From positions 248,001-312,000 of the forward strand of contig BEDY01000002.1 in NCBI GenBank assembly GCA_002335605.1: a stretch of DNA of 64,000 nucleotides. Reading direction: 5' to 3'. This stretch comes from Prillingera fragicola. Lineage: Eukaryota > Basidiomycota > Tremellomycetes > Trichosporonales > Trichosporonaceae. Shown here one piece after another: positions 1 to 64,000 of this stretch; the stretch's first letter is position 1, and each line of letters begins with the position of its first letter. Both the position numbers and the translations under genes were made by a program. The notes beneath the pieces were generated by a model that did not search any database, was not told where the DNA came from, and worked only from the letters and a program-made list of their open reading frames with translations.

Positions 1-1056
1 CAACACATATCTCAACTCTGAATCCAAACGCGAAAGGCGTGCGACCTCTCAGACGTTGGTGACCGCCGTGGGGAGAGTGAATCTCATTGTTGGAGCCTAC
101 AACATTTACGTACATGACTGTCCGTGTGGCATTCAGGTGGTTCTTGACATCTTAGATGGCTGTTCGCAAAATCGATGACGGCCTCATGACTTAGGTGCCA
201 GTATTGCAACTTTGGCGGATACCGATTCGACATTGAGCCGTGCTCGGACACACGAGACACAAGGCGCAATGATCACACGACTTCACTTCATCAGCAGCGA
301 GGTAGTCATCAACCTAACTCATGTTGCGCAGCTTCTTGCGGGCTAAACGACATCAGCAACTCGACTCTGCCGTTAGCTTGTGTTGTAATACTCTCGAGAA
401 CATGAAAGAAGAGTCATAGCAGCTGCTATTCACCGGCGACTATCATTCGCCGTGTTGTTCTGCCACTCGCCCAACACAGTCCTCGCGTCTCCCTTCACTT
501 CGGCGACTGAATCGTCCATTCCCACACCAGAATTATGTCATGACTTGGTTCCATGCCGCCGACGTTTCCTGGCAGAACTGGTTGTGGTCAGGTGCTCACT
601 GTCACCCACGGGTCTCCGCAGTCCCACAGGACTGGGCTTGCTTATGAAGACACCGAGCCCAGATACTCGGCCCCGGACCTAAGTATCCATCCTTGGCGTG
701 ACTAACTCCACTAGGGTACGCAGCACATGCTATGGATCATGGGAAAAGCAAACCAAGTTGTTCAACACATTATGTACATGCGTCCTTCGATTGACGCACG
801 TCACACCCACACCATCACGTCTACGTCTACAGAGTCACACTGCGCGTTTCCAGAGAACCACATGTTTGGGCGCGGAAAGCATGTACGGCACGCAGAAGTA
901 ATAATAACGTCGTGTTGTCTTGCTGCTTCCGGCCGAGTAGACCACCCGGCATGACGGTCCATAACATCCATGTGCAATGGTATTCGATCAGTGCAGGGTG
1001 TAATGAAGTGCGGGAGGGTTAATGAACATGTTGGTGTGCCACAAAGAGCGGAGGGC
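1..1056. other. Intergenic, no gene seen
   Basis: Only short open frames, under about 90 codons, overlap one another on both strands. None shows a recognisable motif, a splice pattern or a favourable start. I see no repeat or RNA gene here. Confidence 0.5.
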
Positions 1057-1064
1057 AAAAAAAA
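1057..1064 (-). terminator. RNA polymerase III terminator of the tRNA gene
   Basis: On the minus strand a run of eight T follows the tRNA 3' end after 3 nt. This is the usual Pol III stop signal and supports the tRNA being a live gene on this strand. Confidence 0.7.
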
Positions 1065-1067
1065 TAA

Positions 1068-1150
1068 AGCCTAGTATGGGGCTCGAACCCATGACATTTT
1101 GATATCTTATTAATAAGAGTCAAACTATCTACCGACTGATATAACCAGGC
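1068..1150 (-). tRNA. tRNA-Lys (anticodon CUU) with a 10-nt intron
   Basis: The minus strand folds as a full cloverleaf. The 7-bp acceptor stem (GCCTGGT with ACTAGGC) has one G-U pair. The D stem is TATC/GATA with a GTCGGTA loop, the anticodon stem is TTTGA/TCAAA, the variable loop has 5 nt, and the T arm is ATGGG-TTCGAGC-CCCAT, which contains the B box. Seventeen nt lie between the anticodon stem halves: a 7-nt loop beginning C-T-CTT-A plus a 10-nt intron at the usual place just 3' of the anticodon. With U33 fixed by the stem, the anticodon reads CUU, for lysine AAG codons. A T run follows the gene. The intron must be removed by the tRNA splicing endonuclease. Its exact ends are inferred. 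Confidence 0.9.
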
Positions 1151-4100
1151 TTGTAAAAGTTTAGTTAACTTGTATTCTATGAGCAGGGACAACGCTCAGA
1201 AACAGTTCCTTCTCTCCAATTCTCTATTTTCTTGGCTATCATTGTTATACTATCCATGGAAAGACTCTTCCATTAATTCACCAGCTCCCAGATGCATTGT
1301 AGCAGCAGATAACGTGGGGACCGTGGATGCCACGCGATAATCACACGAGCTGGTGCGATAGCCGTCGGCAACCGCTCCTGATACTCTTGCACGCCTACCA
1401 GAATTCTGTTTCTTTCGGTTCAGGAGTTTGGGAAATTCAGGGTGTAGAATCGTTTTTCTTGAGTCAGGAACGAGGTTCTTTGCTCTCGAAGACGGGCCGG
1501 TATCCTGTAAAGATCTTGCTGCCCACACCGTAGAAGACGGCGTGGCACTAGCAACAAGTGGGCTTGGAGCGGAGAGAGGAGGAGAGACGCGTCTCACGCG
1601 TCAGGCGCGGTTCGAGTATTCATTCAGATGTGAATAGAGGATTGTGAACTGCCGCAGCTGATGCACACGAAGGAAGACTTTTCCCAGGCCAAGAAACTAC
1701 ACTACTACTGCACCAGTTGTCATAAAAGTTGTCACCTCCGAGTATCCATGGGCAGCCAGTAGGTTACCTTCACTACTGATCTTCAGGTAGCAAAACACAA
1801 AGCCACCGGCACAGATACACCTTGATGCGCAACCCGCCCATGTGCGGGTGTGCCCCAGCCACACACGCCGTGGCGCAGGCGCGTGGCAGAGCATGCATAG
1901 AGCCAATCATTCATGCATCTGCAGACCTGCGTACGCCTCCTTGCTAGGCGCGTCCGACCAGGTCGCCGGCCTGGCGTGCGGATGTAGACTGCCAAAACGC
2001 CATAGAGGGCAATTTGGCAGCAAGAAGCAGCAATTTGGTGGCGTTTTTCGTTGCCGCGCCGAAACAGAGACGCCACCGCCACGATGCCGTCTTCCACGTC
2101 CCGGTTCGTCCCCGCGTGGTATACCTGTAATATTCTAATGTAATGTCTTCAGAGGCAGCGGCCGCATTCGTTTGCGAGAACAGAAGGAAGCGCCACAGAT
2201 GCCGTCTCACCGCCGACGTTGCCACCCACGCGAGGTACGTGGAATGGCGCCGAGGGACCCATATCCTGCTCCGCGTGCTACGCGGGCTCCGCGTGCGGAG
2301 GTGTAGGCGGAGCTAAGCCTGCGTAAAATACGGGGTCTGGTTTGCTCATCGTGGTGAAGGTCAATTGACGTGTTTGGACATCATTGACGTGGCAGGACAG
2401 TGAGAAAGCACGATCGCACACAAAGGAATGTGCGACAAGCAAGTTTTGGGTCAGGGTGGGGTTGATATTGGTGCTTAATGTGCTGTATGACAAGTGTTAA
2501 GAGCGTGGGGTGGACTCTAGTCATTGTTGGGATTGGAGCGTTTATTCAGGAAAATCAATTATAGGCTGAATTGATTGAATCGCACTTATGCCTTGTGCAT
2601 TGCTTAAATTAAATCAGACCAATTCCAACGGATCTCGAGATCTGAAGCACCACTAGCTTCCCTATTCAGCATATCCAAGTGTGTCAGGATGGTCAATGAA
2701 CATTTCAAAAGGAGGGTTGAACAAAATGAGGTGGCGCATTGGCCGGCGGTGAGCAAATGTCTTTTACGCACGAAACACCGTGGTTAATTGAACAGTCTCG
2801 TTTCATGTGATGCATCCTTTGCTACATGCCAGGCCGGCGGTAATCACTGGATATAGACGGCTGGTGTGGTTGTCCCTTTCAAGTTATTTCTCAAGTCTTG
2901 GCTGCTTGGCTTCCGTCGGTACGGTTGGACTCTTCTGGCCGTTGTATGTTACGCTGTCCTGCATGCTGTTACAGCGTTAGTAGACGAGCTGGCGTGGTAC
3001 GTCAAATCGGTGACACTGGAATAGATGGATCACCTCAGCAACGCGTGTGCGTTTCTTCATGCTATCATGGGAGTGCGGCCAGTGCGGCAGAGCCAGCCTC
3101 GTGCTCGAGCTCTCGAGCGCGTGCTCTGCAAACCTTGACACAGACTTCATACTCGGTATGTTCGGGCCTGGGCCGAGCACTCTCCGAGACTGGCACTGGC
3201 CACTCTGGCTCCGTTCAGGTACTTCAGGTGCGCCGTACAATGAACCGCTGGCCGCTGGGATACGTAGCGTTGCCCGACCTGGCCGGGGTTGCAGTTCATG
3301 CAGTCGTGGGAGCGAGCATGTATGGGCTGGGCAAGTTGTGGGGGTCTCGGGAGCTCGGGCTCAGCCGTGATGCTCATCCTGTAGGTTTTTTTTGCTCCTG
3401 AAGGTCGCCCGCTTTGCGAGACACGTTGCCCTCCTGGCCGTGTTGTAGTGAGCATGTACAGTGAGATTTGTTGGTTGATTGGCCGAGGACCGAGGACTGC
3501 GACTCCCCTTGCACCCTGTGCTGGCTGTTGATGCTCCTCCTCTGCGCTCTGTACGGGCCAGGGACGATGAGCTGTTGCCGCCTAGGGTCAGCGCAGATGG
3601 GGAACCGTTGCCGCAAACTGCTGCACGCTCTGCACAATGCAGTCCAGCCAAACTCCGACAGATCAGGTACCCAGTCCTTCGGAAGACTAGGCCAAGCGAC
3701 TGGCTGCACAAAGACCAGAAGCAGAGGGAGGCCAGTCATCCAGCCCAACGACTGCCCAGCAAGTTGCCGCCCAGACGATCAACATTCTGGCTGCCATTTC
3801 GCTACCACCATCCACCACCCCAGCCTGTGCACTGCACAACCCCTCCTTCCCTCTTGCACACTCTCCCAATCGCACATAGACAACCCCCTTTCCTTATCGC
3901 ATCCTTGTGTGCAGAAACAAGCCCAGTGCCCAATACCGTTGCCGGACCTTGCCAGCGGCAACACATCCAATTTCAGCCGCTGCCGCGAACCCGCGGACCA
4001 CCACCACATTTGTCGTCTCGTCTGACGTTTGTGCTTCTACCCCACACATCCAACATCAGAAGCCCAAGCCACGCCACTTCGCCATCACTCATCCCCACCC

Positions 4101-4549
4101 CCGCGCGGCTCGCACAGGCCTCGTCCTTCCCCACACTCGCCGCGGCACGCACACGACCCCCGCGCATCACCCACCCATTACACCCACTCCCCACGCTAGC
4201 GGCGTCAACATCGGCACGACCAGCTGCTTGTCGTCGTTCGTCTGCTCGCGTGACAGCAGCAGCATCAGCCACCAACACGCGCACGCTCTCATCATGAATC
4301 GGCACTAAACTCTTCAGCGCACAACAGCGCACAAGCGCATATACTCCTCCACTATTCGGGCCACCTCATCTGGCGTTCATCTCACATCTCCACGTTCCTT
4401 CGGCTCCTGTACCAGCGATCGACTCGCATCGGTAGCTTGACGCCGCCGCTTCATCTTCACTCACACTAGCCAAGTTTCCTGCTCCCCTCCCCTCCCTCTT
4501 CACCGACTTTGAGCTCCACGACCACTGCTCGCCCGACCACTTCACTACA
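1151..4549. other. Long intergenic region and leader of the following gene
   Basis: No coding region can be supported over 3.4 kb. The open frames at 2898-3401 and 3468-4297 overlap each other, have no family features and are of random composition. From about 3790 to 4549 the plus strand becomes strongly C- and CT-rich, which is typical of a promoter and 5' leader in this group. That stretch ends at the ATG of the large gene at 4550. An 11-bp direct repeat (gctccgcgtgc) occurs at 2268 and 2286. Confidence 0.5.
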
Positions 4550-7500
4550 ATGTCAAATCTCGTCCAGTCGCTCGAACACGCGGTCGAGGCTGGTGTCAAA
4601 GGCATCATTGGCATTGCCGACTGCTACATGGGTGGCGGTAGAGAGTCTGGCGCGGCCTCCCCCACCGGCACAGTCGACATGGCCAAGCTCACACTATCCA
4701 GTAGCGCCAGCAACGACCAATCCGACCCCATCGCCATCGCGCAGCCTGAAGCGACGCCTGACGCGGGCCCGTCGTCGGCTCCCGCCCAGGCGCCCGCGCC
4801 TAGCCTCGCATCGCGCATCGCTGCAGCGAGCCAGGACAGCCTCGTCCAGCTCACTGACGTGCCTAGTGGCTGGATTCATCTCCAGAGTACCTATCTCGAC
4901 GCCGCTGGTGGCCAGCGACGTGTGCGCTCGTTTGGCCTGCGTAACTTGTCTAGTGCCACAGTCGACGTCGAGATTGCGTCCGACCTCGGCGCCCAGGTGT
5001 TGTTCTTCGTGGCAGAGGACGACGCGTCGTCATCAAGCTCCTCGAGCTCGTCATTCTCGGCTGCAGACGGCCAGCAGTCGCTTACCCTCACTCTGCCGGC
5101 GCTCACCGCCACTACTGTGTGGTTGGCGTTCCAGCCGTCTACCTCTACCCCATCGAGTCCCTCGGGTTCGGTTCCCTCGACCGATGACGGCTTTACCCCA
5201 CGAGTGGCCCCCAATGCTGCAGGCGACTTGTCGCCCGTCCCGGGTGGACGGCTTCCTTCTGCAGCTGGAAGCAGTGTGATGTCAGATGGTAGCTCGATGG
5301 CGCTCTCGACAATCTCAAGCTCGTCGGTCGCAGGCAGCTCGCGTGATGGCTTTGCTCCTCCTGCCGCGGCGCCTCGCCGATCAGACCCCATCCACCGTGC
5401 CTTCTCTGTCCACGGCTCCATCCTCGTTCACGCGACCACACAGGAAGGTGACGTTCTCACAGCTCCGGCACATCAGAACATTACCCTGCCGTTCTTTGCC
5501 ACCGTGTGTAGGTCATTCTTCTCTACCGCGGCTATCGACCCGGCAACCGGTGTGGCAGCTGGGTCCCAGACGTCAAATGGCAAACTTGTGATCGACTTTG
5601 GATCTGACAATGTTGTTGGGGCAGAAGTGCATCGCGACATCATTCTTGTCAACCGCTCGGAGATTGACCTCGTGTGGACAACGGCTATCCTAAACTGCCG
5701 GTTCAAGGACAGCGTGTGGTTCTCGCTTCGAGACCTCGATTCCGAGAATGTCTTTGGCGCAGATACCTCGCCAGAACCAATGCCGCTGCCTGCTCTGTCA
5801 TCTCGCCACTTGCGCTTGGCACTGCGGGCTAAAGGCCCAGTGACTGATTTCGATTTCGACTTTGTCATTTCGAATGTCCACCAGTCGGGCAACGCGGTGA
5901 CTGTCCGCGCACTCGGGTCGTGCCTCGCGACTTCTGGCGATGACATGCTGCGCATCACCAACGGATCTTCGCTCGACTTTGGTCAGATACCAGACGGGAC
6001 GTGGACGAAGCGTTTGATGGTCATGAAGAATGCCGGCGACAGGCCCATTGACGTCCACTTTTCCGCCACGCCTGGTTACGAGGTCGTGTTCAGGCTGGCT
6101 GGTGTTGCGGGAGAGGACATCGACGAGGACATGCCGACTCATCCGGTGATCCGCGACAAGCGCCACGAGGCGCTGTCGCGCCAATCCACGCGCGACAGCA
6201 GGTCGCGTGAGACGTCGGGGACGTTTAGTTCGCGCTTTGCCGCATCCGAGACGTCGTCGCCTGGCCAGCCGAGGTCGCAGCTCTTCGTCGACGCCATCCC
6301 TGGTGAGAGTGGCGACGACTGGTCGGCACCGCCCGCGAGCGACCGCGACAGCTCCATGGCGCCCTCACGACCCCTGTCTCGCGTGACCAGCAGGAGCTCA
6401 AGTTACCGCCCGTCGCGCAACGACGGCGAGTCGGACGACGACGACAGTCAGCACTACTACGTGCCTCCGATGGACCCACCGCAGGGTGGCCCGTCAGACA
6501 ACCTTGGCGACCGTGATATCCCCAACCAGATTGAGGAGCTCACGTGCCGCCCTGGTACCGAGTATCGCGTGTTCGCAATGTACCGCCCCGTACGCGACCT
6601 TACCAACCCGCCCGAGATTGCTGGCAAGTTCCGCTCTTCGAGCTTCAAGGTCTATCTTGACTCTGCGCCATCAGCGTCGAGGTCGCGCCCCGCCGCGCGC
6701 TCGCGCAAGGTGCTCCACTGCTCTGCCGAGTCGTGCACGTCATTCGTGTCGATCCCCTCTGGTCACCAGATTGACTTTGGAGAGGTTACTGTTGGCGCGT
6801 CAAAGTCGACGACCATCACCATTGAAAACCTGAGTGCGCTTTCGGCTCGCGTCGAGATTGCGGCCATCTCAAAGGTGTTGAACACGAACCGCAACGTCAT
6901 CATCATCCCTCCGTACGAGACGGTGCAGGAGCGTATCGACTTTTTCCCGCGTCGCATCAATGATCACTACGAGAAGCAGGTGTTTGTGCGCAACCACCTG
7001 AACCGCTCCAACAACCAGCTCATCGAGGTGCGCTCAAAGAACGTGGACGTGTACAACGTCACCCTGCACTCGCACTTGTATCGCATCCTCACGCCGTCGG
7101 GCAGCAACTTCCTGGACTTTGGCTCTGTGATAATCAACTCGCCATCGGTCAGGACTGTGCAGTTCCAAAACCTCACGCACAAGCCACTGGTCCTCGACCT
7201 GTCGGCTTCCCAGCCCGAGGATGTTGAGCTGTACGTCAAGGCCAGCGACGCTCCCATCACCCCCATACGCCCCGAGATTCTCGCAAAGTATGCTGCCTTG
7301 GAACCAGACCGCCCCGCCAACGGCAACTTGAAAGAGCGCTTCGTTGAGTCTCTCCAGGACAAGGACGGTGCGGCTGGCGAGAGCAAGGCACCTGTCAAGT
7401 CCAAGGGTGCAGCTCGTCGTGAAAGGAGCGCTACGCGCGGTGCCAAGAGCGAGGAGAAGACTACCATTGGCGCCAATCTCGTGTCGGCGCTCAAAAAGGG

Positions 7501-9952
7501 GGCTCGTGGCAGGCCAGTTCAACTCTACGGCAATGCTGTCGTGTTCAAGGATAGGTCACTACTCGATGACTCCGAGTACCTGGACCTCGCCGCTGGTCCT
7601 CCCACCGTCGCACACCGCCAGTCTTCCAACCAGAAGCGTCACCACCTCCTCGAGACGATTGCGCTCGAGGACAAGTCCAAGCTCTCCGGGCTTCACCCGC
7701 GTGTGCCCAACCTTGACTTTGCTGCTCTCGCCAAGTCGAGTGGCTTGTATGTCAAGGACGAGCTGAAACGCCGCAAGACCAAGTCGTCGGCTGGTTCCAA
7801 GCGCGAGCCTCAGACTCCAACCAAGCGCGAGCTCACCATCAAGACCGAGGAGCCTGTCAGCCCGTCGCAGAGCAACGTGCTCAAGACGCCAGTGGTCAAG
7901 AACGGCTCGGCCACCATCAAGTCGCCTGCCCTCACCGGCAAACGCGCCGAGCTCAAGACGGACCCGGCCAACGTCACGGACGCTGCCAAGCTCTCGCCAG
8001 ACGAGCTCATTGTCGCGCTCGAGCACCACGACCAGAAGCGTTCTGCATCGGCGGCAAAACACTTTAGCCCCGACGAGGAGGACCAGTACGTGCGCCGCCT
8101 CGTTTCACTGCGCAAGGAGCTACAGAATGCGGTCAACAATGGCAAGTTTGTGCCTGCCAGGGTCCTTACAGTGCCACCTGGTGCGTCGCGCCAGCTCGTG
8201 GTCGTCATGACTCCCAACGGGAGCACAAGGCCACACGTCACGACGCGTGCCAAGCGTGCCGAGTCACGCATCTTTATCAAGTTGCTCGAGTACGACAAGT
8301 CGCTACTCACCGACTGCGTTGGCAAGCACACAGACCTCTCGGAGCTGCCCGTGCGCGACCTTGTCATCCGCTCGTCGTGCGTCCGCTCCGTGCTCGAGGT
8401 GCAGCAGTCTAGCATCAACTTTGGCACATGTGAGCGTGGCGAGGTCAAGTCGCGTACGATAGTCATTCACAACAAGAGTGACTGCGTCGGTGTCTTCCGC
8501 ATGCGCACCAGCGGTTCGATTGCTTCCGGCAACCTAAAGCTCGGACTCGGCCGGTACGGAGTTGTATCGGCGTTTGGCCGGAAAGAGGTTGCGTCATTCT
8601 CTTTCACTCCATCGATGGTGGGCAACTACAACGAGACGATTGTTGTTGAGAACGTCCTTGACTCGTTCAACGACCAAAACGTGCTTGTCAAGGCTACCGT
8701 GCGCAAGATGCCGACCTTCTCGCTAGACCTGGCCAAGATCGACTTTGCTCCCAGCGCTACTGGCGCATGGCCCAACGCCGCCGGGTTCGTGCTTACCAAC
8801 ACGTCCAAGGTCGAGCGCACCTTCGTCGTCGAGGTCCCCGAGGCGCCGACTGACGCGTTCGCCGAGCTTTCGCTCGCGCGCGACGAAAAGGATGCCGGAC
8901 AGGCACTGTCCAAAGGCGAGGAGGAGGAGGTCGAGGGCATCCTGCAAAAGCTCAAGATTGCGCGTCGCAAGAACAAGCCCGACAAGATTGCAAAGTACGA
9001 GAAGCGTCTCTCCGAGCTTGGTGTTGTCACTGCTCCCCCCGAGGACGCAGCGGCTGCCGACGACGAGGACGGAAAGTCTGGTGCCGTCACGCCGACTGCC
9101 GGCGAGGGCTCGACCCTCAGCCTGGCTGTGACGCTCCAGGCGAACAAGAAGGCCAAGATTCTTGTGCACCTCGTCCAGGCCAAGGGTCCCAACGCGCTCG
9201 CGACCACCATCAAGGTGTTCGAGCGCAAGAACACGGACGAGACCGTTACCATCGACGTGTCCGCGTCTCCCAACCCTGTCGTTGCTGCGGCTGCGCAATC
9301 GACCTCTGCCAATTCTTCAGAGGGTGAGTACCACGAGCTTTGTGCAGCAGCTGACATTGCAGACCCTCTCAACCTGGCCATCATGCAGCACTGCCTCGAC
9401 CTTACACTACAGTGTCCTGTATCCCCCACAGCTTTCTGTGTTGGCTCGACCCTCTTCTACCCCAAGTCGGCGCCGTTCTACTATTCACTTCAGCCGCACT
9501 TCTCGACGTTCCCGGATCCAACGACGGGCGAGCCAGCGGGCCTAATCCTGGCCGATGGCTACTCGCGCCAAATTCCTGGCAACACCCACGCCGAGGCCAA
9601 TGCGCTCGCAAACTTCCACGCGCGCATGGACGAATTGGAGGAGGCTGCGACGCCCGAGGGCGAGGACACGCCGTCGCTCAACGCAGGCTTGCCCTCGGCA
9701 TCTGAGATTCTCAGCCAGGCAGACTGCTATGCGACCATGGAGCCGTGCTCTGTCCGCACCAGCGGTGGACCCAGCTGCGCACTCGAGCTCGTCCGCGCTC
9801 ACGTCAAGCGCGTGTACCTCGGCGTCGAGGAGCCGCCAGACTTTGTCCAGTGTGAGGGTGTTCGCATCCTCGAGCAGGGCAACGTCGAGGTCGCGCGCGT
9901 GCTGGGTCTCGAGGAGCAGTGCCTCTCGCATGCACGGAGGGGAAGGAACTAA
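4550..9952 (+). CDS. ASH/Hydin-like beta-sandwich repeat protein with a C-terminal Rib2-type deaminase domain
   Basis: Exons are 4550-9323 and 9363-9952, giving 1,787 aa. The 39-nt intron (GTGAGT donor, CTGAC branch, TTGCAG acceptor) is itself open and a multiple of three, so retention would insert 13 residues. Repeated segments of the form 'I/L-DFG-x(2-3)-G-x-n' near residues 345, 467, 741, 855 and 1290 resemble the ASH/Hydin/MSP immunoglobulin-like fold. Ser-rich linkers lie near 160-260 and 520-640, and a Lys-rich linker near 1060-1180. The last 200 residues (from about 1592) form a zinc deaminase: NTHAEANAL near 1667 and EPCSVRTSGGPSC near 1719-1730. The Cys-x9-Cys spacing matches fungal Rib2-type (riboflavin pathway) deaminases rather than the PCxxC of dCMP or tRNA deaminases. 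The role of the N-terminal part is unknown. The first ATG of the frame sits in a good context after a CT-rich leader. The frame is certain; the fusion needs transcript support. Confidence 0.85.
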   Translation: MSNLVQSLEHAVEAGVKGIIGIADCYMGGGRESGAASPTGTVDMAKLTLSSSASNDQSDPIAIAQPEATPDAGPSSAPAQAPAPSLASRIAAASQDSLVQLTDVPSGWIHLQSTYLDAAGGQRRVRSFGLRNLSSATVDVEIASDLGAQVLFFVAEDDASSSSSSSSSFSAADGQQSLTLTLPALTATTVWLAFQPSTSTPSSPSGSVPSTDDGFTPRVAPNAAGDLSPVPGGRLPSAAGSSVMSDGSSMALSTISSSSVAGSSRDGFAPPAAAPRRSDPIHRAFSVHGSILVHATTQEGDVLTAPAHQNITLPFFATVCRSFFSTAAIDPATGVAAGSQTSNGKLVIDFGSDNVVGAEVHRDIILVNRSEIDLVWTTAILNCRFKDSVWFSLRDLDSENVFGADTSPEPMPLPALSSRHLRLALRAKGPVTDFDFDFVISNVHQSGNAVTVRALGSCLATSGDDMLRITNGSSLDFGQIPDGTWTKRLMVMKNAGDRPIDVHFSATPGYEVVFRLAGVAGEDIDEDMPTHPVIRDKRHEALSRQSTRDSRSRETSGTFSSRFAASETSSPGQPRSQLFVDAIPGESGDDWSAPPASDRDSSMAPSRPLSRVTSRSSSYRPSRNDGESDDDDSQHYYVPPMDPPQGGPSDNLGDRDIPNQIEELTCRPGTEYRVFAMYRPVRDLTNPPEIAGKFRSSSFKVYLDSAPSASRSRPAARSRKVLHCSAESCTSFVSIPSGHQIDFGEVTVGASKSTTITIENLSALSARVEIAAISKVLNTNRNVIIIPPYETVQERIDFFPRRINDHYEKQVFVRNHLNRSNNQLIEVRSKNVDVYNVTLHSHLYRILTPSGSNFLDFGSVIINSPSVRTVQFQNLTHKPLVLDLSASQPEDVELYVKASDAPITPIRPEILAKYAALEPDRPANGNLKERFVESLQDKDGAAGESKAPVKSKGAARRERSATRGAKSEEKTTIGANLVSALKKGARGRPVQLYGNAVVFKDRSLLDDSEYLDLAAGPPTVAHRQSSNQKRHHLLETIALEDKSKLSGLHPRVPNLDFAALAKSSGLYVKDELKRRKTKSSAGSKREPQTPTKRELTIKTEEPVSPSQSNVLKTPVVKNGSATIKSPALTGKRAELKTDPANVTDAAKLSPDELIVALEHHDQKRSASAAKHFSPDEEDQYVRRLVSLRKELQNAVNNGKFVPARVLTVPPGASRQLVVVMTPNGSTRPHVTTRAKRAESRIFIKLLEYDKSLLTDCVGKHTDLSELPVRDLVIRSSCVRSVLEVQQSSINFGTCERGEVKSRTIVIHNKSDCVGVFRMRTSGSIASGNLKLGLGRYGVVSAFGRKEVASFSFTPSMVGNYNETIVVENVLDSFNDQNVLVKATVRKMPTFSLDLAKIDFAPSATGAWPNAAGFVLTNTSKVERTFVVEVPEAPTDAFAELSLARDEKDAGQALSKGEEEEVEGILQKLKIARRKNKPDKIAKYEKRLSELGVVTAPPEDAAAADDEDGKSGAVTPTAGEGSTLSLAVTLQANKKAKILVHLVQAKGPNALATTIKVFERKNTDETVTIDVSASPNPVVAAAAQSTSANSSEGEYHELCAAADIADPLNLAIMQHCLDLTLQCPVSPTAFCVGSTLFYPKSAPFYYSLQPHFSTFPDPTTGEPAGLILADGYSRQIPGNTHAEANALANFHARMDELEEAATPEGEDTPSLNAGLPSASEILSQADCYATMEPCSVRTSGGPSCALELVRAHVKRVYLGVEEPPDFVQCEGVRILEQGNVEVARVLGLEEQCLSHARRGRN
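9324..9362 (+). other. 39-nt in-frame intron at the domain junction
   Basis: The donor is GTGAGTA, the branch is CTGAC and the acceptor is TTGCAG. Splicing gives a smooth join (NSSE-DPLNLAIMQHC) that resembles the start of Rib2-type deaminases. The intron has no stop codon and is 13 codons long, so both spliced and unspliced messages stay open. Confidence 0.75.
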
Positions 9953-10609
9953 GCTTTTGTCCCTCCCGCACCCACCATACCGCCTACACGGCACTCTGCT
10001 TTTGCTCGCACCTATAGAGGTCCGCACCGTTCGACCAGGCCAATGCACCAGCACGAGACGCGCAACTAGGTGTCGTTGCGCGTGGCGGAGAAGTCCAGAA
10101 ACCAGAAACTTTTTACTTTGACCCGGCCCCTTTGCGAGCGAGTCTTAATATCCTGCTTCCCTCTCCCACTCCCCGCCAAACCCCCCCCATCCACCTCTCA
10201 AACCCCCATCTAATACCCCACATCGCTGGCCCAGTGCGCGGCCGGCGCAGTCTGTCTGTATGCATGGGTGGGCTCGTCCCACTATTTGTTAGACTTTTGA
10301 GGTGCTACGAGGATTAGCTGTAGCTTACCAGACGTGCTGCGGACTGATGACGCTGCTGTGAACGCTGATGAGCTCGGTGGCTTATGGCATACTGTTGAGA
10401 ACACCAGTGCGCAGCTGAAGAGGTAGGCAGCATGGCCAGTACGGCTCGAAGCTGTGCAGCTGCCTGCAGTAGCTGCACCGGAAGGATGACTGATGTGGCA
10501 ACCGGCTCCGAACTGACTCATGACAGTCCTGGCCGCCATAAATCAGCAACACCACAGTCCACTTGGCCTTCTCCTCCTTTCCAACAGATCAATCCGTCGT
10601 GCCCCCGCA
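9953..10609. other. 3' UTR and promoter region
   Basis: This is the tandem spacer between the deaminase-fusion gene and the next gene. A C-rich stretch (10151-10215) follows the stop. In-frame ATGs exist upstream of the chosen start of the next gene, at 10520, so part of this stretch could be coding. Nothing else was recognised. Confidence 0.5.
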
Positions 10610-11808
10610 ATGCCTGCGTACCACCGCAACTCCCAAGGCCGACTAGCACCGCGGGCGGATAGTGCCCAGTACACTGCAACAATCTTTATGCACCAACCGC
10701 ACCAACCCTCGCGCGCGCTCGTAAACTCTCTCAAACCTTTTGCAAATCGTCTCCGCCACCAAGTCTTCTTTCACACGTGCGACCTCGCCAAGGACGAGCC
10801 TACACGCATGCATGCGATCAATACACTTTCTTTCGGGCTCCCGCCGCCGGGGACCCACGAACCGCACGAGCCATGGGACGCGAGCTATGCGCAACCCCTA
10901 GCAGCGGCCAACCAGGAGAGTCTCGCCAGCATGCGCGCTGTTGTTGCCAACAGCGAGTTTCTAGCTTTCAAAATCCGCAACCAACGCGAGGGCGGCAAGC
11001 GCGGCCCGGTGGCAGAGTACATTATGCCCTCGCCGGTGACTGCTGCGCGGGTCCGGGCGTTTGTGCGCGCCGTGCTTGCGCGGAGCGTCCCGCCGACCGT
11101 GCAATGGAGTAATGAGCCTGTTCTGGCTGGTGGTAGGCGGGAGCCCGCGTCGAGTGACTTTTGGTGTAAGCGATATGGCAGGGAGGGCGGGGAGAGTGTG
11201 CCGTGGTGTGAGCGGTACGATGACCGTTGCGAGGAGGCCTATCGCGATGATCACGGCCTGTTCCACTTGACTGCGGCAAGGTGGCGGGGGTTCTTGGAAG
11301 ACAATGCGGGGGTCGACATACTCGTGTATGTTTGTTCGGGGTTCGATTGGAGAGGAATGTCGATGACTGGTAGGTCCAGGTGCTTGCAGAGCTGAAGGGA
11401 ACAGTATCACAGCCACTCCTGTCAGTGTTGGGCGAGGCATACGGCGCCGACGCCAGCATGCGGGTGTGTTCGATTCAAGGGGGCGACGACGGAGGCGGGC
11501 CAGGGAATGGGATGCTGGGGCTCGAGTGTCGGCCCATTGGGTGTACCTATTCACTTGGGAGTGGGCAGTGGGGACAGCGAGGCAAGCTTTACATGCTGCC
11601 TGCCAGGGTTGGCAGGTCGAGGCGCGGGAAGCGGGGGGAGTGGGTGATGTTGGATTGGAACGGCAAGTGGGAAGAGGGGTGGTTGTTCAATTGGGTTGAG
11701 GAGCATAGAAAGGCACAGAGGGCCCAGTGGAAGCAGGGGAGGGTGGATAAGCGTAACAGGTTACATGCGCGTCGCGGTGTTGAGTTTGTATCACGTCAGC
11801 CATCATGA
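10610..11808 (+). CDS. Unrecognised protein, two exons
   Basis: Exons are 10610-11323 and 11380-11808, giving 380 aa. The 56-nt intron has donor GTGTAT, branch ATGAC and acceptor TCCAG. The frame closes only with this pair (…GVDIL-VLAELKGTV…), and both exons then run open to a TGA. I do not recognise the family. The protein is rich in Arg and Trp in its second half, has no clear signal peptide or membrane segment, and has no repeats. The start at 10610 (G at -3) is preferred to the in-frame ATG at 10520, which has C at -3; the longer form would be 410 aa. It converges on the FUN14 gene with 94 bp between stop codons. It may be lineage-specific. Confidence 0.6.
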
Positions 11809-11902
11809 TAGTTAGTGAAGTTGTAAGCATTGGTACAAGTGCATCGTTTGCTACACGCGTACGATTCTAATCTGTTCTGTATACCTCCTTCCGGCTGCGC
11901 GA

Positions 11903-12617
11903 CTATCCAATGCGGATACCGAGCAGGAAGCCAGCGACAAAGGTAGCTCGCTCTGAACGTCAGCCACACCCATGCGAAGGCGCACTCACGCTGGAAGTTG
12001 GCGGCGAGAAAGTCAATGGTGCCGTTGATCACCCCCGTGATGGTAGGGTATGTAACTTTGCCCTGGTCATCGACAGAGGCGGCAAGACCGTCGTAGCTGT
12101 GCGCAACCTTGCCCCAGTCGACAGTAACGTACGACTTGGACGACAGGTATTGGAGGAGCACAAACACGCCACCGAGCGCGAACGCGAGAGCGCGGAATCC
12201 CTTCTTGACAAAGACTCCGGCGCAGATGCCGCATACGGCACCAAAACTGAGCTGACCAACAGACACCATGCTCTTCACCTCGGGCTCTGCACCACGCACT
12301 GGGACAGGTGCGGGCTCGCCGAGTTCGTGGTGAGCGATGGGGATGGTGACCGCTTCGGGACCAGCGCACTTGGCCGTGCCCTGCATGAGAGTCACACCTG
12401 CGAGTCCAAGACCAATACCAAACAGGTACCCATGGTTGGCGCGGGGCGTGGGTGCCGACTTGGCAAACACCTGCTGGCGTGCCGCCGTGAAGGGGTTGGC
12501 GCGTGCGCCCGTAGGCGGAGTCCGGGGGAGAAAGTGAAAGGCGCGCTTGGACGCGCCAACGCGTGGCGCGTGCACAGAACGAATGAGTCCAGGGAGTATT
12601 CCTGTACGGAGCGACAT
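11903..12617 (-). CDS. FUN14 family mitochondrial membrane protein
   Basis: Exons are 12617-11990 and 11952-11903, giving 225 aa. The 37-nt intron has donor GTGAGT, branch CTGAC and acceptor TTCAG. Splicing produces the expected FUN14 tail, QQRATFVAGFLLGIRIG. The family includes the mammalian mitophagy receptor FUNDC1 and yeast Fun14, which sit in the outer mitochondrial membrane. Seen here: a basic, Ser/Arg-rich N-terminus (about 1-65) consistent with a mitochondrial presequence; a hydrophobic segment near 68-84; and then the conserved block SVGQLSFGAVCGICAGVFVK and following helices near 120-165. The gene is head to head with TTC27 across 232 bp. The start was chosen at MSLRTG because the upstream in-frame extension is not conserved-looking. 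The FUNDC1-type LIR motif is not obvious. Confidence 0.88.
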
Positions 12618-12849
12618 GATGGATGGTGTGGTTGACGGTCGATGAGATGCGCGGTCTTCTGGGGGAGCTGCTGCTCGGAGTAACAGAGGTCGATGATCGA
12701 TGACGGCATACATACTACACGGAGATTCACCTATCTCCACCCATCCTCGGGAGCGGGATCAAAAAGTTGGTAAGCAGCCTCGAAGATTACATGACCATAG
12801 CTGTCCAAAGATGTAGAACGTTCTAACAACAACAACCACTACCATCACA
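12618..12849. promoter_or_regulatory. Divergent promoter of FUN14 and TTC27
   Basis: These 232 bp must serve two genes transcribed apart. A perfect palindrome AGAACGTTCT at 12815-12824 lies only about 25 bp before the TTC27 start and has the nGAAnnTTCn pattern of a heat-shock element pair. No TATA box is evident. Confidence 0.5.
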
Positions 12850-15510
12850 ATGTCTGGACTGGAGTGGAGCATCGTAAACGCAACAAAAGCAGAAGGCTCA
12901 TCCCTCACTGCCGAGCTCGCATCGGCTCTCACAGACGGCGACTTTAAGCGCGTCGTTCTCACCGACGAGAGCGTCGCAGCTCTCAAGCGCGTCCCAGGGC
13001 TTCTGGACGGTCTCACCGAGGCAAGTTCTTCCGCAGCCTCTTCAAGCACACCTTCCGAGGATGAGCAAGTTCTTCTCCTCGAGATTGCTGTCGCACTCCA
13101 GCACTCGTTCGTGCAGGGCAACTGGACTGGACCGGAGCTCAGCTTCACACCTGCGGACGTCATTGCTGCTGTCGTTGGCGCTGGAGCTACCGACGAGGAG
13201 GCCAGCACTGCTGCGAATGCCGCTGCTCTTCCCTTCCTTACTCTTGCAGGTGAGCCAGCCTACCACCTGGCCACCGCCCCTGCACTCTTCCTCCTGTCCA
13301 CCCGCCTGATCGCCTACCTCGCTGCTCTCCCACAGCCCCTCTCGACTGTTGCCATCTGGCAGCTCCGCAGCCACTCCGTGCACTTGGCCCTTCTCGATGA
13401 GGTCGTTCCTATCGCCGACACTGTTCTCGAGTCGGTCATTTCCCTCATCCTCCGTGCCCCCGAGCAGGACATTTCTGCTGCCCTCAACCTCGAAGTTGGG
13501 CTCCTTCACCACAAGCTTAGCAACGAGCGGGCAGCCAACCAGGCCTTCCTGGCGGCGGCCCGTGCGTCCGAGCTCGAGTTTGAGTTGACTGGTGCGCTTG
13601 GTAAGAGGACAAAGTTCCAGGTCGAGGCGCACTCGCAGCTGGTACTGCTGGCCGAGTCGCGTAAGCGTGACGCCGACGGCGATGTGGACATGTTGGCGGC
13701 GGGACCCGCTCCCGAAGCGCTGGCGCTCAACGATGAGGTCCTACTCGAGCAGACAGAGTTTACCAAGGTGACTGCCACCCCGGGTTCCTCCACTCTCTCT
13801 CATCTCGACCCCTCGGAACAGCCTGCCCTCCACCCTCTGGACCAGGCTCTGCTCCTTTCGCTGTGTCTCGCCCAGCGCAACTCGTCGCCTGCTCACGGCC
13901 TGACGGCTGAGCAGATGGCGCCCTTTGTTGCGCGCGTGGTCTCGCATCCCCGCAACTGGAGTGTACACACCACTGCTCTCGTTCTGCGTGCCCGTCTCGA
14001 GTCTAACCGGTCACGTACTGTTGAGCGCTCTGCCCTCCAGCTCGCCGCCCTTATCGAACAGATGCCCTCAGCCGACAGCGCTGTCTCGGAGCGCCTCAAG
14101 TACTTTCACCAACTGCCTCTGCCCAGCAAGTGGGAGATGGAGCGCGAGCTCGCCAAGCGCTACCTCTCCCTCGGTGTCATTCGCTCCGCCCTCGACATCT
14201 TCACTCGCCTCGAGATGTGGGAGGATGCCGTCCTCTGCCTGCAGCGCATGGAGCGCGAAGGTGAGGCCAAGCGCATTGTTACCGACCTCCTCGAGGGCCG
14301 CAAGCTGGAGTCGGACGCTGTTCAGGTCCTCGGCCGCGCCAGCCTATCCGACACCCGCCGCGCAAAGATCTCCTCGGCGCGTGCCGCCAAGCTTTGGTGC
14401 GTCCTCGGCGACATTGCCCTCATCACCGACGAGGCAGCACGCGACCCTATCGCAGCCCGTGACGCTGCTATCGAGCTCTACTCGCGCGCCTGGGACGTTT
14501 CCGAGCGAACCTCGTCCCGCGCCATGCGCTCCCTCGGAGCGCTCTACGTCCATGTCCGCGACTTTGAGGCTGCCATCGAGCCGTTCCGCAAGTCGCTTGC
14601 TATCAACCCTCAATACCCCCAAGCATGGTTCACGCTCGGTGTGTGCTTCATGCGCCTTAACCGATGGACCGAGGCGCGCGATGCCTTCCGCCGCGACGTT
14701 CAGGTCAACGACGAGGACTCGGAGGGCTGGAACAACCTTGCCGCCGTCTACCTCCGCCTCAACGAGGAGGGGATCCCTGCCGGCTCCGAGCCACCCCCCG
14801 TTACCTTTGAGAACAAGACGCTTGCCTACCGTGCTCTTCGTAACGGACTCCGCACCGCATTCAACAACTGGCGCATGTGGCAAAACTACATGATCATTGC
14901 CGTTGACGTCGGAGAGCTCTCTGAGGCAGTTCGTGCCTACACCCGTGTGGTGGAGGAGATGGGCGCCAAGGACCCCACACTGGCTGTTGACCCGGCTGTG
15001 CTTGACCGCCTCGTTGACGCTGTCACTCGTGACGAGTGGAACGACGGCAAGGGGCCTCTGGACGGCAACCCCCCATCAACTTCGAACGAGGGCTGGGGAC
15101 TGCTGCCCCTTGTCGAACGGTTGTTTGACCAGACCATTCTCCCTCGCGTGTCGGATTCGCCTCGCGTGTGGCGCGCCCACGCCCGTCTCCAGCGCTGGAA
15201 GGAAGACTGGGCCGGCGCCGTCGACGACTACCTCCGCGCCTACCGCTGCAGTGTCGCGCAGGACGAGACCGTCGAGCGTGACCGGGTAAGGTGGCGCGAG
15301 GCTGTTCACGAGATTGATGAGCTCGTGTCCGTTTTGACTGCACTGGGACCGCGCGTGCCCAAGGTTGAGGGCAAGAAGGGTGGCGACTGGAGGTTCCAGG
15401 CGCGTGGTATTGTGAGGACGTTTATGGGACGGACAAGGGAGGCCTTCGAGGATGAGCCAGAGTGGGAGGGGCTCAAGGAGTTGTTGGATGACTTGAAGAG
15501 GGCAGAGTAG
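12850..15510 (+). CDS. EMW1: TPR protein of the TTC27/Emw1 family
   Basis: This is a single exon of 886 aa, starting in the strong context CACAATG. The family (human TTC27, yeast Emw1/YNL313C) is an essential TPR protein linked to cell-wall integrity and, in later work, to protein biogenesis. The N-terminal 250 residues are helical and Ala/Leu-rich. The conserved C-terminal half carries tandem TPR units, clearest at about 558-640: a unit centred on the IEPFRKSLAINPQYPQAWF stretch, one around RWTEARDAFRRDVQVN, and one beginning GWNNLAAVYLRL. Length and the position of the TPR block near the C-terminus fit the family. Candidate GTGAGC motifs inside the gene (for example at 13251) are in open frame and appear not to be used as donors. 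Confidence 0.85.
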   Translation: MSGLEWSIVNATKAEGSSLTAELASALTDGDFKRVVLTDESVAALKRVPGLLDGLTEASSSAASSSTPSEDEQVLLLEIAVALQHSFVQGNWTGPELSFTPADVIAAVVGAGATDEEASTAANAAALPFLTLAGEPAYHLATAPALFLLSTRLIAYLAALPQPLSTVAIWQLRSHSVHLALLDEVVPIADTVLESVISLILRAPEQDISAALNLEVGLLHHKLSNERAANQAFLAAARASELEFELTGALGKRTKFQVEAHSQLVLLAESRKRDADGDVDMLAAGPAPEALALNDEVLLEQTEFTKVTATPGSSTLSHLDPSEQPALHPLDQALLLSLCLAQRNSSPAHGLTAEQMAPFVARVVSHPRNWSVHTTALVLRARLESNRSRTVERSALQLAALIEQMPSADSAVSERLKYFHQLPLPSKWEMERELAKRYLSLGVIRSALDIFTRLEMWEDAVLCLQRMEREGEAKRIVTDLLEGRKLESDAVQVLGRASLSDTRRAKISSARAAKLWCVLGDIALITDEAARDPIAARDAAIELYSRAWDVSERTSSRAMRSLGALYVHVRDFEAAIEPFRKSLAINPQYPQAWFTLGVCFMRLNRWTEARDAFRRDVQVNDEDSEGWNNLAAVYLRLNEEGIPAGSEPPPVTFENKTLAYRALRNGLRTAFNNWRMWQNYMIIAVDVGELSEAVRAYTRVVEEMGAKDPTLAVDPAVLDRLVDAVTRDEWNDGKGPLDGNPPSTSNEGWGLLPLVERLFDQTILPRVSDSPRVWRAHARLQRWKEDWAGAVDDYLRAYRCSVAQDETVERDRVRWREAVHEIDELVSVLTALGPRVPKVEGKKGGDWRFQARGIVRTFMGRTREAFEDEPEWEGLKELLDDLKRAE

Positions 15511-16025
15511 ATGCGGATTAGGAGTGCATTGCATAGTTGGACATGGATATGAGGTTTATAGAGACCTGAAGATGGCCCCTCAATATTAACTGGCCATTCA
15601 TCGTCCGTTTGGGTAGCAGGGTTTGCAAACCACGCAGGCCAGCTAACAACTGATCACAACAGCAGCGAGCCTACTCCTTGATTGACGTCAGCCTAGCAGG
15701 CATCATCTACACCAGAGTGACAGTTAGTACTTCTTAGATCAGTCTCCCCAGAGTCTCCTAAGGCCCCCACCCACACGAGCTAGCAGCGCAACGTTACATG
15801 CGCGGGTATCGGTACAACAGTCCCTCTATCCTTGACGCCGGGCTGCACGCAGCATGCCCAGACGCGGTGTGAATGCCGACAAGTCGATACGGCTGGAAAA
15901 TCGCTTGGTAGTGATGGAAATCGCAGCCTTCCCAGCTTCTCTAAAAACAATTTGAAGAAACAAAAGCTGTCGTTGCAAGCTTCGCACCAACTGCGGCTCG
16001 TAGACCACTCGGTGCTCATAGCTGC
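15511..16025. other. Convergent 3' region between TTC27 and the Llp-type gene
   Basis: About 515 bp hold the two 3' ends. Small open frames on both strands are not supported, and no RNA gene or repeat was seen. Confidence 0.5.
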
Positions 16026-16477
16026 TTAGCGACGACGCTTGGTCTTGCCGGCCTTGTGGCGCGAGATGGGGCGGCCGAGACGGTTCTGGCCCTTGAGCTT
16101 GGGACGAATCTCCATGCCCTTGCTGGCACGCCACTCCTCACGGCGCGAGCCACGGGGAGCCGAGGTCGAGATCTTCTTCTCTGTGAGGTATTAGCTCATG
16201 CTCCTCACCTCAGAGCTGTAGGAGTTTGGATGGCAGTTCGGGAAGCACCGTAGAAGCACCTGAATGCCTCCTCGCGCATGTACTCACCCTCGGTCATCTC
16301 GGCGTCGCCCTCAGCGGCCTCCATGTTGGCGTCACCCTCGGTGTCGGTCTTGGTCTTGGCCAAGAGCTTCTCGCTGATGCGGGCGGTGCGCTCAGCCTCG
16401 GTGACGGCGTAGTGGGACTCGTGGGCCTTGCGGCGGCGAGCTGCGAGCTTTGTCTTTGAGCGGAGGGACTTTGCCAT
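16026..16477 (-). CDS. Llp/LLPH-type small basic nucleolar protein
   Basis: Exons are 16477-16288 and 16180-16026, giving 114 aa. The 107-nt intron has donor GTGAGT and acceptor CTCACAG. The N-terminus MAKSLRSKTKLAARRRK is the signature of the LLPH/YBL028C family, small nucleolar proteins tied to ribosome biogenesis. A short acidic stretch (near 48-63) separates it from the basic C-terminal block, which ends KGQNRLGRPISRHKAGKTKR and is typical of the family. It is head to head with the proteasome alpha-1 gene across 306 bp that contain two CACGTG boxes, suggesting shared control. Confidence 0.85.
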
Positions 16478-16621
16478 TGTTGGTGGATGGGTTGAGAGGT
16501 CGCAAGAGCAGCAATGGCAGTTGCGGTCATGGGTGGCGGCCACAGTGAGTACGCAGGGCTGCAGGCAGAGCAACTTTATGGGATTAATTAAAATGAATAT
16601 AAATCAAAATAATGAGTTAAC

Positions 16622-16638
16622 CACGTGATTACCACGTG
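16622..16638. promoter_or_regulatory. Paired CACGTG E-boxes in the LLP/SCL1 divergent promoter
   Basis: CACGTG occurs at 16622-16627 and 16633-16638. The box starts are 11 bp apart, about one helical turn, and sit roughly in the middle of the 306-bp promoter. Such boxes bind bHLH factors such as Cbf1 or Pho4. Which factor acts here is not known. Confidence 0.6.
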
Positions 16639-16783
16639 AGGGCTGTCAACGCGTGTCGTCTTGGAGGACGTCAGTGTCTCCGAGTTCAGTCTAGGCCAGT
16701 TCAGACTCATTGTCCACCTCCTCTCTCCCACCTCTCACCTCCTGGACATCAACGGATAGAGCAACTCGGCTCACTATCCAGAC

Positions 16784-17993
16784 ATGTCGCGCTCATCTTA
16801 CGACCGGTAAGCATCAGCAGCAGCGATAGCGACAGCTCGCATAGGAGACAGCGCTGACAACCTTTAGTTACCTGACCATCTTCTCGCCAGAGGGAAGGGT
16901 GAGTGGCCTCATGGACTGCTGTGTGGTATAATTACTGACTCTCACAGCTGTACCAAGTCGGTGCGTATATTTGAACGGCGATCTCAGGACTGTGGACGCC
17001 GCTACTGGCGTCCAATATGCCGACTGCTCGAGCTCTGCTAACCCTCCCAGAGTACGCCTTTAAGGCCATCACTGGCGGTGGCATCACCGCTGTCGCGATC
17101 CGCGGTAAGGACACTGCCGTCCTCATCACCCAGCGCAAGGTGCCCGTGAGTAGTCCTTGCCTCCTCGATGCGCTCTCCACTGACACCCACAGGACAAGCT
17201 CCTCGACCCCGAGACCATCACCCACGTCTTCCAGATTACCCCCACCATTGGATGTGTCGTCACTGGCCGCATCGGTGCGTTGCGCGTTTAAATAGAAGGG
17301 TTTAAGCTGACAAGACAGCCGATGCACGTGCGCAGGTTCAGAGGACAAGGTCAGAGGCCGCCGAGTTCCGTTACAAGTACGGATACGAGATTACACCTGA
17401 AGCTCGTGAGTGTCGACGGGAGAACTATGTGTGCAGCTCCAGTTTGCTGTGCCGCTCTTTCCTTCATTCCCGGCGGTAAGCAAATGCTAACATCGCAGTC
17501 GCCAAGCGCATGGCCAACATCAACCAGGTCTACACCCAGCGCGCTGGCATGCGTCCCCTCGGCATTGCCATGGTCCTCATCGGCCCCGATGACGAGCGTG
17601 GACCTCAGGTGTTCATGATTGACCCGGCTGGATTCTTTGTCGGCTACAAGGCCGTGGCTTCGGGTCAGAAGCAGACCGAGGCAACCAACTTTGTGCGTCT
17701 TGCGAGCACAGCACGGAGTCATTTGCTAACAGCCACAGTTGGAGAAGAAGTGGAAGTCTGTGGAGAGTGGGTCTCTCAACCTGGACCGCGCAGCTGTCAT
17801 CGAGCTGGCCATCGAGTGTCTGTCCAATGTCTGCGCTACCGACTTCAAGGCATCCGAGATTGAGATTGGTATTTCGTCCACGGCAGCGGACGAGCCTGGA
17901 CCTGATGGCCAGCTGGGTGGAACCGGTCGGTTCCGCCAGATGGCTGAGGGTGAGCGCGACGAGTGGCTCGTGCGGGTCGGCGAGAAGGACTAG
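16784..17993 (+). CDS. SCL1: 20S proteasome subunit alpha-1 (alpha type-6)
   Basis: There are eight exons: 16784-16806, 16868-16898, 16948-16960, 17051-17145, 17193-17274, 17319-17405, 17499-17692 and 17739-17993, giving 259 aa. The third exon is only 13 nt; without it the conserved Leu-Tyr-Gln-Val motif is lost. The N-terminal alpha-subunit signature [20 protein letters not shown] begins at residue 6. [20 protein letters not shown] and [20 protein letters not shown] identify alpha-1 (Scl1/PSMA6) rather than other alpha subunits. [11 protein letters not shown] is also family-typical. The subunit forms part of the outer ring of the 20S core and gates substrate entry; it is not catalytic. All exon joins keep frame. 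The length fits the family (about 250 aa). Confidence 0.95.
16948..16960 (+). other. SCL1: 13-nt microexon of the proteasome alpha-1 gene
   Basis: The exon ctgtaccaagtcg encodes the invariant LYQV plus the first base of the next Glu codon. It is flanked by a 49-nt intron (acceptor CTCACAG) and a 90-nt intron (donor GTGCGT). No alternative join restores the conserved sequence in frame. Confidence 0.85.
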
Positions 17994-18344
17994 GCGGTGT
18001 GTGTGAGACAGTAGATCGTGCATAGGATGTATAAGTCACAGCAAGCGCTAGTGGTCTGTGGTGAATTGAGTTGGTGGAGGCAAGCTTGGGTTGCGTCATT
18101 GCTGGGCATGTTACTTCGCTGGTCATTTCGGCCAACTCATCTGCAATTCGATCCTCCCCGCTGCTCTTCAACCACTATCCCAGTCTAATCCAGCCTCTCC
18201 AGGTCAGCATCGAGAGTCTCGCAGAGCTTGGACCGGGCAGAGCACGTGACAAATTGTGGAGACCCCAGCATTACAAGTCTGGCAGACGACCAACACATCA
18301 CAACCACCACCAACATTCTCTCCCTTCTATTCTCCCTCGCCAAC
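17994..18344. promoter_or_regulatory. Spacer and PPM1 promoter with a CACGTG box
   Basis: This 351-bp tandem spacer contains CACGTG at 18243-18248, 97 bp before the PPM1 start, where a proximal promoter element would be expected. The first part should hold the proteasome gene's 3' UTR. Confidence 0.5.
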
Positions 18345-19577
18345 ATGCTCCCCCCGCCGCCCCCGGCCCAGCGCGGACCCCCAACGAACGCCGACGACGC
18401 GATTAGGGAGACGGACGACGATGCGGCTGCCTCGCGCGTGTACGTTCTCCCGCCTTCCGTCTCACTCGTCACCTCTAATGAGTAACTGATGAACAGCTCG
18501 GCGACGACACTGGGCTATCTCTCAGACCCCTTTGCGTCCCTGCTTTACAAAGCACAGCGTGTTGGTCCCTCGGCTGGATCAGCGCGAAAGGCCCCGTTGA
18601 TCAACATTGGCACGCATCACAGGACTTGTGCTCTTGACGCCGTTGTGGACAGCTTCCTGGCTGCCGCGCCAGACGGGCAGATTGTCAGTTTGGGGGCTGG
18701 AAGTGATACCCGGTTTTGGCGGTTGATGGTGCGTCTTTTTTTGCGCTTTCGACTGTGCTATGCGAGAGGGTGACGTGCTGACAGGTTCAGTCGAGGGAGA
18801 ACCCACCGCCTCTTAGCCGATATGTCGAACTGGACTTTACGAGCCTGACGGCGCGCAAGGCGCAGCGGATCGCGCGCTCCCCGAGGCTCGCTGCTGGTCT
18901 GGGTCCCAGTACTGGAACAGAGCGGGCATACACTGTCTCGCAGGGTGGGGCTGCCCTCACGTCGAGCGTATATGCGCTCGCCCCCGTCGACTTGCGCAAG
19001 ATTGACGAGCTGGATGCAGTGCTCAGTCCGTTGCTGGATACGACCAAGGCGGTGCTCTTGATCTCAGAGTGTGTGCTTTGCTACATGTCTCCTACGGAGA
19101 GCGCAGCTGTGCTGGGGTGGTTTGGAGGAAAGTTTGACAAGTGTGCGGCGGTGGTCTACGAGATGTGTGGTCTTGAGTGAGTCTCCTTTTGGTTCACGGC
19201 CGAGCTGACGAAACAGTGACGCATTCGGTCGTGTGATGAGGCGGAACCTCGCTCAGCGTAACTTGTCACTTCCTGGAGCCGTGTTCGCAGACTCCAACGC
19301 GCAAGCTGAACGGTTCCTCACGCCGGCCTTGCCGGAGGGAGAGGCCTTCGCGTACTCTGGAGGCAAGACGTTGTGGGAGATCAGGAGTGAGATCGTTCCC
19401 AAGGATGAGCTTGCCAGGTGAGTGTTATTATACATGGGTCGCGTAGGGGTGGAGCTGACGGCTAGGATATCAAAGCTTGAGATTCTGGACGAGATCGAGG
19501 AACTACGGCTTGTATTGTCGCATTACTGCGTTGCTTGGGGCAGCTTGGGCGAGGGCATGGAGGGTGTTGGGCTTTAG
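18345..19577 (+). CDS. PPM1: Leucine carboxyl methyltransferase 1 (PP2A methyltransferase)
   Basis: Exons are 18345-18439, 18497-18728, 18785-19176, 19217-19417 and 19466-19577, giving 343 aa. The enzyme methylates the C-terminal leucine carboxylate of the PP2A catalytic subunit, using S-adenosylmethionine, and so controls PP2A subunit assembly. Seen here: the N-terminal GYLSDPFASLLYKA; the R-x-APLINIGTHHRT stretch; the SAM-binding loop VSLGAGSDTRFWRL near residues 93-106; and LLISECVLCYMSP. The C-terminal AFGRVMRRNLAQRNL and GGKTLWEI region also fit. The length is close to the 330-350 aa of yeast and human proteins. Exon 1 ends at GT|GTACGT and joins in frame as …ASR-V-SATTLGYL. Four introns of 40-57 nt have clear branch sites. 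Confidence 0.92.
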
Positions 19578-20132
19578 ACTGCAAGGGATCACTGCTAGAG
19601 GAGTCGTCGGCGTGCATGGCTGTACATGATGCATAGAGTTACGTTGTGCGAGGGCTCAACAGCTCAGATGCTTAGCACTCAGAGGAAACAGTCGCTTATG
19701 GTGAGTGCCACTCCCTGGGTGGCCATGATTGCATCGCCAGCTTGTGATCCTGCACTTGGTCCATTGGCAATGACACGACGTATACCTCACTACCCAGCCT
19801 TGTAACTCGGAGAGTCAAAAGCAGGCTGGGCGGGTCAATATCCTCGGCCGTAACACTAGGCATGGAGAACAGCAACTCCCAACGGAACAAGGAGCAGTAC
19901 ACCAACATGGCCCAAGCGATCATCTGACCACCCACCACGGCATCTAGGCCAAACCCGCACTCCGAGATCACTGAGACTCTAAACCTTGTACAGCATGCTA
20001 CACATCTGTCAATGCCGAGCACAAGCATTCCGGCGTCCATCCTTGGGACCCGGCTCGATACAGCCGGTCGCAGCTGCTAGCCATTCATAAGGTGTCCATT
20101 CGACAATCTAGACCCACTAACAACACGCCAGC
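19578..20132. other. Intergenic, 3' UTR and promoter
   Basis: This is a 555-bp tandem spacer with no supported gene. A 114-codon minus-strand frame at 19696-20040 has no family features. Confidence 0.5.
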
Positions 20133-21786
20133 ATGACTACCCAGGCAGGTGCCATCAAGACATTCACCCGAGAAGAGGTTGCAAAGGTATGTCCACCTGT
20201 CTTGAGCAAGCGCTGACACTCAGCACAACAAAGAAGGTGACCTGTGGATCATCATCGACAGCATCATCTACGATGTCTCCAAGTTTGCCGCCATACACCC
20301 TGGTGGCGCCGAGGTCCTCACCGACGAAGATGTAGCAGGTAAAGACGCGACGACAGTCTTCTTTGGCCTACACAGGATCGAAGTGCTTCAGCGACCGCAG
20401 TACGCGCGTATCCGCATCGGCCAGGTAGAGGGCGAGAAGCAGCGCATTCACATGCCGCAGCCTGGAGACATCTCACGTGTCCCCTATGCCGAGGCCAGTT
20501 GGTTGACAAAGGACTATGTCACGCCGTACTACAACGACAGCCACCGGGCGTTGCAGAAGGAGCTGCGGGCGTTTATCGACGAGGTCGTCTTCCCCGATGC
20601 GCAGAGGTGTGAGGCGACGGCTGAGCGGTATAGTGCCGACGTCATGCGGCAGATTGCGGACAAGAAGCTCAACCATATGCGGCTTGGGCCGGGAGAGCAT
20701 CTGCATGGGTTGACGCTCATGGGAGGCGTCAAGGGCGAGGACTATGATCACTTCCAGTGAGTCGCCAGTGTGCAGGCATTGCTGACAGCTAGCGAGCTCA
20801 TTGTCAAGCAAGAGTTCTCGCGTGTCACGGCCCACGGTTACAGCCACGGCATGAACGCGGGTGTCACCATCGGTCTGCCGCCTGTGATGAACTTTGCTGC
20901 CGAGCCGCTCCGCTCGCGGGTCACAGAGGAGGTCCTCTCCGGGAAGAAGACGATGGCGCTCGCGGTCACAGAGGCGTTTGCTGGCTCTGACGTCGCTGGG
21001 CTACGTACACGTGCCACACGCAGCAAGGATGGCAAGACGTGGGTCATCAAGGGCACCAAGAAATGGATTACAAACGGGCTGTGGGCCGACTACTTTCTCC
21101 TGCCTGCCAGGACGTACGGCGGTGACAAGGAGGACGGGCTCGTGTCGTGCTTTCTGGTTCCCCGCTCAGCCGGGCTGGTGACCAAACCCATCCCTACCTC
21201 CTACTCGCTCGCAGCCGGCACCGCCTTTGTGACGCTCAACAACGTCCAAGTGCCCGCTGAGAACATGATTGGCCCAGAGGGCAGGGGTCTGTACATTGTC
21301 TTTTCCAACTTCAACCACGAACGCTGGGGCATGTGCTGCGGCGGCGCAGTCATTGGCCGGCTCATCATTGAGGAGTGTCTCCTCTGGGCCTCGCAGCGTA
21401 TCATCAAGGGCAAACCCCTCCTCGCTCAGCCAGTCATTCGCCAAAAGCTCGCCTTCATGATCGCCAAGACTGAATCAGTGCAAGCCTGGCTTGAACACTT
21501 GACATACCAGATGTGCAACATGGACTATGCGACGCAGGCCCGTGTGCTCGCGGGACCCATGGGGTTTCTCAAGATGCAGAGCACGCACGTGAATAACGAG
21601 ATTATCACAGAGGCGGTCCAGATCTTTGGCGGGAGGGGAATGACAAAGACGGGTATGGGTAAGTATATTGAGCATATCCAGCGGACGCGCCGCATTGATT
21701 CTGTTGGCGGTGGTGCCGAGGAGGTGCTGGCTGATTTAGGCGTGAGGCAGGCTATGCGGAGCATGCCCAAGGACGTTAGGCTGTAG
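20133..21786 (+). CDS. Acyl-CoA dehydrogenase with an N-terminal cytochrome b5 domain
   Basis: Exons are 20133-20186, 20224-20756 and 20793-21786, giving 526 aa. The introns are 37 and 36 nt. The second uses a CTAG acceptor, because the nearer CAG would give an immediate stop. Residues 1-80 are a cytochrome b5 heme domain: HPGG with His43, and the second ligand His68 in GLHR, 25 residues apart as usual. From about 110 to the end is an acyl-CoA dehydrogenase, with the substrate and FAD motifs ALAVTEAFAGSDVAG and GTKKWITNG, a middle beta domain, and the C-terminal helices with VQIFGGRGMT and GGGAEEVLADL. It should oxidise an acyl-CoA (chain type unknown), with the b5 domain as a possible built-in electron acceptor. 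Fungal fusions of this type exist. No organelle targeting peptide is visible. Confidence 0.92.
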
Positions 21787-22913
21787 AGACTTTGTACAAC
21801 TGTTCAGACAGCTTGGCTGGGAATGGTATGCAGCGGTGGATACAGGCTATTGACTCCAGAGACGCAGAGGGAGGATGTGCAGGCGGGTGGCTCTTCACAC
21901 CACAACATCTCCTCTGACCTACCTTGACCACGCAACTTTCTCCAGCCTCTCCAGACTCACGGAATGTCAAGCCGCTCGTGACATGCCGACACATTGTGGA
22001 TGAACGGTTCAAAACCCCTCGATCCGTCCTACATCTCCCACGGTGGACACTACTCAATCCTGGACGTAACCCTTCGTAGCCCATCTCTCCCAGGCCCCTC
22101 CCTGACAGAACACCACCGTGCGATACCTGCGATAGCCCACACATTGTCACGCACGATAAGCGAAACGAGATCTCCCAAACCGCCAGTTGCAAGTCGTCCC
22201 AGGCGGGATCACATCCCACTGGCCACTTTCCCACTGTGCCTTCGCTTAGCATTGCGTGGCAGATCTCCCAAACATCCAAGAATATAATCGCTCGCTTAGA
22301 GTGTTGGTGACCCATGACAATGATAACAAGCTGATGTGTGCATGTGATGCAAGGTAAGATCTCGCTGAGCGACCGATCGACATTGTCGCGCACACTTGTG
22401 GGTGCGAGTGGAACGTGGAAACCGAGTTTTGTTTCAACCCACGTATAGGGTTGCGCGGAGGCCGACTATGGCTAAGCGAAGCTGGCTGCTCCGTGCATTC
22501 CGTGTGCGAGATCAGTCCATGATCAAGGACTTGCTGTAAATAGCGCGGCGCCACTGCAGGGTAGTATCAGACGTAGATCCCGGCACAGCGCGCCATCTCG
22601 ACGCCACTATCGTCCACTGCAAACTTGCAAAGTTGAGACGCCATGGCGACACACAACGGACGGTTTGAACCAAGCGCCGAGGCGACGCTGGTGCATGGAT
22701 GCCACTGAAGCTTGCAGAGGTCTTGCTGAATAGTGCTGCGCGTGCAGTCAGTGTCAGTATGATCGCGAGCAGGTTGCGGCAGATGGACGAACGTTACAGC
22801 TTGAGCGTGTGCTCTTACATGGCATCTATGGTCTATGTTGTTGGCTTCTGACTATGACATTATATCTCATACACCCGTGGAATTTACAACTTTTGATTCT
22901 CTTGCCTTCTCTC
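21787..22913. other. Intergenic, no gene seen
   Basis: This 1.1 kb separates convergent genes. The largest minus-strand frame, at 21776-22393, overlaps the dehydrogenase 3' end and has no recognisable motif. No repeat or RNA gene was seen. Confidence 0.5.
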
Positions 22914-23384
22914 CTAAGCGCTGGCGGTAGCAGACTCGCTAGCCGAGATGGGCCAAGGTCTCGCATCCTGGGCATCGCGACGGAGCTGCTCGGTCGCGTC
23001 GGCGAGGTCGTTGTTGGCAAGCCGCAGAGCGCTGACGGCAGCCTTGTAGCTGAACCCGGCGGCCGTGAGGCGGTTGATGAGGCGGGGGTCGGGCATGACG
23101 CGGACAGAGCCCCTGGGAGCGCGAAGGCGTGCCGAGCGTGGGGGTGCGGCAGCGAGGGGGTGGAGAGACGCGAAGACTGCTGGAAGCGGCGGGCTGCCTG
23201 GTGCAGCGGCGTCGACGGGGAGTGCAGTGGAGGCGAGGTTTGGTGAGCTGCGGAGCGAGGACCAGGCGCTCGAGCTGCTGGGGCTGGGGGCTCGCCATGA
23301 ACCGTTGAGGGTTGGCGAGACTGGGCGTCCGCGCGCAGGATGAGCGGGGGCCAAGACGGGGTACTTTGCGACGACTGTAGCCAT
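22914..23384 (-). CDS. Small protein with a C-terminal UBA-like domain
   Basis: This is a single open frame of 156 aa, starting at ATG 23384 (context AGAATGG). The first 95 residues are low-complexity, rich in Ala, Pro, Ser and Arg. Residues about 101-140 look like a UBA three-helix fold: LINRLTAAGFSYKAAVSALR followed by LANNDLADATEQLR. They carry the Gly-Phe-Ser/Tyr loop typical of ubiquitin-associated domains. This suggests a small ubiquitin-binding or adaptor protein. I cannot name an orthologue. A longer overlapping frame (22939-23691) on the same strand has no such signal and was left out. Confidence 0.65.
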   Translation of the reverse strand: MATVVAKYPVLAPAHPARGRPVSPTLNGSWRAPSPSSSSAWSSLRSSPNLASTALPVDAAAPGSPPLPAVFASLHPLAAAPPRSARLRAPRGSVRVMPDPRLINRLTAAGFSYKAAVSALRLANNDLADATEQLRRDAQDARPWPISASESATASA

Positions 23385-26350
23385 TCTGGTGGAGGCGGTT
23401 GGCCTTGGTGGAGGTGGGATGGCTGTCGCCGGCCTTGGACGTGTGTGTGTTATGGTGGTTTGTGAGTCTCACCCCCGGAGGAAGGCTCGTGGGCAAATGG
23501 TTGGTAGAGCTAGCTGGCGTGTATGGCGGACAAGAGCTGTGAGGAGGAAGAAGACCATTCGATAGAATCAAGGGGTTGTTCTTTTTATCTAGGTTGCATG
23601 GGGGCTTCAAAGTCGGCCTGACGGGCAAGAAGAGTGGGGGGCAGGGAAGACATGCCGCACAACTAGGGTAAACGACAGGGTGGAATGTCACCCCGCCGTG
23701 GTAGGCATTTGGTCAGGGCTCCAGTCACCGGCCTGGTGTCAAGCCTCCATGACGCCTCGCCGAGTCGTAGTAAGCATGCGACGCTCATTCTTGGGTGCCG
23801 AGCACCCCTCCCTTGGCGTCGGCCTTGATAATCGCCATTCAAAAATAGTGATGCCTGCTAATACCACTACTCGGCCACTGGATCTTCACCCCACGAGTCA
23901 ATAGTAACAAGGCTAATACCTCGGGTGGGGGAGTGGGGGAGCTCTTCTCTGCAACACGTTCGTCACCTGCGCCTCTGCATTGTTGCTGCGTCCATTGCAT
24001 GGGTCATGATTGTTGTTCTGAATATCATACAGATCATAACATGCCACCAGCTATGTGAAGCATGACCGTATGCGGGCCCAAAACACGGTCTACACATGTG
24101 TATTCGCACGGCAGATCGACTATTGCCCCAACTCCATTCCAGTCATGAAACGCACCCCCACTCTTCACGCGCGCATTTCTCAATGTGCGTTCGACAATTG
24201 CTGACAAGTCATCAGTCATGGACTCCTGGTGCCTTGTAACTGGTGGCTTGGCTGCTGGCCGAGTTGTTGTTGCATGTCTGGGCTGATACGCGTTGATACA
24301 GAGTGTTGGATGTCGATCACGGGTACAGGACATAGGTAAGCAGGGAAGCGCACAGTCCAGAACAATCAACACTATTTGCATCCGAATACCCCTTTTCTCT
24401 CCTCTTGTGCCTTTGGTAAAAGAAGAAGGACGTGCCTGTACCTGAGCAGCTTTTGCCGCTTGTGCCTCTTGCATGCCGGCCAAGCGCCCAAGTGTGATCG
24501 TCGACGCCTCCGGTCCAACTGTCGTTAATTATACTAGACAGTCGCCCTGTTGTGCAGTAAGCCGACATGGAACCAGGCCAAAACCAAACGGAGAAGGGGT
24601 GATGTTCCGCGCCGACATACAGCTAACCAGTCACAGCGCTGGCAATTCCGGGTCCCCCACTCATTTCTGTCTCGTGCCACACGGGGTACCTGGCTAGATG
24701 TGCCTGTATGCGGGGCCACTTGCACGCTGGCAGTCTTCAGATACTATCACACGATCGTCATTGTTTATCCCCCAGAGTACATGTACAGCGCTCACATGTA
24801 GCAGAGATCCTGTGGCGGCTCCTGTGAGCTGTTTGTTGAATCCATACGAGAAGGTACACCGTTAGGTAGGTGACTTTGCGCGAAGCTGACCTTCGTGCCG
24901 GCCGAACTTGGCGCTCGGTTGATGTCATGACTGACAACTCAACTGCATGTGACTGGACAGTTGTGTCTGCGCGGCAAGAACGAGATCTCAAAAGTGTTAG
25001 TGCGTACTTCGACGCGGTCGTGAAGCGGCCCTGCATAGAATAGTTGAGCTCGCGCGTCAGCCTTTCAAAGTATGCGCGCGGTTGGCAACCCATGACACAG
25101 TTTTGGGCCATCTAAAAATCCAGCCCTTTGGTCCATTTCGGGACCGCACTCCACAACGTGCAACATTCCCCTCTCGTTCCTCTCCCCCACTACCACTCGC
25201 CCAGCTGTTGTTTGGTTTGCCGTCACGGTATCAGCGTGGGCCTGGGATCTACGGTATCGATGCATACACCGTACTAGCCTCGGCTGCATGCTGTTCGGGT
25301 ACTGGCTCCTCGCCCAGTTAGGCTGTTGGCTTCTACCAAGATTCGTTGGGCGCTTGACTGCCAGCGAATGAACCGAACAGTCTTCAAACTAAGATTAGAT
25401 GTGGGGTACATAAGGAGCTAGTGCTTCAGTGATAAGCGGTTTGGTCTTTGGCGGCTTGTGGTTCGGGGCGGCATCTCGCGGATGAGGCTCGAATCCATGT
25501 GCAAGTCAGTGTGAGGTGGGGGACCGTGGGGGGTGTATGCTGTAGGTCGTCGTGTCGGTGGTCGTAGATCGAACGTGCATGGCAACAGCACAGGTTGCGA
25601 CGTATGCGATGGCGCCCAGTGACTGCCGGGGAAAGTGAATGATTTAATTTTGTGTACCCTCCTCCCGTAAAGTCGTCACGTTTCGGCCAGGCCGGACGCA
25701 GAACGATTTACATCTCGTCGAAGCGATGCAACATCTAATCGTTCAAGGTGCCTCCTCGGTTTTACGCGTCGCCTGCCTTGCATTTGTTGGGTACATAACG
25801 CGGGCAAACGACAGTGGTGGTTCCTCTGCGCTTTCGAGGCAACCGAGGACCATTCGATTTTGTTGATGTGCCTGTGTATGTTGCCCCAGGACCCAAGCGG
25901 CGTACAGTACTCTGTACACTCACTATTCTGGAATAGAACGGAATCACAGTTTCACTCACTGACGTAGCAAAGCTCATTTCAAAGGCTCAAGGGCAGGAGC
26001 GACGAGCAACAAATATTTAATGATAATATTTTCCCCTGGTGGGCCTATGTCGAGCGTGCAGGCTGCTCAACACCACCCAGAGGCGATCTGAAGAAAAGGG
26101 CAGCCCGAGTAGCGGCACGGACTCTAGCATGATTCTACTGCTGTGCGTGCACTTCAGCATTAGTCCGCTACGTTTCCAATACCTCACTACTTGTAACTCG
26201 CCACACAGTGGCAGCGACTAAAAGGGTGGACTGAAAAAGGATACAACCTCCACCGGCCGAGAGATTTCTGAATTGTCTTCCTCGTGTACACGAGTTTCAT
26301 CAACAATCCTTCTCCCAACTACCCAACCATACCCACGGCGACGCAGCAGG
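23385..26350. other. Long intergenic region (3 kb)
   Basis: No coding region, tRNA or repeat is supported. Open frames are all under about 150 codons and conflict with each other. The first few hundred bases should be the promoter of the UBA gene and the last few hundred that of the Fyv7-like gene. Confidence 0.5.
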
Positions 26351-27418
26351 ATGCCGCGTATCACCCGCAAGCAGAAGGAGGCAGGACACCCGGGTCGCAA
26401 GGGCGGAAAGCCCTCGGCGCCGTCGAACCGCGGATTCAAGGTCAAGCCTGCACATGTGGCCAAGGATGCTTACCTTGGTAAAGGTGAGCTGTTGTCACGC
26501 GAGGGGCAGCGGGGATGCTGCACGCATAGTATGGTGCACTATGGTGCAGTGCGAGCTTCTTCAACGACAATGGAGCCACACGCAAAGCTGCCCAGCTAGA
26601 ACCCGCGCCGCATCGCCGACGCACTCCTCCCCTTTCTCGTGCAAACTGACACCCCAGCCCGCAAGCTCAAGACCGAGCTCATCGAGCGCGCCAAGATCAA
26701 GAAGCAGTTTGCAAAGGTCCTGAAGGAGGAGGGGGCAGAAAGCACACGACTGCGTCCCTTGAAGCGCAAGGCAGACCCGTTCATGGTCGCCGATGACGAT
26801 GAGGCCACCCACGTTGGTGACAAGGCCGGTGCGAAGCCTGCGAAGGGTGGCAAGGCTGCGAAGCCCGGCAAGGGCGTCAAGGCGGCCAAGGCCACCGCGG
26901 ACGAGGAGAAGGAGGAGGACGCCGCACCCGCAGACGACTCGGACTACGACTCGGACGACTCGTTCCTCGGCGCCGAGGCTGCCGCGTTCGCCAAGAGCAT
27001 GCGCCAGGCAGCCAAGGCCCGCGCAGCTGGCGGGCGCGTTGACGCCGACGAGGTGCGTGTCAGCAACCGCGCTGGACCGGCACCAGGAGAAGGCTCCAGC
27101 AGCCGCGGCAAGAAGCCCTTTACACCCCGTGACGGTGGTGCGAAGGGCGGCAAGGTCGACATGCGTGCTGGTGCCGTCGCTCGTCGTCAGCGCGAGGGCA
27201 AGGCCAACAAGCCACACAAGACTCGTGTGCTCGAGCGCGAGCCGCTGCCTATCAAGGAGGGCTCGCTGCGGGATCTGAAGAAGGAGGCCTTTGGCAAAAA
27301 ACACTTCAAGGGCAATGTTGTTGCTGGCACTGGTACTGGCACCGGACGCGGAAGGGGTCAGCCGAATATGGCTGCGAGGATGGATGTGTTGTTGGAGAAG
27401 ATTAGGAGGACCAAGTGA
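26351..27418 (+). CDS. Fyv7-like rRNA-processing protein
   Basis: Exons are 26351-26483 and 26658-27418, giving 297 aa. The intron is 174 nt (donor GTGAGC, branch CTGAC, acceptor CCCCAG) and joins as YLGK-ARKLK. The N-terminal 75 residues are highly basic (MPRITRKQKEAGHPGRKGG, then GFKVKPAHVAKDAYLGKARK and ELIERAKIKKQFAKVLKEEG). They resemble Fyv7 and human CCDC59/TAP26, small-subunit rRNA-processing factors. The rest is low-complexity Lys/Ala with an acidic patch (DDSDYDSDDS, near 139-148) and a Gly-rich RGRG tail, as common in nucleolar proteins. The protein is longer than yeast Fyv7 (about 150 aa). The nucleolar role is likely; the exact orthology is less sure. Confidence 0.8.
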
Positions 27419-28327
27419 GCGCAAGAGCTGGCGAGGACGAGGGCAGGGGTACGGAGAGGGTCACAGGTGAGTCACAAGTATACTGGTCTGGAAGACTCGA
27501 GCTGCCTGCATCGATGCTCTGCACTGCGAGCTCTCGAGATCGGCTTTTGTATGTGCGCTTGCAGGCTGCGTTGCGCGTTCAGTGCGAACCATCGCTGACC
27601 TCTCAGGACGACGATGACCCCCCTAGGCCGCGACGGCGAGGCGATAGATGCCGTTTTGCACGGCTGTACAGTAATACTATGCATCACACATTGGACACAA
27701 AGTTCGGGTAACCTGACCCGCACGGTAGGCATTTATATGCAACCCACAGTCTTGGTGCAACCGCAAATAGCGGATCCTCAGCCACCCAAGTCGACACAGC
27801 CAACAACGGGACCACCACATACCACACTTGGTCTCGGTGTCAGTACTCAGGGATGATGAACATTACCTTTGAGCGAGACAGGATTTTCCTGATCCCTTAG
27901 TCGCGTCGTTGCAGCCTTTGTCCCCCATGTGGTAATGTCCACGCCTCCCTCCCCGCTACAATCCCTGTGTTGCCATTGGGGCCCAGTACGCCGAGGCCCG
28001 CTGCACGACAACCCCCTGGCGACATTACCTACTCTAGCCCCTCGTGCATCAATGCATGAACTCTGCTGTGCCCTGCACATGAACGCGTTGGACAAGTTAG
28101 GATGGCTCAAAGGGATTAAGGTGAAAGTGGCCGGCCCAGGCACGGCACTCATTACCCAGTAATGACGGAGACCAGCACCAAGGGACATTTGTCGCCCAGA
28201 AAGTGTCGCATGCTTTTGCTTGCTGATCCTCTTTCTACCTTAGTATCTCTTACATCTCTGTAACGCAGTAGGGAGCGCTCCCTATCCACCTACTGCCGAC
28301 ACCCTCACTGCGGCGCAGGCGAGCGCC
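27419..28327. other. Intergenic, promoter of the surface-protein gene
   Basis: No gene is supported in 909 bp. Short frames on both strands, including 27847-28188 minus, lack motifs. The last part should hold the promoter of the gene at 28328. Confidence 0.5.
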
Positions 28328-28975
28328 ATGATCCATCTCCTCGCCCTCCTCCTCTCGGCCCTCGCGAGTGAGTCGCTGGACGGATCGCCACCTGCAACCC
28401 AGAGCTAACCTGTACGCACAGTCCTGTTTCCAGCCTATGCGCAGATGGTCGCTTCGGCAGTGACGCAGACCCCTGTGCCCGCAACGCCGACGCTGCCCAG
28501 GCCAATCTTTGAGACGTCCTATGCGCCGAGGCCGTACCCCATCGCTGAGAGCCTGGCCGATGCGTCCTCGAGAGCGGCGGCGGGTGCGGGGGCTGTCATC
28601 GCTGAATCGGGTATCGGCGACACGCCCGCGGCGCCCGTCGTGACTGTGACGGTGCTCGACTCACATACGCAGGTCGCAAACGCTTCGGCAGTGTCAAAGT
28701 CGACAGTGACACTCACGCTGGCACAGACCACCGACACTGCGGTGCCCAACCCCATCTTCCAGTCGCGAATACGCACGCATACTGTTCTTGTTGCAGCTAC
28801 TGTCCCGCCGTCAACGCTGCCTGTTCCCATTACAACGATTGAGGGCGGGTGGGACAGGTGGCCGCCACAGCTGGGCGCGCCGGGCTCCATACCCAACGGC
28901 GCAGGGAGGCTCACGCCTGCTGTGGGCGCTGTCCTCGCAGCGAGCGCTGTGGGCCTCGGCCTCGTCGTGGCGTAA
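28328..28975 (+). CDS. Putative secreted, GPI-anchored-type small protein
   Basis: Exons are 28328-28367 and 28422-28975, giving 197 aa. The 54-nt phase-1 intron interrupts the signal peptide (MIHLLALLLSALA|ILFPAYA). The body is rich in Thr, Val, Ala and Pro and has beta-like stretches (VVTVTVLDSHTQV, KSTVTLTLAQTTDT). The protein ends in a hydrophobic tail, TPAVGAVLAASAVGLGLVVA, with no charged residue after it, as expected of a GPI-anchor signal or a C-terminal membrane anchor. It shares gene architecture with six other genes further along the window. The function is unknown; a cell-wall or surface location is inferred. It converges on OST3. Confidence 0.75.
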
Positions 28976-29392
28976 TAATTCGTGTGCTCTCTTGGGCTTT
29001 ATATTAATAGGGTTTCCTGCCGTCTCGGTCGCGGTTCTGTATTTCACCACATAGTGCATGGCATTGTCACTTGGATATTCACACCGAGGAGGGGAGAGGG
29101 GAAGGTACGGCGAGGGGGCGGGAGGTGCAACGGCTGCTTAGGTACGTTTGACGCAAGGACTGGCCTGGTTTGGTCTGCTTGTCCGGTCTGCTTTCTCAAC
29201 GTCAAGGCAATTTGCTGCATGCTCTACGCCCGAAGGCTCTCTACTTCATTTTCGGCAGGGACGCACATCGACGATGACGATGTCGCCGGCTGACGTGAGA
29301 TCTGCATCTGCGCATACGTGCGGATCGGTGACTCTGAGGCACGCATACACACACACGCACCCACACACACACTAGTCTTAGCATTGCTGAGC
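28976..29392. other. Convergent 3' region with a CA microsatellite
   Basis: This is 417 bp between two stop codons. A near-perfect CA-rich run lies at 29346-29372, just beyond the OST3 stop. Nothing else was recognised. Confidence 0.5.
29346..29372. repeat. CA-rich microsatellite
   Basis: An interrupted (CA)n tract, acacacacacgcacccacacacacac-like, in the 3' UTR region of OST3. It is simple sequence with no other visible role. Confidence 0.7.
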
Positions 29393-30792
29393 TTAGAGGA
29401 GGTGGAAAGGATATCCGCCGTTCTTGATCTTGAAGAGGCGAATGATGATGGAGAACAAGATGGTGATCATCGCAAGCCACAGGTACACGCCCAGACGCTG
29501 CTTGCTGGGCGACGACTGCGCGGGAATGAAAACCGTGAGGACAATGACCGAGAGGGCGAGGAGGAAGTCTGCGAAGTTAGTTGCGCGCCCTCGGTTCGTG
29601 GAGGTGTGTGTCCGGCATCTCGACGTGTGCAGTCAGCAGGACAAGCAAGGCCCTATCAGCTGACGCAGACCACCACACGGCAGCAACACTGAAACTGCGC
29701 AACACGACTCCTTGCACAGACACACACACACCCCGTCATCGCGACTCACAAAGCGCAGCAATGACCTGGCTCTCAAGACCCAGCTGATTCGAGTAGCCAC
29801 CGGCAATCCAGTTAATCTTGCCGTTGCGGTCAGCTTGAACGTAAGGCGCGTTCTTGATGCGGTTCCACATGTAGCCGCTAGTGAACACGACCGAGCCGAG
29901 GACACAGGCGGACCCCCAGACGAAACGCGACTGGACGATGGGGATGACGATGCCGCGGTAGGTGTAAAGCGAGAAGCCGGCGAGGGCAAGCGCGAGAGGC
30001 ACGAGGATGAAGGGAAGGGGATCGATAGGCTTGTACAGTTCAAAGTGAACGGGGGTGGTGGTGCGCACCCAGGTGTGCAGGTTGGGGAGACCGAGACCAC
30101 TGAAATGTCAGTACTGGGCAAAGATCCACGAGAAGCGAAGACAGGAGATCCAGGAATTGACTCTGAATTGGCAAGCTCGACGCAGTCTGTTGACTGTATT
30201 GCTGAGGGAAAGTCCAGCAGCTCCTGAAGACATATCCACTGGGGCAGAAACATGATGCACACAGGCAGTGCCGTCATGAACTGGTCATGTCTTGTCGACA
30301 TAGCACCTTCAACGAGCCGTTGCAGGTGCGTGCCACTCATCACATCCGTACTCACGCGCGGTTCAAGTCGTAGTTCATCATACCCTCAGAGCTCTTGCGC
30401 GGTCCAGCCGTAGGCGGGTGGTAGTAGACCGTAGGCGCGGTACTCAGACCAAGACGCTGATAAATGGGCTGGCCATCGGGGAAGTCGAGCTGGGCAAACA
30501 AATGCTTGTCGCGCTGATCCTTCTTGACGCGGCGCCAGCTATCGGCAACAGCGCGGAACACAGGGTCAAATTTATGGCAGGGCTCGCACTTGTACGAAGC
30601 CGGCAGAGCCGTCAAGATGACGGTCAGACCAAAGTCACGGTCGCCAGCAAGAATGGCATCGTAGCTCGCAGTGTCCAGCTTGATGACGCCGTCCTTGGAC
30701 TTAGCGGCCTCGGCAGTCCAATGCGCGCTGTCAGCGGCCAAAGCGGCGGGCAGGAGCGCGCCAAGCGCAAGGAGCGGGGCGAGGAAGCGCAT
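29393..30792 (-). CDS. OST3: Oligosaccharyltransferase subunit OST3/OST6
   Basis: Exons are 30792-30356, 30099-29750 and 29568-29393, giving 320 aa. The introns are 256 and 181 nt, long for this region. The start is a signal peptide (MRFLAPLLALGALLPAALAA). The ER-lumenal thioredoxin-like domain has the redox motif CEPC at residues 69-72, and TAPTVYYHPPTAG is a cis-Pro loop. Four hydrophobic segments follow: FILVPLALALAGFSLYTY, FVWGSACVLGSVVFTSGYMW, a third beginning LLALSVIVLTVF, and a fourth, LGVYLWLAMITILFSIII. The C-terminus KNGGYPFHLL is characteristic of Ost3/Ost6. The subunit joins the ER oligosaccharyltransferase and holds acceptor proteins by transient disulfides. Ost3 and Ost6 cannot be separated by eye. 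Confidence 0.92.
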
Positions 30793-31006
30793 GGTCGTTG
30801 GTGTGGTTGAGGCCTGAAGCTGCTGTGGAGGTTGAACTCAATACACGTCGTCGCGTTGTCAGCGGAAGCAAATTGTTTGTGGCAGCTCATGAGCAACCCG
30901 CGACCTGAGCCAGTTACTTATGCTCGACATACAGCGTCCAGATGATAATGCATATGCCAATGTTGTACATTCCATAACCCTATGTCTAATCCACCACACT
31001 GCTGCT

Positions 31007-33069
31007 CTAGAAGACAAAGTCCTCGACGACCCACTTGCCCACCGCCTCCTTGACATCGCGCTTGCCGCCCTCATGTTCCCGGCTGCCACGCAGAGTGACA
31101 TCGAGAGGTGCACTGACACGCTTGTAGTCGGCTTGTGCAGCGAGTGCTGGAGCAAGAGCCTCCTGAAGGCGCTCCATAAGGCTCTCGGCGGTAGGCATGC
31201 TGATGAGCGAAGGAAGGTGTGCGTCCAGGAGGAGGGACGAGTGTGTTACGACAGCCGAGAGGGGAGGGATGTCAAGGCGAGCGGGCTTCTCGGGCCACGA
31301 GGCGAGACCGTCACCACGAGCAGCGTGAGACTCTGCCCATGTGACCAGCTGAGCTAGAACGCGCTCAGCGTCAGGTCCGGAGACCTGGCGCTTGAGCTCG
31401 GCACGGTAGGTAGGGTCAGGGGTAGGACCACTGAGGATGTCCTCAAGGATGTAGTGAAGCTTGAGAGTCGACTCTGGCGCCAGCGAGAGAGCAAGGAGTG
31501 AGACGGCAATGCGCGAAGGAAGGGAGGGGTTGGTGCGGACGAAGCGAGACAGAGCCTTCCAGTCGGAGCAAGGCACAAGAGCAGCCAGGGCAACGCCTCC
31601 CGGCCACATGTCGTCCGCGACGGCGCGGCGCTCGACGAGGGTCTGGACAATCTTGGACGCGTACGGGCCAGTCCTGGTAGGCTTCTCGGCCTTGGACAGG
31701 GCAGCGTTAAAGACAATGTCGACGACGCGGCGGACAATGTGCTCCGGCAAAGGAGCGCGGCGTCCAGCAGGAGCGTTCTTGTCCTCCTGCTCGACCCAGG
31801 TGGCAAACGCTTGCTCGGCTCGATCAATCTCGCCAATCTTGAGGGCGGCAGTGACTGCGTTGAGCATGTGCTCAGCGTTGGAGGGGGTAGTGGGTGTAGG
31901 GTTGATGTTGGCAAAGACCTCAGCGGTGCGTGCGGCGGAGCCGACGAGGAGCGCGAGACCAACACCGCCAGTGGGAAGAGTAACGTCGGCTACGTGAACG
32001 ACGCTGCGACCCGAGGCGTCCGCACCAGGGTGGGAGAGGACAGTGCCAATCACAATGTGAGTCTCGCTAGGGCGGGCAAGCACGGCCAAGTGAGTCACCT
32101 GGGTGTTCTCAGCGGACGAGATGGCAACGTTGGCAAGAGCTGCAGGGAGGGTTGCGCTGGGTGCGACAATGGCGACGCTGGCAGTCGGGTGAGGAGTGAC
32201 AATGGCGGCGAGGGTGCGGGTCTCGGAGGGAAGGGAGACGATCGTGGCCGGGGTGGAGGGATGGGCGAGGGCAACGCCAGCCTGGGTACTGTTGGCCGAC
32301 TCCAGAATATCTTGAATGCGCCTGCTGTGCACACGGTTGGCAGTGTCGATAAACGAGATGACACCCTCGGCGCTCACGTCGGCGGCGAGGATCGCCTCCT
32401 TGGTAAGCTTGCCCTCCAAGCCGAGGTCGACAGTCTTTGCCTCCTCGTCAAGTGTGTAGATGCTGACGTTTGCCTTGTCGTCGATGACAACGACACGCGA
32501 CCCCGCAATCCCTGCTGCAACCACGCGGGCACCCTTGCGACGCTTGGCACCCGACACCTTGCTGACCTCGAGCTCAGCAGACAAAAGCGCCAAGCTTCCG
32601 TCGGCGTGCGCCACGAGCAACGGCCATCCGCCGTCCACAGCGTGCACCGACTGAACGGCCGACTCGAGCGCCACAGTCTTCTTGTCTCCCTCCTCTCCAC
32701 GCCAGATCCAGAGTGCGCGACCCTCGCCCTTGCCGCCCTTGGCCTCACCGCCCTGCACGCCAATAGCAGTCACGCGCGCATCCTCGTCCTGCGTGATAAA
32801 GCTCAGAGGAGCAGAAGCGAAGACGGTTGAGGGAGCAACAGTGAATGAGGTAGTCGGCTTGAGCGTCCTGATCTGTTCCTCTGTCAGCATCTACGCTCAT
32901 GCGCTTCACCTACATCGTAGGTCCAGATGCCATCGCCATGAACTGCAGCAACAGCGAGTCGTGACTTGCTGCCGTGAACGGGAGCGAGTGAGACGTGGGG
33001 AATCCTAGAAGACGACGCGTGGGCGTAGTTGAACGTCGCGAGAGACGTTGGTGGAGCCACAGAAGCCAT
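31007..33069 (-). CDS. Probable NOL11/Utp8-like WD40 nucleolar protein
   Basis: Exons are 33069-32914 and 32872-31007, giving 673 aa. The 41-nt intron uses donor GTAGGT, branch CTGAC and acceptor GAACAG, joining as GIWTYD-IRTLKPTTSF. An alternative 29-nt splice is in frame but too short. The N-terminal half has weak beta-propeller blades (AVAAVHGDGIWTYD, ALWIWRG, PLLVAHADGSLALLSAEL, SRVVVIDDKANVSIYTL). The C-terminal half is all helical, including RRAPLPEHIVRRVVDIVFNA and HYILEDILSG. This plan fits NOL11/Utp8, which belongs to the t-UTP group of the small-subunit processome, but other propeller-helix proteins (nucleoporins, coat proteins) share it. It is head to head with a complex I gene and 214 bp upstream of OST3, on the same strand. 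Confidence 0.75.
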
Positions 33070-33177
33070 GATGGGCCGAAGATGACGGTCGTTGTTGATG
33101 GTGGATGAGCTGCTATTGCTTCATGAAATTCAGATGATCCAGAAATCTGAGGCTTACGTAAACTTGGTCATAAAGAG

Positions 33178-33183
33178 CACGTG
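33178..33183. promoter_or_regulatory. CACGTG box in the NOL11-like/complex I divergent promoter
   Basis: A single CACGTG lies near the middle of the 261-bp divergent promoter (33070-33330). It is the second divergent housekeeping promoter in the window with this box. Confidence 0.5.
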
Positions 33184-33330
33184 GCAGAGTGCCACACTGG
33201 TGCCTTATTGGTGTCGCCGTTGAAATCGCCGAGTGGTTGTGGATTGCCAGGCCGGGCATTGGGTGAAGCGACGAGTGGTACATGAGTAGCATCGACGACG
33301 ACTAGAACGACGACGACGACCGCCACAATC

Positions 33331-34330
33331 ATGTCCCTCCGCCCAGCCGCTCGCCCTCTCCGTGCGGCGCTCGCCAGGCCCACGGTCCGTACTCTCTCCT
33401 CGACTGCGCCCCGCCGTGGCGGACACGACAACCACTCTGCGGGTTCGAGCGAGCACAACACCAACGAGTGTGCGTATCGACCTCGAGCTCCTTAGCTGCG
33501 GCTTATGGGGCCGATGTGCGGAAGGAGGCGTGTGACTGGGGAGCTGGCATGTGTAGAGGGCTCTGCTGCGTGCGCGCTTGAGCCTGCGCGACGAGTGCGC
33601 GCGATTCCGAGAGCAAGTGGAGGATCGCGGATCTGCACATCGTGCCCTCGGGTGCCATCACAGCTTCCTGCACGCGCCGTCCGGTCTTGCACGCTGACTG
33701 CAATGCTTTGTACTGACTTCCCAGCTTTCCTTAACCCTACGTGGCGCAACACCATCATCGCCTTCGCCGCCGGATACCTCATCTATTCATTTGCTCCTTC
33801 CCCCGTCAAGGGTTCGGCCTCGCCCTCTGTCTCGAACGACAACGTTGTCGCCGAGTCCAAGGACCAGAGCGTTCCTTTCATCACTCGCTGGCTCGCTGGT
33901 CAGATGGCCGGCGACGGCGAGTTGTGGAAGAAGCGCAGCGACAAGCACCTCGAGCTTGCGTCCGAGGTTGCCGACACCAGGCTGCTCTTCCAGGAGGCTG
34001 AGAGGCCTAAGATCTTGAGGATGAAGTACCCTTCGTGAGTACGAGCGCAGGCGTGGGATCTGGAATGGGGGAGGGGACAGGCAGAGGCAGCGAACAGGCA
34101 GCCTGGCGGTCGAGCCCGATAGGCATGCGAGGCCCGCAGATATGCGGCAAGCAGGTTTGCAGTGCCACTGCTGCCTTCCTTCTGCATTATCAGTCTTTTC
34201 TGCTTCCACACTGCATGGGCCAGTCGCTAACCCCATCAGGTCGTTCGAGCAGGCTTCGCCCAACTGCATCGGTGTGGGTACGCAGGCCAACCTTAGCGAC
34301 CTCGTCGTTAAGACCTCGGAGGACGTCTAG
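33331..34330 (+). CDS. Mitochondrial complex I accessory subunit (fungal 17.8-kDa/NUXM type)
   Basis: Exons are 33331-33469, 33725-34034 and 34240-34330, giving 179 aa. The introns are 255 and 205 nt, much longer than most here. The N-terminus (MSLRPAARPLRAALARPTVR) is an Arg-rich mitochondrial presequence, followed by a His-rich GGHDNHS stretch. One membrane span, NTIIAFAAGYLIYSFAP, lies near 54-70. A conserved-looking matrix or intermembrane part contains FITRWLAG and ILRMKYPSSFEQASPNCIGVG. This order (presequence, short His-rich linker, one span, 'FITR' helix, 'P-x-P-n' tail) is that of the fungal 17.8-kDa subunit of NADH:ubiquinone oxidoreductase. The mitochondrial location is strong; the precise subunit name is moderate. 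Confidence 0.8.
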
Positions 34331-34921
34331 AGATAAGAGCAATATGCACAAGTGGATTTGCTACGCCAGGGAAGGAGGGGAGGATCGGCTAGTGGATGAC
34401 TGGAGGTGAAGAACGAGGAAGGACAGTGATTGTGGCGGGCGGGTGCGATGGGAGCCGGAGACACCGGTAGTGACAGCCAACGACGCTCTGCGGCTGCGAG
34501 TGTCACTGCCAAGGCACCTCTGCGTAGTCGGGTGGCTTGACATGGCCCAAACAGCAGGGAGTGAAGAGAAGTGTGCAAGTCCGGTCCGACAGAGATTAAA
34601 CCGGAGAATCAACGGAATGTGCCAATGACAGAGATCGTCGAGATTGCCACCAGATTGGCTTATCACAACCCCTGTCCTATTGGGGCTGCACCCTACAAAG
34701 CTTGCAGCCGACTTTTCTTCTGCCTTGATAATCTCGGTTGCGCGCTCGTATGTAAACAGAAGCTCTGTGTCGTCTCTGTTGCTTGTAAATTGCACTCATC
34801 GCTACAGGAGGACCAAGGCCACACTAACCGCCGGCAAGAGATCGCCCTCTGCCGATCATTATTCTCCGCCTGGTCCACACTTCCCGACGTCACTAACGAC
34901 CAAAACAACTCCAACACCGAC
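34331..34921. other. Tandem spacer
   Basis: This 591 bp holds the 3' UTR of the complex I gene and the promoter of the MFS gene. No gene, repeat or RNA was seen. Confidence 0.5.
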
Positions 34922-37503
34922 ATGCTTCCAGAAGTCGTCCCGCCTAAGCGGCGAGTAGCCCAGATCATTGCCTCGGTCGTGTTCTGGTAGGTCTTCCCTC
35001 TCCGCGCCTGTTGCCCAAGCCAGGTGGAGGCTTCGGGGCTCATACTCCTCTTCCATTCAAAAGATCAACGACCACTGACTGAATGTAGCTTCCTCTTGGT
35101 AGGACTCGTCTTTGGATATGCGGCACTCAAGCCGGTCCTTCTTACGGAGGGAGTGTACGCCCACCTGTGCAAAGATGGCGTGGGAGGGTGCGCCGAGCAG
35201 GATACGCGGTTGAACCTGTTATTTGTGGTTGCGACAAGTGCTACGAATGTGAGTGTCGACCGACACCTCTGAGGCTGCGGTAACACTGGGGGCAGGGGTA
35301 GATTGAGCCAGAGATAAATGCTGACTCGAGTTCAGGTGTCAGCGCTGCCGCTGGGCTGGTTCCTCGACTCTGTTGGTCCTCGACGCGCGACCATTGCTGG
35401 CGCAGTGGTGTTTGCCATCGGATCGCTCGTATTTGCGCAGGGCCACGTTGGAGCGCGTGAGTCATACGATGCAGAGCTTGGGAGAGGCAATGCTGACGGC
35501 CAGACCTCGACACCTACCTACTGTTCGTTGACTGTGGCGGCTGAGCTGACTTGCAGTGGATACTTTCTCATGGCCCTCGGCGCGCCATCGATCTTCCTCT
35601 CCCAGTTCCACTGTATGTTGGCTAATCCCGGATACTTCCAAGCTCCTATCTACCCTACTGACACCTTGCTTAGTGTCAAACACATTCCCTGCTCGCGCTG
35701 GTCTTATCCTCGGAGCCGTCACTGGCGCCTTTGATGCCTCGTCTATGCCGCTCGTCTTCTTCAAGCAGGCGTACTACGCTCTCGGTGGTCCCAGTGTGTG
35801 AGTCTAGAATTGATTAAACGGCTGCACGTGCGCTCTTGGGTTCGCGGACTTCCTAGGAGTCCAGCACTTCCGTGCCGTACACAGCCTATCCACACTGTTC
35901 GTCCCAACAGTCGCGCTGACACTTGCGGGTTAGGCACACCTTCTTCACATGCTACGCCATCATTCCTGTCCTGTGAGCCCACTATCCGGTCTATGACCTT
36001 TGCATCGCTAACCTGACAAAAGTCTAATTGTGCAGCAGCTGTGGTTTGGGCCGGCCGAGATCTACGAACGCGTGAGCGAGGCTACTGCCATTGCGCGAGC
36101 GGAGGAGTCGGCGGTCGACTCGGCAATTGCTGGCGAGAGCAGCTTTGCTGCCCCGCACACTGCCCCCGGTTCCTCCACTGGGGGTCGTGCCGCCAACGCG
36201 TCCACCATTTCCTGGGCACCGGGCTATGCCGACCAAACTCAGCCGAGCGAGACGACGCCACTGGTCTGGGGCCAGCGCGAGTCGCTTGGTCGACGCGTGT
36301 CCCGCAAGATGAGTATCTCGCGACGCACTAGCCGAAGGATGAGCTCGGCCTTTTCGCGTGTTGCCTACGACATACCCGACGATGCTGGTGATGACGACGA
36401 CGCAACTCGCAAGGCCCTCACCCACGGTGTGGCGGATCCTGTCGTCGGTGCAATGTTTGGCAAGAGTCTCTCGGAGCAGATTGGGAGCTCGTGGTTCTGG
36501 TGAGTCGCGCAGGCACAAACAAACATGACCAGGATATCCAATATACCAAAGCAGAAGCTGATATGCGCAGGTGCATGGAATTCATGATCTGCGTGCACAT
36601 GTAAGTCTCGTTTCGGGTCTGGGAGTCGGCAGATGAAACGGAGGATGAGAGGTCAGCTGTTATCATCTCTGGCGTTTGATTTGTTTCAGTATGTGCGATA
36701 TCTGACACTCTAGGACGCGTATCAACTGGTACCTGGCGACTGTTAACACGCAGCTCGTGTACTACACGCACAACCCAGAGCTCGCAGAGCGCCTCACTGA
36801 TGGTGCGTAACTGGCTACCATGAGCTCAAACAGCTAGGAACAAACTGACACACTGCAGCTTTCACATTCCTGCTCCCCCTTGCTGGAATCGTGAGTGTGC
36901 CATTTGTGGGCTGGCTGCTCGATTCGAGGCCAACGCGGGATGTTGCCCTCGTCATGATGGCCATGGGCGTGGCGTTTGGCACGCTCCAGCTTGCGTCGAC
37001 TACTGTACCGCAGCTCATTGGAACTGCAGTGCTGGTGTGCTTCCGCCCGCTGTACTACACTTCAGTTTCGTGAGTCCTTCCGAGGGAGGGAGATCGCGCA
37101 AAAGAGGGCAGATCCGATGGAGAACACGTCTATTGCAGCGCTCGTCACGCCCAGCCCGACCTTCCTTCGGCGGCGCTCGAGCTCCATCGGATCTCTGCGC
37201 CGCACGATACCCCAAGCCCTCTTCCCTTACCGAAACCCGCACGATGGCATGAGCTGACGCCCCAGTGACTATGCGGCAAAGGTAATGGGCATGGACAACT
37301 TTGGCGTCGTCTACGGCCTGGGCATGACCTTGTCCGGCCTGCTGGGTCTGGGACTGACGCCACTCGACGTGGCCGTCAAGGGCACGCTTGGGGGCAACTA
37401 CACGCTCGTGAATGTTGTGCTCCTTGGACTCGGTGTTGTGAGCTCGGCGGTGCTTGCTGCGCGCTGTGCAAGGGCGCCAAAGGCAGGGGTCGCGCTGGAG
37501 TAG
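34922..37503 (+). CDS. FMP42/SLC43-type major facilitator transporter, 12 exons
   Basis: Exons are 34922-34986, 35089-35248, 35336-35456, 35504-35522, 35557-35612, 35674-35797, 35934-35972, 36023-36499, 36571-36600, 36714-36802, 36859-37069 and 37266-37503, giving 542 aa. All joins keep frame. The membrane pattern fits 12 helices: CFLLVGLVFGYAALKPVL at the start, the MFS loop PLGWFLDSVGPRRATIAGA, GYFLMALGAPSIFLSQFHLS with NTFPARAGLI, a long central Ser/Arg-rich loop (about 210-345), then FVGWLLDSRPTRDVALVMM. The motif HLSNTFP and overall layout match Fmp42-like proteins, vacuolar or mitochondrial-associated in yeast and distantly related to SLC43 amino-acid carriers. The substrate is unknown. 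Exon 4 is 19 nt and the following intron 34 nt. Confidence 0.9.
35504..35522 (+). other. 19-nt microexon followed by a 34-nt intron
   Basis: Without this exon the flanking exons are out of phase (phase 1 into phase 2). With it the protein reads GHVGA-HLDTYLL-GYFLMALG, which restores the conserved Tyr-x-x-Gly of the transmembrane helix. The upstream intron ends CGGCCAG after CTGAC. The downstream 34-nt intron runs GTTCGT to TTGCAG with a CTGAC branch. Confidence 0.75.
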
Positions 37504-39873
37504 GAATCGAAAACCTAGAGATCGAGACCGGGGTATGCAAACGAGTGTTCACCGTTAGTCTGCAGCGCCACTTGCTGCGCAGTGAGCACATGGGCGCTCA
37601 TTTGCTCAAGGGTAGGGAGCTCAGATGTGGGTTAGTGCAGGGGAAGAGGTATCGCTTCGTATGACTGTATGAGCGATCAGAGCAGTCAATGCCATCGAGC
37701 GGCAGCCTTCCTCCTAGCTTGGCGAAGCGCCCAACTCTATCATCCCCACCTGCAACAAGAGTCGTCCAGGCCTTGACCAATGCACACCCAAACCCCGGCC
37801 TGCAACCCCACACCCCCGGCGGGTTGCTACGTGACTGTGCTGGGGCCTCGGGATCATCACGGTATGCCGTACTCACCGTGACTACCTGGCCGGCTGTGCC
37901 CGTTCCCCGCTGCTGTGCGTGCGAACGTGAAATGCTGCATAAAGGAAGCAGAACAAGCTCTGACTGTCGGGGAGAGCATGCTGGAAGCATGAGCCCGCTT
38001 GGAGGGGTAGATATGCGACGCGAAGGAACATGGATTTGCTCCTGCTCCAGTGCACCTGTGCACAAGGGGTGAGCTCGAAGACACAATCATAAACAGCTAC
38101 GCCAAGTAAAGCACAGGAAGCCACAGGCCACAGCGCTACAGTAGAGGGGCATGGTCACCATCAGGTGGCCACTGCACCGAGCGCACCGTTCTGGCCACGG
38201 CGATGCGCGGCGACCGGTATTCGGCGGTGCAGAGCTGCAGAGATCGCTTGCTTGCACAAGCGCAAGCGGCGATTACGTGGTGCACTGCGCACTGAGCTTG
38301 CCTTCTGAAGCACAATACGAGCTCCGCGTGCACTTTGTAGAAACTGGGGTTGTGACGTTTAGCGACCTCGGAGCATTGCATCATTGCCTCTGCGTCGCGA
38401 TGGTCAACCCCCTGTGCGCCATAGTGTGGGAACGTTCCGATCTGAAGCCGCCAATGCGTGCGCCCGTCCATTCAGTCGCGTAGACGCGCCCACCTAGCAG
38501 TAGAGTTTGTGTCACTCGACGTGGGGATGGCACACGGATCCCGATCTCCGGATCTGGCACGCTGGTCGCCCCGACTGGCCCGATACGCTGAAACCAACCA
38601 AATGCACAAGGATCCGTGCGCTATTCATGGCAGGATGGGCACAGCGGTGCAAAAAGTGGAGGTGTTACTGCGACAAATGACGTATTTACCCTTCAGCCAC
38701 GGCTGATGGGAAATGAGTCGTCTTAGCCAAACCAAGCATGCGCAGCTGGCCAGCTGCTGGCGTGCTTGACAACATGGCACAAGGGTGACAACACTCTCAC
38801 CCCAGATTCACTTGCTAGCACGCAACGCAGTCTATTGCTGCTAAACAGTGTATGAAGGCCGGTCCGCGGGGGGCGTGGCTGGCAGCGTATGGGGCGGTGA
38901 GCTTTGTCTGTTGAGACCATGGTGGGTTCAGATGTCCTTTCGCACCCACGATCTAATCGCCCGATCTCAGGAGGTGTGTAGGGCGTAGTTTAGCGGTACA
39001 GGCGCAATCTCCCCACGCCCCGCTCTGCATGCCTTTGGAATCCCTGCAGCTAGAGCTTCCAGTGGAGCACGCTGTGTCACTGCTTGTTATGCGAAATGTG
39101 CGTGACTTTGCTGTACTGCTAGGATCAGTGCGCTGTTTGAACGCGTCGCTCGACGCGAGGAGATGCAGCAGGGGAGGATCCCGTAGTGTTTGCCGGCGGC
39201 ATGCGCGCAGTGGGTGGGAAACGTGTGTTGCGGTGCATAGGGCGTTGGAAACGGTTGCGAAGACTACCTTTGTGCACATGCCACAGTGTCCGGGGCTGGA
39301 ATGAGCCCATGTGAGAAACCCTGACGTTTCGGGCCGACGCTACTACTCATTGCTCGTGTCTCAGTCTAGACCTCTTTTTTCTTCTTCTTGCTATACCGTG
39401 GCTGTTGCGAACCGGGCAAACCCACTTTCAATTGTGTCGCCCATGATCCCACGGCGCCACCATGCATCACGCCAGAGCCCGCGTCTTCACTCCAGTGCAG
39501 CTCATTCCTCGGCCGGTCGGCGCAATCCCCCCCGCTCGCGCCGCTCGGACTCTTTCCTTGACCCCTTTTAGACCTCGTAGGCTAGTGCCCCGTCGCGTAG
39601 ACGCCTGCTGCGCAGCTTGCCAGAACTCGCTCGTAGAGCGCGTCTGATGGGCGCCCCCTCCTTTCCCCAGGCAGCAACCCCCGCGCAGCACCCAGCGGGG
39701 CGCAACACTGACACTGCCACACATCAACCTGGCTCTGACACTATATAGTCTCTTGGATTCTTGAGTTTTCCTTCTCATCTCTGTCAAACTCCACGTCTCT
39801 CACACGTATATCGTAACGACACCCCTTACACTCTTAATACATTCACTTTCACCCCAACAACACTACAATCACG
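37504..39873. other. 2.4-kb intergenic region
   Basis: No gene can be supported. Frames at 37598-38086 (minus), 38151-38483 (plus) and 38953-39304 conflict and have no motifs. The region marks the change from dense housekeeping genes to sparse surface-protein genes. The last 150 bp are the TATA-containing promoter of the gene at 39874. Confidence 0.5.
39742..39747 (+). promoter_or_regulatory. TATA box of the Ala-rich surface-protein gene
   Basis: TATATA lies 132 bp before the ATG at 39874, followed by a pyrimidine-rich leader. A consensus TATA box is uncommon for the housekeeping promoters here and fits a regulated, strongly expressed gene. Confidence 0.55.
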
Positions 39874-40757
39874 ATGAAGTACTCGCTCATTGCCTTCGCC
39901 GCTCTCTGTAAGTAGTGACCCCCCAACCCTCGCTTCTACGTCGTCTTGTCTTCGCCGCTGGGCAACCTCTATGGGGAAGGCCACGTATCTCGCCACTGTG
40001 GCCACTCTTTCTTGAGCACCACCGCTGGAACAGCATTCTTGAGCACCACCGCTAGTGCAGCACGGTCTTCCCTTACACCCGCCGATCCCTCTTTCGCACC
40101 TACCTACCCCCCTTTCGCACCTACCTTTCCCACCACGGATGCTAACCCCACAGTCGCCGCTGTCGCCCACGCCCAGTCTGAGGCCGCTCCTTCTGACGCT
40201 GCTGCCACCGGTGCCGACGCTGGTGCTGGCGGTGCCGATGCCGGTGCCGCTGGTGGCGACGCTACTGGTGCCGGCGCCGACGCTGCCGCTCCCACGGACG
40301 CTGCCGGTGGTGAGGCTGGTGCCGGCTCCGACTCTGCTGCTGGTGCCTCTGACGCCGCCGGCGGCGCTGCCGGTGCTTCGGGCGCTCCCTCGGGCGCTGC
40401 GGATGCTTCAGGTGCCCCCGGCGGTGCTGCTGCTACCCCCTCTGCTGGCGCTGCTGGTGCTTCGGGCGCTACCGGTGCCGGTGCTTCGGGCTCCAGCATC
40501 GCCGCTGTTCCCTCCGCTGGCGCCACTGGCGCCACTGGCGCTGGTTCGGTTGTGAGTGCTATCTGCCATTATCATTGGACCACTGCTGACAGTACCAGAA
40601 GCCATCCGCTTCCGCCACTGGCTCTGCTACTGGCTCTGCTAAGCCTTCTGCCTCTGCCCCCACCACCAGCGCCGGCAGCGGTGCTCTCTCCTCTGTCCCC
40701 ATGTCGGGCGCTGCCGCCGCCGCCGGCATCATCGCCGCCGTCGTCGCCGTCTACTAA
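39874..40757 (+). CDS. Secreted Ala/Gly/Ser-rich surface protein, GPI-type tail
   Basis: Exons are 39874-39907, 40154-40551 and 40599-40757, giving 196 aa. The first intron (246 nt, phase 1) splits the signal peptide MKYSLIAFAAL|FAAVAHA, with likely cleavage before QSEAAPS. The mature protein is almost entirely Ala, Gly, Ser, Asp, Thr and Pro in short degenerate units such as GADAGAGGADAG, SGAPSGAADASGAPGG and ATGSATGSAKPSASA. There is no Lys or Arg before the KPSAS part. It ends MSGAAAAAGIIAAVVAVY, a hydrophobic tail with no charge after it, as in GPI-anchored wall proteins. The function is unknown; a structural or adhesive surface role is inferred. The 47-nt second intron has branch CTGAC and acceptor ACCAG. 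Confidence 0.8.
40009..40126 (+). repeat. Two pairs of codon-period direct repeats inside the first intron
   Basis: An 18-bp unit (ttcttgagcaccaccgct) occurs at 40009 and 40036, a period of 27. A 15-bp unit (ctttcgcacctacct) occurs at 40091 and 40112, a period of 21. Both periods are multiples of three, and the stretch is open in the frame of exon 2, encoding FLSTTA and PFAPT repeats. Confidence 0.7.
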
Positions 40758-41425
40758 GCGCATTGCCCGACTGTATCGATTGTCGACATGGCAAGGACCC
40801 CCTTTTTTCGACCCCCACAGCACTTTTACCCCATCCTCACCTGGCGCGAGCCTTTTGCCATTGGAGGCGCAGTTAAGCAACAGTTGTAGATACCTCGTGA
40901 AGATGTAGACGCGCCCGGCCAGGTGCACCATTGTTTCCTAGACCAGTGAGCTGCCCAAGGACCTTCGCCACTACTGACTGCCACTGACAATAACAATAAC
41001 GTACATGCAGCATAGATTGAACGGCATCCCCTGGTGCGGGGGCGGGAACCGATAACTATCCGTCAGGGCCATCTACGGTGGGGACATAGTGTGGCGCCCA
41101 AGAAAAGCCATTTGTCCCTGCAGTCATGCCGGCCATTTCGGTGAGTTGCCCCTGGATGTCGGCGAGTGCCTGCCCACTGACCGCAAAAGCATGCAAACAA
41201 ACATCAACAATACCTCAAGTCGTACATCCCCCCTGTCGGCGCCTCTGCTCTCTTAGCTTACCAGCCATCAAGCAGCCACCCTTCAGCCAAACAGCGGAAA
41301 CATGGAACATTGAGACACTATAGCCGGCTCCACCACCTTGACTGTTAATTAAAGAACGAGGTCGAACTGAACGCGGGCCCACAACAAGGGACCACCAACA
41401 ACAACAACATCCACAAACACTTTCG
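40758..41425. other. Tandem spacer between two surface-protein genes
   Basis: This 668 bp contains a 3' UTR and the promoter of the next gene. No gene or repeat was seen. Confidence 0.5.
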
Positions 41426-42119
41426 ATGAAGCCAGCTGTACTCGCTCTTGCAATAGGTAAGGCCCCATTCGCAGCTAATTGCTGACTCCTCAGTCCTTGC
41501 GGCCACATCAGGAAGCGCGCAGGTGGTAAACCCACCAGTCAACACCCCAGCCCAGCCGACTCAATCTCAGGCCGCACCAACAACAGCAGTTGCGCCGCCT
41601 CCTAACCAAATCACTTCATCCGCTCAACCCACTCCAGCAAACCCAACTCCTGCACAGCCTACTACGCCTACTACGCCTGTCCAGCCATCCCAGCCGGCGC
41701 AGCCCTCACAGCCAGCACCCGCGGATTCCAGCCAAGCAAACAACAATCAGCCCTCGCAGCCAGCAGCAGAACCCAACCAGCAGCCATCTGCGCAGCCCGC
41801 CGCTGACCCCAACCAGCAGCAGCCGGTACAGAACCAGAACCCCCATTGGCCAGGCGACCAGAATCAGAACCAGCAACCCTCTGCGTCCTCGTCGTCTTCG
41901 GTTGTGATCATTCCCATCCCATCACTCAGCATGAAGACCTCCTCCACGCTCCGGATCACGCCGTCGACCAACACCACGGCTGCCCGGCCGACCAAGACGG
42001 TCGAGATCCCAAACCTCCACGCCAACAACCAAGGCAGGAGGCGCGCGAGCGCCGCCGCGGCGGGTGTGGGAGTGGCAGCCGTCGTCGCGGTGGTTGTGGG
42101 GATTGTGCAGTCTTTGTAA
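41426..42119 (+). CDS. Secreted Pro/Gln/Ala/Asn-rich surface protein
   Basis: Exons are 41426-41456 and 41494-42119, giving 218 aa. The 37-nt phase-1 intron splits the signal peptide MKPAVLALAI|VLAATSGSA, with cleavage expected before QVVNPPV. Residues about 22-135 are dominated by Pro, Gln, Ala, Asn and Thr (QPTQSQAAPTT, QPSQPAQPSQPAPAD, NQQPSAQPAADPNQQQP). A Ser/Thr-rich part (SASSSSSVVII, STLRITPSTNTTAARPT) follows. Near the end a basic GRRRAS precedes a hydrophobic run ending VGVAAVVAVVVGIVQSL. That suggests a membrane anchor, either GPI-type or a single span. The body differs from the Ala-rich paralogues, but gene structure and ends are the same. The function is unknown. Confidence 0.78.
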
Positions 42120-43471
42120 GTTGTTTCAGCAGTTGACAAAGTGAAGTTTTGGGTGAGGATCATGGACATTATGCAGTGTATGCCTCTATGAGGCTGCTGG
42201 GTTATGGTGTTCAAGGGGGGCTGGTGCGCGATAAGATATCGATCGACTGCGGGCCTGCGGGCGGGAGAGTTGCGGACCTGTGCACTGCGGATCGACGGAT
42301 CGACAATCTCTGACCCAAAGCGGTTTTGGTTTTTGGGTATCGACGCGCCTGCTCTCTGTTTGTGACCACTGACGTTGTTGATGGATGGACTTTTACTAAG
42401 ACGTCGACACATACCACCTCGATGCACGACACAAGTAGTGCGCGTCACTCACTGCCACACCACAGACGCGCCGCTGCGACTTACCGCGATATGTATCCGC
42501 AGGTACGCGCCTACAGCCGGTGCCAGTCGCTAGCCCATTCGTCCCCGTCACGACGTTGGATACCCACTCTGGACGTCGACTGTCCTCATCGGCGTCAGCC
42601 GGCGCAACTCGTCGGTCAAATCGACACACTTGTCCCGTTTACCCACTCCCCCACCGGCGGGCGCACGTCCGTTCCGGCCATTCAACATGCCTGTCCAAGC
42701 CTCTTGGCCGTTGCTCAAAAGGTATGCAAAAAAACAAAAAGACGCCCCAAGCCCACTTGGGTGAACGAGGCTCAGTCCGGCCCAACCCCAGCAGGCACGG
42801 GAGAGTACGCACCGCAAAGCCGGGGCTACGACCTGTGTCAACCACTGCAACCGCGCGCTGCTGGGAGCGATAAGGGTGTGGGCTACGGTCGTGTGCAATG
42901 CGGCAGGGGGGGTTGGGTGGTCGAGACCCCATCTGCGACTGCGCATTTGGGAGCAGACTGCAGAGTGTGGGATGCCAAGGATCAGGTTAGGTGGGGAGCA
43001 AAGGAAAAGGTTGTGGAGCCGCACGGAGAATACCAAAGCAGCAGTCGAAGCTGCTGGCCGGCGCTGCTGGCCGCCAGTGGGGGCGGGGGGCACGGCAAGT
43101 GCTGGCGGAGGAAGAAGGACCGGGAACTTTTGAGGTACGACACTCTAGGCACGGGTCCCTGGTTTCGACCAGAGGGGTGGGTGAATTGTGCGCAGCATGG
43201 GCCATGCATTAACGATGCAAAGCGCATGCTCGCTTTGCTGCTGTGAGCTCTGGGGTTGTGGAGCGAGTCCGCGGTATTCGCGTAGAATCTGCGGCCATTG
43301 TGGGAACGACTCAAACTGCAGTGAGGACGGTCGGACGAGCAGCAGCGGGCAGTGCAGCTTCGGGTGATAACCATACAAAAGTAAATTCATTTCGGCAAGC
43401 AAACCAAAAAGAAACAGAAGAGGTCGCTGAGAAACAAAAGAGGTCGCTGTCTATGCTACAGGTATACACGT
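42120..43471. other. Convergent intergenic region, 1.35 kb
   Basis: Several frames over 100 codons (42326-43246 plus, 42548-43093 minus) overlap on opposite strands and carry no motif or splice logic, so none is called. A 20-bp tandem duplication lies at 43411-43450, near the 3' end of the minus-strand gene. Confidence 0.45.
43411..43450. repeat. 20-bp tandem duplication
   Basis: Two adjacent copies of gaaacaRaagaggtcgctgW differ at two positions. They lie 22 bp downstream of the stop codon of the minus-strand surface-protein gene, probably in its 3' UTR. Confidence 0.7.
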
Positions 43472-43953
43472 CTAGGCGACGACGGCAGCGACGACGGCGG
43501 CGACGACAGCGGCGCCCGAGAGAGCAAAGCCGTGCTCGGCACCACTGCCGGCGGCAGAGGTGGTAGCGTTGGAGGCGGTGGCGGCAGTGCTGCCGGTAGC
43601 CGAAGCAGCGCCCGAGGCGATGCTCTCGGTAGCCGAAGCGACGGCGCTAGAGGCCGACGCCTGGACCGACGAGACGGCGTCGGAGGCAGAAGCAGAGACC
43701 GACTCGGACGCGGACGCGGCGGACGAGGCGTCAGAGGCAGCGGCAGAAGAAGAGGACGCCATCGAGGCCGAGTCGGAGGCAGAGCCCATGATGGCCTCAG
43801 TGGCCGATGCGACGGCAGACTCGACGGCCGACGAGGCGGACTCGGCCATCTGGGCGGAGACAGTGGCGGCTGATAGAGTTAGCTGACTGAGACGTGTAAC
43901 AGGCAAGGGGACAACGTACCGAGGGCGGAGAGGACGAGGAGCTCAAACTTCAT
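43472..43953 (-). CDS. Secreted Ala/Ser-rich surface protein, GPI-type tail
   Basis: Exons are 43953-43920 and 43869-43472, giving 143 aa. The 50-nt phase-1 intron (donor GTACGT, acceptor TATCAG) splits the signal peptide MKFELLVLSAL|AATVSA, with likely cleavage before QMAESAS. The mature chain is mainly Ala and Ser with regularly spaced Glu, Asp and Val (AVASATEAIMGSASDSAS, ASASESVSASASDAVSS), a pattern compatible with an alternating helix. One NAT N-glycosylation sequon lies near 115. It ends LSGAAVVAAVVAAVVA, a strong GPI-type hydrophobic tail. It converges on the preceding surface-protein gene. The function is unknown. Confidence 0.78.
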
Positions 43954-45078
43954 TATGATCTTTGTGTTGTGGGTTGTTGGATGGAGGGGGATAGAGGTCG
44001 AGTAGCTGGCTTTTATGCACATTTGTTCCAGACCGCAGTAGCAGAGTCACCAGCAGTTGCCTGCGCTTGCCGGCCCCGCAGTAGTAGAGCCAACGGTTTG
44101 TGCCGCCCCCCCAGATTCGAGAGAGTACGCGCAGCAGCAAAGGCAGTAAAGCCGAGGCGGCGTCAAACAGTACACATACATGCACGACGCGTTACGATGC
44201 CCGCTCGCCCGTATGCTCACCCGGCCGTGAGCGCAACGCACCCAAGGCAACGCAAGCACGCACGTCGGGGTTTGGTTGCTGTCGACTTTGTTACGTCGTG
44301 CGCGTGCGCCGCCTATCTAGGGTCCAAGATGGTTTGTGGGGTGTGGGGAGTGTGGGTGTGGGGCGGGGCAGGCACCGCCAGTTTTGGGTACTTGTGCAGG
44401 GTGGGAGAAGCTACAAGGGGTGTTGCGTGGATATCTCGCTCGTCCTTTGCAGCACAGCCGCTGAAGCACATGCAGCTATCCACCTGAAATGAGTGCGTGG
44501 GGGAACAGAGAGTGCGCACAGGTGGCCAGCTCCGGAGTTGTTCCGGCGCAGTTTTGCGGGCTTGCCAAGCCAGGCTCATGAGATCCTTCCCATCAAGTCC
44601 CCGAGTCGCGTGCATCTTGCTTTTCACCGGTGAATGCTTGGGCCTGCTATCAAGCTAAGCTGAAGCTGGAAAGTGGTGCAGAGCTGTGCAGACAATGCAA
44701 ACTCGCCAAGCATACCAAGGACAAACATTTGACCTGCGACTCGTTGACCTGGATATGCCAGCTGATGTGGGAATGGCGAGCTGAAACAATCTCCCTCAGT
44801 GTTATATCACCGCGCTGCCCCTGTCCTCCCCTGTCCTGGTCAAGCCTGGCTCCAGCAGACTGTCAGTCTGGCAGGAGCTTGCTCTGCCCTTTCCAGAAGA
44901 CGCCAACAGATATGCACACCAGATACGCGACGCTCCCGTAGACACATGCTGCGTCATGCGCAAGGGGAACGATGTTTGTTCCTCTACGTTTATAGGTGTA
45001 ACATCGTGAGTGGCCGAAAGGAACGTGTGGCTTATCACATGAGCAGTTATGCTGTGCAATAAACGTTTGCCCAAGGCG
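43954..45078. other. Promoter region and spacer
   Basis: On the minus strand, CATAAAAG near 44010-44020 is a TATA-like element about 60 bp before the gene at 43953. The rest (to 45078) holds no supported gene; frames at 43969-44487 and 44630-44941 have no motifs. Confidence 0.4.
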
Positions 45079-45595
45079 CTACGAGTAACTGTGAGTCACT
45101 GTCAATATAGGGTCAATGCGGGGCAACGATTCCCGTGGTGCTCTCCACTCCTGAGAGATTGTTTGTTCAAGTAAAAGAGATCCTGAATCGCCATGGCTTG
45201 GGAACGAGTATGGTGCGCAGCGTTCGAAGATCTTTAAGTCTGTTAGCGCTCCATCAACACCGGAGGCATATGTGAAGATACAAGTTGTCAGAGGCACGCA
45301 CAGCTTGATAGAACCCGTTGGATGTCCTTCCCACATGTACAATCTGCGCAGCACTGGAGTTGCACACCTCAACACCGTAATCTAGGTGCTTGCTGCGCCA
45401 CTGACGGCAAGCGGCCTTGAGGTTAACTTGGCAGGGTCCTAGATCTGCACGCGTGCGAGGACTGATGCCAGTGACAGATGGGCTCTGGCGGACAGAATCT
45501 GTGACAATGTTGCGTCGGTGGCGTTCAAGTTGCACCACTTCGCCAGGAAACGGGACCAAGCCTGTCTCGTTCCGTCTGTTCCGCCAAGTTGGCAC
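45079..45595 (-). pseudogene. Possible decayed trypsin-like serine peptidase fragment
   Basis: Two minus-strand frames overlap. The first (45595-45254, 113 codons) contains AQIVHVGRTSNG near 45340. The second (to 45079) contains SFPSHGDSGSLLLEQ near 45200-45175. In fungal S1-like peptidase proteins a GRTSG-type motif lies about 45-60 residues before the catalytic GDSGS, and here the distance is about 47 codons. The two motifs are in different frames with no convincing intron between them, so a frameshifted remnant is the simplest reading. No His or Asp catalytic residue could be placed. The gene could also be intact with an unusual intron, or the match could be chance. Confidence 0.3.
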
Positions 45596-46174
45596 AATTC
45601 ACTACCAGCATGCTCGATGTGTCTATGATCTATCGTGCAGCAGACCCCGTCGACCCTTGCTCATCCACGTGTTGAGGCAGACCATGGACTGCGGATGCCG
45701 AGTGTATTTCTGGTAGTGGTGATGCTCCTACGTGGTATTCTTAGCCACTCTCGCTATCTCTTTATACCTTTGCCCGGAAGATGCTGCCTATCGTTCAGGA
45801 GAGCGTGGTGGTGTGTCATGCGTGGCGCATACCTTGGTCGTGTGCTTCTGGCCTTGCTCGCGTGCGCGCCGCCGCGAATGGGAGAGCAGTCGGGATCAGG
45901 AGACCGGAGGTGACGAGTGGGACATTGAAAGTCACCATCAACCAATAACGTACTTGGCCTCAATGCATTTGCCTGAATCCATTCTGGTTAGTGAATCTGG
46001 GGTGCAGAGTTTGGTAATACTATGCTCGGTGCTCAAGTGATCACTGGTGCAGAAAGATTGCATGCACACCCCCTGCCATTCCTCTATGCTATTTGGAATG
46101 GCACTAATTAGAACGTTAAAAATATCTATGGATTGGTGAAGTTCAAGAAACTGTGTAGCTCAGAGATGCGCTTA
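45596..46174. other. Intergenic, 3' region of PHO89
   Basis: No gene is supported. The last 100 bp become AT-rich (attagaacgttaaaaatatc near 46109), as expected of a 3' UTR or polyadenylation region of the minus-strand symporter gene. Confidence 0.4.
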
Positions 46175-48007
46175 CTACTTCCAGTGAGGAGCGTTGATGA
46201 AGAGACCCATGAGGATTCCGGCCGAGACACCGGCGACGGGGACGGTGAGGACCCATCCGAGGAAGATCCAGCCAAAGGCCCTCCAGTTGATAGCCTTGGG
46301 GCCCGACGAAACGAGACCAACACCAGCGGTAGAGCCAGTGATGCACATGGTGGTCGAGACCGGGATACCGTACTGCGAGGCGAGAAGGACGGTGATGGAC
46401 GAGCCAAGCTCCATCGAGAAACCACGCGAGGGCGACATGAGAGTAAGCTTGTTGCCAAGAGCAGACATGATCTTGTAACCGTAGGTGGCGAGACCGATAA
46501 CAAGCATAGCACCACCAAAGGCCATGATCCAGGTAGGGGTGGGGGTCTTGTCACCAGTGACCTCTCCGTACTTCCAGGTGTAGTAGATGGCAGCGAAGGG
46601 ACCAACAGCGTTGGCCGTGTCGTTGGAACCGTGGGCGAAAGAGTTGGTGCAAGCGGTGAGGACCTGGAGGAACGAGTAGAGGTGCTCGGTCTCGTTGTCG
46701 TACTGCTTGGCGATCTCGTGCATCTCGCGGAGACGGGCAAGCTCGGCGTCACCCTTGCCGAGCTGACGCTTGTGGATGTCGACTGTCATGCCGTGGCTGA
46801 GGGCACCCCAAACCTTGTAACGCAGAATGATCCAGAGGTTCTTGGGCGAGCACCAGAGGCCCTCAATCTTGGGGGTGGTGTCGACCTCCTCGACCTCGGC
46901 AAGGGGAACCTGGGTGCGGCGCTGGACCTCGGGCTCGACGCGGCCAGCAGCCTCAATGTCCTTCTCCTTCTGCTCAAACGAGCCCTCAGTCTCGGAGCCG
47001 GGAACACGAGTGTTCTGAGCGGGAACGTTGTCGCCGTGGAGGGCATGGGCGGCAGCGGCGTCCGCGCCGTCGTCGCGGTCACGGACACGGTAGTCGGGAA
47101 CGTACTGAACCTTGAGGTCCTCGGGAGGGGGAGGGGGCATCTGACGCTTCCAGAGAAGGGGACCAAGGAAGAAGTGGTACCAGCGGAGAGTGTAGTCGTG
47201 GCGAACAACCTTGACGTAGACGTAAGGAAGCCAGAAGACGAGCGAGAGAACGGCGATTCCAACACCAGTAAGGACAATGGCGAGGGCAACGGTGAGTTCG
47301 GGAAGCTTGTCAAGGCCAAGACCGGGGGCACCCTTGTAGACAATCGACATGGTGAGGACGACGGCCACGGTAAAGAAGTAGAAGGGCGAGGCGATGAGAC
47401 CCGCCTTGAGAGGGTTCTTGCGCTCCAGGACGGCATACTTGGTGATGAGGTAGACAACGGCACCGAAACCAGCGGCGATTCCGGGGGCGATAGCGAAGCC
47501 GGCAAAGATTGTGCCGAGGCCCTTGCCGTTATTCCAGCCCCACTGGACCGACTTGCCGCCACCGAGGGCGACACCGACACCGGCGAGGGCGGAAACAATG
47601 GAGTAAGTGGTGGAGACAGGCCACGAGTTCTTGGTGGCAATCATGAGCCAGGTAGCCGAGGCGGTGAGAGCACAGGTAAAAGCGAGCATCTGGACTCCGG
47701 CGTCCCCACGGAACACCTTCATCGAAATGATACCATTCTTGACAGTGCCGGCGACCTTGGAACCGGCGAGGACAGCACCCAAGAATTCACAGACAGCGGC
47801 CGCCATAACCGCCTGACGCATTGTCAGGGAGCGCGACGAGACCGAAGAGGCAAACGAGCTAGGTTGACGTTAGTATATTGACACCAGTAATGTCTATAGC
47901 ATTGTTACTCACTTTGCGACATCGTTAGCACCAATGTTGTAAGCGTCGAGCGCCGCGAACAGAAGGCCAATGACGAAGATGTAGTCGTACTGGTGAAGAG
48001 TCGGCAT
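46175..48007 (-). CDS. PHO89: PiT-family Na+/phosphate symporter Pho89
   Basis: Exons are 48007-47913 and 47858-46175, giving 592 aa. The 54-nt intron restores the N-terminal PiT signature GANDVANSFASSVSSRSL (from residue 26). The second, inverted-repeat copy of the signature, NSFAHGSNDTANAVGPFA, lies near 436-453. Hydrophobic helices fill both halves. They are split by a hydrophilic loop at about 262-370 (KRQMPPPPPEDLKVQYVPD and charged stretches), as in Pho89 and Neurospora PHO-4. It should import inorganic phosphate with sodium at the plasma membrane, mainly at neutral to alkaline pH. It diverges from a secreted alkaline phosphatase across a spacer with CACGTG/CACGTT boxes, pointing to Pho4-type induction on phosphate limitation. 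The long plus-strand frame over the gene is a codon-bias shadow. Confidence 0.95.
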
Positions 48008-48940
48008 GTTGGTTGACTGTGCCGCTTGAAGGGAGGTGGGTTTACAAGTGGCCCGCTCTGTGCGGCTTTGTCGAGTGGTGTTGAGAGAAGGAGGGGAAAG
48101 GACTTGAGTGTGGGAGAAGTGGTGCTGGGGCTGGCTGCCACTCGACTTTTGAAGGTCACCGGGGCATGTGTCAAAGTCAGACGACCGCGCCGCAAAGCTA
48201 ATTGCCAAGACTTTTCCGCAGGCCAGAATTCCGTACATGCCCCCTCGTGCATGAGCTCCGGGCTGTCCGGCGTATCGTTAGCTGCTCGGCACCTGAAGCT
48301 GCAGACACTTCGAACGTGCACAACATGTTGCAGAGTGCAGTTGCCACGACTGCCACACACGTTTCTGGATTGTTTGCTCCCGTCAACTGCCACGGACTCC
48401 ATTTTAGGCCAGAGGGCGTTCGCTTGGCAGGGAAGCTGCCCTGAATCTCCGTGGTTATCTCTGCCACTGTCGAGCTGGTAAGGGGTGCTGCTGCAAATGC
48501 TTCCCAGTGGCCAAGCGCGCATATCTCATGCACATGCGCTCCATCCTCCACGGAGCTGGCAAGAACGAGCTTTAATCGAAGGGTGCCCGCGGAGCAGGCA
48601 CACCGGCCCGACACCGACGCGGCCGGCGGGGGCCGCCAGAGGCAGGGCGAGCACCTGACATGTCTCTGCCAGCTTCTCACGTTGATCAGACACTAGGCGC
48701 TTATTGGAGTATAGAAGATGCCCAGATGCTCCAGCGCTCCAGCAGCTCCTAGAGTTGCCATGCGGTCTCACATCTGTCTAGGCGCAACGCGGAAGGCGGT
48801 CGTCTCCACCCATGTCTCTGATCTCTGAACGTGGGCATGTCGATCCCATGACTTTATTCTGTACGCAGCCTTCGCGGAGCGAGGAACAAGGATCGTTCCG
48901 GTGAACACTCTCTTCGCCATAATGAGGACACTCGATGTTG

Positions 48941-48946
48941 CACGTG
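48941..48946. promoter_or_regulatory. High-affinity Pho4-type box CACGTGGG
   Basis: gCACGTGGGtg matches the preferred Pho4 core with its G-rich flank (CACGTGGG). It lies 934 bp before the PHO89 start and 1.5 kb before the phosphatase start. Confidence 0.5.
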
Positions 48947-49944
48947 GGTGCCTGTGGATCCTCTTGTGGACTTAATGATGTTGGAGCGATTGCAGCGCCG
49001 AGCCATTGGCGCAGCCAACCAAAGCTTGACCAGGCCCATTTACCGTACATCGGACGGATCGTACGGACTTGTGATCCGGGAGGGCTCGACCCAGTGGCCA
49101 TGGATCCGCGCGGTTCCTCCAAAGTGAATCGCCACGGTTTGCATACCTCGCCAGACGCCAGAGGCCAGGGGGTAACGAGACTGATCGCACGACGGTGGCG
49201 TCCGCAATCCACAAAGTCGTCCGACTACTCGGCATTTGCGTGAATCAATGGGCGCTTTCTTGTGACAGAAATAGACGGCGGCGTCAAGCACTCTGCATCT
49301 CGGTGTGGTGACCTTGTGGTCGATGGCGACAGAGTTCGTGAAGTAAAGTCTGGGCTCCACGCCAACCCCGGCCTGGCTGGCTGGCTGGTCCAAACTATTT
49401 GTGACATGTCGTGCCTGGATGAATATCCCTGAAAATCACAACATGCATTCATCCGCAGCAATGCCACGAACGTGCGCCATCTACTCTGGCTGTTAACAAC
49501 CTCTGGCCTCTGGTCTTTACGCTCTGCCCCGAGGGTGAATACCCCTTGAAGCTTCCGAAAGGGCCTGACCAAGGCATCATCGCGAAACAGCAGATCAAGA
49601 AAGTCTTCCTCTCGTGTTGGGCCATCAGACACCTGACTGTTCGAGACACTGCTATCAGACCCAATCTCGAGGCTCGAAGGGCAGTCCACGAACGTGTTTC
49701 CAGCTGCCTGCTCGGCACAGGACCTCTTTATCCAAGCCAAGCTTGAGAAGAGCGGTTCTCCCGCCGCTTGAGGTTCACCAATACTGCCGACCTTTAGCCT
49801 TCGCGTTGCATTGGCCCGGTCTCCGGAACTTTGGCCAACAGTAAGCTCAATGCTCAACCCATGCGATCTTGTAACATGTAGTGCTCTGGCGAGCTCAGTC
49901 TTTGACCCTGGGTACTGCACACATTCAGTCTGCGGCTCCCCTCG

Positions 49945-49950
49945 CACGTG
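49945..49950. promoter_or_regulatory. CACGTG box upstream of the alkaline phosphatase
   Basis: CACGTG with GC flanks lies 490 bp before the phosphatase ATG. It is flanked by CACGTT boxes at 49980 and 50175. Confidence 0.45.
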
Positions 49951-50439
49951 CCCAGACGGATACTCGGCGTCAAAGCCTTCACGTTGACCAACACGGGGGC
50001 GTCACGGCGGTATAACTGGTCACCAATTCAGTAATGTTCTTGTCGTACTACGCAAGGGGCATGTTGTTGCCAAGCTCAATCTGAACTATCTGACATAATC
50101 CCTCTTCAAGGGCGCGGTTGCTTTCACATGCTGAGCCGTCCCAGGGCACAGACAGACCTGCACCGAAGTTATCACACGTTTATCCGCAGTGACCAAGCTC
50201 ATTAGTGGCCTGCCGCCGGAATCCGTTGACGTAGCCGCCGCCGGCGTGAGCGGCGCTGCTGTGGTGCCTTGGATGCATGACGCCTGAGCTAGTGTCATGT
50301 TTGGGTAACAGTATCCTCTGTTCAGAACCCTTGCCTGATGTGAGGTTGGGGGTTGGTGAGACGCTTAATAGCTGACAGCGTTGGAAGAGACTTCGGATCC
50401 CCAGTTTGACACTACTGACCCCCGACACTCATCCCCTCA

Positions 50440-52523
50440 ATGGTCGCTATTCAGCTGCTCACTGCTCTTGTGGGGGCGAGCACCGTCGCTGCTCAGACTT
50501 TCCGTCGTACCGCCGCATGCCCCGGTCTCGGCTGCGTCTTCCCCCCCGACCAGGTCGACTTCATCGCTGGCCGTAAGTGGCACTTTATGGTGTGGCATGT
50601 GGCAGTCCCTGACGTTAGGCAGAGACCTTTGACATCCGCGTCGAGGTCCAGGCGCCTGTCAACGGCACTGAGGCCTACAACGGCGGCAACGTCAACAAGG
50701 ACTTTACCCTCAAGATCGGTGGTGAGGGTGCCGAGCTCATCGACGTGACCCAGTTCTTCGGCCTCGAGGACCCCAAGCGTGAGTGACGTATGCGGAGCAC
50801 CACTGACAGACCAGTCGAGGAGCACACCTTCTCGTGGTATGATGACCTGTTTGCCCAGGACGCCAAGACCAAGACTGCTGTCAATGCCGTCTCCAAGTCG
50901 TACCGCAACGTCCAACTCCACAACCCTGGCCGCTACAAGGTTCAGCTCACCTACAACGACGGCTCGGTCAACGAGGTTACTTGGGAGGTCCTCCCCATCC
51001 CCAAGTGCGGCGCCAAGGCCAAGAACCTCATCTTCTTCGTGGGCGACGGCATGGCCACCTCTATGATCTCTGCTGCCCGTCTCCTTGCTCACAAGATGGT
51101 CAACGGCAAGTACCAGACCAAGCTCAAGCTCGACGAGGCCCCAGCCTACGGCTCCCAAATGACCCACTCGCTTGACTCATTCATCACCGACTCGGCCAAC
51201 TCGGCTTCGGCCCTCTTCACTGGCAAGCGCATGACTGTCAACGGTCTCAACGCCTACACCGACTCAACTGGCAAGGCTTTTGACAACGCCAAGGTCGAGA
51301 CCATCTTCGAGATGTTCCGCCGTATCACTGGTGGCCAGGTCGGTGCCGTCTCCAAGGCTTACATTGCCGACGCCACCCCCGCCGCTGTCTGCACCCACAC
51401 GTCGCAGCGTTCGCAGTACACTACCATCATTGAGCAGTACCTCACTGGTGTCACGGGCAACCACTCGTGGTACCCCTGGCACGGTATTGACGTCCTCATG
51501 GGCGGTGGTGCTGAGAACTTCCTTGCCGGTCCCGGTAACGGCAACGTCTCGCAGTTTGACCGCTGGGCCGGCGAGGGTTACCAGGTCGGCCACACCAAGA
51601 CTGACCTCAACGCTCTGTCCAACGATGACCGTGCCCTTGCCATCTTCACCCGCGGCAACGTCTCGACCTGGCTCGACCAGCACGTCTACACTGACGCCCT
51701 CGTCCACGCCATCCAGCCCGACGGCACCCAGGGGGCTTACGACCAGCCCGGACTCAAGGACATGACTCTCAAGGCTATTGACATTCTCTCCACCCGTGCC
51801 AAGGCTCGCGGCACCGGATGGGCCCTCATGTCCGAGGCCGCTCTTATCGACAAGGAGATGCACGTCCAGGACATTGACCGCGCTCTCGGTGACCTCCTCG
51901 AGCTCGACGACACTGTCCGCGCCACTCTCAAGCACCTCGAGGAGATTGGCGAGCTCGAGAACACTCTCATCGTCGTCACCGCCGACCACGGTCACGGCTT
52001 TGACGTCTTTGGCTCGGCCGACACCGAGTACCTCGCCGCCCAGAAGGCCGACCGCAAGCGCCGCGAGGCCGTCGGCACCTACGCCTTGTCGGGTCTTTCG
52101 GCCTACACTGTGCCCAAGGACGTCAGCCCTACCAACCACTCGACCTTTGACTCGCCCCAGGGTGAGGGCTTCCCCGTTACCTGGGACCCGCGTTACTCGC
52201 TCGCCCACGGCTGGGCCGCTTACCCCGACAAGCGCGAGGACTTTACCATCAACAAGGAGCACGAGCGTATCCCTGCCGTCAAGAATGACACTGGCTACTT
52301 TTTCAACCCCGATGACAACCACGGTGGCTTTGCCATGACCGGCAACATTGATGCCTCCGAGGGCCAGGGTGTCCACTCGCTCGTCGACGTCCCCATCTAC
52401 GCTTGGGGTGCCGGCCACGAGCTGTTCCGTGGCGTCATGGGCAACGTCGACATTGCCTTCAAGGTTGCCGAGGCTCTTGGCCTTGGTAAGAACTTCAACG
52501 CCACCAGCGAGTACAAGAAGTAG
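50440..52523 (+). CDS. Secreted alkaline phosphatase
   Basis: Exons are 50440-50572, 50623-50778 and 50815-52523, giving 665 aa. The introns are 50 and 36 nt. The signal peptide is MVAIQLLTALVGASTVAA, cleaved before QTFRR. An N-terminal beta domain (about 20-160) precedes the catalytic domain. That domain has the metal motif NLIFFVGDGMATSMISAA near 167-184, the phosphoserine loop ITDSANSASALFTGKR near 220-235 with the nucleophile in DSANS, and VVTADHGHGFDVFGSAD near 483-499 carrying metal-binding Asp and His. The enzyme should release phosphate from organic monoesters outside the cell or in the wall. No C-terminal anchor is seen. The phosphoserine loop departs from the usual DS[GAS][GASC][GAST][GA]T pattern (Asn, and Ser for the last Thr). 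It pairs with PHO89 as a phosphate-scavenging unit. Confidence 0.9.
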
Positions 52524-53056
52524 AGTGGTTAAATTTAGCGGAAGAGACCGTAGATGGATTTAGACGTTATATTGATAGTAGTCATATATTGGAAGTGGCA
52601 CAAAACTTGGACATGTAACTCGATGTCGCTTGAGACTTGTCCTAGTGCTGGACAGCCAGTGAGTGCTGGGGAGGCGGCAAATGAGAATTGAGGTGTAGCA
52701 ACCATGGACAGGAGGGAGATAAGACCGCTTAAATCAATTAATTCACCGAACCGTCGCCCTCCAATGAACCCAACCCATGTAATCTGCAGACGTCTCAGAC
52801 TCTGAAGGCGCACACCGTAGTCCGCAATCCTGACCAACCTATGGAGCTGGGTTCGCAGCGCCCACATCCAACCATTACACAGAGGTTGAGTCACTTGAGT
52901 CTTCCGCTGGCTGCTAACGCACGACAAGTCCAGAAGTTACATGCACAAGTACAAGCCTCTATCGCCTTACCCTCTATCAAATGGTTCTGAGCGACAATGT
53001 CATCCTTGAACCACTCTATTGGATTCCTGGATATCAAGGTCCAACCCAACCTCTAT
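52524..53056. other. Convergent 3' region
   Basis: This 533 bp between the phosphatase and oxidoreductase stop codons is AT-richer near 52540-52620. No gene was seen. Confidence 0.5.
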
Positions 53057-54473
53057 CTACTTTGCGATGGCACGGGGCCGCAACATGCGCATCCAAGCCG
53101 ACGAGTACTGGTTGGCCGGAGTAGCGACTGCGCCGAGCTCCTGGGCCGCCTTGAGCGGGAAATCAATGTTGCGAAGCACCTCGCGGGCCATGAGGACGAT
53201 GTCCGCCTGGCCCTTCTCGAGAATGGTCTCGGCCTCCTTGGCGTCGGTGATGAGGCCGACAGTACCGATGAGAAGCCCCGGGACCTCCTTGCGAATGTGC
53301 TCGGCGAGCACAGTCTGGTATCCTGGCTTGGCGACAATGGTCTGGCGGGGGTCGTTGCCGCCCGACGAGACGTCGAGGAGGTCGATACCGGCGTCCTTGA
53401 GGCGCTGGGCGAGGATAGTGGCCTGCTCAATGCCCCACCACTTGTACTCGCCGTCCTGCTTCTCGGGGCCGAGCTCGGGCTCCAGCCACTCGGTCGCGCT
53501 CGTGCGCCAGAAGATGGGGCCGTCCCACTCCTCGCGGGCGAGCTTGGCAATCTCGAGAGACAAGCGCATGCGGTTCTCGAGGCTGCCGCCGTAATCGTCC
53601 GTGCGGTGGTTGGAGACGGGCGACTGGAACTCTGAAATGAGGTAGCCGTGAGCACCGTGGATTTCAATGTAGTCAAACCCGGCTGCCTTGCAGCGACGGA
53701 TGGCGGCGCGGTACTGGTCCTGAAGAGTCTTGATCTCGGTCACTGTCATCTCGCGGGGCTGCGGGAACGTCTCGTCGTTGAACGCAAGGGCCGAGGGGCC
53801 GATGACTACAATGTCAGCGCAAGGCTCATGGCTGGGTCTCTACACGCCAACTCACCATTGTTGGGCCATCCGCCAAACTCCTCAGTGACGGCCTCACCGC
53901 CCTCCCATCCCTGCATGATCGCATTGGGGTAGATCCACATAGCCAGGGTGCTAGCCTTGCGGCCAGCGTGCGCAAGCTGAATACCAATCTTGCCCTGGTT
54001 GGCGTGTACGTAGTCGACAATGTGCTTGAAGGGGTCAACCTGCTCGTCCTTCCAGATTCCAAGGCACTGAGGGGTAATGCGGCCCTCGGGAGCGACAGCA
54101 GTAGCTTCGACCATCAGGTTGCCCCAGCCGCGCATCGCCATCGAGCCCTGGTGGATGAGCTGGTGGTCGTTGGCAAAGCCGTCCTCGGCAGAGTCTGCGG
54201 CAGCGTCAGCGAGAAGCCCTCAATCGTGTTCTGCAGATACGTACACTGGCACATGGGCGACACCCACAACCTGTTCTGGAAAGTCACGCCGCGGATCGTA
54301 ATAGGCTCAAAGAGCTTTGGCGGGTTGGCATTCTGGGGGAACATGGCAGCAGGCATGAGTCCGCCGACAGGACCGACCTGCGCCGGGAGATAGCTGCGAG
54401 GGTAGCCTGCCGAGGGGTTGTCAATGGGCGCGAGCGCCTTGGGGTTGATGGGCTTGATGGCGGAGGCGGTCAT
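53057..54473 (-). CDS. Old Yellow Enzyme-type NADH:flavin oxidoreductase (YqjM-like)
   Basis: Exons are 54473-54245, 54194-53856 and 53805-53057, giving 438 aa. Both introns are 50 nt. The FMN-binding barrel shows LFEPITIRGVTFQNRLWVSP with MCQYSAEDG (the YqjM-class Cys-x-Tyr segment), the HAGRK loop, GFDYIEIHGAHGYLISEF near 228-245, and SPVSNHRTDDYGGSLENRM with the flavin-contacting Arg. The C-terminus has TVGLITDAKEAE and the phosphate-binding ADIVLMAREVLRN. The enzyme reduces activated C=C bonds with NAD(P)H. The physiological substrate is unknown, though oxidative-stress or detoxification roles are common. The first intron (donor GTACGTA) was placed so that MCQ-Y-SAED is restored. A TATAAAG motif lies about 165 bp upstream. 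Confidence 0.92.
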
Positions 54474-56273
54474 CTGGAGTGTTAGTGTGTGTAGCAAGTG
54501 AGGAAGGCGGACGCGTATCAAGTTGCTGTATGATGTACTCACCGTGATATGTGTCGCGAGCTGGGGGAGATGAAGAGCACAGTACCAGTGTTCAATGCGG
54601 GGTGGAACTTATCGCGACGTGCAAGCCACGCAACTTTATACGAGGGGAGCTATGCCGCGTCGCTGCCTAAACAGTGATTCCGCGGTGGCTTGGGTTTTCC
54701 GTACAGGCGCCGCTGGCATCATTGCTGACTGATCACCATCCCAATACTCGGGTCCCTTATCTTTGCCTGATCTGCAGCCCTCCTGCAGCCCATGCAGGCA
54801 GTGCAGCCACCGCCTGCCGGGATAATAACACCCAAATGACCGTCTCACCATAAATAGAGCGTCATTTTCTTAGCAAGCAACAAGACAATCCGGATGTCAA
54901 TGACACCCCTCCACCACGTTCTTCCCCCTCGAAAAAGGGCAGTCGCACCCGGAAATGCCAATTGCCCTTTTACACCGGAAATGCCATTTGCGCCTTGACA
55001 GTGCTTTCAGCGTGCTTGCTCTGCTCGCATGCCTTTGGCACGCTTTGTAAGATTCGGTGCAACTGAGCGGGGGTCCCGAGCATCATTTTGAACGGGCGTA
55101 GCGGCGCCGCCGCCGCTCCCTGCGCGGATGGACGTCGGTGGACAGTTCCGTCTGCGTGGGGTCGTGCATTTTTCTCGCGAATTTCAGCGGGGGAAACAGG
55201 ATGGACATGCCGTTGACTTGTGCTGACCTACCGCCGGCTTCCTGGCCAGCCTGGGCTGCGTAGCTCTCCTGCTCTCTCTGGCGTCGGCCTTGGACGCAGA
55301 AAAGTGAGCGGTCGCCATAGACTGTCAGGACCGGCCAGGGACGCAGTCTCCAATATGCCGGTTTACTACCCGCAACGCCGCAACAGCTCAACACCTGCAA
55401 GAGCACTGGAATACCCGAGTGAACATGTGAACCACGGTGCATGTCAGCGAGCAAGCGCGAGCCAGAACCGCCAGAAAACGACGGACATTCCTGCCATACT
55501 GGGAGCTAATCGACCGTTTCATCGTTTCGTGTACGTTTCATCCACCTCCTTGCTAGCTTGGTCGTTGGGTTTTGTTCGGTGTCTGACTCGCGTCTGGTTG
55601 TGTCCTGGATACCTTTGCTAGGAGGTGGGTTACTGTATATGCTCGACTCCGTGTGGGACGGAGGTGGGCTCGTCTGTACTAGCTCGTGGTGCGTGCTTGT
55701 CGCGCGCTCAAGGCAAGTCTCCTGTCCGTGCTCCAACACCCATGGCCGTCACATCACAGGAGACTGTCTCTAGCTCTGCAGGTCGCTCTTGGATCGAGCT
55801 AGCAGAGCTAGAGTTTGAACGGGTCGAGCGTGCACGCATACCGGGGCGTATATGAACTCTGAGCAACGGATGCCGGCACAAACTCTCATTCCAAAACGCA
55901 CATCAGGAGATCTGCCGGCACCAGACGTCACTGCGTTTCAGCACTGAACTTTCGCATGAGCACTACCAAAGCTACTATTCGCTAATCGCCTGCCAATGAT
56001 TAGAGATGCAGCGAACAAGGATGAGGCAGGGCACGCTAGCATGCATATTAGAGGAAACAAAAGTGGTAGATGTCCACAGGTCATGCTATTGCTACAGGAT
56101 ACAGTATGGGCATGGGGCGTTGGCGATGTGTGTGGCGAGTGGCAGCCCTTGCGGGTGGTCGGAAATGGTATTAAGATTATCTCTGATGAAGGGATCGTTG
56201 TTGAGTACGAGTTCATTGGGAAATGATGTTGGGGCGGTGGAGGACGCAGAATTGACAATGAGAGTGCTTGAGT
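54474..56273. other. 1.8-kb intergenic region with the oxidoreductase promoter
   Basis: TATAAAG on the minus strand at 54634-54640 is a good TATA box for the oxidoreductase. An imperfect 17-bp direct repeat lies at 54949 and 54975. Small frames elsewhere (55083-55454, 55220-55621) have no support. Confidence 0.45.
54949..54991. repeat. Imperfect 17-bp direct repeat, 26-bp period
   Basis: ccggaaatgccaattgc at 54949-54965 and ccggaaatgccatttgc at 54975-54991 differ at one base. They lie about 480 bp upstream of the oxidoreductase start and could be a repeated factor-binding site. Confidence 0.65.
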
Positions 56274-56689
56274 TTACTGCAAGCCGACGACGAGCATGAC
56301 TGCGGCGGCAACAGCGGCGGCGTTGACGCCGGTCCGTCCTGCGGCGTTGGCTGGGGTTGCGCTTGCGCTGGGCTTGTTGGCACCCAGAGCGCCTGCACTG
56401 GGGCTGGTACCCTTCGCGGTCGCTGGGCCGTTGAGGAGCTTGGCCGTGGACGCATCGGCTGGAGCGCTGGGAGCGATCGCAAGATCCGTGAGCGTCGAGA
56501 CGGCTGCGCCGACAGTGCTTGCTGATGCGGGACCGATAAACTCTGGCGGCTGTGTGTCGTCCACAGGAGACTCGACGGGGCCAGTGTCGTTGGTCGTGTC
56601 AGCCTCGCCAGTGTCGGTCGAGCCGACGACGACAACACCTTCCTGCGTTGCCGGGTCCTCCGCGGCGGCGTTGGACGTTGATGTTCCAT

Positions 56690-56786
<97 letters not shown>

Positions 56787-56988
56787 TGACGATGACGATG
56801 AGTCGTCTGTAGGAGGCTCGGGGTCGAGGGCCGTGATGAGGTGGCCTTCGACGCCGCGCGGTGCGAGAGGTGCGGCGTGGGCTGCTGCTGCGACTGGGTG
56901 GTGTCAGTAGTGTGCAAAAGGTGCGACGAAGCACGACAGGAAGAAGGGGCAACTTACAAACAGCGAGAGCAACGAGTGAGGCCTTCAT
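56274..56988 (-). CDS. Secreted surface protein with a 37-residue poly-serine tract
   Basis: Exons are 56988-56958 and 56893-56274, giving 216 aa. The 64-nt phase-1 intron splits the signal peptide MKASLVALAV|FAAAAHAA. A short conserved-looking N-terminal part, APLAPRGVEGHLITALDPEP, follows. Next, 37 serines in a row are encoded by TCG/TCA codons (56801-56691), with a DD just before and YGTSTS just after. The rest is Thr/Asp/Ala/Pro-rich (TDTGEADTTNDTGPVESPVD, APSAPADAS, SATPANAAGRTG) with NDT and similar sequons. It ends in a short hydrophobic GPI-type tail (AAAVAAAVMLVVGLQ). The poly-Ser could be a heavily O-mannosylated stalk. The tract is a GAC microsatellite, so its length probably varies. 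The function is unknown. Confidence 0.78.
56691..56801. repeat. (GAC)n microsatellite encoding poly-serine
   Basis: On the plus strand about 30 perfect GAC units (56691-56780) pass into GATGAC units up to 56801. On the coding (minus) strand this reads as TCG/TCA serine codons in frame. The mix of TCA near one end suggests the oldest part of the tract is at its N-terminal side. Confidence 0.9.
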
Positions 56989-59172
56989 AATGAGAACAAG
57001 TTGCGGTTGTGGCCAGATCACTGATCAGACAGGCAGATGAGACAATCCAGTGACGATGGGAGCGGCGATGGGTGCGGTGAGAGACACAAGAGTAGAGTTG
57101 TTATAGAGAAGAAAGCAGACCTGCTGCTCGGCCTGCTTTTTGGGAATCTTAAAGTAGAGAGTAGTCTGAACACATCATACACACAAAACGTCAGTTGATA
57201 GATTGGAGCGGGGCGGCGGCGGTGCGGCGGCGCGGTAGCTCGGCGTGCCATGGCGTGCGTAGGTGCGCCGTCGGTCGTGCAGCAGTAGTGTGTGTGGGGT
57301 TAGAGCTTTGGTTCCTCGCCCCCCGTGCGCTTGCATCCTGCATGCATGCTAGGCTTCTGGGCTGGTTTCCCTGCAGCGTCTGCAGCCGTGTGGGCGGTGA
57401 GTAGAGAGTGAGTGAGGACTGAGGAAGACAGCAGGTGGTGTGTCAGGAGTCAATGTTTGGTCTTGACACACCAGGGGTCTAGTCGGTTGGGACTACTCTA
57501 GTCTCTCATACTCTTCCTGCACCTTCCTGCACCTCGTGCACCACAGCCTCCTCGTGTTCCTTTTTCTTCTCCTGCCAGGCCCTGCAACGTATCTCTTTAC
57601 CCCCTGCCCTTGCATGAACCTACACCATGTGACACACGCACACCTAGCACTCGTGCCTGCAGGTATGCCAAAACGCACCACCAACCACACACGATGGGCA
57701 AAGAGTCGCACCTCCTTCCTCCACAGCCAATCGATATCACTTGTCGCTCTCCCCACCATGCACCAGCCCCTGGAAAAGTCGTCTACAGTTCCCGTCGCCG
57801 TTGACGCATGACCCAGTTCCGCACTTGCTGATCCGAAACCGCTATCAGCTTGCCACGCTGCGTAACCCAGCAATACTGCACAGCACCCAGCGACCGGCGA
57901 CTGCATACTAGGCGGAAGTGTGTTGCGTTTCCGGGCCCACCCTGGCGGTATCTCCCTACCTGCAGCTGCAGGCTGCGCAGCCACCAGCTTCCTGGTCAGA
58001 GCACTGTCCGTGACCTGTGATTAGGCAGCTCGTGCAGCACCACTTTTGCCAGCTGGCATACACACACCTATGCGCCTATGGTGCGCAGCACCAGCCCTGC
58101 AGAAACCCCAGATCCTAAAGGGCCTCTGCGTTCATATGTGCATTTGGAGCGCGATTAGAGCTGCTAGCTTGACACGCTGGCACACACGCTAGTACATGCT
58201 AAATGGCGCCACATGAAGAGAAGTTGGAGCGTGCAGGGCACGGATGAGTCCTCCGTGCTAGCTTTGAACGCCACTGACGCCACGGATTTCGACCAGGGTG
58301 CGTGGCCTCGTTTTGGAATTGCAGGAATCGGCGGCCACATGGTTCGTCAGGAAGTGTGGCGCTCTTGCTGGAACGACGCCACGAGTTGTGCACGCGAGGT
58401 TACGAGCTTTCGGTAGTATCGCAGGATTATGACAGCCACACACAAGCTTACAAGGACGTTTGAGGGTTTGCTTTGCCGGGTGCAGAGCATATGGGACCCC
58501 ATAGTGGGTCTGCACCGACTCTGGGTCCGGGGGATGTTGAGAAATCTGCATGATGAAGTGGTCTGCGCTTGGACGCAGCGAGACAAGAGGTGTGCCGGGC
58601 AGAGCTCAAGAGACTAGAGGACAGAGAGGCCAGAGGCCAGAGATCTGGCGCTGGGTTCAGTCAGTCGCTCCATTCTCCATCGGTCACCGCATACACATGC
58701 GGCACAAGCATTTGAGTTGCCCTTTCGGTCTTGCAGAGTACCTGCCCCGCTTGTACTGTATCAGGATATCCTACACGAAAGTCACCAACCCTAGATAAGG
58801 ATACGTGTGCCAGGATCCAACTCGGTCAAGATGGCAAGGTCAGTTGCGGCCGCCGAGGTATCGGATCTCGGATGCAGTTCTCTCATCTACTTGCGTCTTG
58901 CTCATTACATGAACTCTGCAGATCAGCAGCTGGTTGCCCAGCAGGTGGCACGGCCACAGCGTGTCTCGCGCAAACATTCATCTCCTCTCGCCAACGAATA
59001 AAAACATATTAGACCGCCATCGCCATCTACTGTAGTAACCTCGAATTAAATCCGTCCGAAAAATGGTCGTGTATCCCGAGTTTTTCTCGCGAGGAGGCCA
59101 TGTGCGTTGCAGCGCAGACCAAGTCTGGGCGGCACACTACTCACTCGCCTAAAATTGCATGCCTGTGCACGC
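56989..59172. other. 2.2-kb intergenic region
   Basis: No gene can be supported. Frames at 57493-57984, 58258-58586 and others conflict and have no motifs. It should hold the promoter of the poly-Ser gene on its left and the 3' end of the next minus-strand gene on its right. Confidence 0.5.
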
Positions 59173-60147
59173 TTACTGCATGACAACAGCAGCCATGACG
59201 GCGGCGGCAACACCAGCGGCGCTCCACTCGGTGCGGCCAGCACCGCTGCCGGCAGCGGCCGAAGTGGCAGCGGCACCACCAGAGGCAACGGCCGAGGTGG
59301 CCGAGCCGGCAGCCGAGCCGATAGCGGCAGTGGCACTGCCGAGGAGACCAGTAGCGGTGCCGGTGGCCGTACCCGAGCCAGAGACGGCGCTGCCAGAGGC
59401 AGCACTGCCCGAGGCGGCGGCGCCGTCAGTGCCGGTAGCGGCGGGCTGTGCGGATCCGTTGGCGTCGGTGGCGACGGGCGAGCCGTTGGCGTCGGTTGCG
59501 GGGACGGGCGAGCCGTTGGCGTCGGTAGCACCAGCGCCACCAGCGCCGCCAGCGACAGTGTTGCCGTTGGCGTCAGTGGTCTGAGCGGGGGCGGCAGTGT
59601 TGCCGTTGGCGTCGGTCGTGGCACCAGCGCCGGCGACGCCGCCGGCACCGGCACCACCGGAAGCGGCGGCCTTGGAGGCGGAAGCAGCGGAGCGCGAGGC
59701 GGCGGCGGACGACTTGGAAGCCTTCGAGGCCGACGAGGCAGCCTTCTCCGACTCGACGGCCTGGGCGTCGTAGGTGATGGTAATCTGGTCACCGGGGTTG
59801 GCGAGGGTGGTGACAAACTTGACAGTCACGACCTCCTGGGCCTGGACGGCGGTGGCGGCGACTGTGGCGTCAGCAATTGAGTTCCCATACAGAGGTAGTG
59901 GGACAGTGCTATCAAGTCGCCGACATTACGGGCTGGGTCTCGGAGGCATTGCTTTGACATTGCAGCCTGGACTCGTCGGTGGGTTTCGCGCCACTGGACG
60001 GTTTCACTGCCAATGTCGGTGTAATGTTGAGGCACCAACCTGCACAGGCGGGGGAAGCCCACCACCACACAGCTACCATGGCCCAGCGTGCTAATTTACA
60101 GTGGCTAGACACTTACGAGCGGCGGCGAGGACAAGAGCAGACTTCAT
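59173..60147 (-). CDS. Secreted Ala/Gly/Ser-rich surface protein with TDANG repeats
   Basis: Exons are 60147-60117 and 59861-59173, giving 239 aa. The 255-nt phase-1 intron splits the signal peptide MKSALVLAAA|LAATAVQA, with cleavage before QEVVTVK. A short N-terminal domain that looks folded (VVTVKFVTTLANPGDQITIT, about 20-45) is followed by a Ser/Ala/Lys stretch (ASSASKASKSSAAASRSA). Five or so TDANG units follow (TTDANGNT, TDANGSPV, TDANGSAQ). They form a degenerate tandem repeat of about 8-16 residues, then Gly/Ala/Ser/Thr low complexity. It ends WSAAGVAAAVMAAVVMQ, a GPI-type tail nearly identical in style to the gene at 62647. The function is unknown; a wall anchor or adhesin-like role is inferred. 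Confidence 0.8.
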
Positions 60148-62646
60148 TGTTGTTCGAGAAATGAGGTTTTGGGTGTGGGTGGGGTTAACAAGTAAAAAGG
60201 TGTACTTGAAGGAGAAAGAGCGTGTGGGAAAGTCCTCTTCTAGGAAGTCGACCGTTATATTCTGTCACTTCATTCGCAGCTGCATGTACCGAACCTGCCG
60301 CTCTTGGTAGCTCGCGACGTGAGGCATGGGCCTGGAGCAGCCGCAACCCGGGCCGGGTCGCTGCACCTTTGAACTTTACTCTGTCATCGACCCGGTGGCG
60401 CGCTACCCCCCTCGGTTGCTTGCCGTGCTCCCTAATGGCTCATGATATCCCTAGGATCCTCTGCAGATCATCATCATTTTCAATGTCGCGGCGGCTGCGC
60501 AGCCCAGCGCTGCAGTCACCCGCCGCACGAAAGCCGAGCCCGGCCACGAAAAGCCCATCAAAGGGTTGGAAGTGTAATATACTAGGAACAGGTCCATCTA
60601 CCCAAAACGCGGTCGACCCCTTTGGCTGTCACTGGGCAGGAAAGAAAGCCGCTTCGAGTACCCTGCGCCGTTGTCCGTCGTCACGCATCACAGGGAGGCG
60701 GGTCGCTAAGCGCACGCGCGCAAGCTGTCTCGCAACGGCTGGAAAGGGTTGCGGGGGGTGAGCGAGTCGGTTTTTGTCGAGTGTCGCAACATTGCCTGCC
60801 ACCGCGTCATTCGTGCGTCATACAGTTGCCCAAATGGTGCCCACATACCGGACAAGACGTCAGCGCTTTGAGCAACGTCAAAACGTCAGAGCAACCGCTC
60901 GTGCGCGGCGTCGATCACTTTTCGGCCCTTTTTGCGTACCTCGGGTTCAGTGCCTGGAGACGTCTCTGCTCCTCAACCTTAGTTTTTCTCCTCATTGTCT
61001 GCCCGAGAATCCGCATTGCAGCCATGCTTGCAGCTGGCAGGGCTTGATATTGCTTCGGGTGTACGGCAGCCTCCTCGCGGCATGCCGCAATTGTCTTGCC
61101 TGATCCGCACTTGCTCGTTCCGGAATCACCGCTGCGGGTGACGCAAAGCTCCTGCTCCCCTGCTCACACTGGCCAACTGGGCAGATTCTGGGTTCCACAA
61201 GCCTGGTAGCTGCAGCTCTAGTGGAGCCGTTCTGCTGTTTCGGGTTTGAAAGCTTCATATAAGCTGCATACCATGTGAGCAAATGGCCGAAACGGTGGTC
61301 GCATGGCCGTCATGGCCGTCATATGAGCTTTTGCGCATGTGGTCGTCCGCCGGAAAGAATGACATCGTTACAATCAGAGCAAAAAAAGGAAGTCGTCCTC
61401 CTTGACGTACTTGTTCGCTGATTTGCTGCCCATTCTTGCCCATGCCTGCCTTGCTGTGGCTCTCCTGAGCTCCACTCGGTGGCGCCTGGGCTTCCTGCAC
61501 AGGTCCAGCGTTACCACTTGCGTTACTGCCACCGCAACGACGCCAAAGCCCCTATATGCCGCTCACTGAGGCGCCAACTGCACTGCGCACAACGATGGTG
61601 TGCACGTTGTACGCTGTACGGAGATGTGGCACCAGCGCCGAATGGAATTCTAAGAGGTACCCAGCTGCCGCAGCGTGCGGGCTCCACATGGCCATGAGAG
61701 GCTGTGGTGGGCGGCGTTCTAATCTCGGAAGGTCGTGTGCAGTCACCTCTGTATGTCTCGCTCGCCCACTTCAATAGCCATTGTCAAGGTAGCTGCGCCG
61801 TGTGACTGACGCATACCACTCGAACAACGTTATCACGAGACCGCAATGAGCTTGGATGCAGAAGCCGAGTTCTGAGATCGTGAGATCGTGAGATCGTGAG
61901 CCTGCCAGCCAACGTGAATGGCATAGTTGCCGAAGAGGGAAGTCGCCACTTTGGTGTGCAAGTGGAGTGATTGCCGAAGTGGCCGATCTGGGGGCAGGTG
62001 ATAGTGGATATCTGGCTCTATAGTCAGGATTGGCGAGGGAGGTCGAAGCCTGCTTGTCGGCGATCCATGTGTCGACAGTGGATGTAGGGTATACACACTG
62101 AGACCGTGGTAGTGGACAGCAGACGGAGCTGTAGACAACTATGAGAGCGAGATCGATCACCTTTACAGCTCCCACGCCTCATCCTTCTGTGTCTCGCCAC
62201 ACAAGCCAACAAGAAAAGAGAGCTGCCGCAGGGAGTGTTAACGTGTACACTAGATGGGAGGCACACCACATGTCAAACAGAGTACGAATACGACGGTGTG
62301 GCACAGATCCCGCGTAGCGTCCGCTCTCCATGCGATCCTAGCGTTCACAGCCTCTTTGTACCAGACACACCAAGCTGGGATTCCAGTGGCTCAATTGTCT
62401 TCGCCGAGCCTCCCAGAATAACTGCCCATTAGCTTTGATAGTGCCTTTCTCATGTCGATTCCACGTGTGACGGCTGCGACGCTACCTGCGTCTGTGGATA
62501 GGAATCAGTAAATGCGACTTGTGCGCCAGCCGACCGGAGGCCAGTCCATGCATATCGGCGGCCAGCAGCAATGCGCTGCCTGTAGCTAACTAATCACAAA
62601 GCGTCATGCGCAGAGAGGTTTACAATGTGGCAAAACGAACAGACAT
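60148..62646. other. 2.5-kb intergenic region
   Basis: No gene is supported. An 8-bp unit (tgagatcg) is repeated about 3.5 times at 61873-61900. The catggccgt unit is repeated near 61301. Frames at 60222-60761, 60992-61282 and 62024-62269 have no motifs or splice logic. Confidence 0.5.
61873..61900. repeat. 8-bp tandem repeat
   Basis: tgagatcg occurs three times in a row plus a partial copy, in an intergenic region. It is simple sequence. Confidence 0.7.
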
Positions 62647-63486
62647 CTAGTAGGCGACAACGGCGGCCATGACGGCGGCAGCGACGGCGGCGGCGCTGAG
62701 GGGCGCGGCGACAAAGGCAGCGTTGCCAGCGGCGGCAGTGGTCGAAGCGGTGGTCGAGGGCTTGGCCGCGCTGACCGACGCCGAAGTCGAGGGCATGGCG
62801 GTGGTAGCGGCGACGGGCTTGGCAGAGGTCGAGGGGACGGCGGGCTTGGCGGACGCGCTGACGGCCGTCGAAGCGCCCGCGGCGCCGGTAGCACCAGCGC
62901 CACTGACACCAGCGCCACTGACACCAGCGCCACTGGCACCAGCACCGGCGGCACCGGCACCGGCGGCAGTGTCATCGCCCGCGGCGGCGGTGTCGTCGGC
63001 GCCGGTAGCAGTCTCGTCACCGCCGGCGGCAGTGTCGTCGCCAGCGGCCGATGCGCCGTCCTCCTCGCCGCCGACCTCGGTGGTGTCGGCGCCGTCGGCA
63101 CCGTCAGCACCGTCAGAGCCGTCAGCGCCAGTGTCGGCACCAGCCCCAGTGCCAGCGTCGGTGCCGTCCTCGGCGGTGGCGTCGGTCGACTCCTCCTGGG
63201 GGTTGGGGATGGCCATGACAGTGCCGGCGACTGCGGGGTCAGTGCGTGTCCACTGGCTCGTGTGTGCAGTAGCTGGGTTGCAGTGTGTGGGGGGACCAAG
63301 GGTTTGGGTGTGGGTGGGTGCAGGGCCTCCCAGGGGGCCACGGCCTCGTCGCGTCTCTTGGCGCTTGGCCATGTGCCAAGCCTGCGCAGTGTCCTATAAC
63401 GGCGCACGCCAAGCAGTCTTGGTATGCCCCTGCGGATGCGGGGGTTACTCACGGGCAGCGAAGAGGGCGATAGCGGTGAACTTCAT
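62647..63486 (-). CDS. Secreted Ala/Asp/Gly-rich surface protein, GPI-type tail
   Basis: Exons are 63486-63453 and 63230-62647, giving 205 aa. The 222-nt phase-1 intron splits the signal peptide MKFTAIALFAA|LAGTVMA. The mature chain starts IPNPQEEST. It then runs through acidic Asp/Ala/Gly repeats (GADTGADGSDGADGADGADT, AAGDDTAAGGDETATGADD), GAGASGAGVSGAGVSGAG units and Ser/Ala/Lys/Thr/Pro repeats (SASAKPAVPSTSAKPVAATT). It ends in the hydrophobic SAAAVAAAVMAAVVAY. The chain is strongly acidic in its first half. It has the same architecture and tail as the gene at 59173. The function is unknown. Confidence 0.8.
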
Positions 63487-64000
63487 TGTGCAACGAGTGG
63501 TAGTGTTGGCGTGTCGGTGAGTTTTAAAAGAGGTGTGGTGGAAAAGGACACCCAAGACGCGACGGCACTGGCCTTTTATGTTGCCCAATTCCACTTTGGA
63601 AAAACAAAGGGGGCGGTGTTGCAGCTCCCCCGTCCCCTTGCCCAAACATTGTCTACCGGCCAGGTGCTGCGCGCTGCGCGAGACCTGCAGTCTAGTCTCC
63701 GGGTCACGGCTACAAAATGGCACATGAAAGAACGCCCTCATTTTTGGTGGCCGAACAGCTCTGCCAGACGGTCTGGACACACCCAGTTCCCAGGGACAGC
63801 ACTCGTCCTCCTCCCCAGTGGTCTCAGACACCCGCCAGCCTGGGAAACGAAAAGGCTGCACTGCATTTTGACTTTGGACGCCTGGACCACAAGCTGGGGC
63901 CGGATCTCAGGTCGGAACGAAAACGCGTCCGTTCCCGGCAGCAGCCAATGGGAGCCGCAGATGGATGCGCGACGCGTCCTTTTCACGACGCGAGCCCTAG
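63487..64000. other. Promoter region and window end
   Basis: On the minus strand a TTTTAAAA-type element near 63525-63532 lies about 40 bp before the surface-protein ATG. No other gene is recognisable before the window ends. Confidence 0.4.

What the first reader, a model, noticed from the sequence alone, without database searches (positions are those of the whole stretch)
4550..9952. Hydin/ASH-like repeat protein fused to a riboflavin-type deaminase
One nearly uninterrupted frame joins at least five 'DFG-x-G' beta-sandwich segments, the kind known from ASH/Hydin proteins, to a complete zinc deaminase of the Rib2 class (HAE plus PC-x9-C). Rib2-type deaminases normally act in riboflavin synthesis as small soluble enzymes or fused to a pseudouridine synthase. 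A 1,600-residue scaffold in front suggests either a relocated metabolic enzyme or a deaminase with a new substrate. What is seen: the motifs and the open frame. What is inferred: the fusion is translated as one chain.
Basis: partly seen in the sequence, partly recalled or inferred. Interest (0 to 1): 0.75.

Follow-up and report, generated by a model that had tools for sequence, protein, structure and literature searches.

The report
Vitamin B2 deaminase on ASH-repeat scaffold
In this yeast and its relatives an enzyme needed to make vitamin B2 is built onto the end of a very large protein of a kind best known from cilia and centrosomes, and in this genome it seems to be the only copy of that enzyme.

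Summary
One open frame (4550-9952, + strand) joins about seven ASH/PapD-like beta-sandwiches to a complete Rib2-type deaminase in a Trichosporonales-type basidiomycete yeast. A 39-nt intron candidate lies at the joint (9324-9362); it is in frame, so deaminase and scaffold are joined whether or not it is spliced (1,787 or 1,800 aa). The fusion is shared: 23 of 24 named Tremellales/Trichosporonales scaffold proteins collected carry the deaminase. The exception, Cryptococcus depauperatus, has the scaffold without it and a separate deaminase. None of 34 more distant scaffold proteins (Mrakia, Ustilaginomycotina, Mucoromycota, Rhizophagus, chytrids and unnamed ones) carries it. Zinc ligands, catalytic Glu and the residues that hold the riboflavin precursor in Aspergillus Rib2 are kept. 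This genome has RIB1, RIB3, RIB4, RIB5 and RIB7 candidates, and four Rib2-directed searches found no other Rib2. Best explanation: the ordinary Rib2 of the riboflavin pathway, tethered by a flexible linker to an old fungal ASH scaffold. A new substrate is unlikely. Whether the scaffold places the enzyme somewhere useful is unknown. I found no paper describing the fusion in the open library searched. Translation as one chain and activity are inferred; nothing was tested at the bench.

The parts
4550..9952 (+). Whole gene: ASH-repeat scaffold fused to Rib2-type deaminase; start codon supported by the conserved N-terminus (MSNLVQSLEHAVEAGV, compare MAHIVQSLENAVEAGV in Vanrija humicola)
4838..6742 (+). 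ASH/PapD-like domains 1-3 (residues about 97-330, 334-461, 464-731, with low-confidence inserts about 203-274 and 527-651)
   Evidence: AlphaFold2 model of residues 1-737, mean pLDDT 68.2; fold matches to central-pair proteins, CEP192 and PapD, mostly for domains 1-2
6755..7090 (+). ASH-like domain 4, the one recognised best by sequence (residues about 736-847)
   Evidence: Pfam PF15780, PF22544, PF22073; model
7091..8329 (+). ASH-like domain 5 with a long, mostly low-confidence insert (residues about 848-1260)
   Evidence: model, pLDDT under 50 over much of the insert
8354..8704 (+). ASH-like domain 6 (residues about 1269-1385)
8717..9265 (+). ASH-like domain 7 (residues about 1390-1572) holding a conserved helical hairpin, residues about 1455-1489
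   Evidence: model; hairpin pattern in 63 of 74 scaffold proteins; alignment columns
9266..9323 (+). Linker between scaffold and deaminase, predicted disordered (pLDDT under 50)
   Evidence: linker table
9324..9362 (+). Intron candidate at the joint: 39 nt, GTGAGT...GCTGAC...TTGCAG, phase 1, no in-frame stop; removal gives ...SSE-DPLNLAIM... as in annotated relatives
   Evidence: intron-like patterns of 35-64 nt are in excess in the window, 24 against 4.8 expected
9363..9949 (+). Rib2-type (DARPP) deaminase domain
9578..9595 (+). GNTHAE: zinc His, catalytic Glu, phosphate-binding Asn
9740..9778 (+). EPC-x9-C (EPCSVRTSGGPSC): two zinc Cys, phosphate-binding Arg and Ser
9821..9835 (+). GVEEP: Glu that contacts the ribitol in Aspergillus Rib2

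Best explanation
The gene encodes one chain: an old fungal ASH/PapD-repeat scaffold protein, a short flexible linker, and at the C-terminus the organism's Rib2 deaminase, which deaminates the ribitylamino-pyrimidine phosphate (DARIPP in PMC8256712) in riboflavin synthesis. Shown: frame, conservation of the fusion across Tremellales and Trichosporonales, conservation of the active site, no second Rib2 found in this genome, candidates for the other riboflavin genes. Inferred: translation as one chain, the activity, and the origin (the deaminase was joined as an exon, through an intron, onto the end of the scaffold gene in an ancestor of Tremellales and Trichosporonales; the free gene is missing in this genome). 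Consequence if right: the 3' part of the scaffold gene cannot be lost without losing riboflavin synthesis. Any gain from tethering is not shown.
Against: No transcript or protein data were available; the annotated relatives are gene models. Three Cryptococcus species have both a fused and a free deaminase (P0029/P0068, P0018/P0071, P0021/P0076), so there the fused copy need not be the pathway enzyme. Tremella mesenterica P0033 has Gly for the second zinc Cys and HGE for HAE. The PF00383 search of the own genome missed the fused gene itself, so these genome searches are not exhaustive. The RIB7 match is split and modest (36.3 and 32 bits). A single origin of all fused domains is weakly rejected when T. 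mesenterica is included (AU p 0.032).
Confidence: 0.82

Rival explanations
1. The scaffold places or clusters the deaminase (for example at a microtubule-organising, nuclear-envelope or membrane site, or beside other riboflavin enzymes), and this placement is why the fusion was kept: a compartmented or channelled Rib2. (An addition to, not a contradiction of, the best explanation.)
For: The fusion is kept in 23 of 24 named relatives. The scaffold resembles proteins that assemble ciliary and centrosomal structures. In Cryptococcus the fused copies (end branches 0.13-0.40) look more constrained than the free ones (0.79, 0.47, 1.07, and 0.053 and 0.18 above a shared stem of 0.64).
Against: The candidates for the other riboflavin genes lie elsewhere in the genome. 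The linker is predicted disordered, so no fixed geometry. C. depauperatus does without the fusion. Loss of the free gene alone can explain why the fusion persists.
Confidence: 0.3
2. The deaminase has a new substrate (nucleotide, RNA or other) and is no longer the riboflavin enzyme.
For: Pfam's best label is Inv-AAD, an AID/APOBEC-type model. One relative (T. mesenterica) has lost a zinc ligand. Three Cryptococcus species also have a free Rib2.
Against: The residues that contact the riboflavin precursor are kept in 27 of 28 fused proteins. No other Rib2 was found in this genome although the rest of the pathway has candidates. The closest solved relative by sequence is Rib2. Free proteins of Agaricomycetes and Mrakia align along the domain.
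Confidence: 0.05
3. Two proteins come from the locus: a separate promoter, an internal start (ATG at 9383) or cleavage of the linker releases a free deaminase.
For: An ATG lies 7 codons into the domain, and P0059 is called from the equivalent Met. A disordered linker could be cut.
Against: Residues before that Met (DPLNLAI) are conserved and correspond to the N-terminus of free Rib2 proteins. In P0021, P0029 and P0032 that Met is Ile, although earlier Mets exist in their linkers. Little room for a promoter. Cleavage cannot be excluded.
Confidence: 0.1
4. Artefact: mis-assembly or gene-model error joins two genes.
For: Gene models can merge neighbours: the Cutaneotrichosporon cavernicola model P0006 runs on into an LsmAD protein whose sequence is not found in this window.
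Against: Here the joint lies in raw DNA as an open frame, not in a gene model, and the same arrangement recurs in 28 proteins from many assemblies.
Confidence: 0.02

Closest known systems
Aspergillus oryzae Rib2 deaminase (PDB 7dry/7drz/7ds0/7ds1)
   Same: Same deaminase family, zinc motif, substrate-contact residues and fold
   Different: Mold Rib2 has only the deaminase domain (passage of PMC8256712); here it is the C-terminal domain of a roughly 1,790-residue protein
Yeast Rib2 (pseudouridine synthase plus deaminase), as described in PMC8256712 (passage)
   Same: A Rib2 deaminase as C-terminal domain of a larger protein
   Different: The partner is a pseudouridine synthase; none was detected here, the partner is an ASH-repeat scaffold
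Bacterial RibD/RibG
   Different: Far under the family cut-off of 156.35 bits; no reductase domain match in the protein
HYDIN / CFAP65 / central-pair ASH proteins and CEP192
   Same: Tandem ASH/PapD-like domains; profile match to FAP65 (E 5.9e-9) and Hydin (E 9.6e-7); fold matches, good for single domains, loose over several
   Different: This family occurs in fungi without flagella (recalled biology); no deaminase in the ciliary proteins that I know of (recalled); the two SP2D motifs of CEP192 are absent
Scaffold-only fungal relatives (Ustilago, Malassezia, Mrakia, Rhizopus, Rhizophagus, Synchytrium and others)
   Same: Same ASH scaffold core; the helical hairpin is found in Rhizopus and most others but not, by the pattern used, in Rhizophagus, Synchytrium, Clydaea or M. 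equina
   Different: No deaminase (0 of 34)

Membership tests
Fungal Rib2 (riboflavin-pathway deaminase) | HxE and PC-x8-9-C zinc motifs | tested here: met
   GNTHAE, EPCSVRTSGGPSC; kept in 27 of 28 fused proteins
Fungal Rib2 (riboflavin-pathway deaminase) | Side chains contacting the ribitylamino-pyrimidine phosphate (Asn59, Arg105, Ser107, Glu136, Thr53 of AoRib2) | tested here: met
   Asn, Arg, Ser, Glu identical; Thr53 is Ser (hydroxyl kept), as in all 18 basidiomycete rows of alignment A3
Fungal Rib2 (riboflavin-pathway deaminase) | Fold and closest solved relative | tested here: met
Fungal Rib2 (riboflavin-pathway deaminase) | Catalytic activity on the riboflavin precursor | not testable with these tools
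   needs assay or complementation
Yeast-type Rib2 (Pus plus deaminase) | N-terminal pseudouridine synthase domain | tested here: not met
   no such Pfam match among the 16 families listed at E up to 1
Bacterial RibD/RibG | Passes the TIGR00326 cut-off; C-terminal reductase | tested here: not met
   37.2 bits against 156.35; the reductase-family matches of this genome lie about 1.2 Mb away on the same contig
ASH / HYDIN-type PapD-like proteins | ASH or HYDIN Ig-like domains above curated cut-off | tested here: met
   PF15780 51.9 bits, PF22544 51.5 bits, PF22073 41 bits, PF24798 39.8 bits, all over cut-off for the whole protein; as a lone genome stretch PF15780 scores 24.9, under cut-off
Spd-2/CEP192 (SP2D) | Motifs LxGYGG and GDExxR in two adjacent ASH domains | tested here: not met
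   neither motif in the window protein nor in 7 of 7 relatives examined; motifs from passages of PMC11922060
Spd-2/CEP192 (SP2D) | Two-domain extended-cradle fold | tested here: inconclusive
HYDIN or CFAP65 orthologue | Reciprocal, full-length relationship | tested here: inconclusive
   several central-pair proteins match at similar strength; no tree of the scaffold against ciliary proteins was built

The most novel reading that the evidence does not exclude
An ancestral ciliary/centrosomal-type ASH scaffold, kept in fungi without flagella, acts as an anchoring platform that confines a step of vitamin B2 synthesis to a particular place in the cell of Tremellales and Trichosporonales, so that the scaffold's cell-biological role and flavin supply are coupled in one essential protein.
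Probability: 0.2. Interest if true: 0.8.

Novelty: new variant of a known kind. Interest (0 to 1): 0.5.

Why it matters
It explains how such a yeast can have Rib2 although a search for a small free Rib2 protein would find none. It gives a natural series (scaffold alone; fused; fused plus free copy; split in C. depauperatus) for asking whether tethering a metabolic enzyme to a structural scaffold does anything. It also points to an ASH-repeat protein family, not described in the papers I could find, that is old in fungi and persists in lineages without flagella. Riboflavin synthesis is absent from animals (recalled), so an unusual form of one of its enzymes is of general interest for this class of fungi.

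Tried and rejected
Literature: searches of the held open library for the fusion, Rib2 in Cryptococcus, ASH proteins in fungi, domain fusions with riboflavin genes, TMEM131/Hydin in fungi, SPD-2/PapD-like and vitamin-free growth of Trichosporon showed no paper that describes this fusion by title or start of abstract. Only parts of some lists were seen (20 of 4,563; 20 of 29; 20 of 31; 20 of 34); subscription papers are not held. PMC8256712: outline, passages and section 3.3 read. PMC11922060: outline with abstract, and 12 of 20 passages. PMC10409787 and PMC8466774: passages only; those shown say nothing on Rib2.

CEP192/SPD-2 orthology was considered because Pfam Cep192 models and 7ptb match; not adopted because both SP2D motifs are missing and the two-domain superposition is loose. 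Domains 3, 4 and 5 are barely tested by the fold comparisons (notes). Foldseek's multi-domain matches have low TM-scores (0.04-0.40 in the first 24 rows); only single-domain matches are tight (2e6j, TM 0.84 by target).

A second Rib2 was looked for with the window domain, the free C. neoformans copy, PF18785 and an Amanita copy. The eight other deaminase-family places (seven genes, L004 and L009 being one) look by motif (my reading) like cytosine deaminase, dCMP deaminase, Tad2, Tad3 and three HGE/PC-x2-C proteins; I saw PC-x9-C in none.

Tree of deaminases: one clade of all fused proteins is weakly rejected with T. mesenterica included (AU p 0.032) and not rejected without it (p 0.305); the five free Cryptococcus copies as one clade p 0.070 (42 of the 118 domains). 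In one search the bootstrap had not settled. So the order of fusion, duplication and fission within Tremellales is unresolved.

A regular expression was wrong and gave 0 of 28 for the motif set; corrected (26 of 28), with P0018 explained (27 of 28). The hairpin pattern found 6 of 17 proteins; a pattern fitted to the alignment found 63 of 74 (the 11 misses include six cut-short proteins, P0034 and P0036-P0040). In one search the linker of P0026 was not extracted and those of P0013, P0015 and P0017 were printed by a fallback.

Full report
What is there. The frame 4550-9952 on the + strand is open for 1,800 codons. Its first codon is supported by a conserved N-terminus in relatives. Pfam recognises ASH/HYDIN-type domains around residues 740-827 and weak PapD-like matches around 1282, and a deaminase at 1664-1793. 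AlphaFold2 models of residues 1-737 (mean pLDDT 68.2) and 735-1800 (mean pLDDT 70.6) show, by my reading of the strand lists, seven beta-sandwich regions separated by low-confidence inserts, a helical hairpin inside the last one, a disordered linker and a folded deaminase.

The joint. Between the last conserved scaffold motif (NTDETVTIDV, from 9230) and the deaminase there are about 130 nt without an in-frame stop. A 39-nt intron candidate, 9324-9362, sits there with a canonical donor, branch point and acceptor; it is the only match to that pattern in the 5.4-kb ORF. A similar pattern is in excess at 35-64 nt in the window (24 found, 4.8 expected from first-order Markov shuffles), so the length is plausible. 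It is in frame and stop-free, so deaminase and scaffold are joined with or without splicing: 1,787 aa spliced, 1,800 unspliced. Splicing gives SSE-DPLNLAIM; annotated Vanrija humicola has TSE-DPLNLAIM. Three unnamed relatives show extra residues of different sequence at the same point (P0005, P0007, P0030), as expected of an unspliced intron; five others (P0008-P0011, P0014) stop just past it. Free Rib2 proteins of other fungi begin near the equivalent of DP (for example P0135, MDPHLQFI). I infer that the deaminase was added as an exon.

How widespread. Of 74 scaffold proteins collected (window, 50 and 23 further ones), 28 carry a strong Rib2 profile hit and 46 do not (four hits scoring under 1 bit counted as none; the profile includes the window's own domain). 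The 28 are the window, four unnamed proteins, and 23 named ones from Vanrija, Cutaneotrichosporon, Naematelia, Saitozyma, Kockovaella, Kwoniella, Cryptococcus, Tremella and an unspecified Tremellales species (the name of P0031 is cut off after K and is taken as Kwoniella). Of the 46, 11 are ORF-called proteins that by similarity belong to the same orders and end in the linker or earlier, one is Cryptococcus depauperatus (P0035, with a separate deaminase P0088), and 34 are more distant (19 with names: Mrakia, Malassezia, Tilletia, Ceraceosorus, Sympodiomycopsis, Kalmanozyma, Ustilago, Rhizopus and relatives, Rhizophagus, Synchytrium, Clydaea). A fused form of most of those groups would have fitted the length limit of the search, but not of the longest (Rhizophagus, Clydaea). 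So the fusion marks Tremellales plus Trichosporonales as sampled, while the scaffold is older. The window genome is placed in Trichosporonales by its nearest relatives; the species is not identified.

What the deaminase does. The closest solved structures by sequence are Aspergillus oryzae Rib2. In AoRib2 the zinc is held by His61, Cys102 and Cys112, Glu63 is catalytic, and Asn59, His61, Arg105, Ser107, Glu136 and Thr53 hold the substrate (section 3.3 of PMC8256712). The window protein keeps all of these except Thr53, which is Ser, as in the other basidiomycete rows. Of 28 fused proteins 27 keep the set; the exception is Tremella mesenterica, with HGE and a Gly for the second zinc Cys. The own genome has Pfam matches over cut-off for RIB7, RIB1 (31), RIB3 (32), RIB4 (33) and RIB5 (34) families. 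Searches with the window domain, a free C. neoformans copy, PF18785 and an Amanita copy found only this Rib2. A PF00383 search found eight places but missed the fused gene itself, so the method is not exhaustive. By motif those eight are other deaminases. The simplest reading is that this chain supplies the Rib2 step.

Free copies. Three Cryptococcus species have both forms: DSM 104548 (P0029 and P0068), DSM 104549 (P0018 and P0071) and C. neoformans (P0021 and P0076, from different strains). Among the 120 listed hits (of 619) no named Trichosporonales, Kwoniella, Naematelia, Saitozyma or Kockovaella protein is a free Rib2; many entries there are unnamed, and some unnamed short ones are probably pieces of fused genes (P0009 and P0059, P0010 and P0062, P0011 and P0060 share their contig length). 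The tree puts all 64 Tremellales/Trichosporonales-type domains together (100/99) and 19 Trichosporonales-type rows together (100/98), but does not resolve where the free copies branch.

The scaffold. Profile and fold comparisons point to ASH/PapD repeat proteins of the ciliary central pair and CEP192. It does not show the two SP2D motifs of Spd-2/CEP192 (motifs from passages of PMC11922060). It is best called an ASH-repeat scaffold family of fungi, function unknown. A helical hairpin in its last domain (EEEEVEGILQKLKIARRKNKPDKIAKYEKRL here) is found by pattern in 63 of 74 members, from Tremellomycetes to Rhizopus, but not in Rhizophagus, Synchytrium or Clydaea. A search of the own genome for PF15780 found only this gene, under the cut-off.

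Mechanism. Most likely the deaminase works as an independent enzyme on a flexible tether, and the scaffold does its own, older job. The fusion would then be locked in because no free copy was kept. Whether tethering confers location or channelling is open; I put 0.3 on some such benefit. A changed substrate (0.05) and separate products (0.1) are less likely.

Verdict. A true fusion of an ASH-repeat scaffold and Rib2, shared by the sampled Tremellales and Trichosporonales with one exception, and not described in the literature I could search. New domain architecture of a known enzyme; moderate interest.

Noticed in passing
P0033 (Tremella mesenterica), residues about 2138-2433: The fused deaminase has HGE for HAE and Gly in place of the second zinc Cys, with a long insert: possibly an inactive copy or a gene-model or sequence error. 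No free T. mesenterica copy is named among the 120 listed hits.
   Followed up: partly
P0035 and P0088 (Cryptococcus depauperatus): Scaffold without deaminase and a separate 172-aa deaminase on a contig of different length: a natural split.
   Followed up: partly
window 8912-9016, residues about 1455-1489: A Lys/Arg/Glu-rich helical hairpin in the last ASH domain is found by pattern in 63 of 74 scaffold proteins; its role is unknown.
   Followed up: partly
P0006 (Cutaneotrichosporon cavernicola): The annotated model runs on past the deaminase into an LsmAD (ataxin-2-like) protein; that part is not found in this window, so the model may have merged a neighbouring gene.
   Followed up: partly
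window 46166-47881: A 571-aa + strand ORF lies opposite a PHO4 phosphate transporter ORF (46175-47821, - strand) and has no Pfam match; it looks like a shadow frame.
   Followed up: partly
window 50790-52523, 12850-15510, 20851-21786: Other genes in the window by Pfam: alkaline phosphatase, a TPR protein, an acyl-CoA dehydrogenase.
   Followed up: no
G000:C6:1154300 and G000:C4:1556554: Two places in the own genome match GTP cyclohydrolase II; fungi usually need one for riboflavin (recalled).
   Followed up: no
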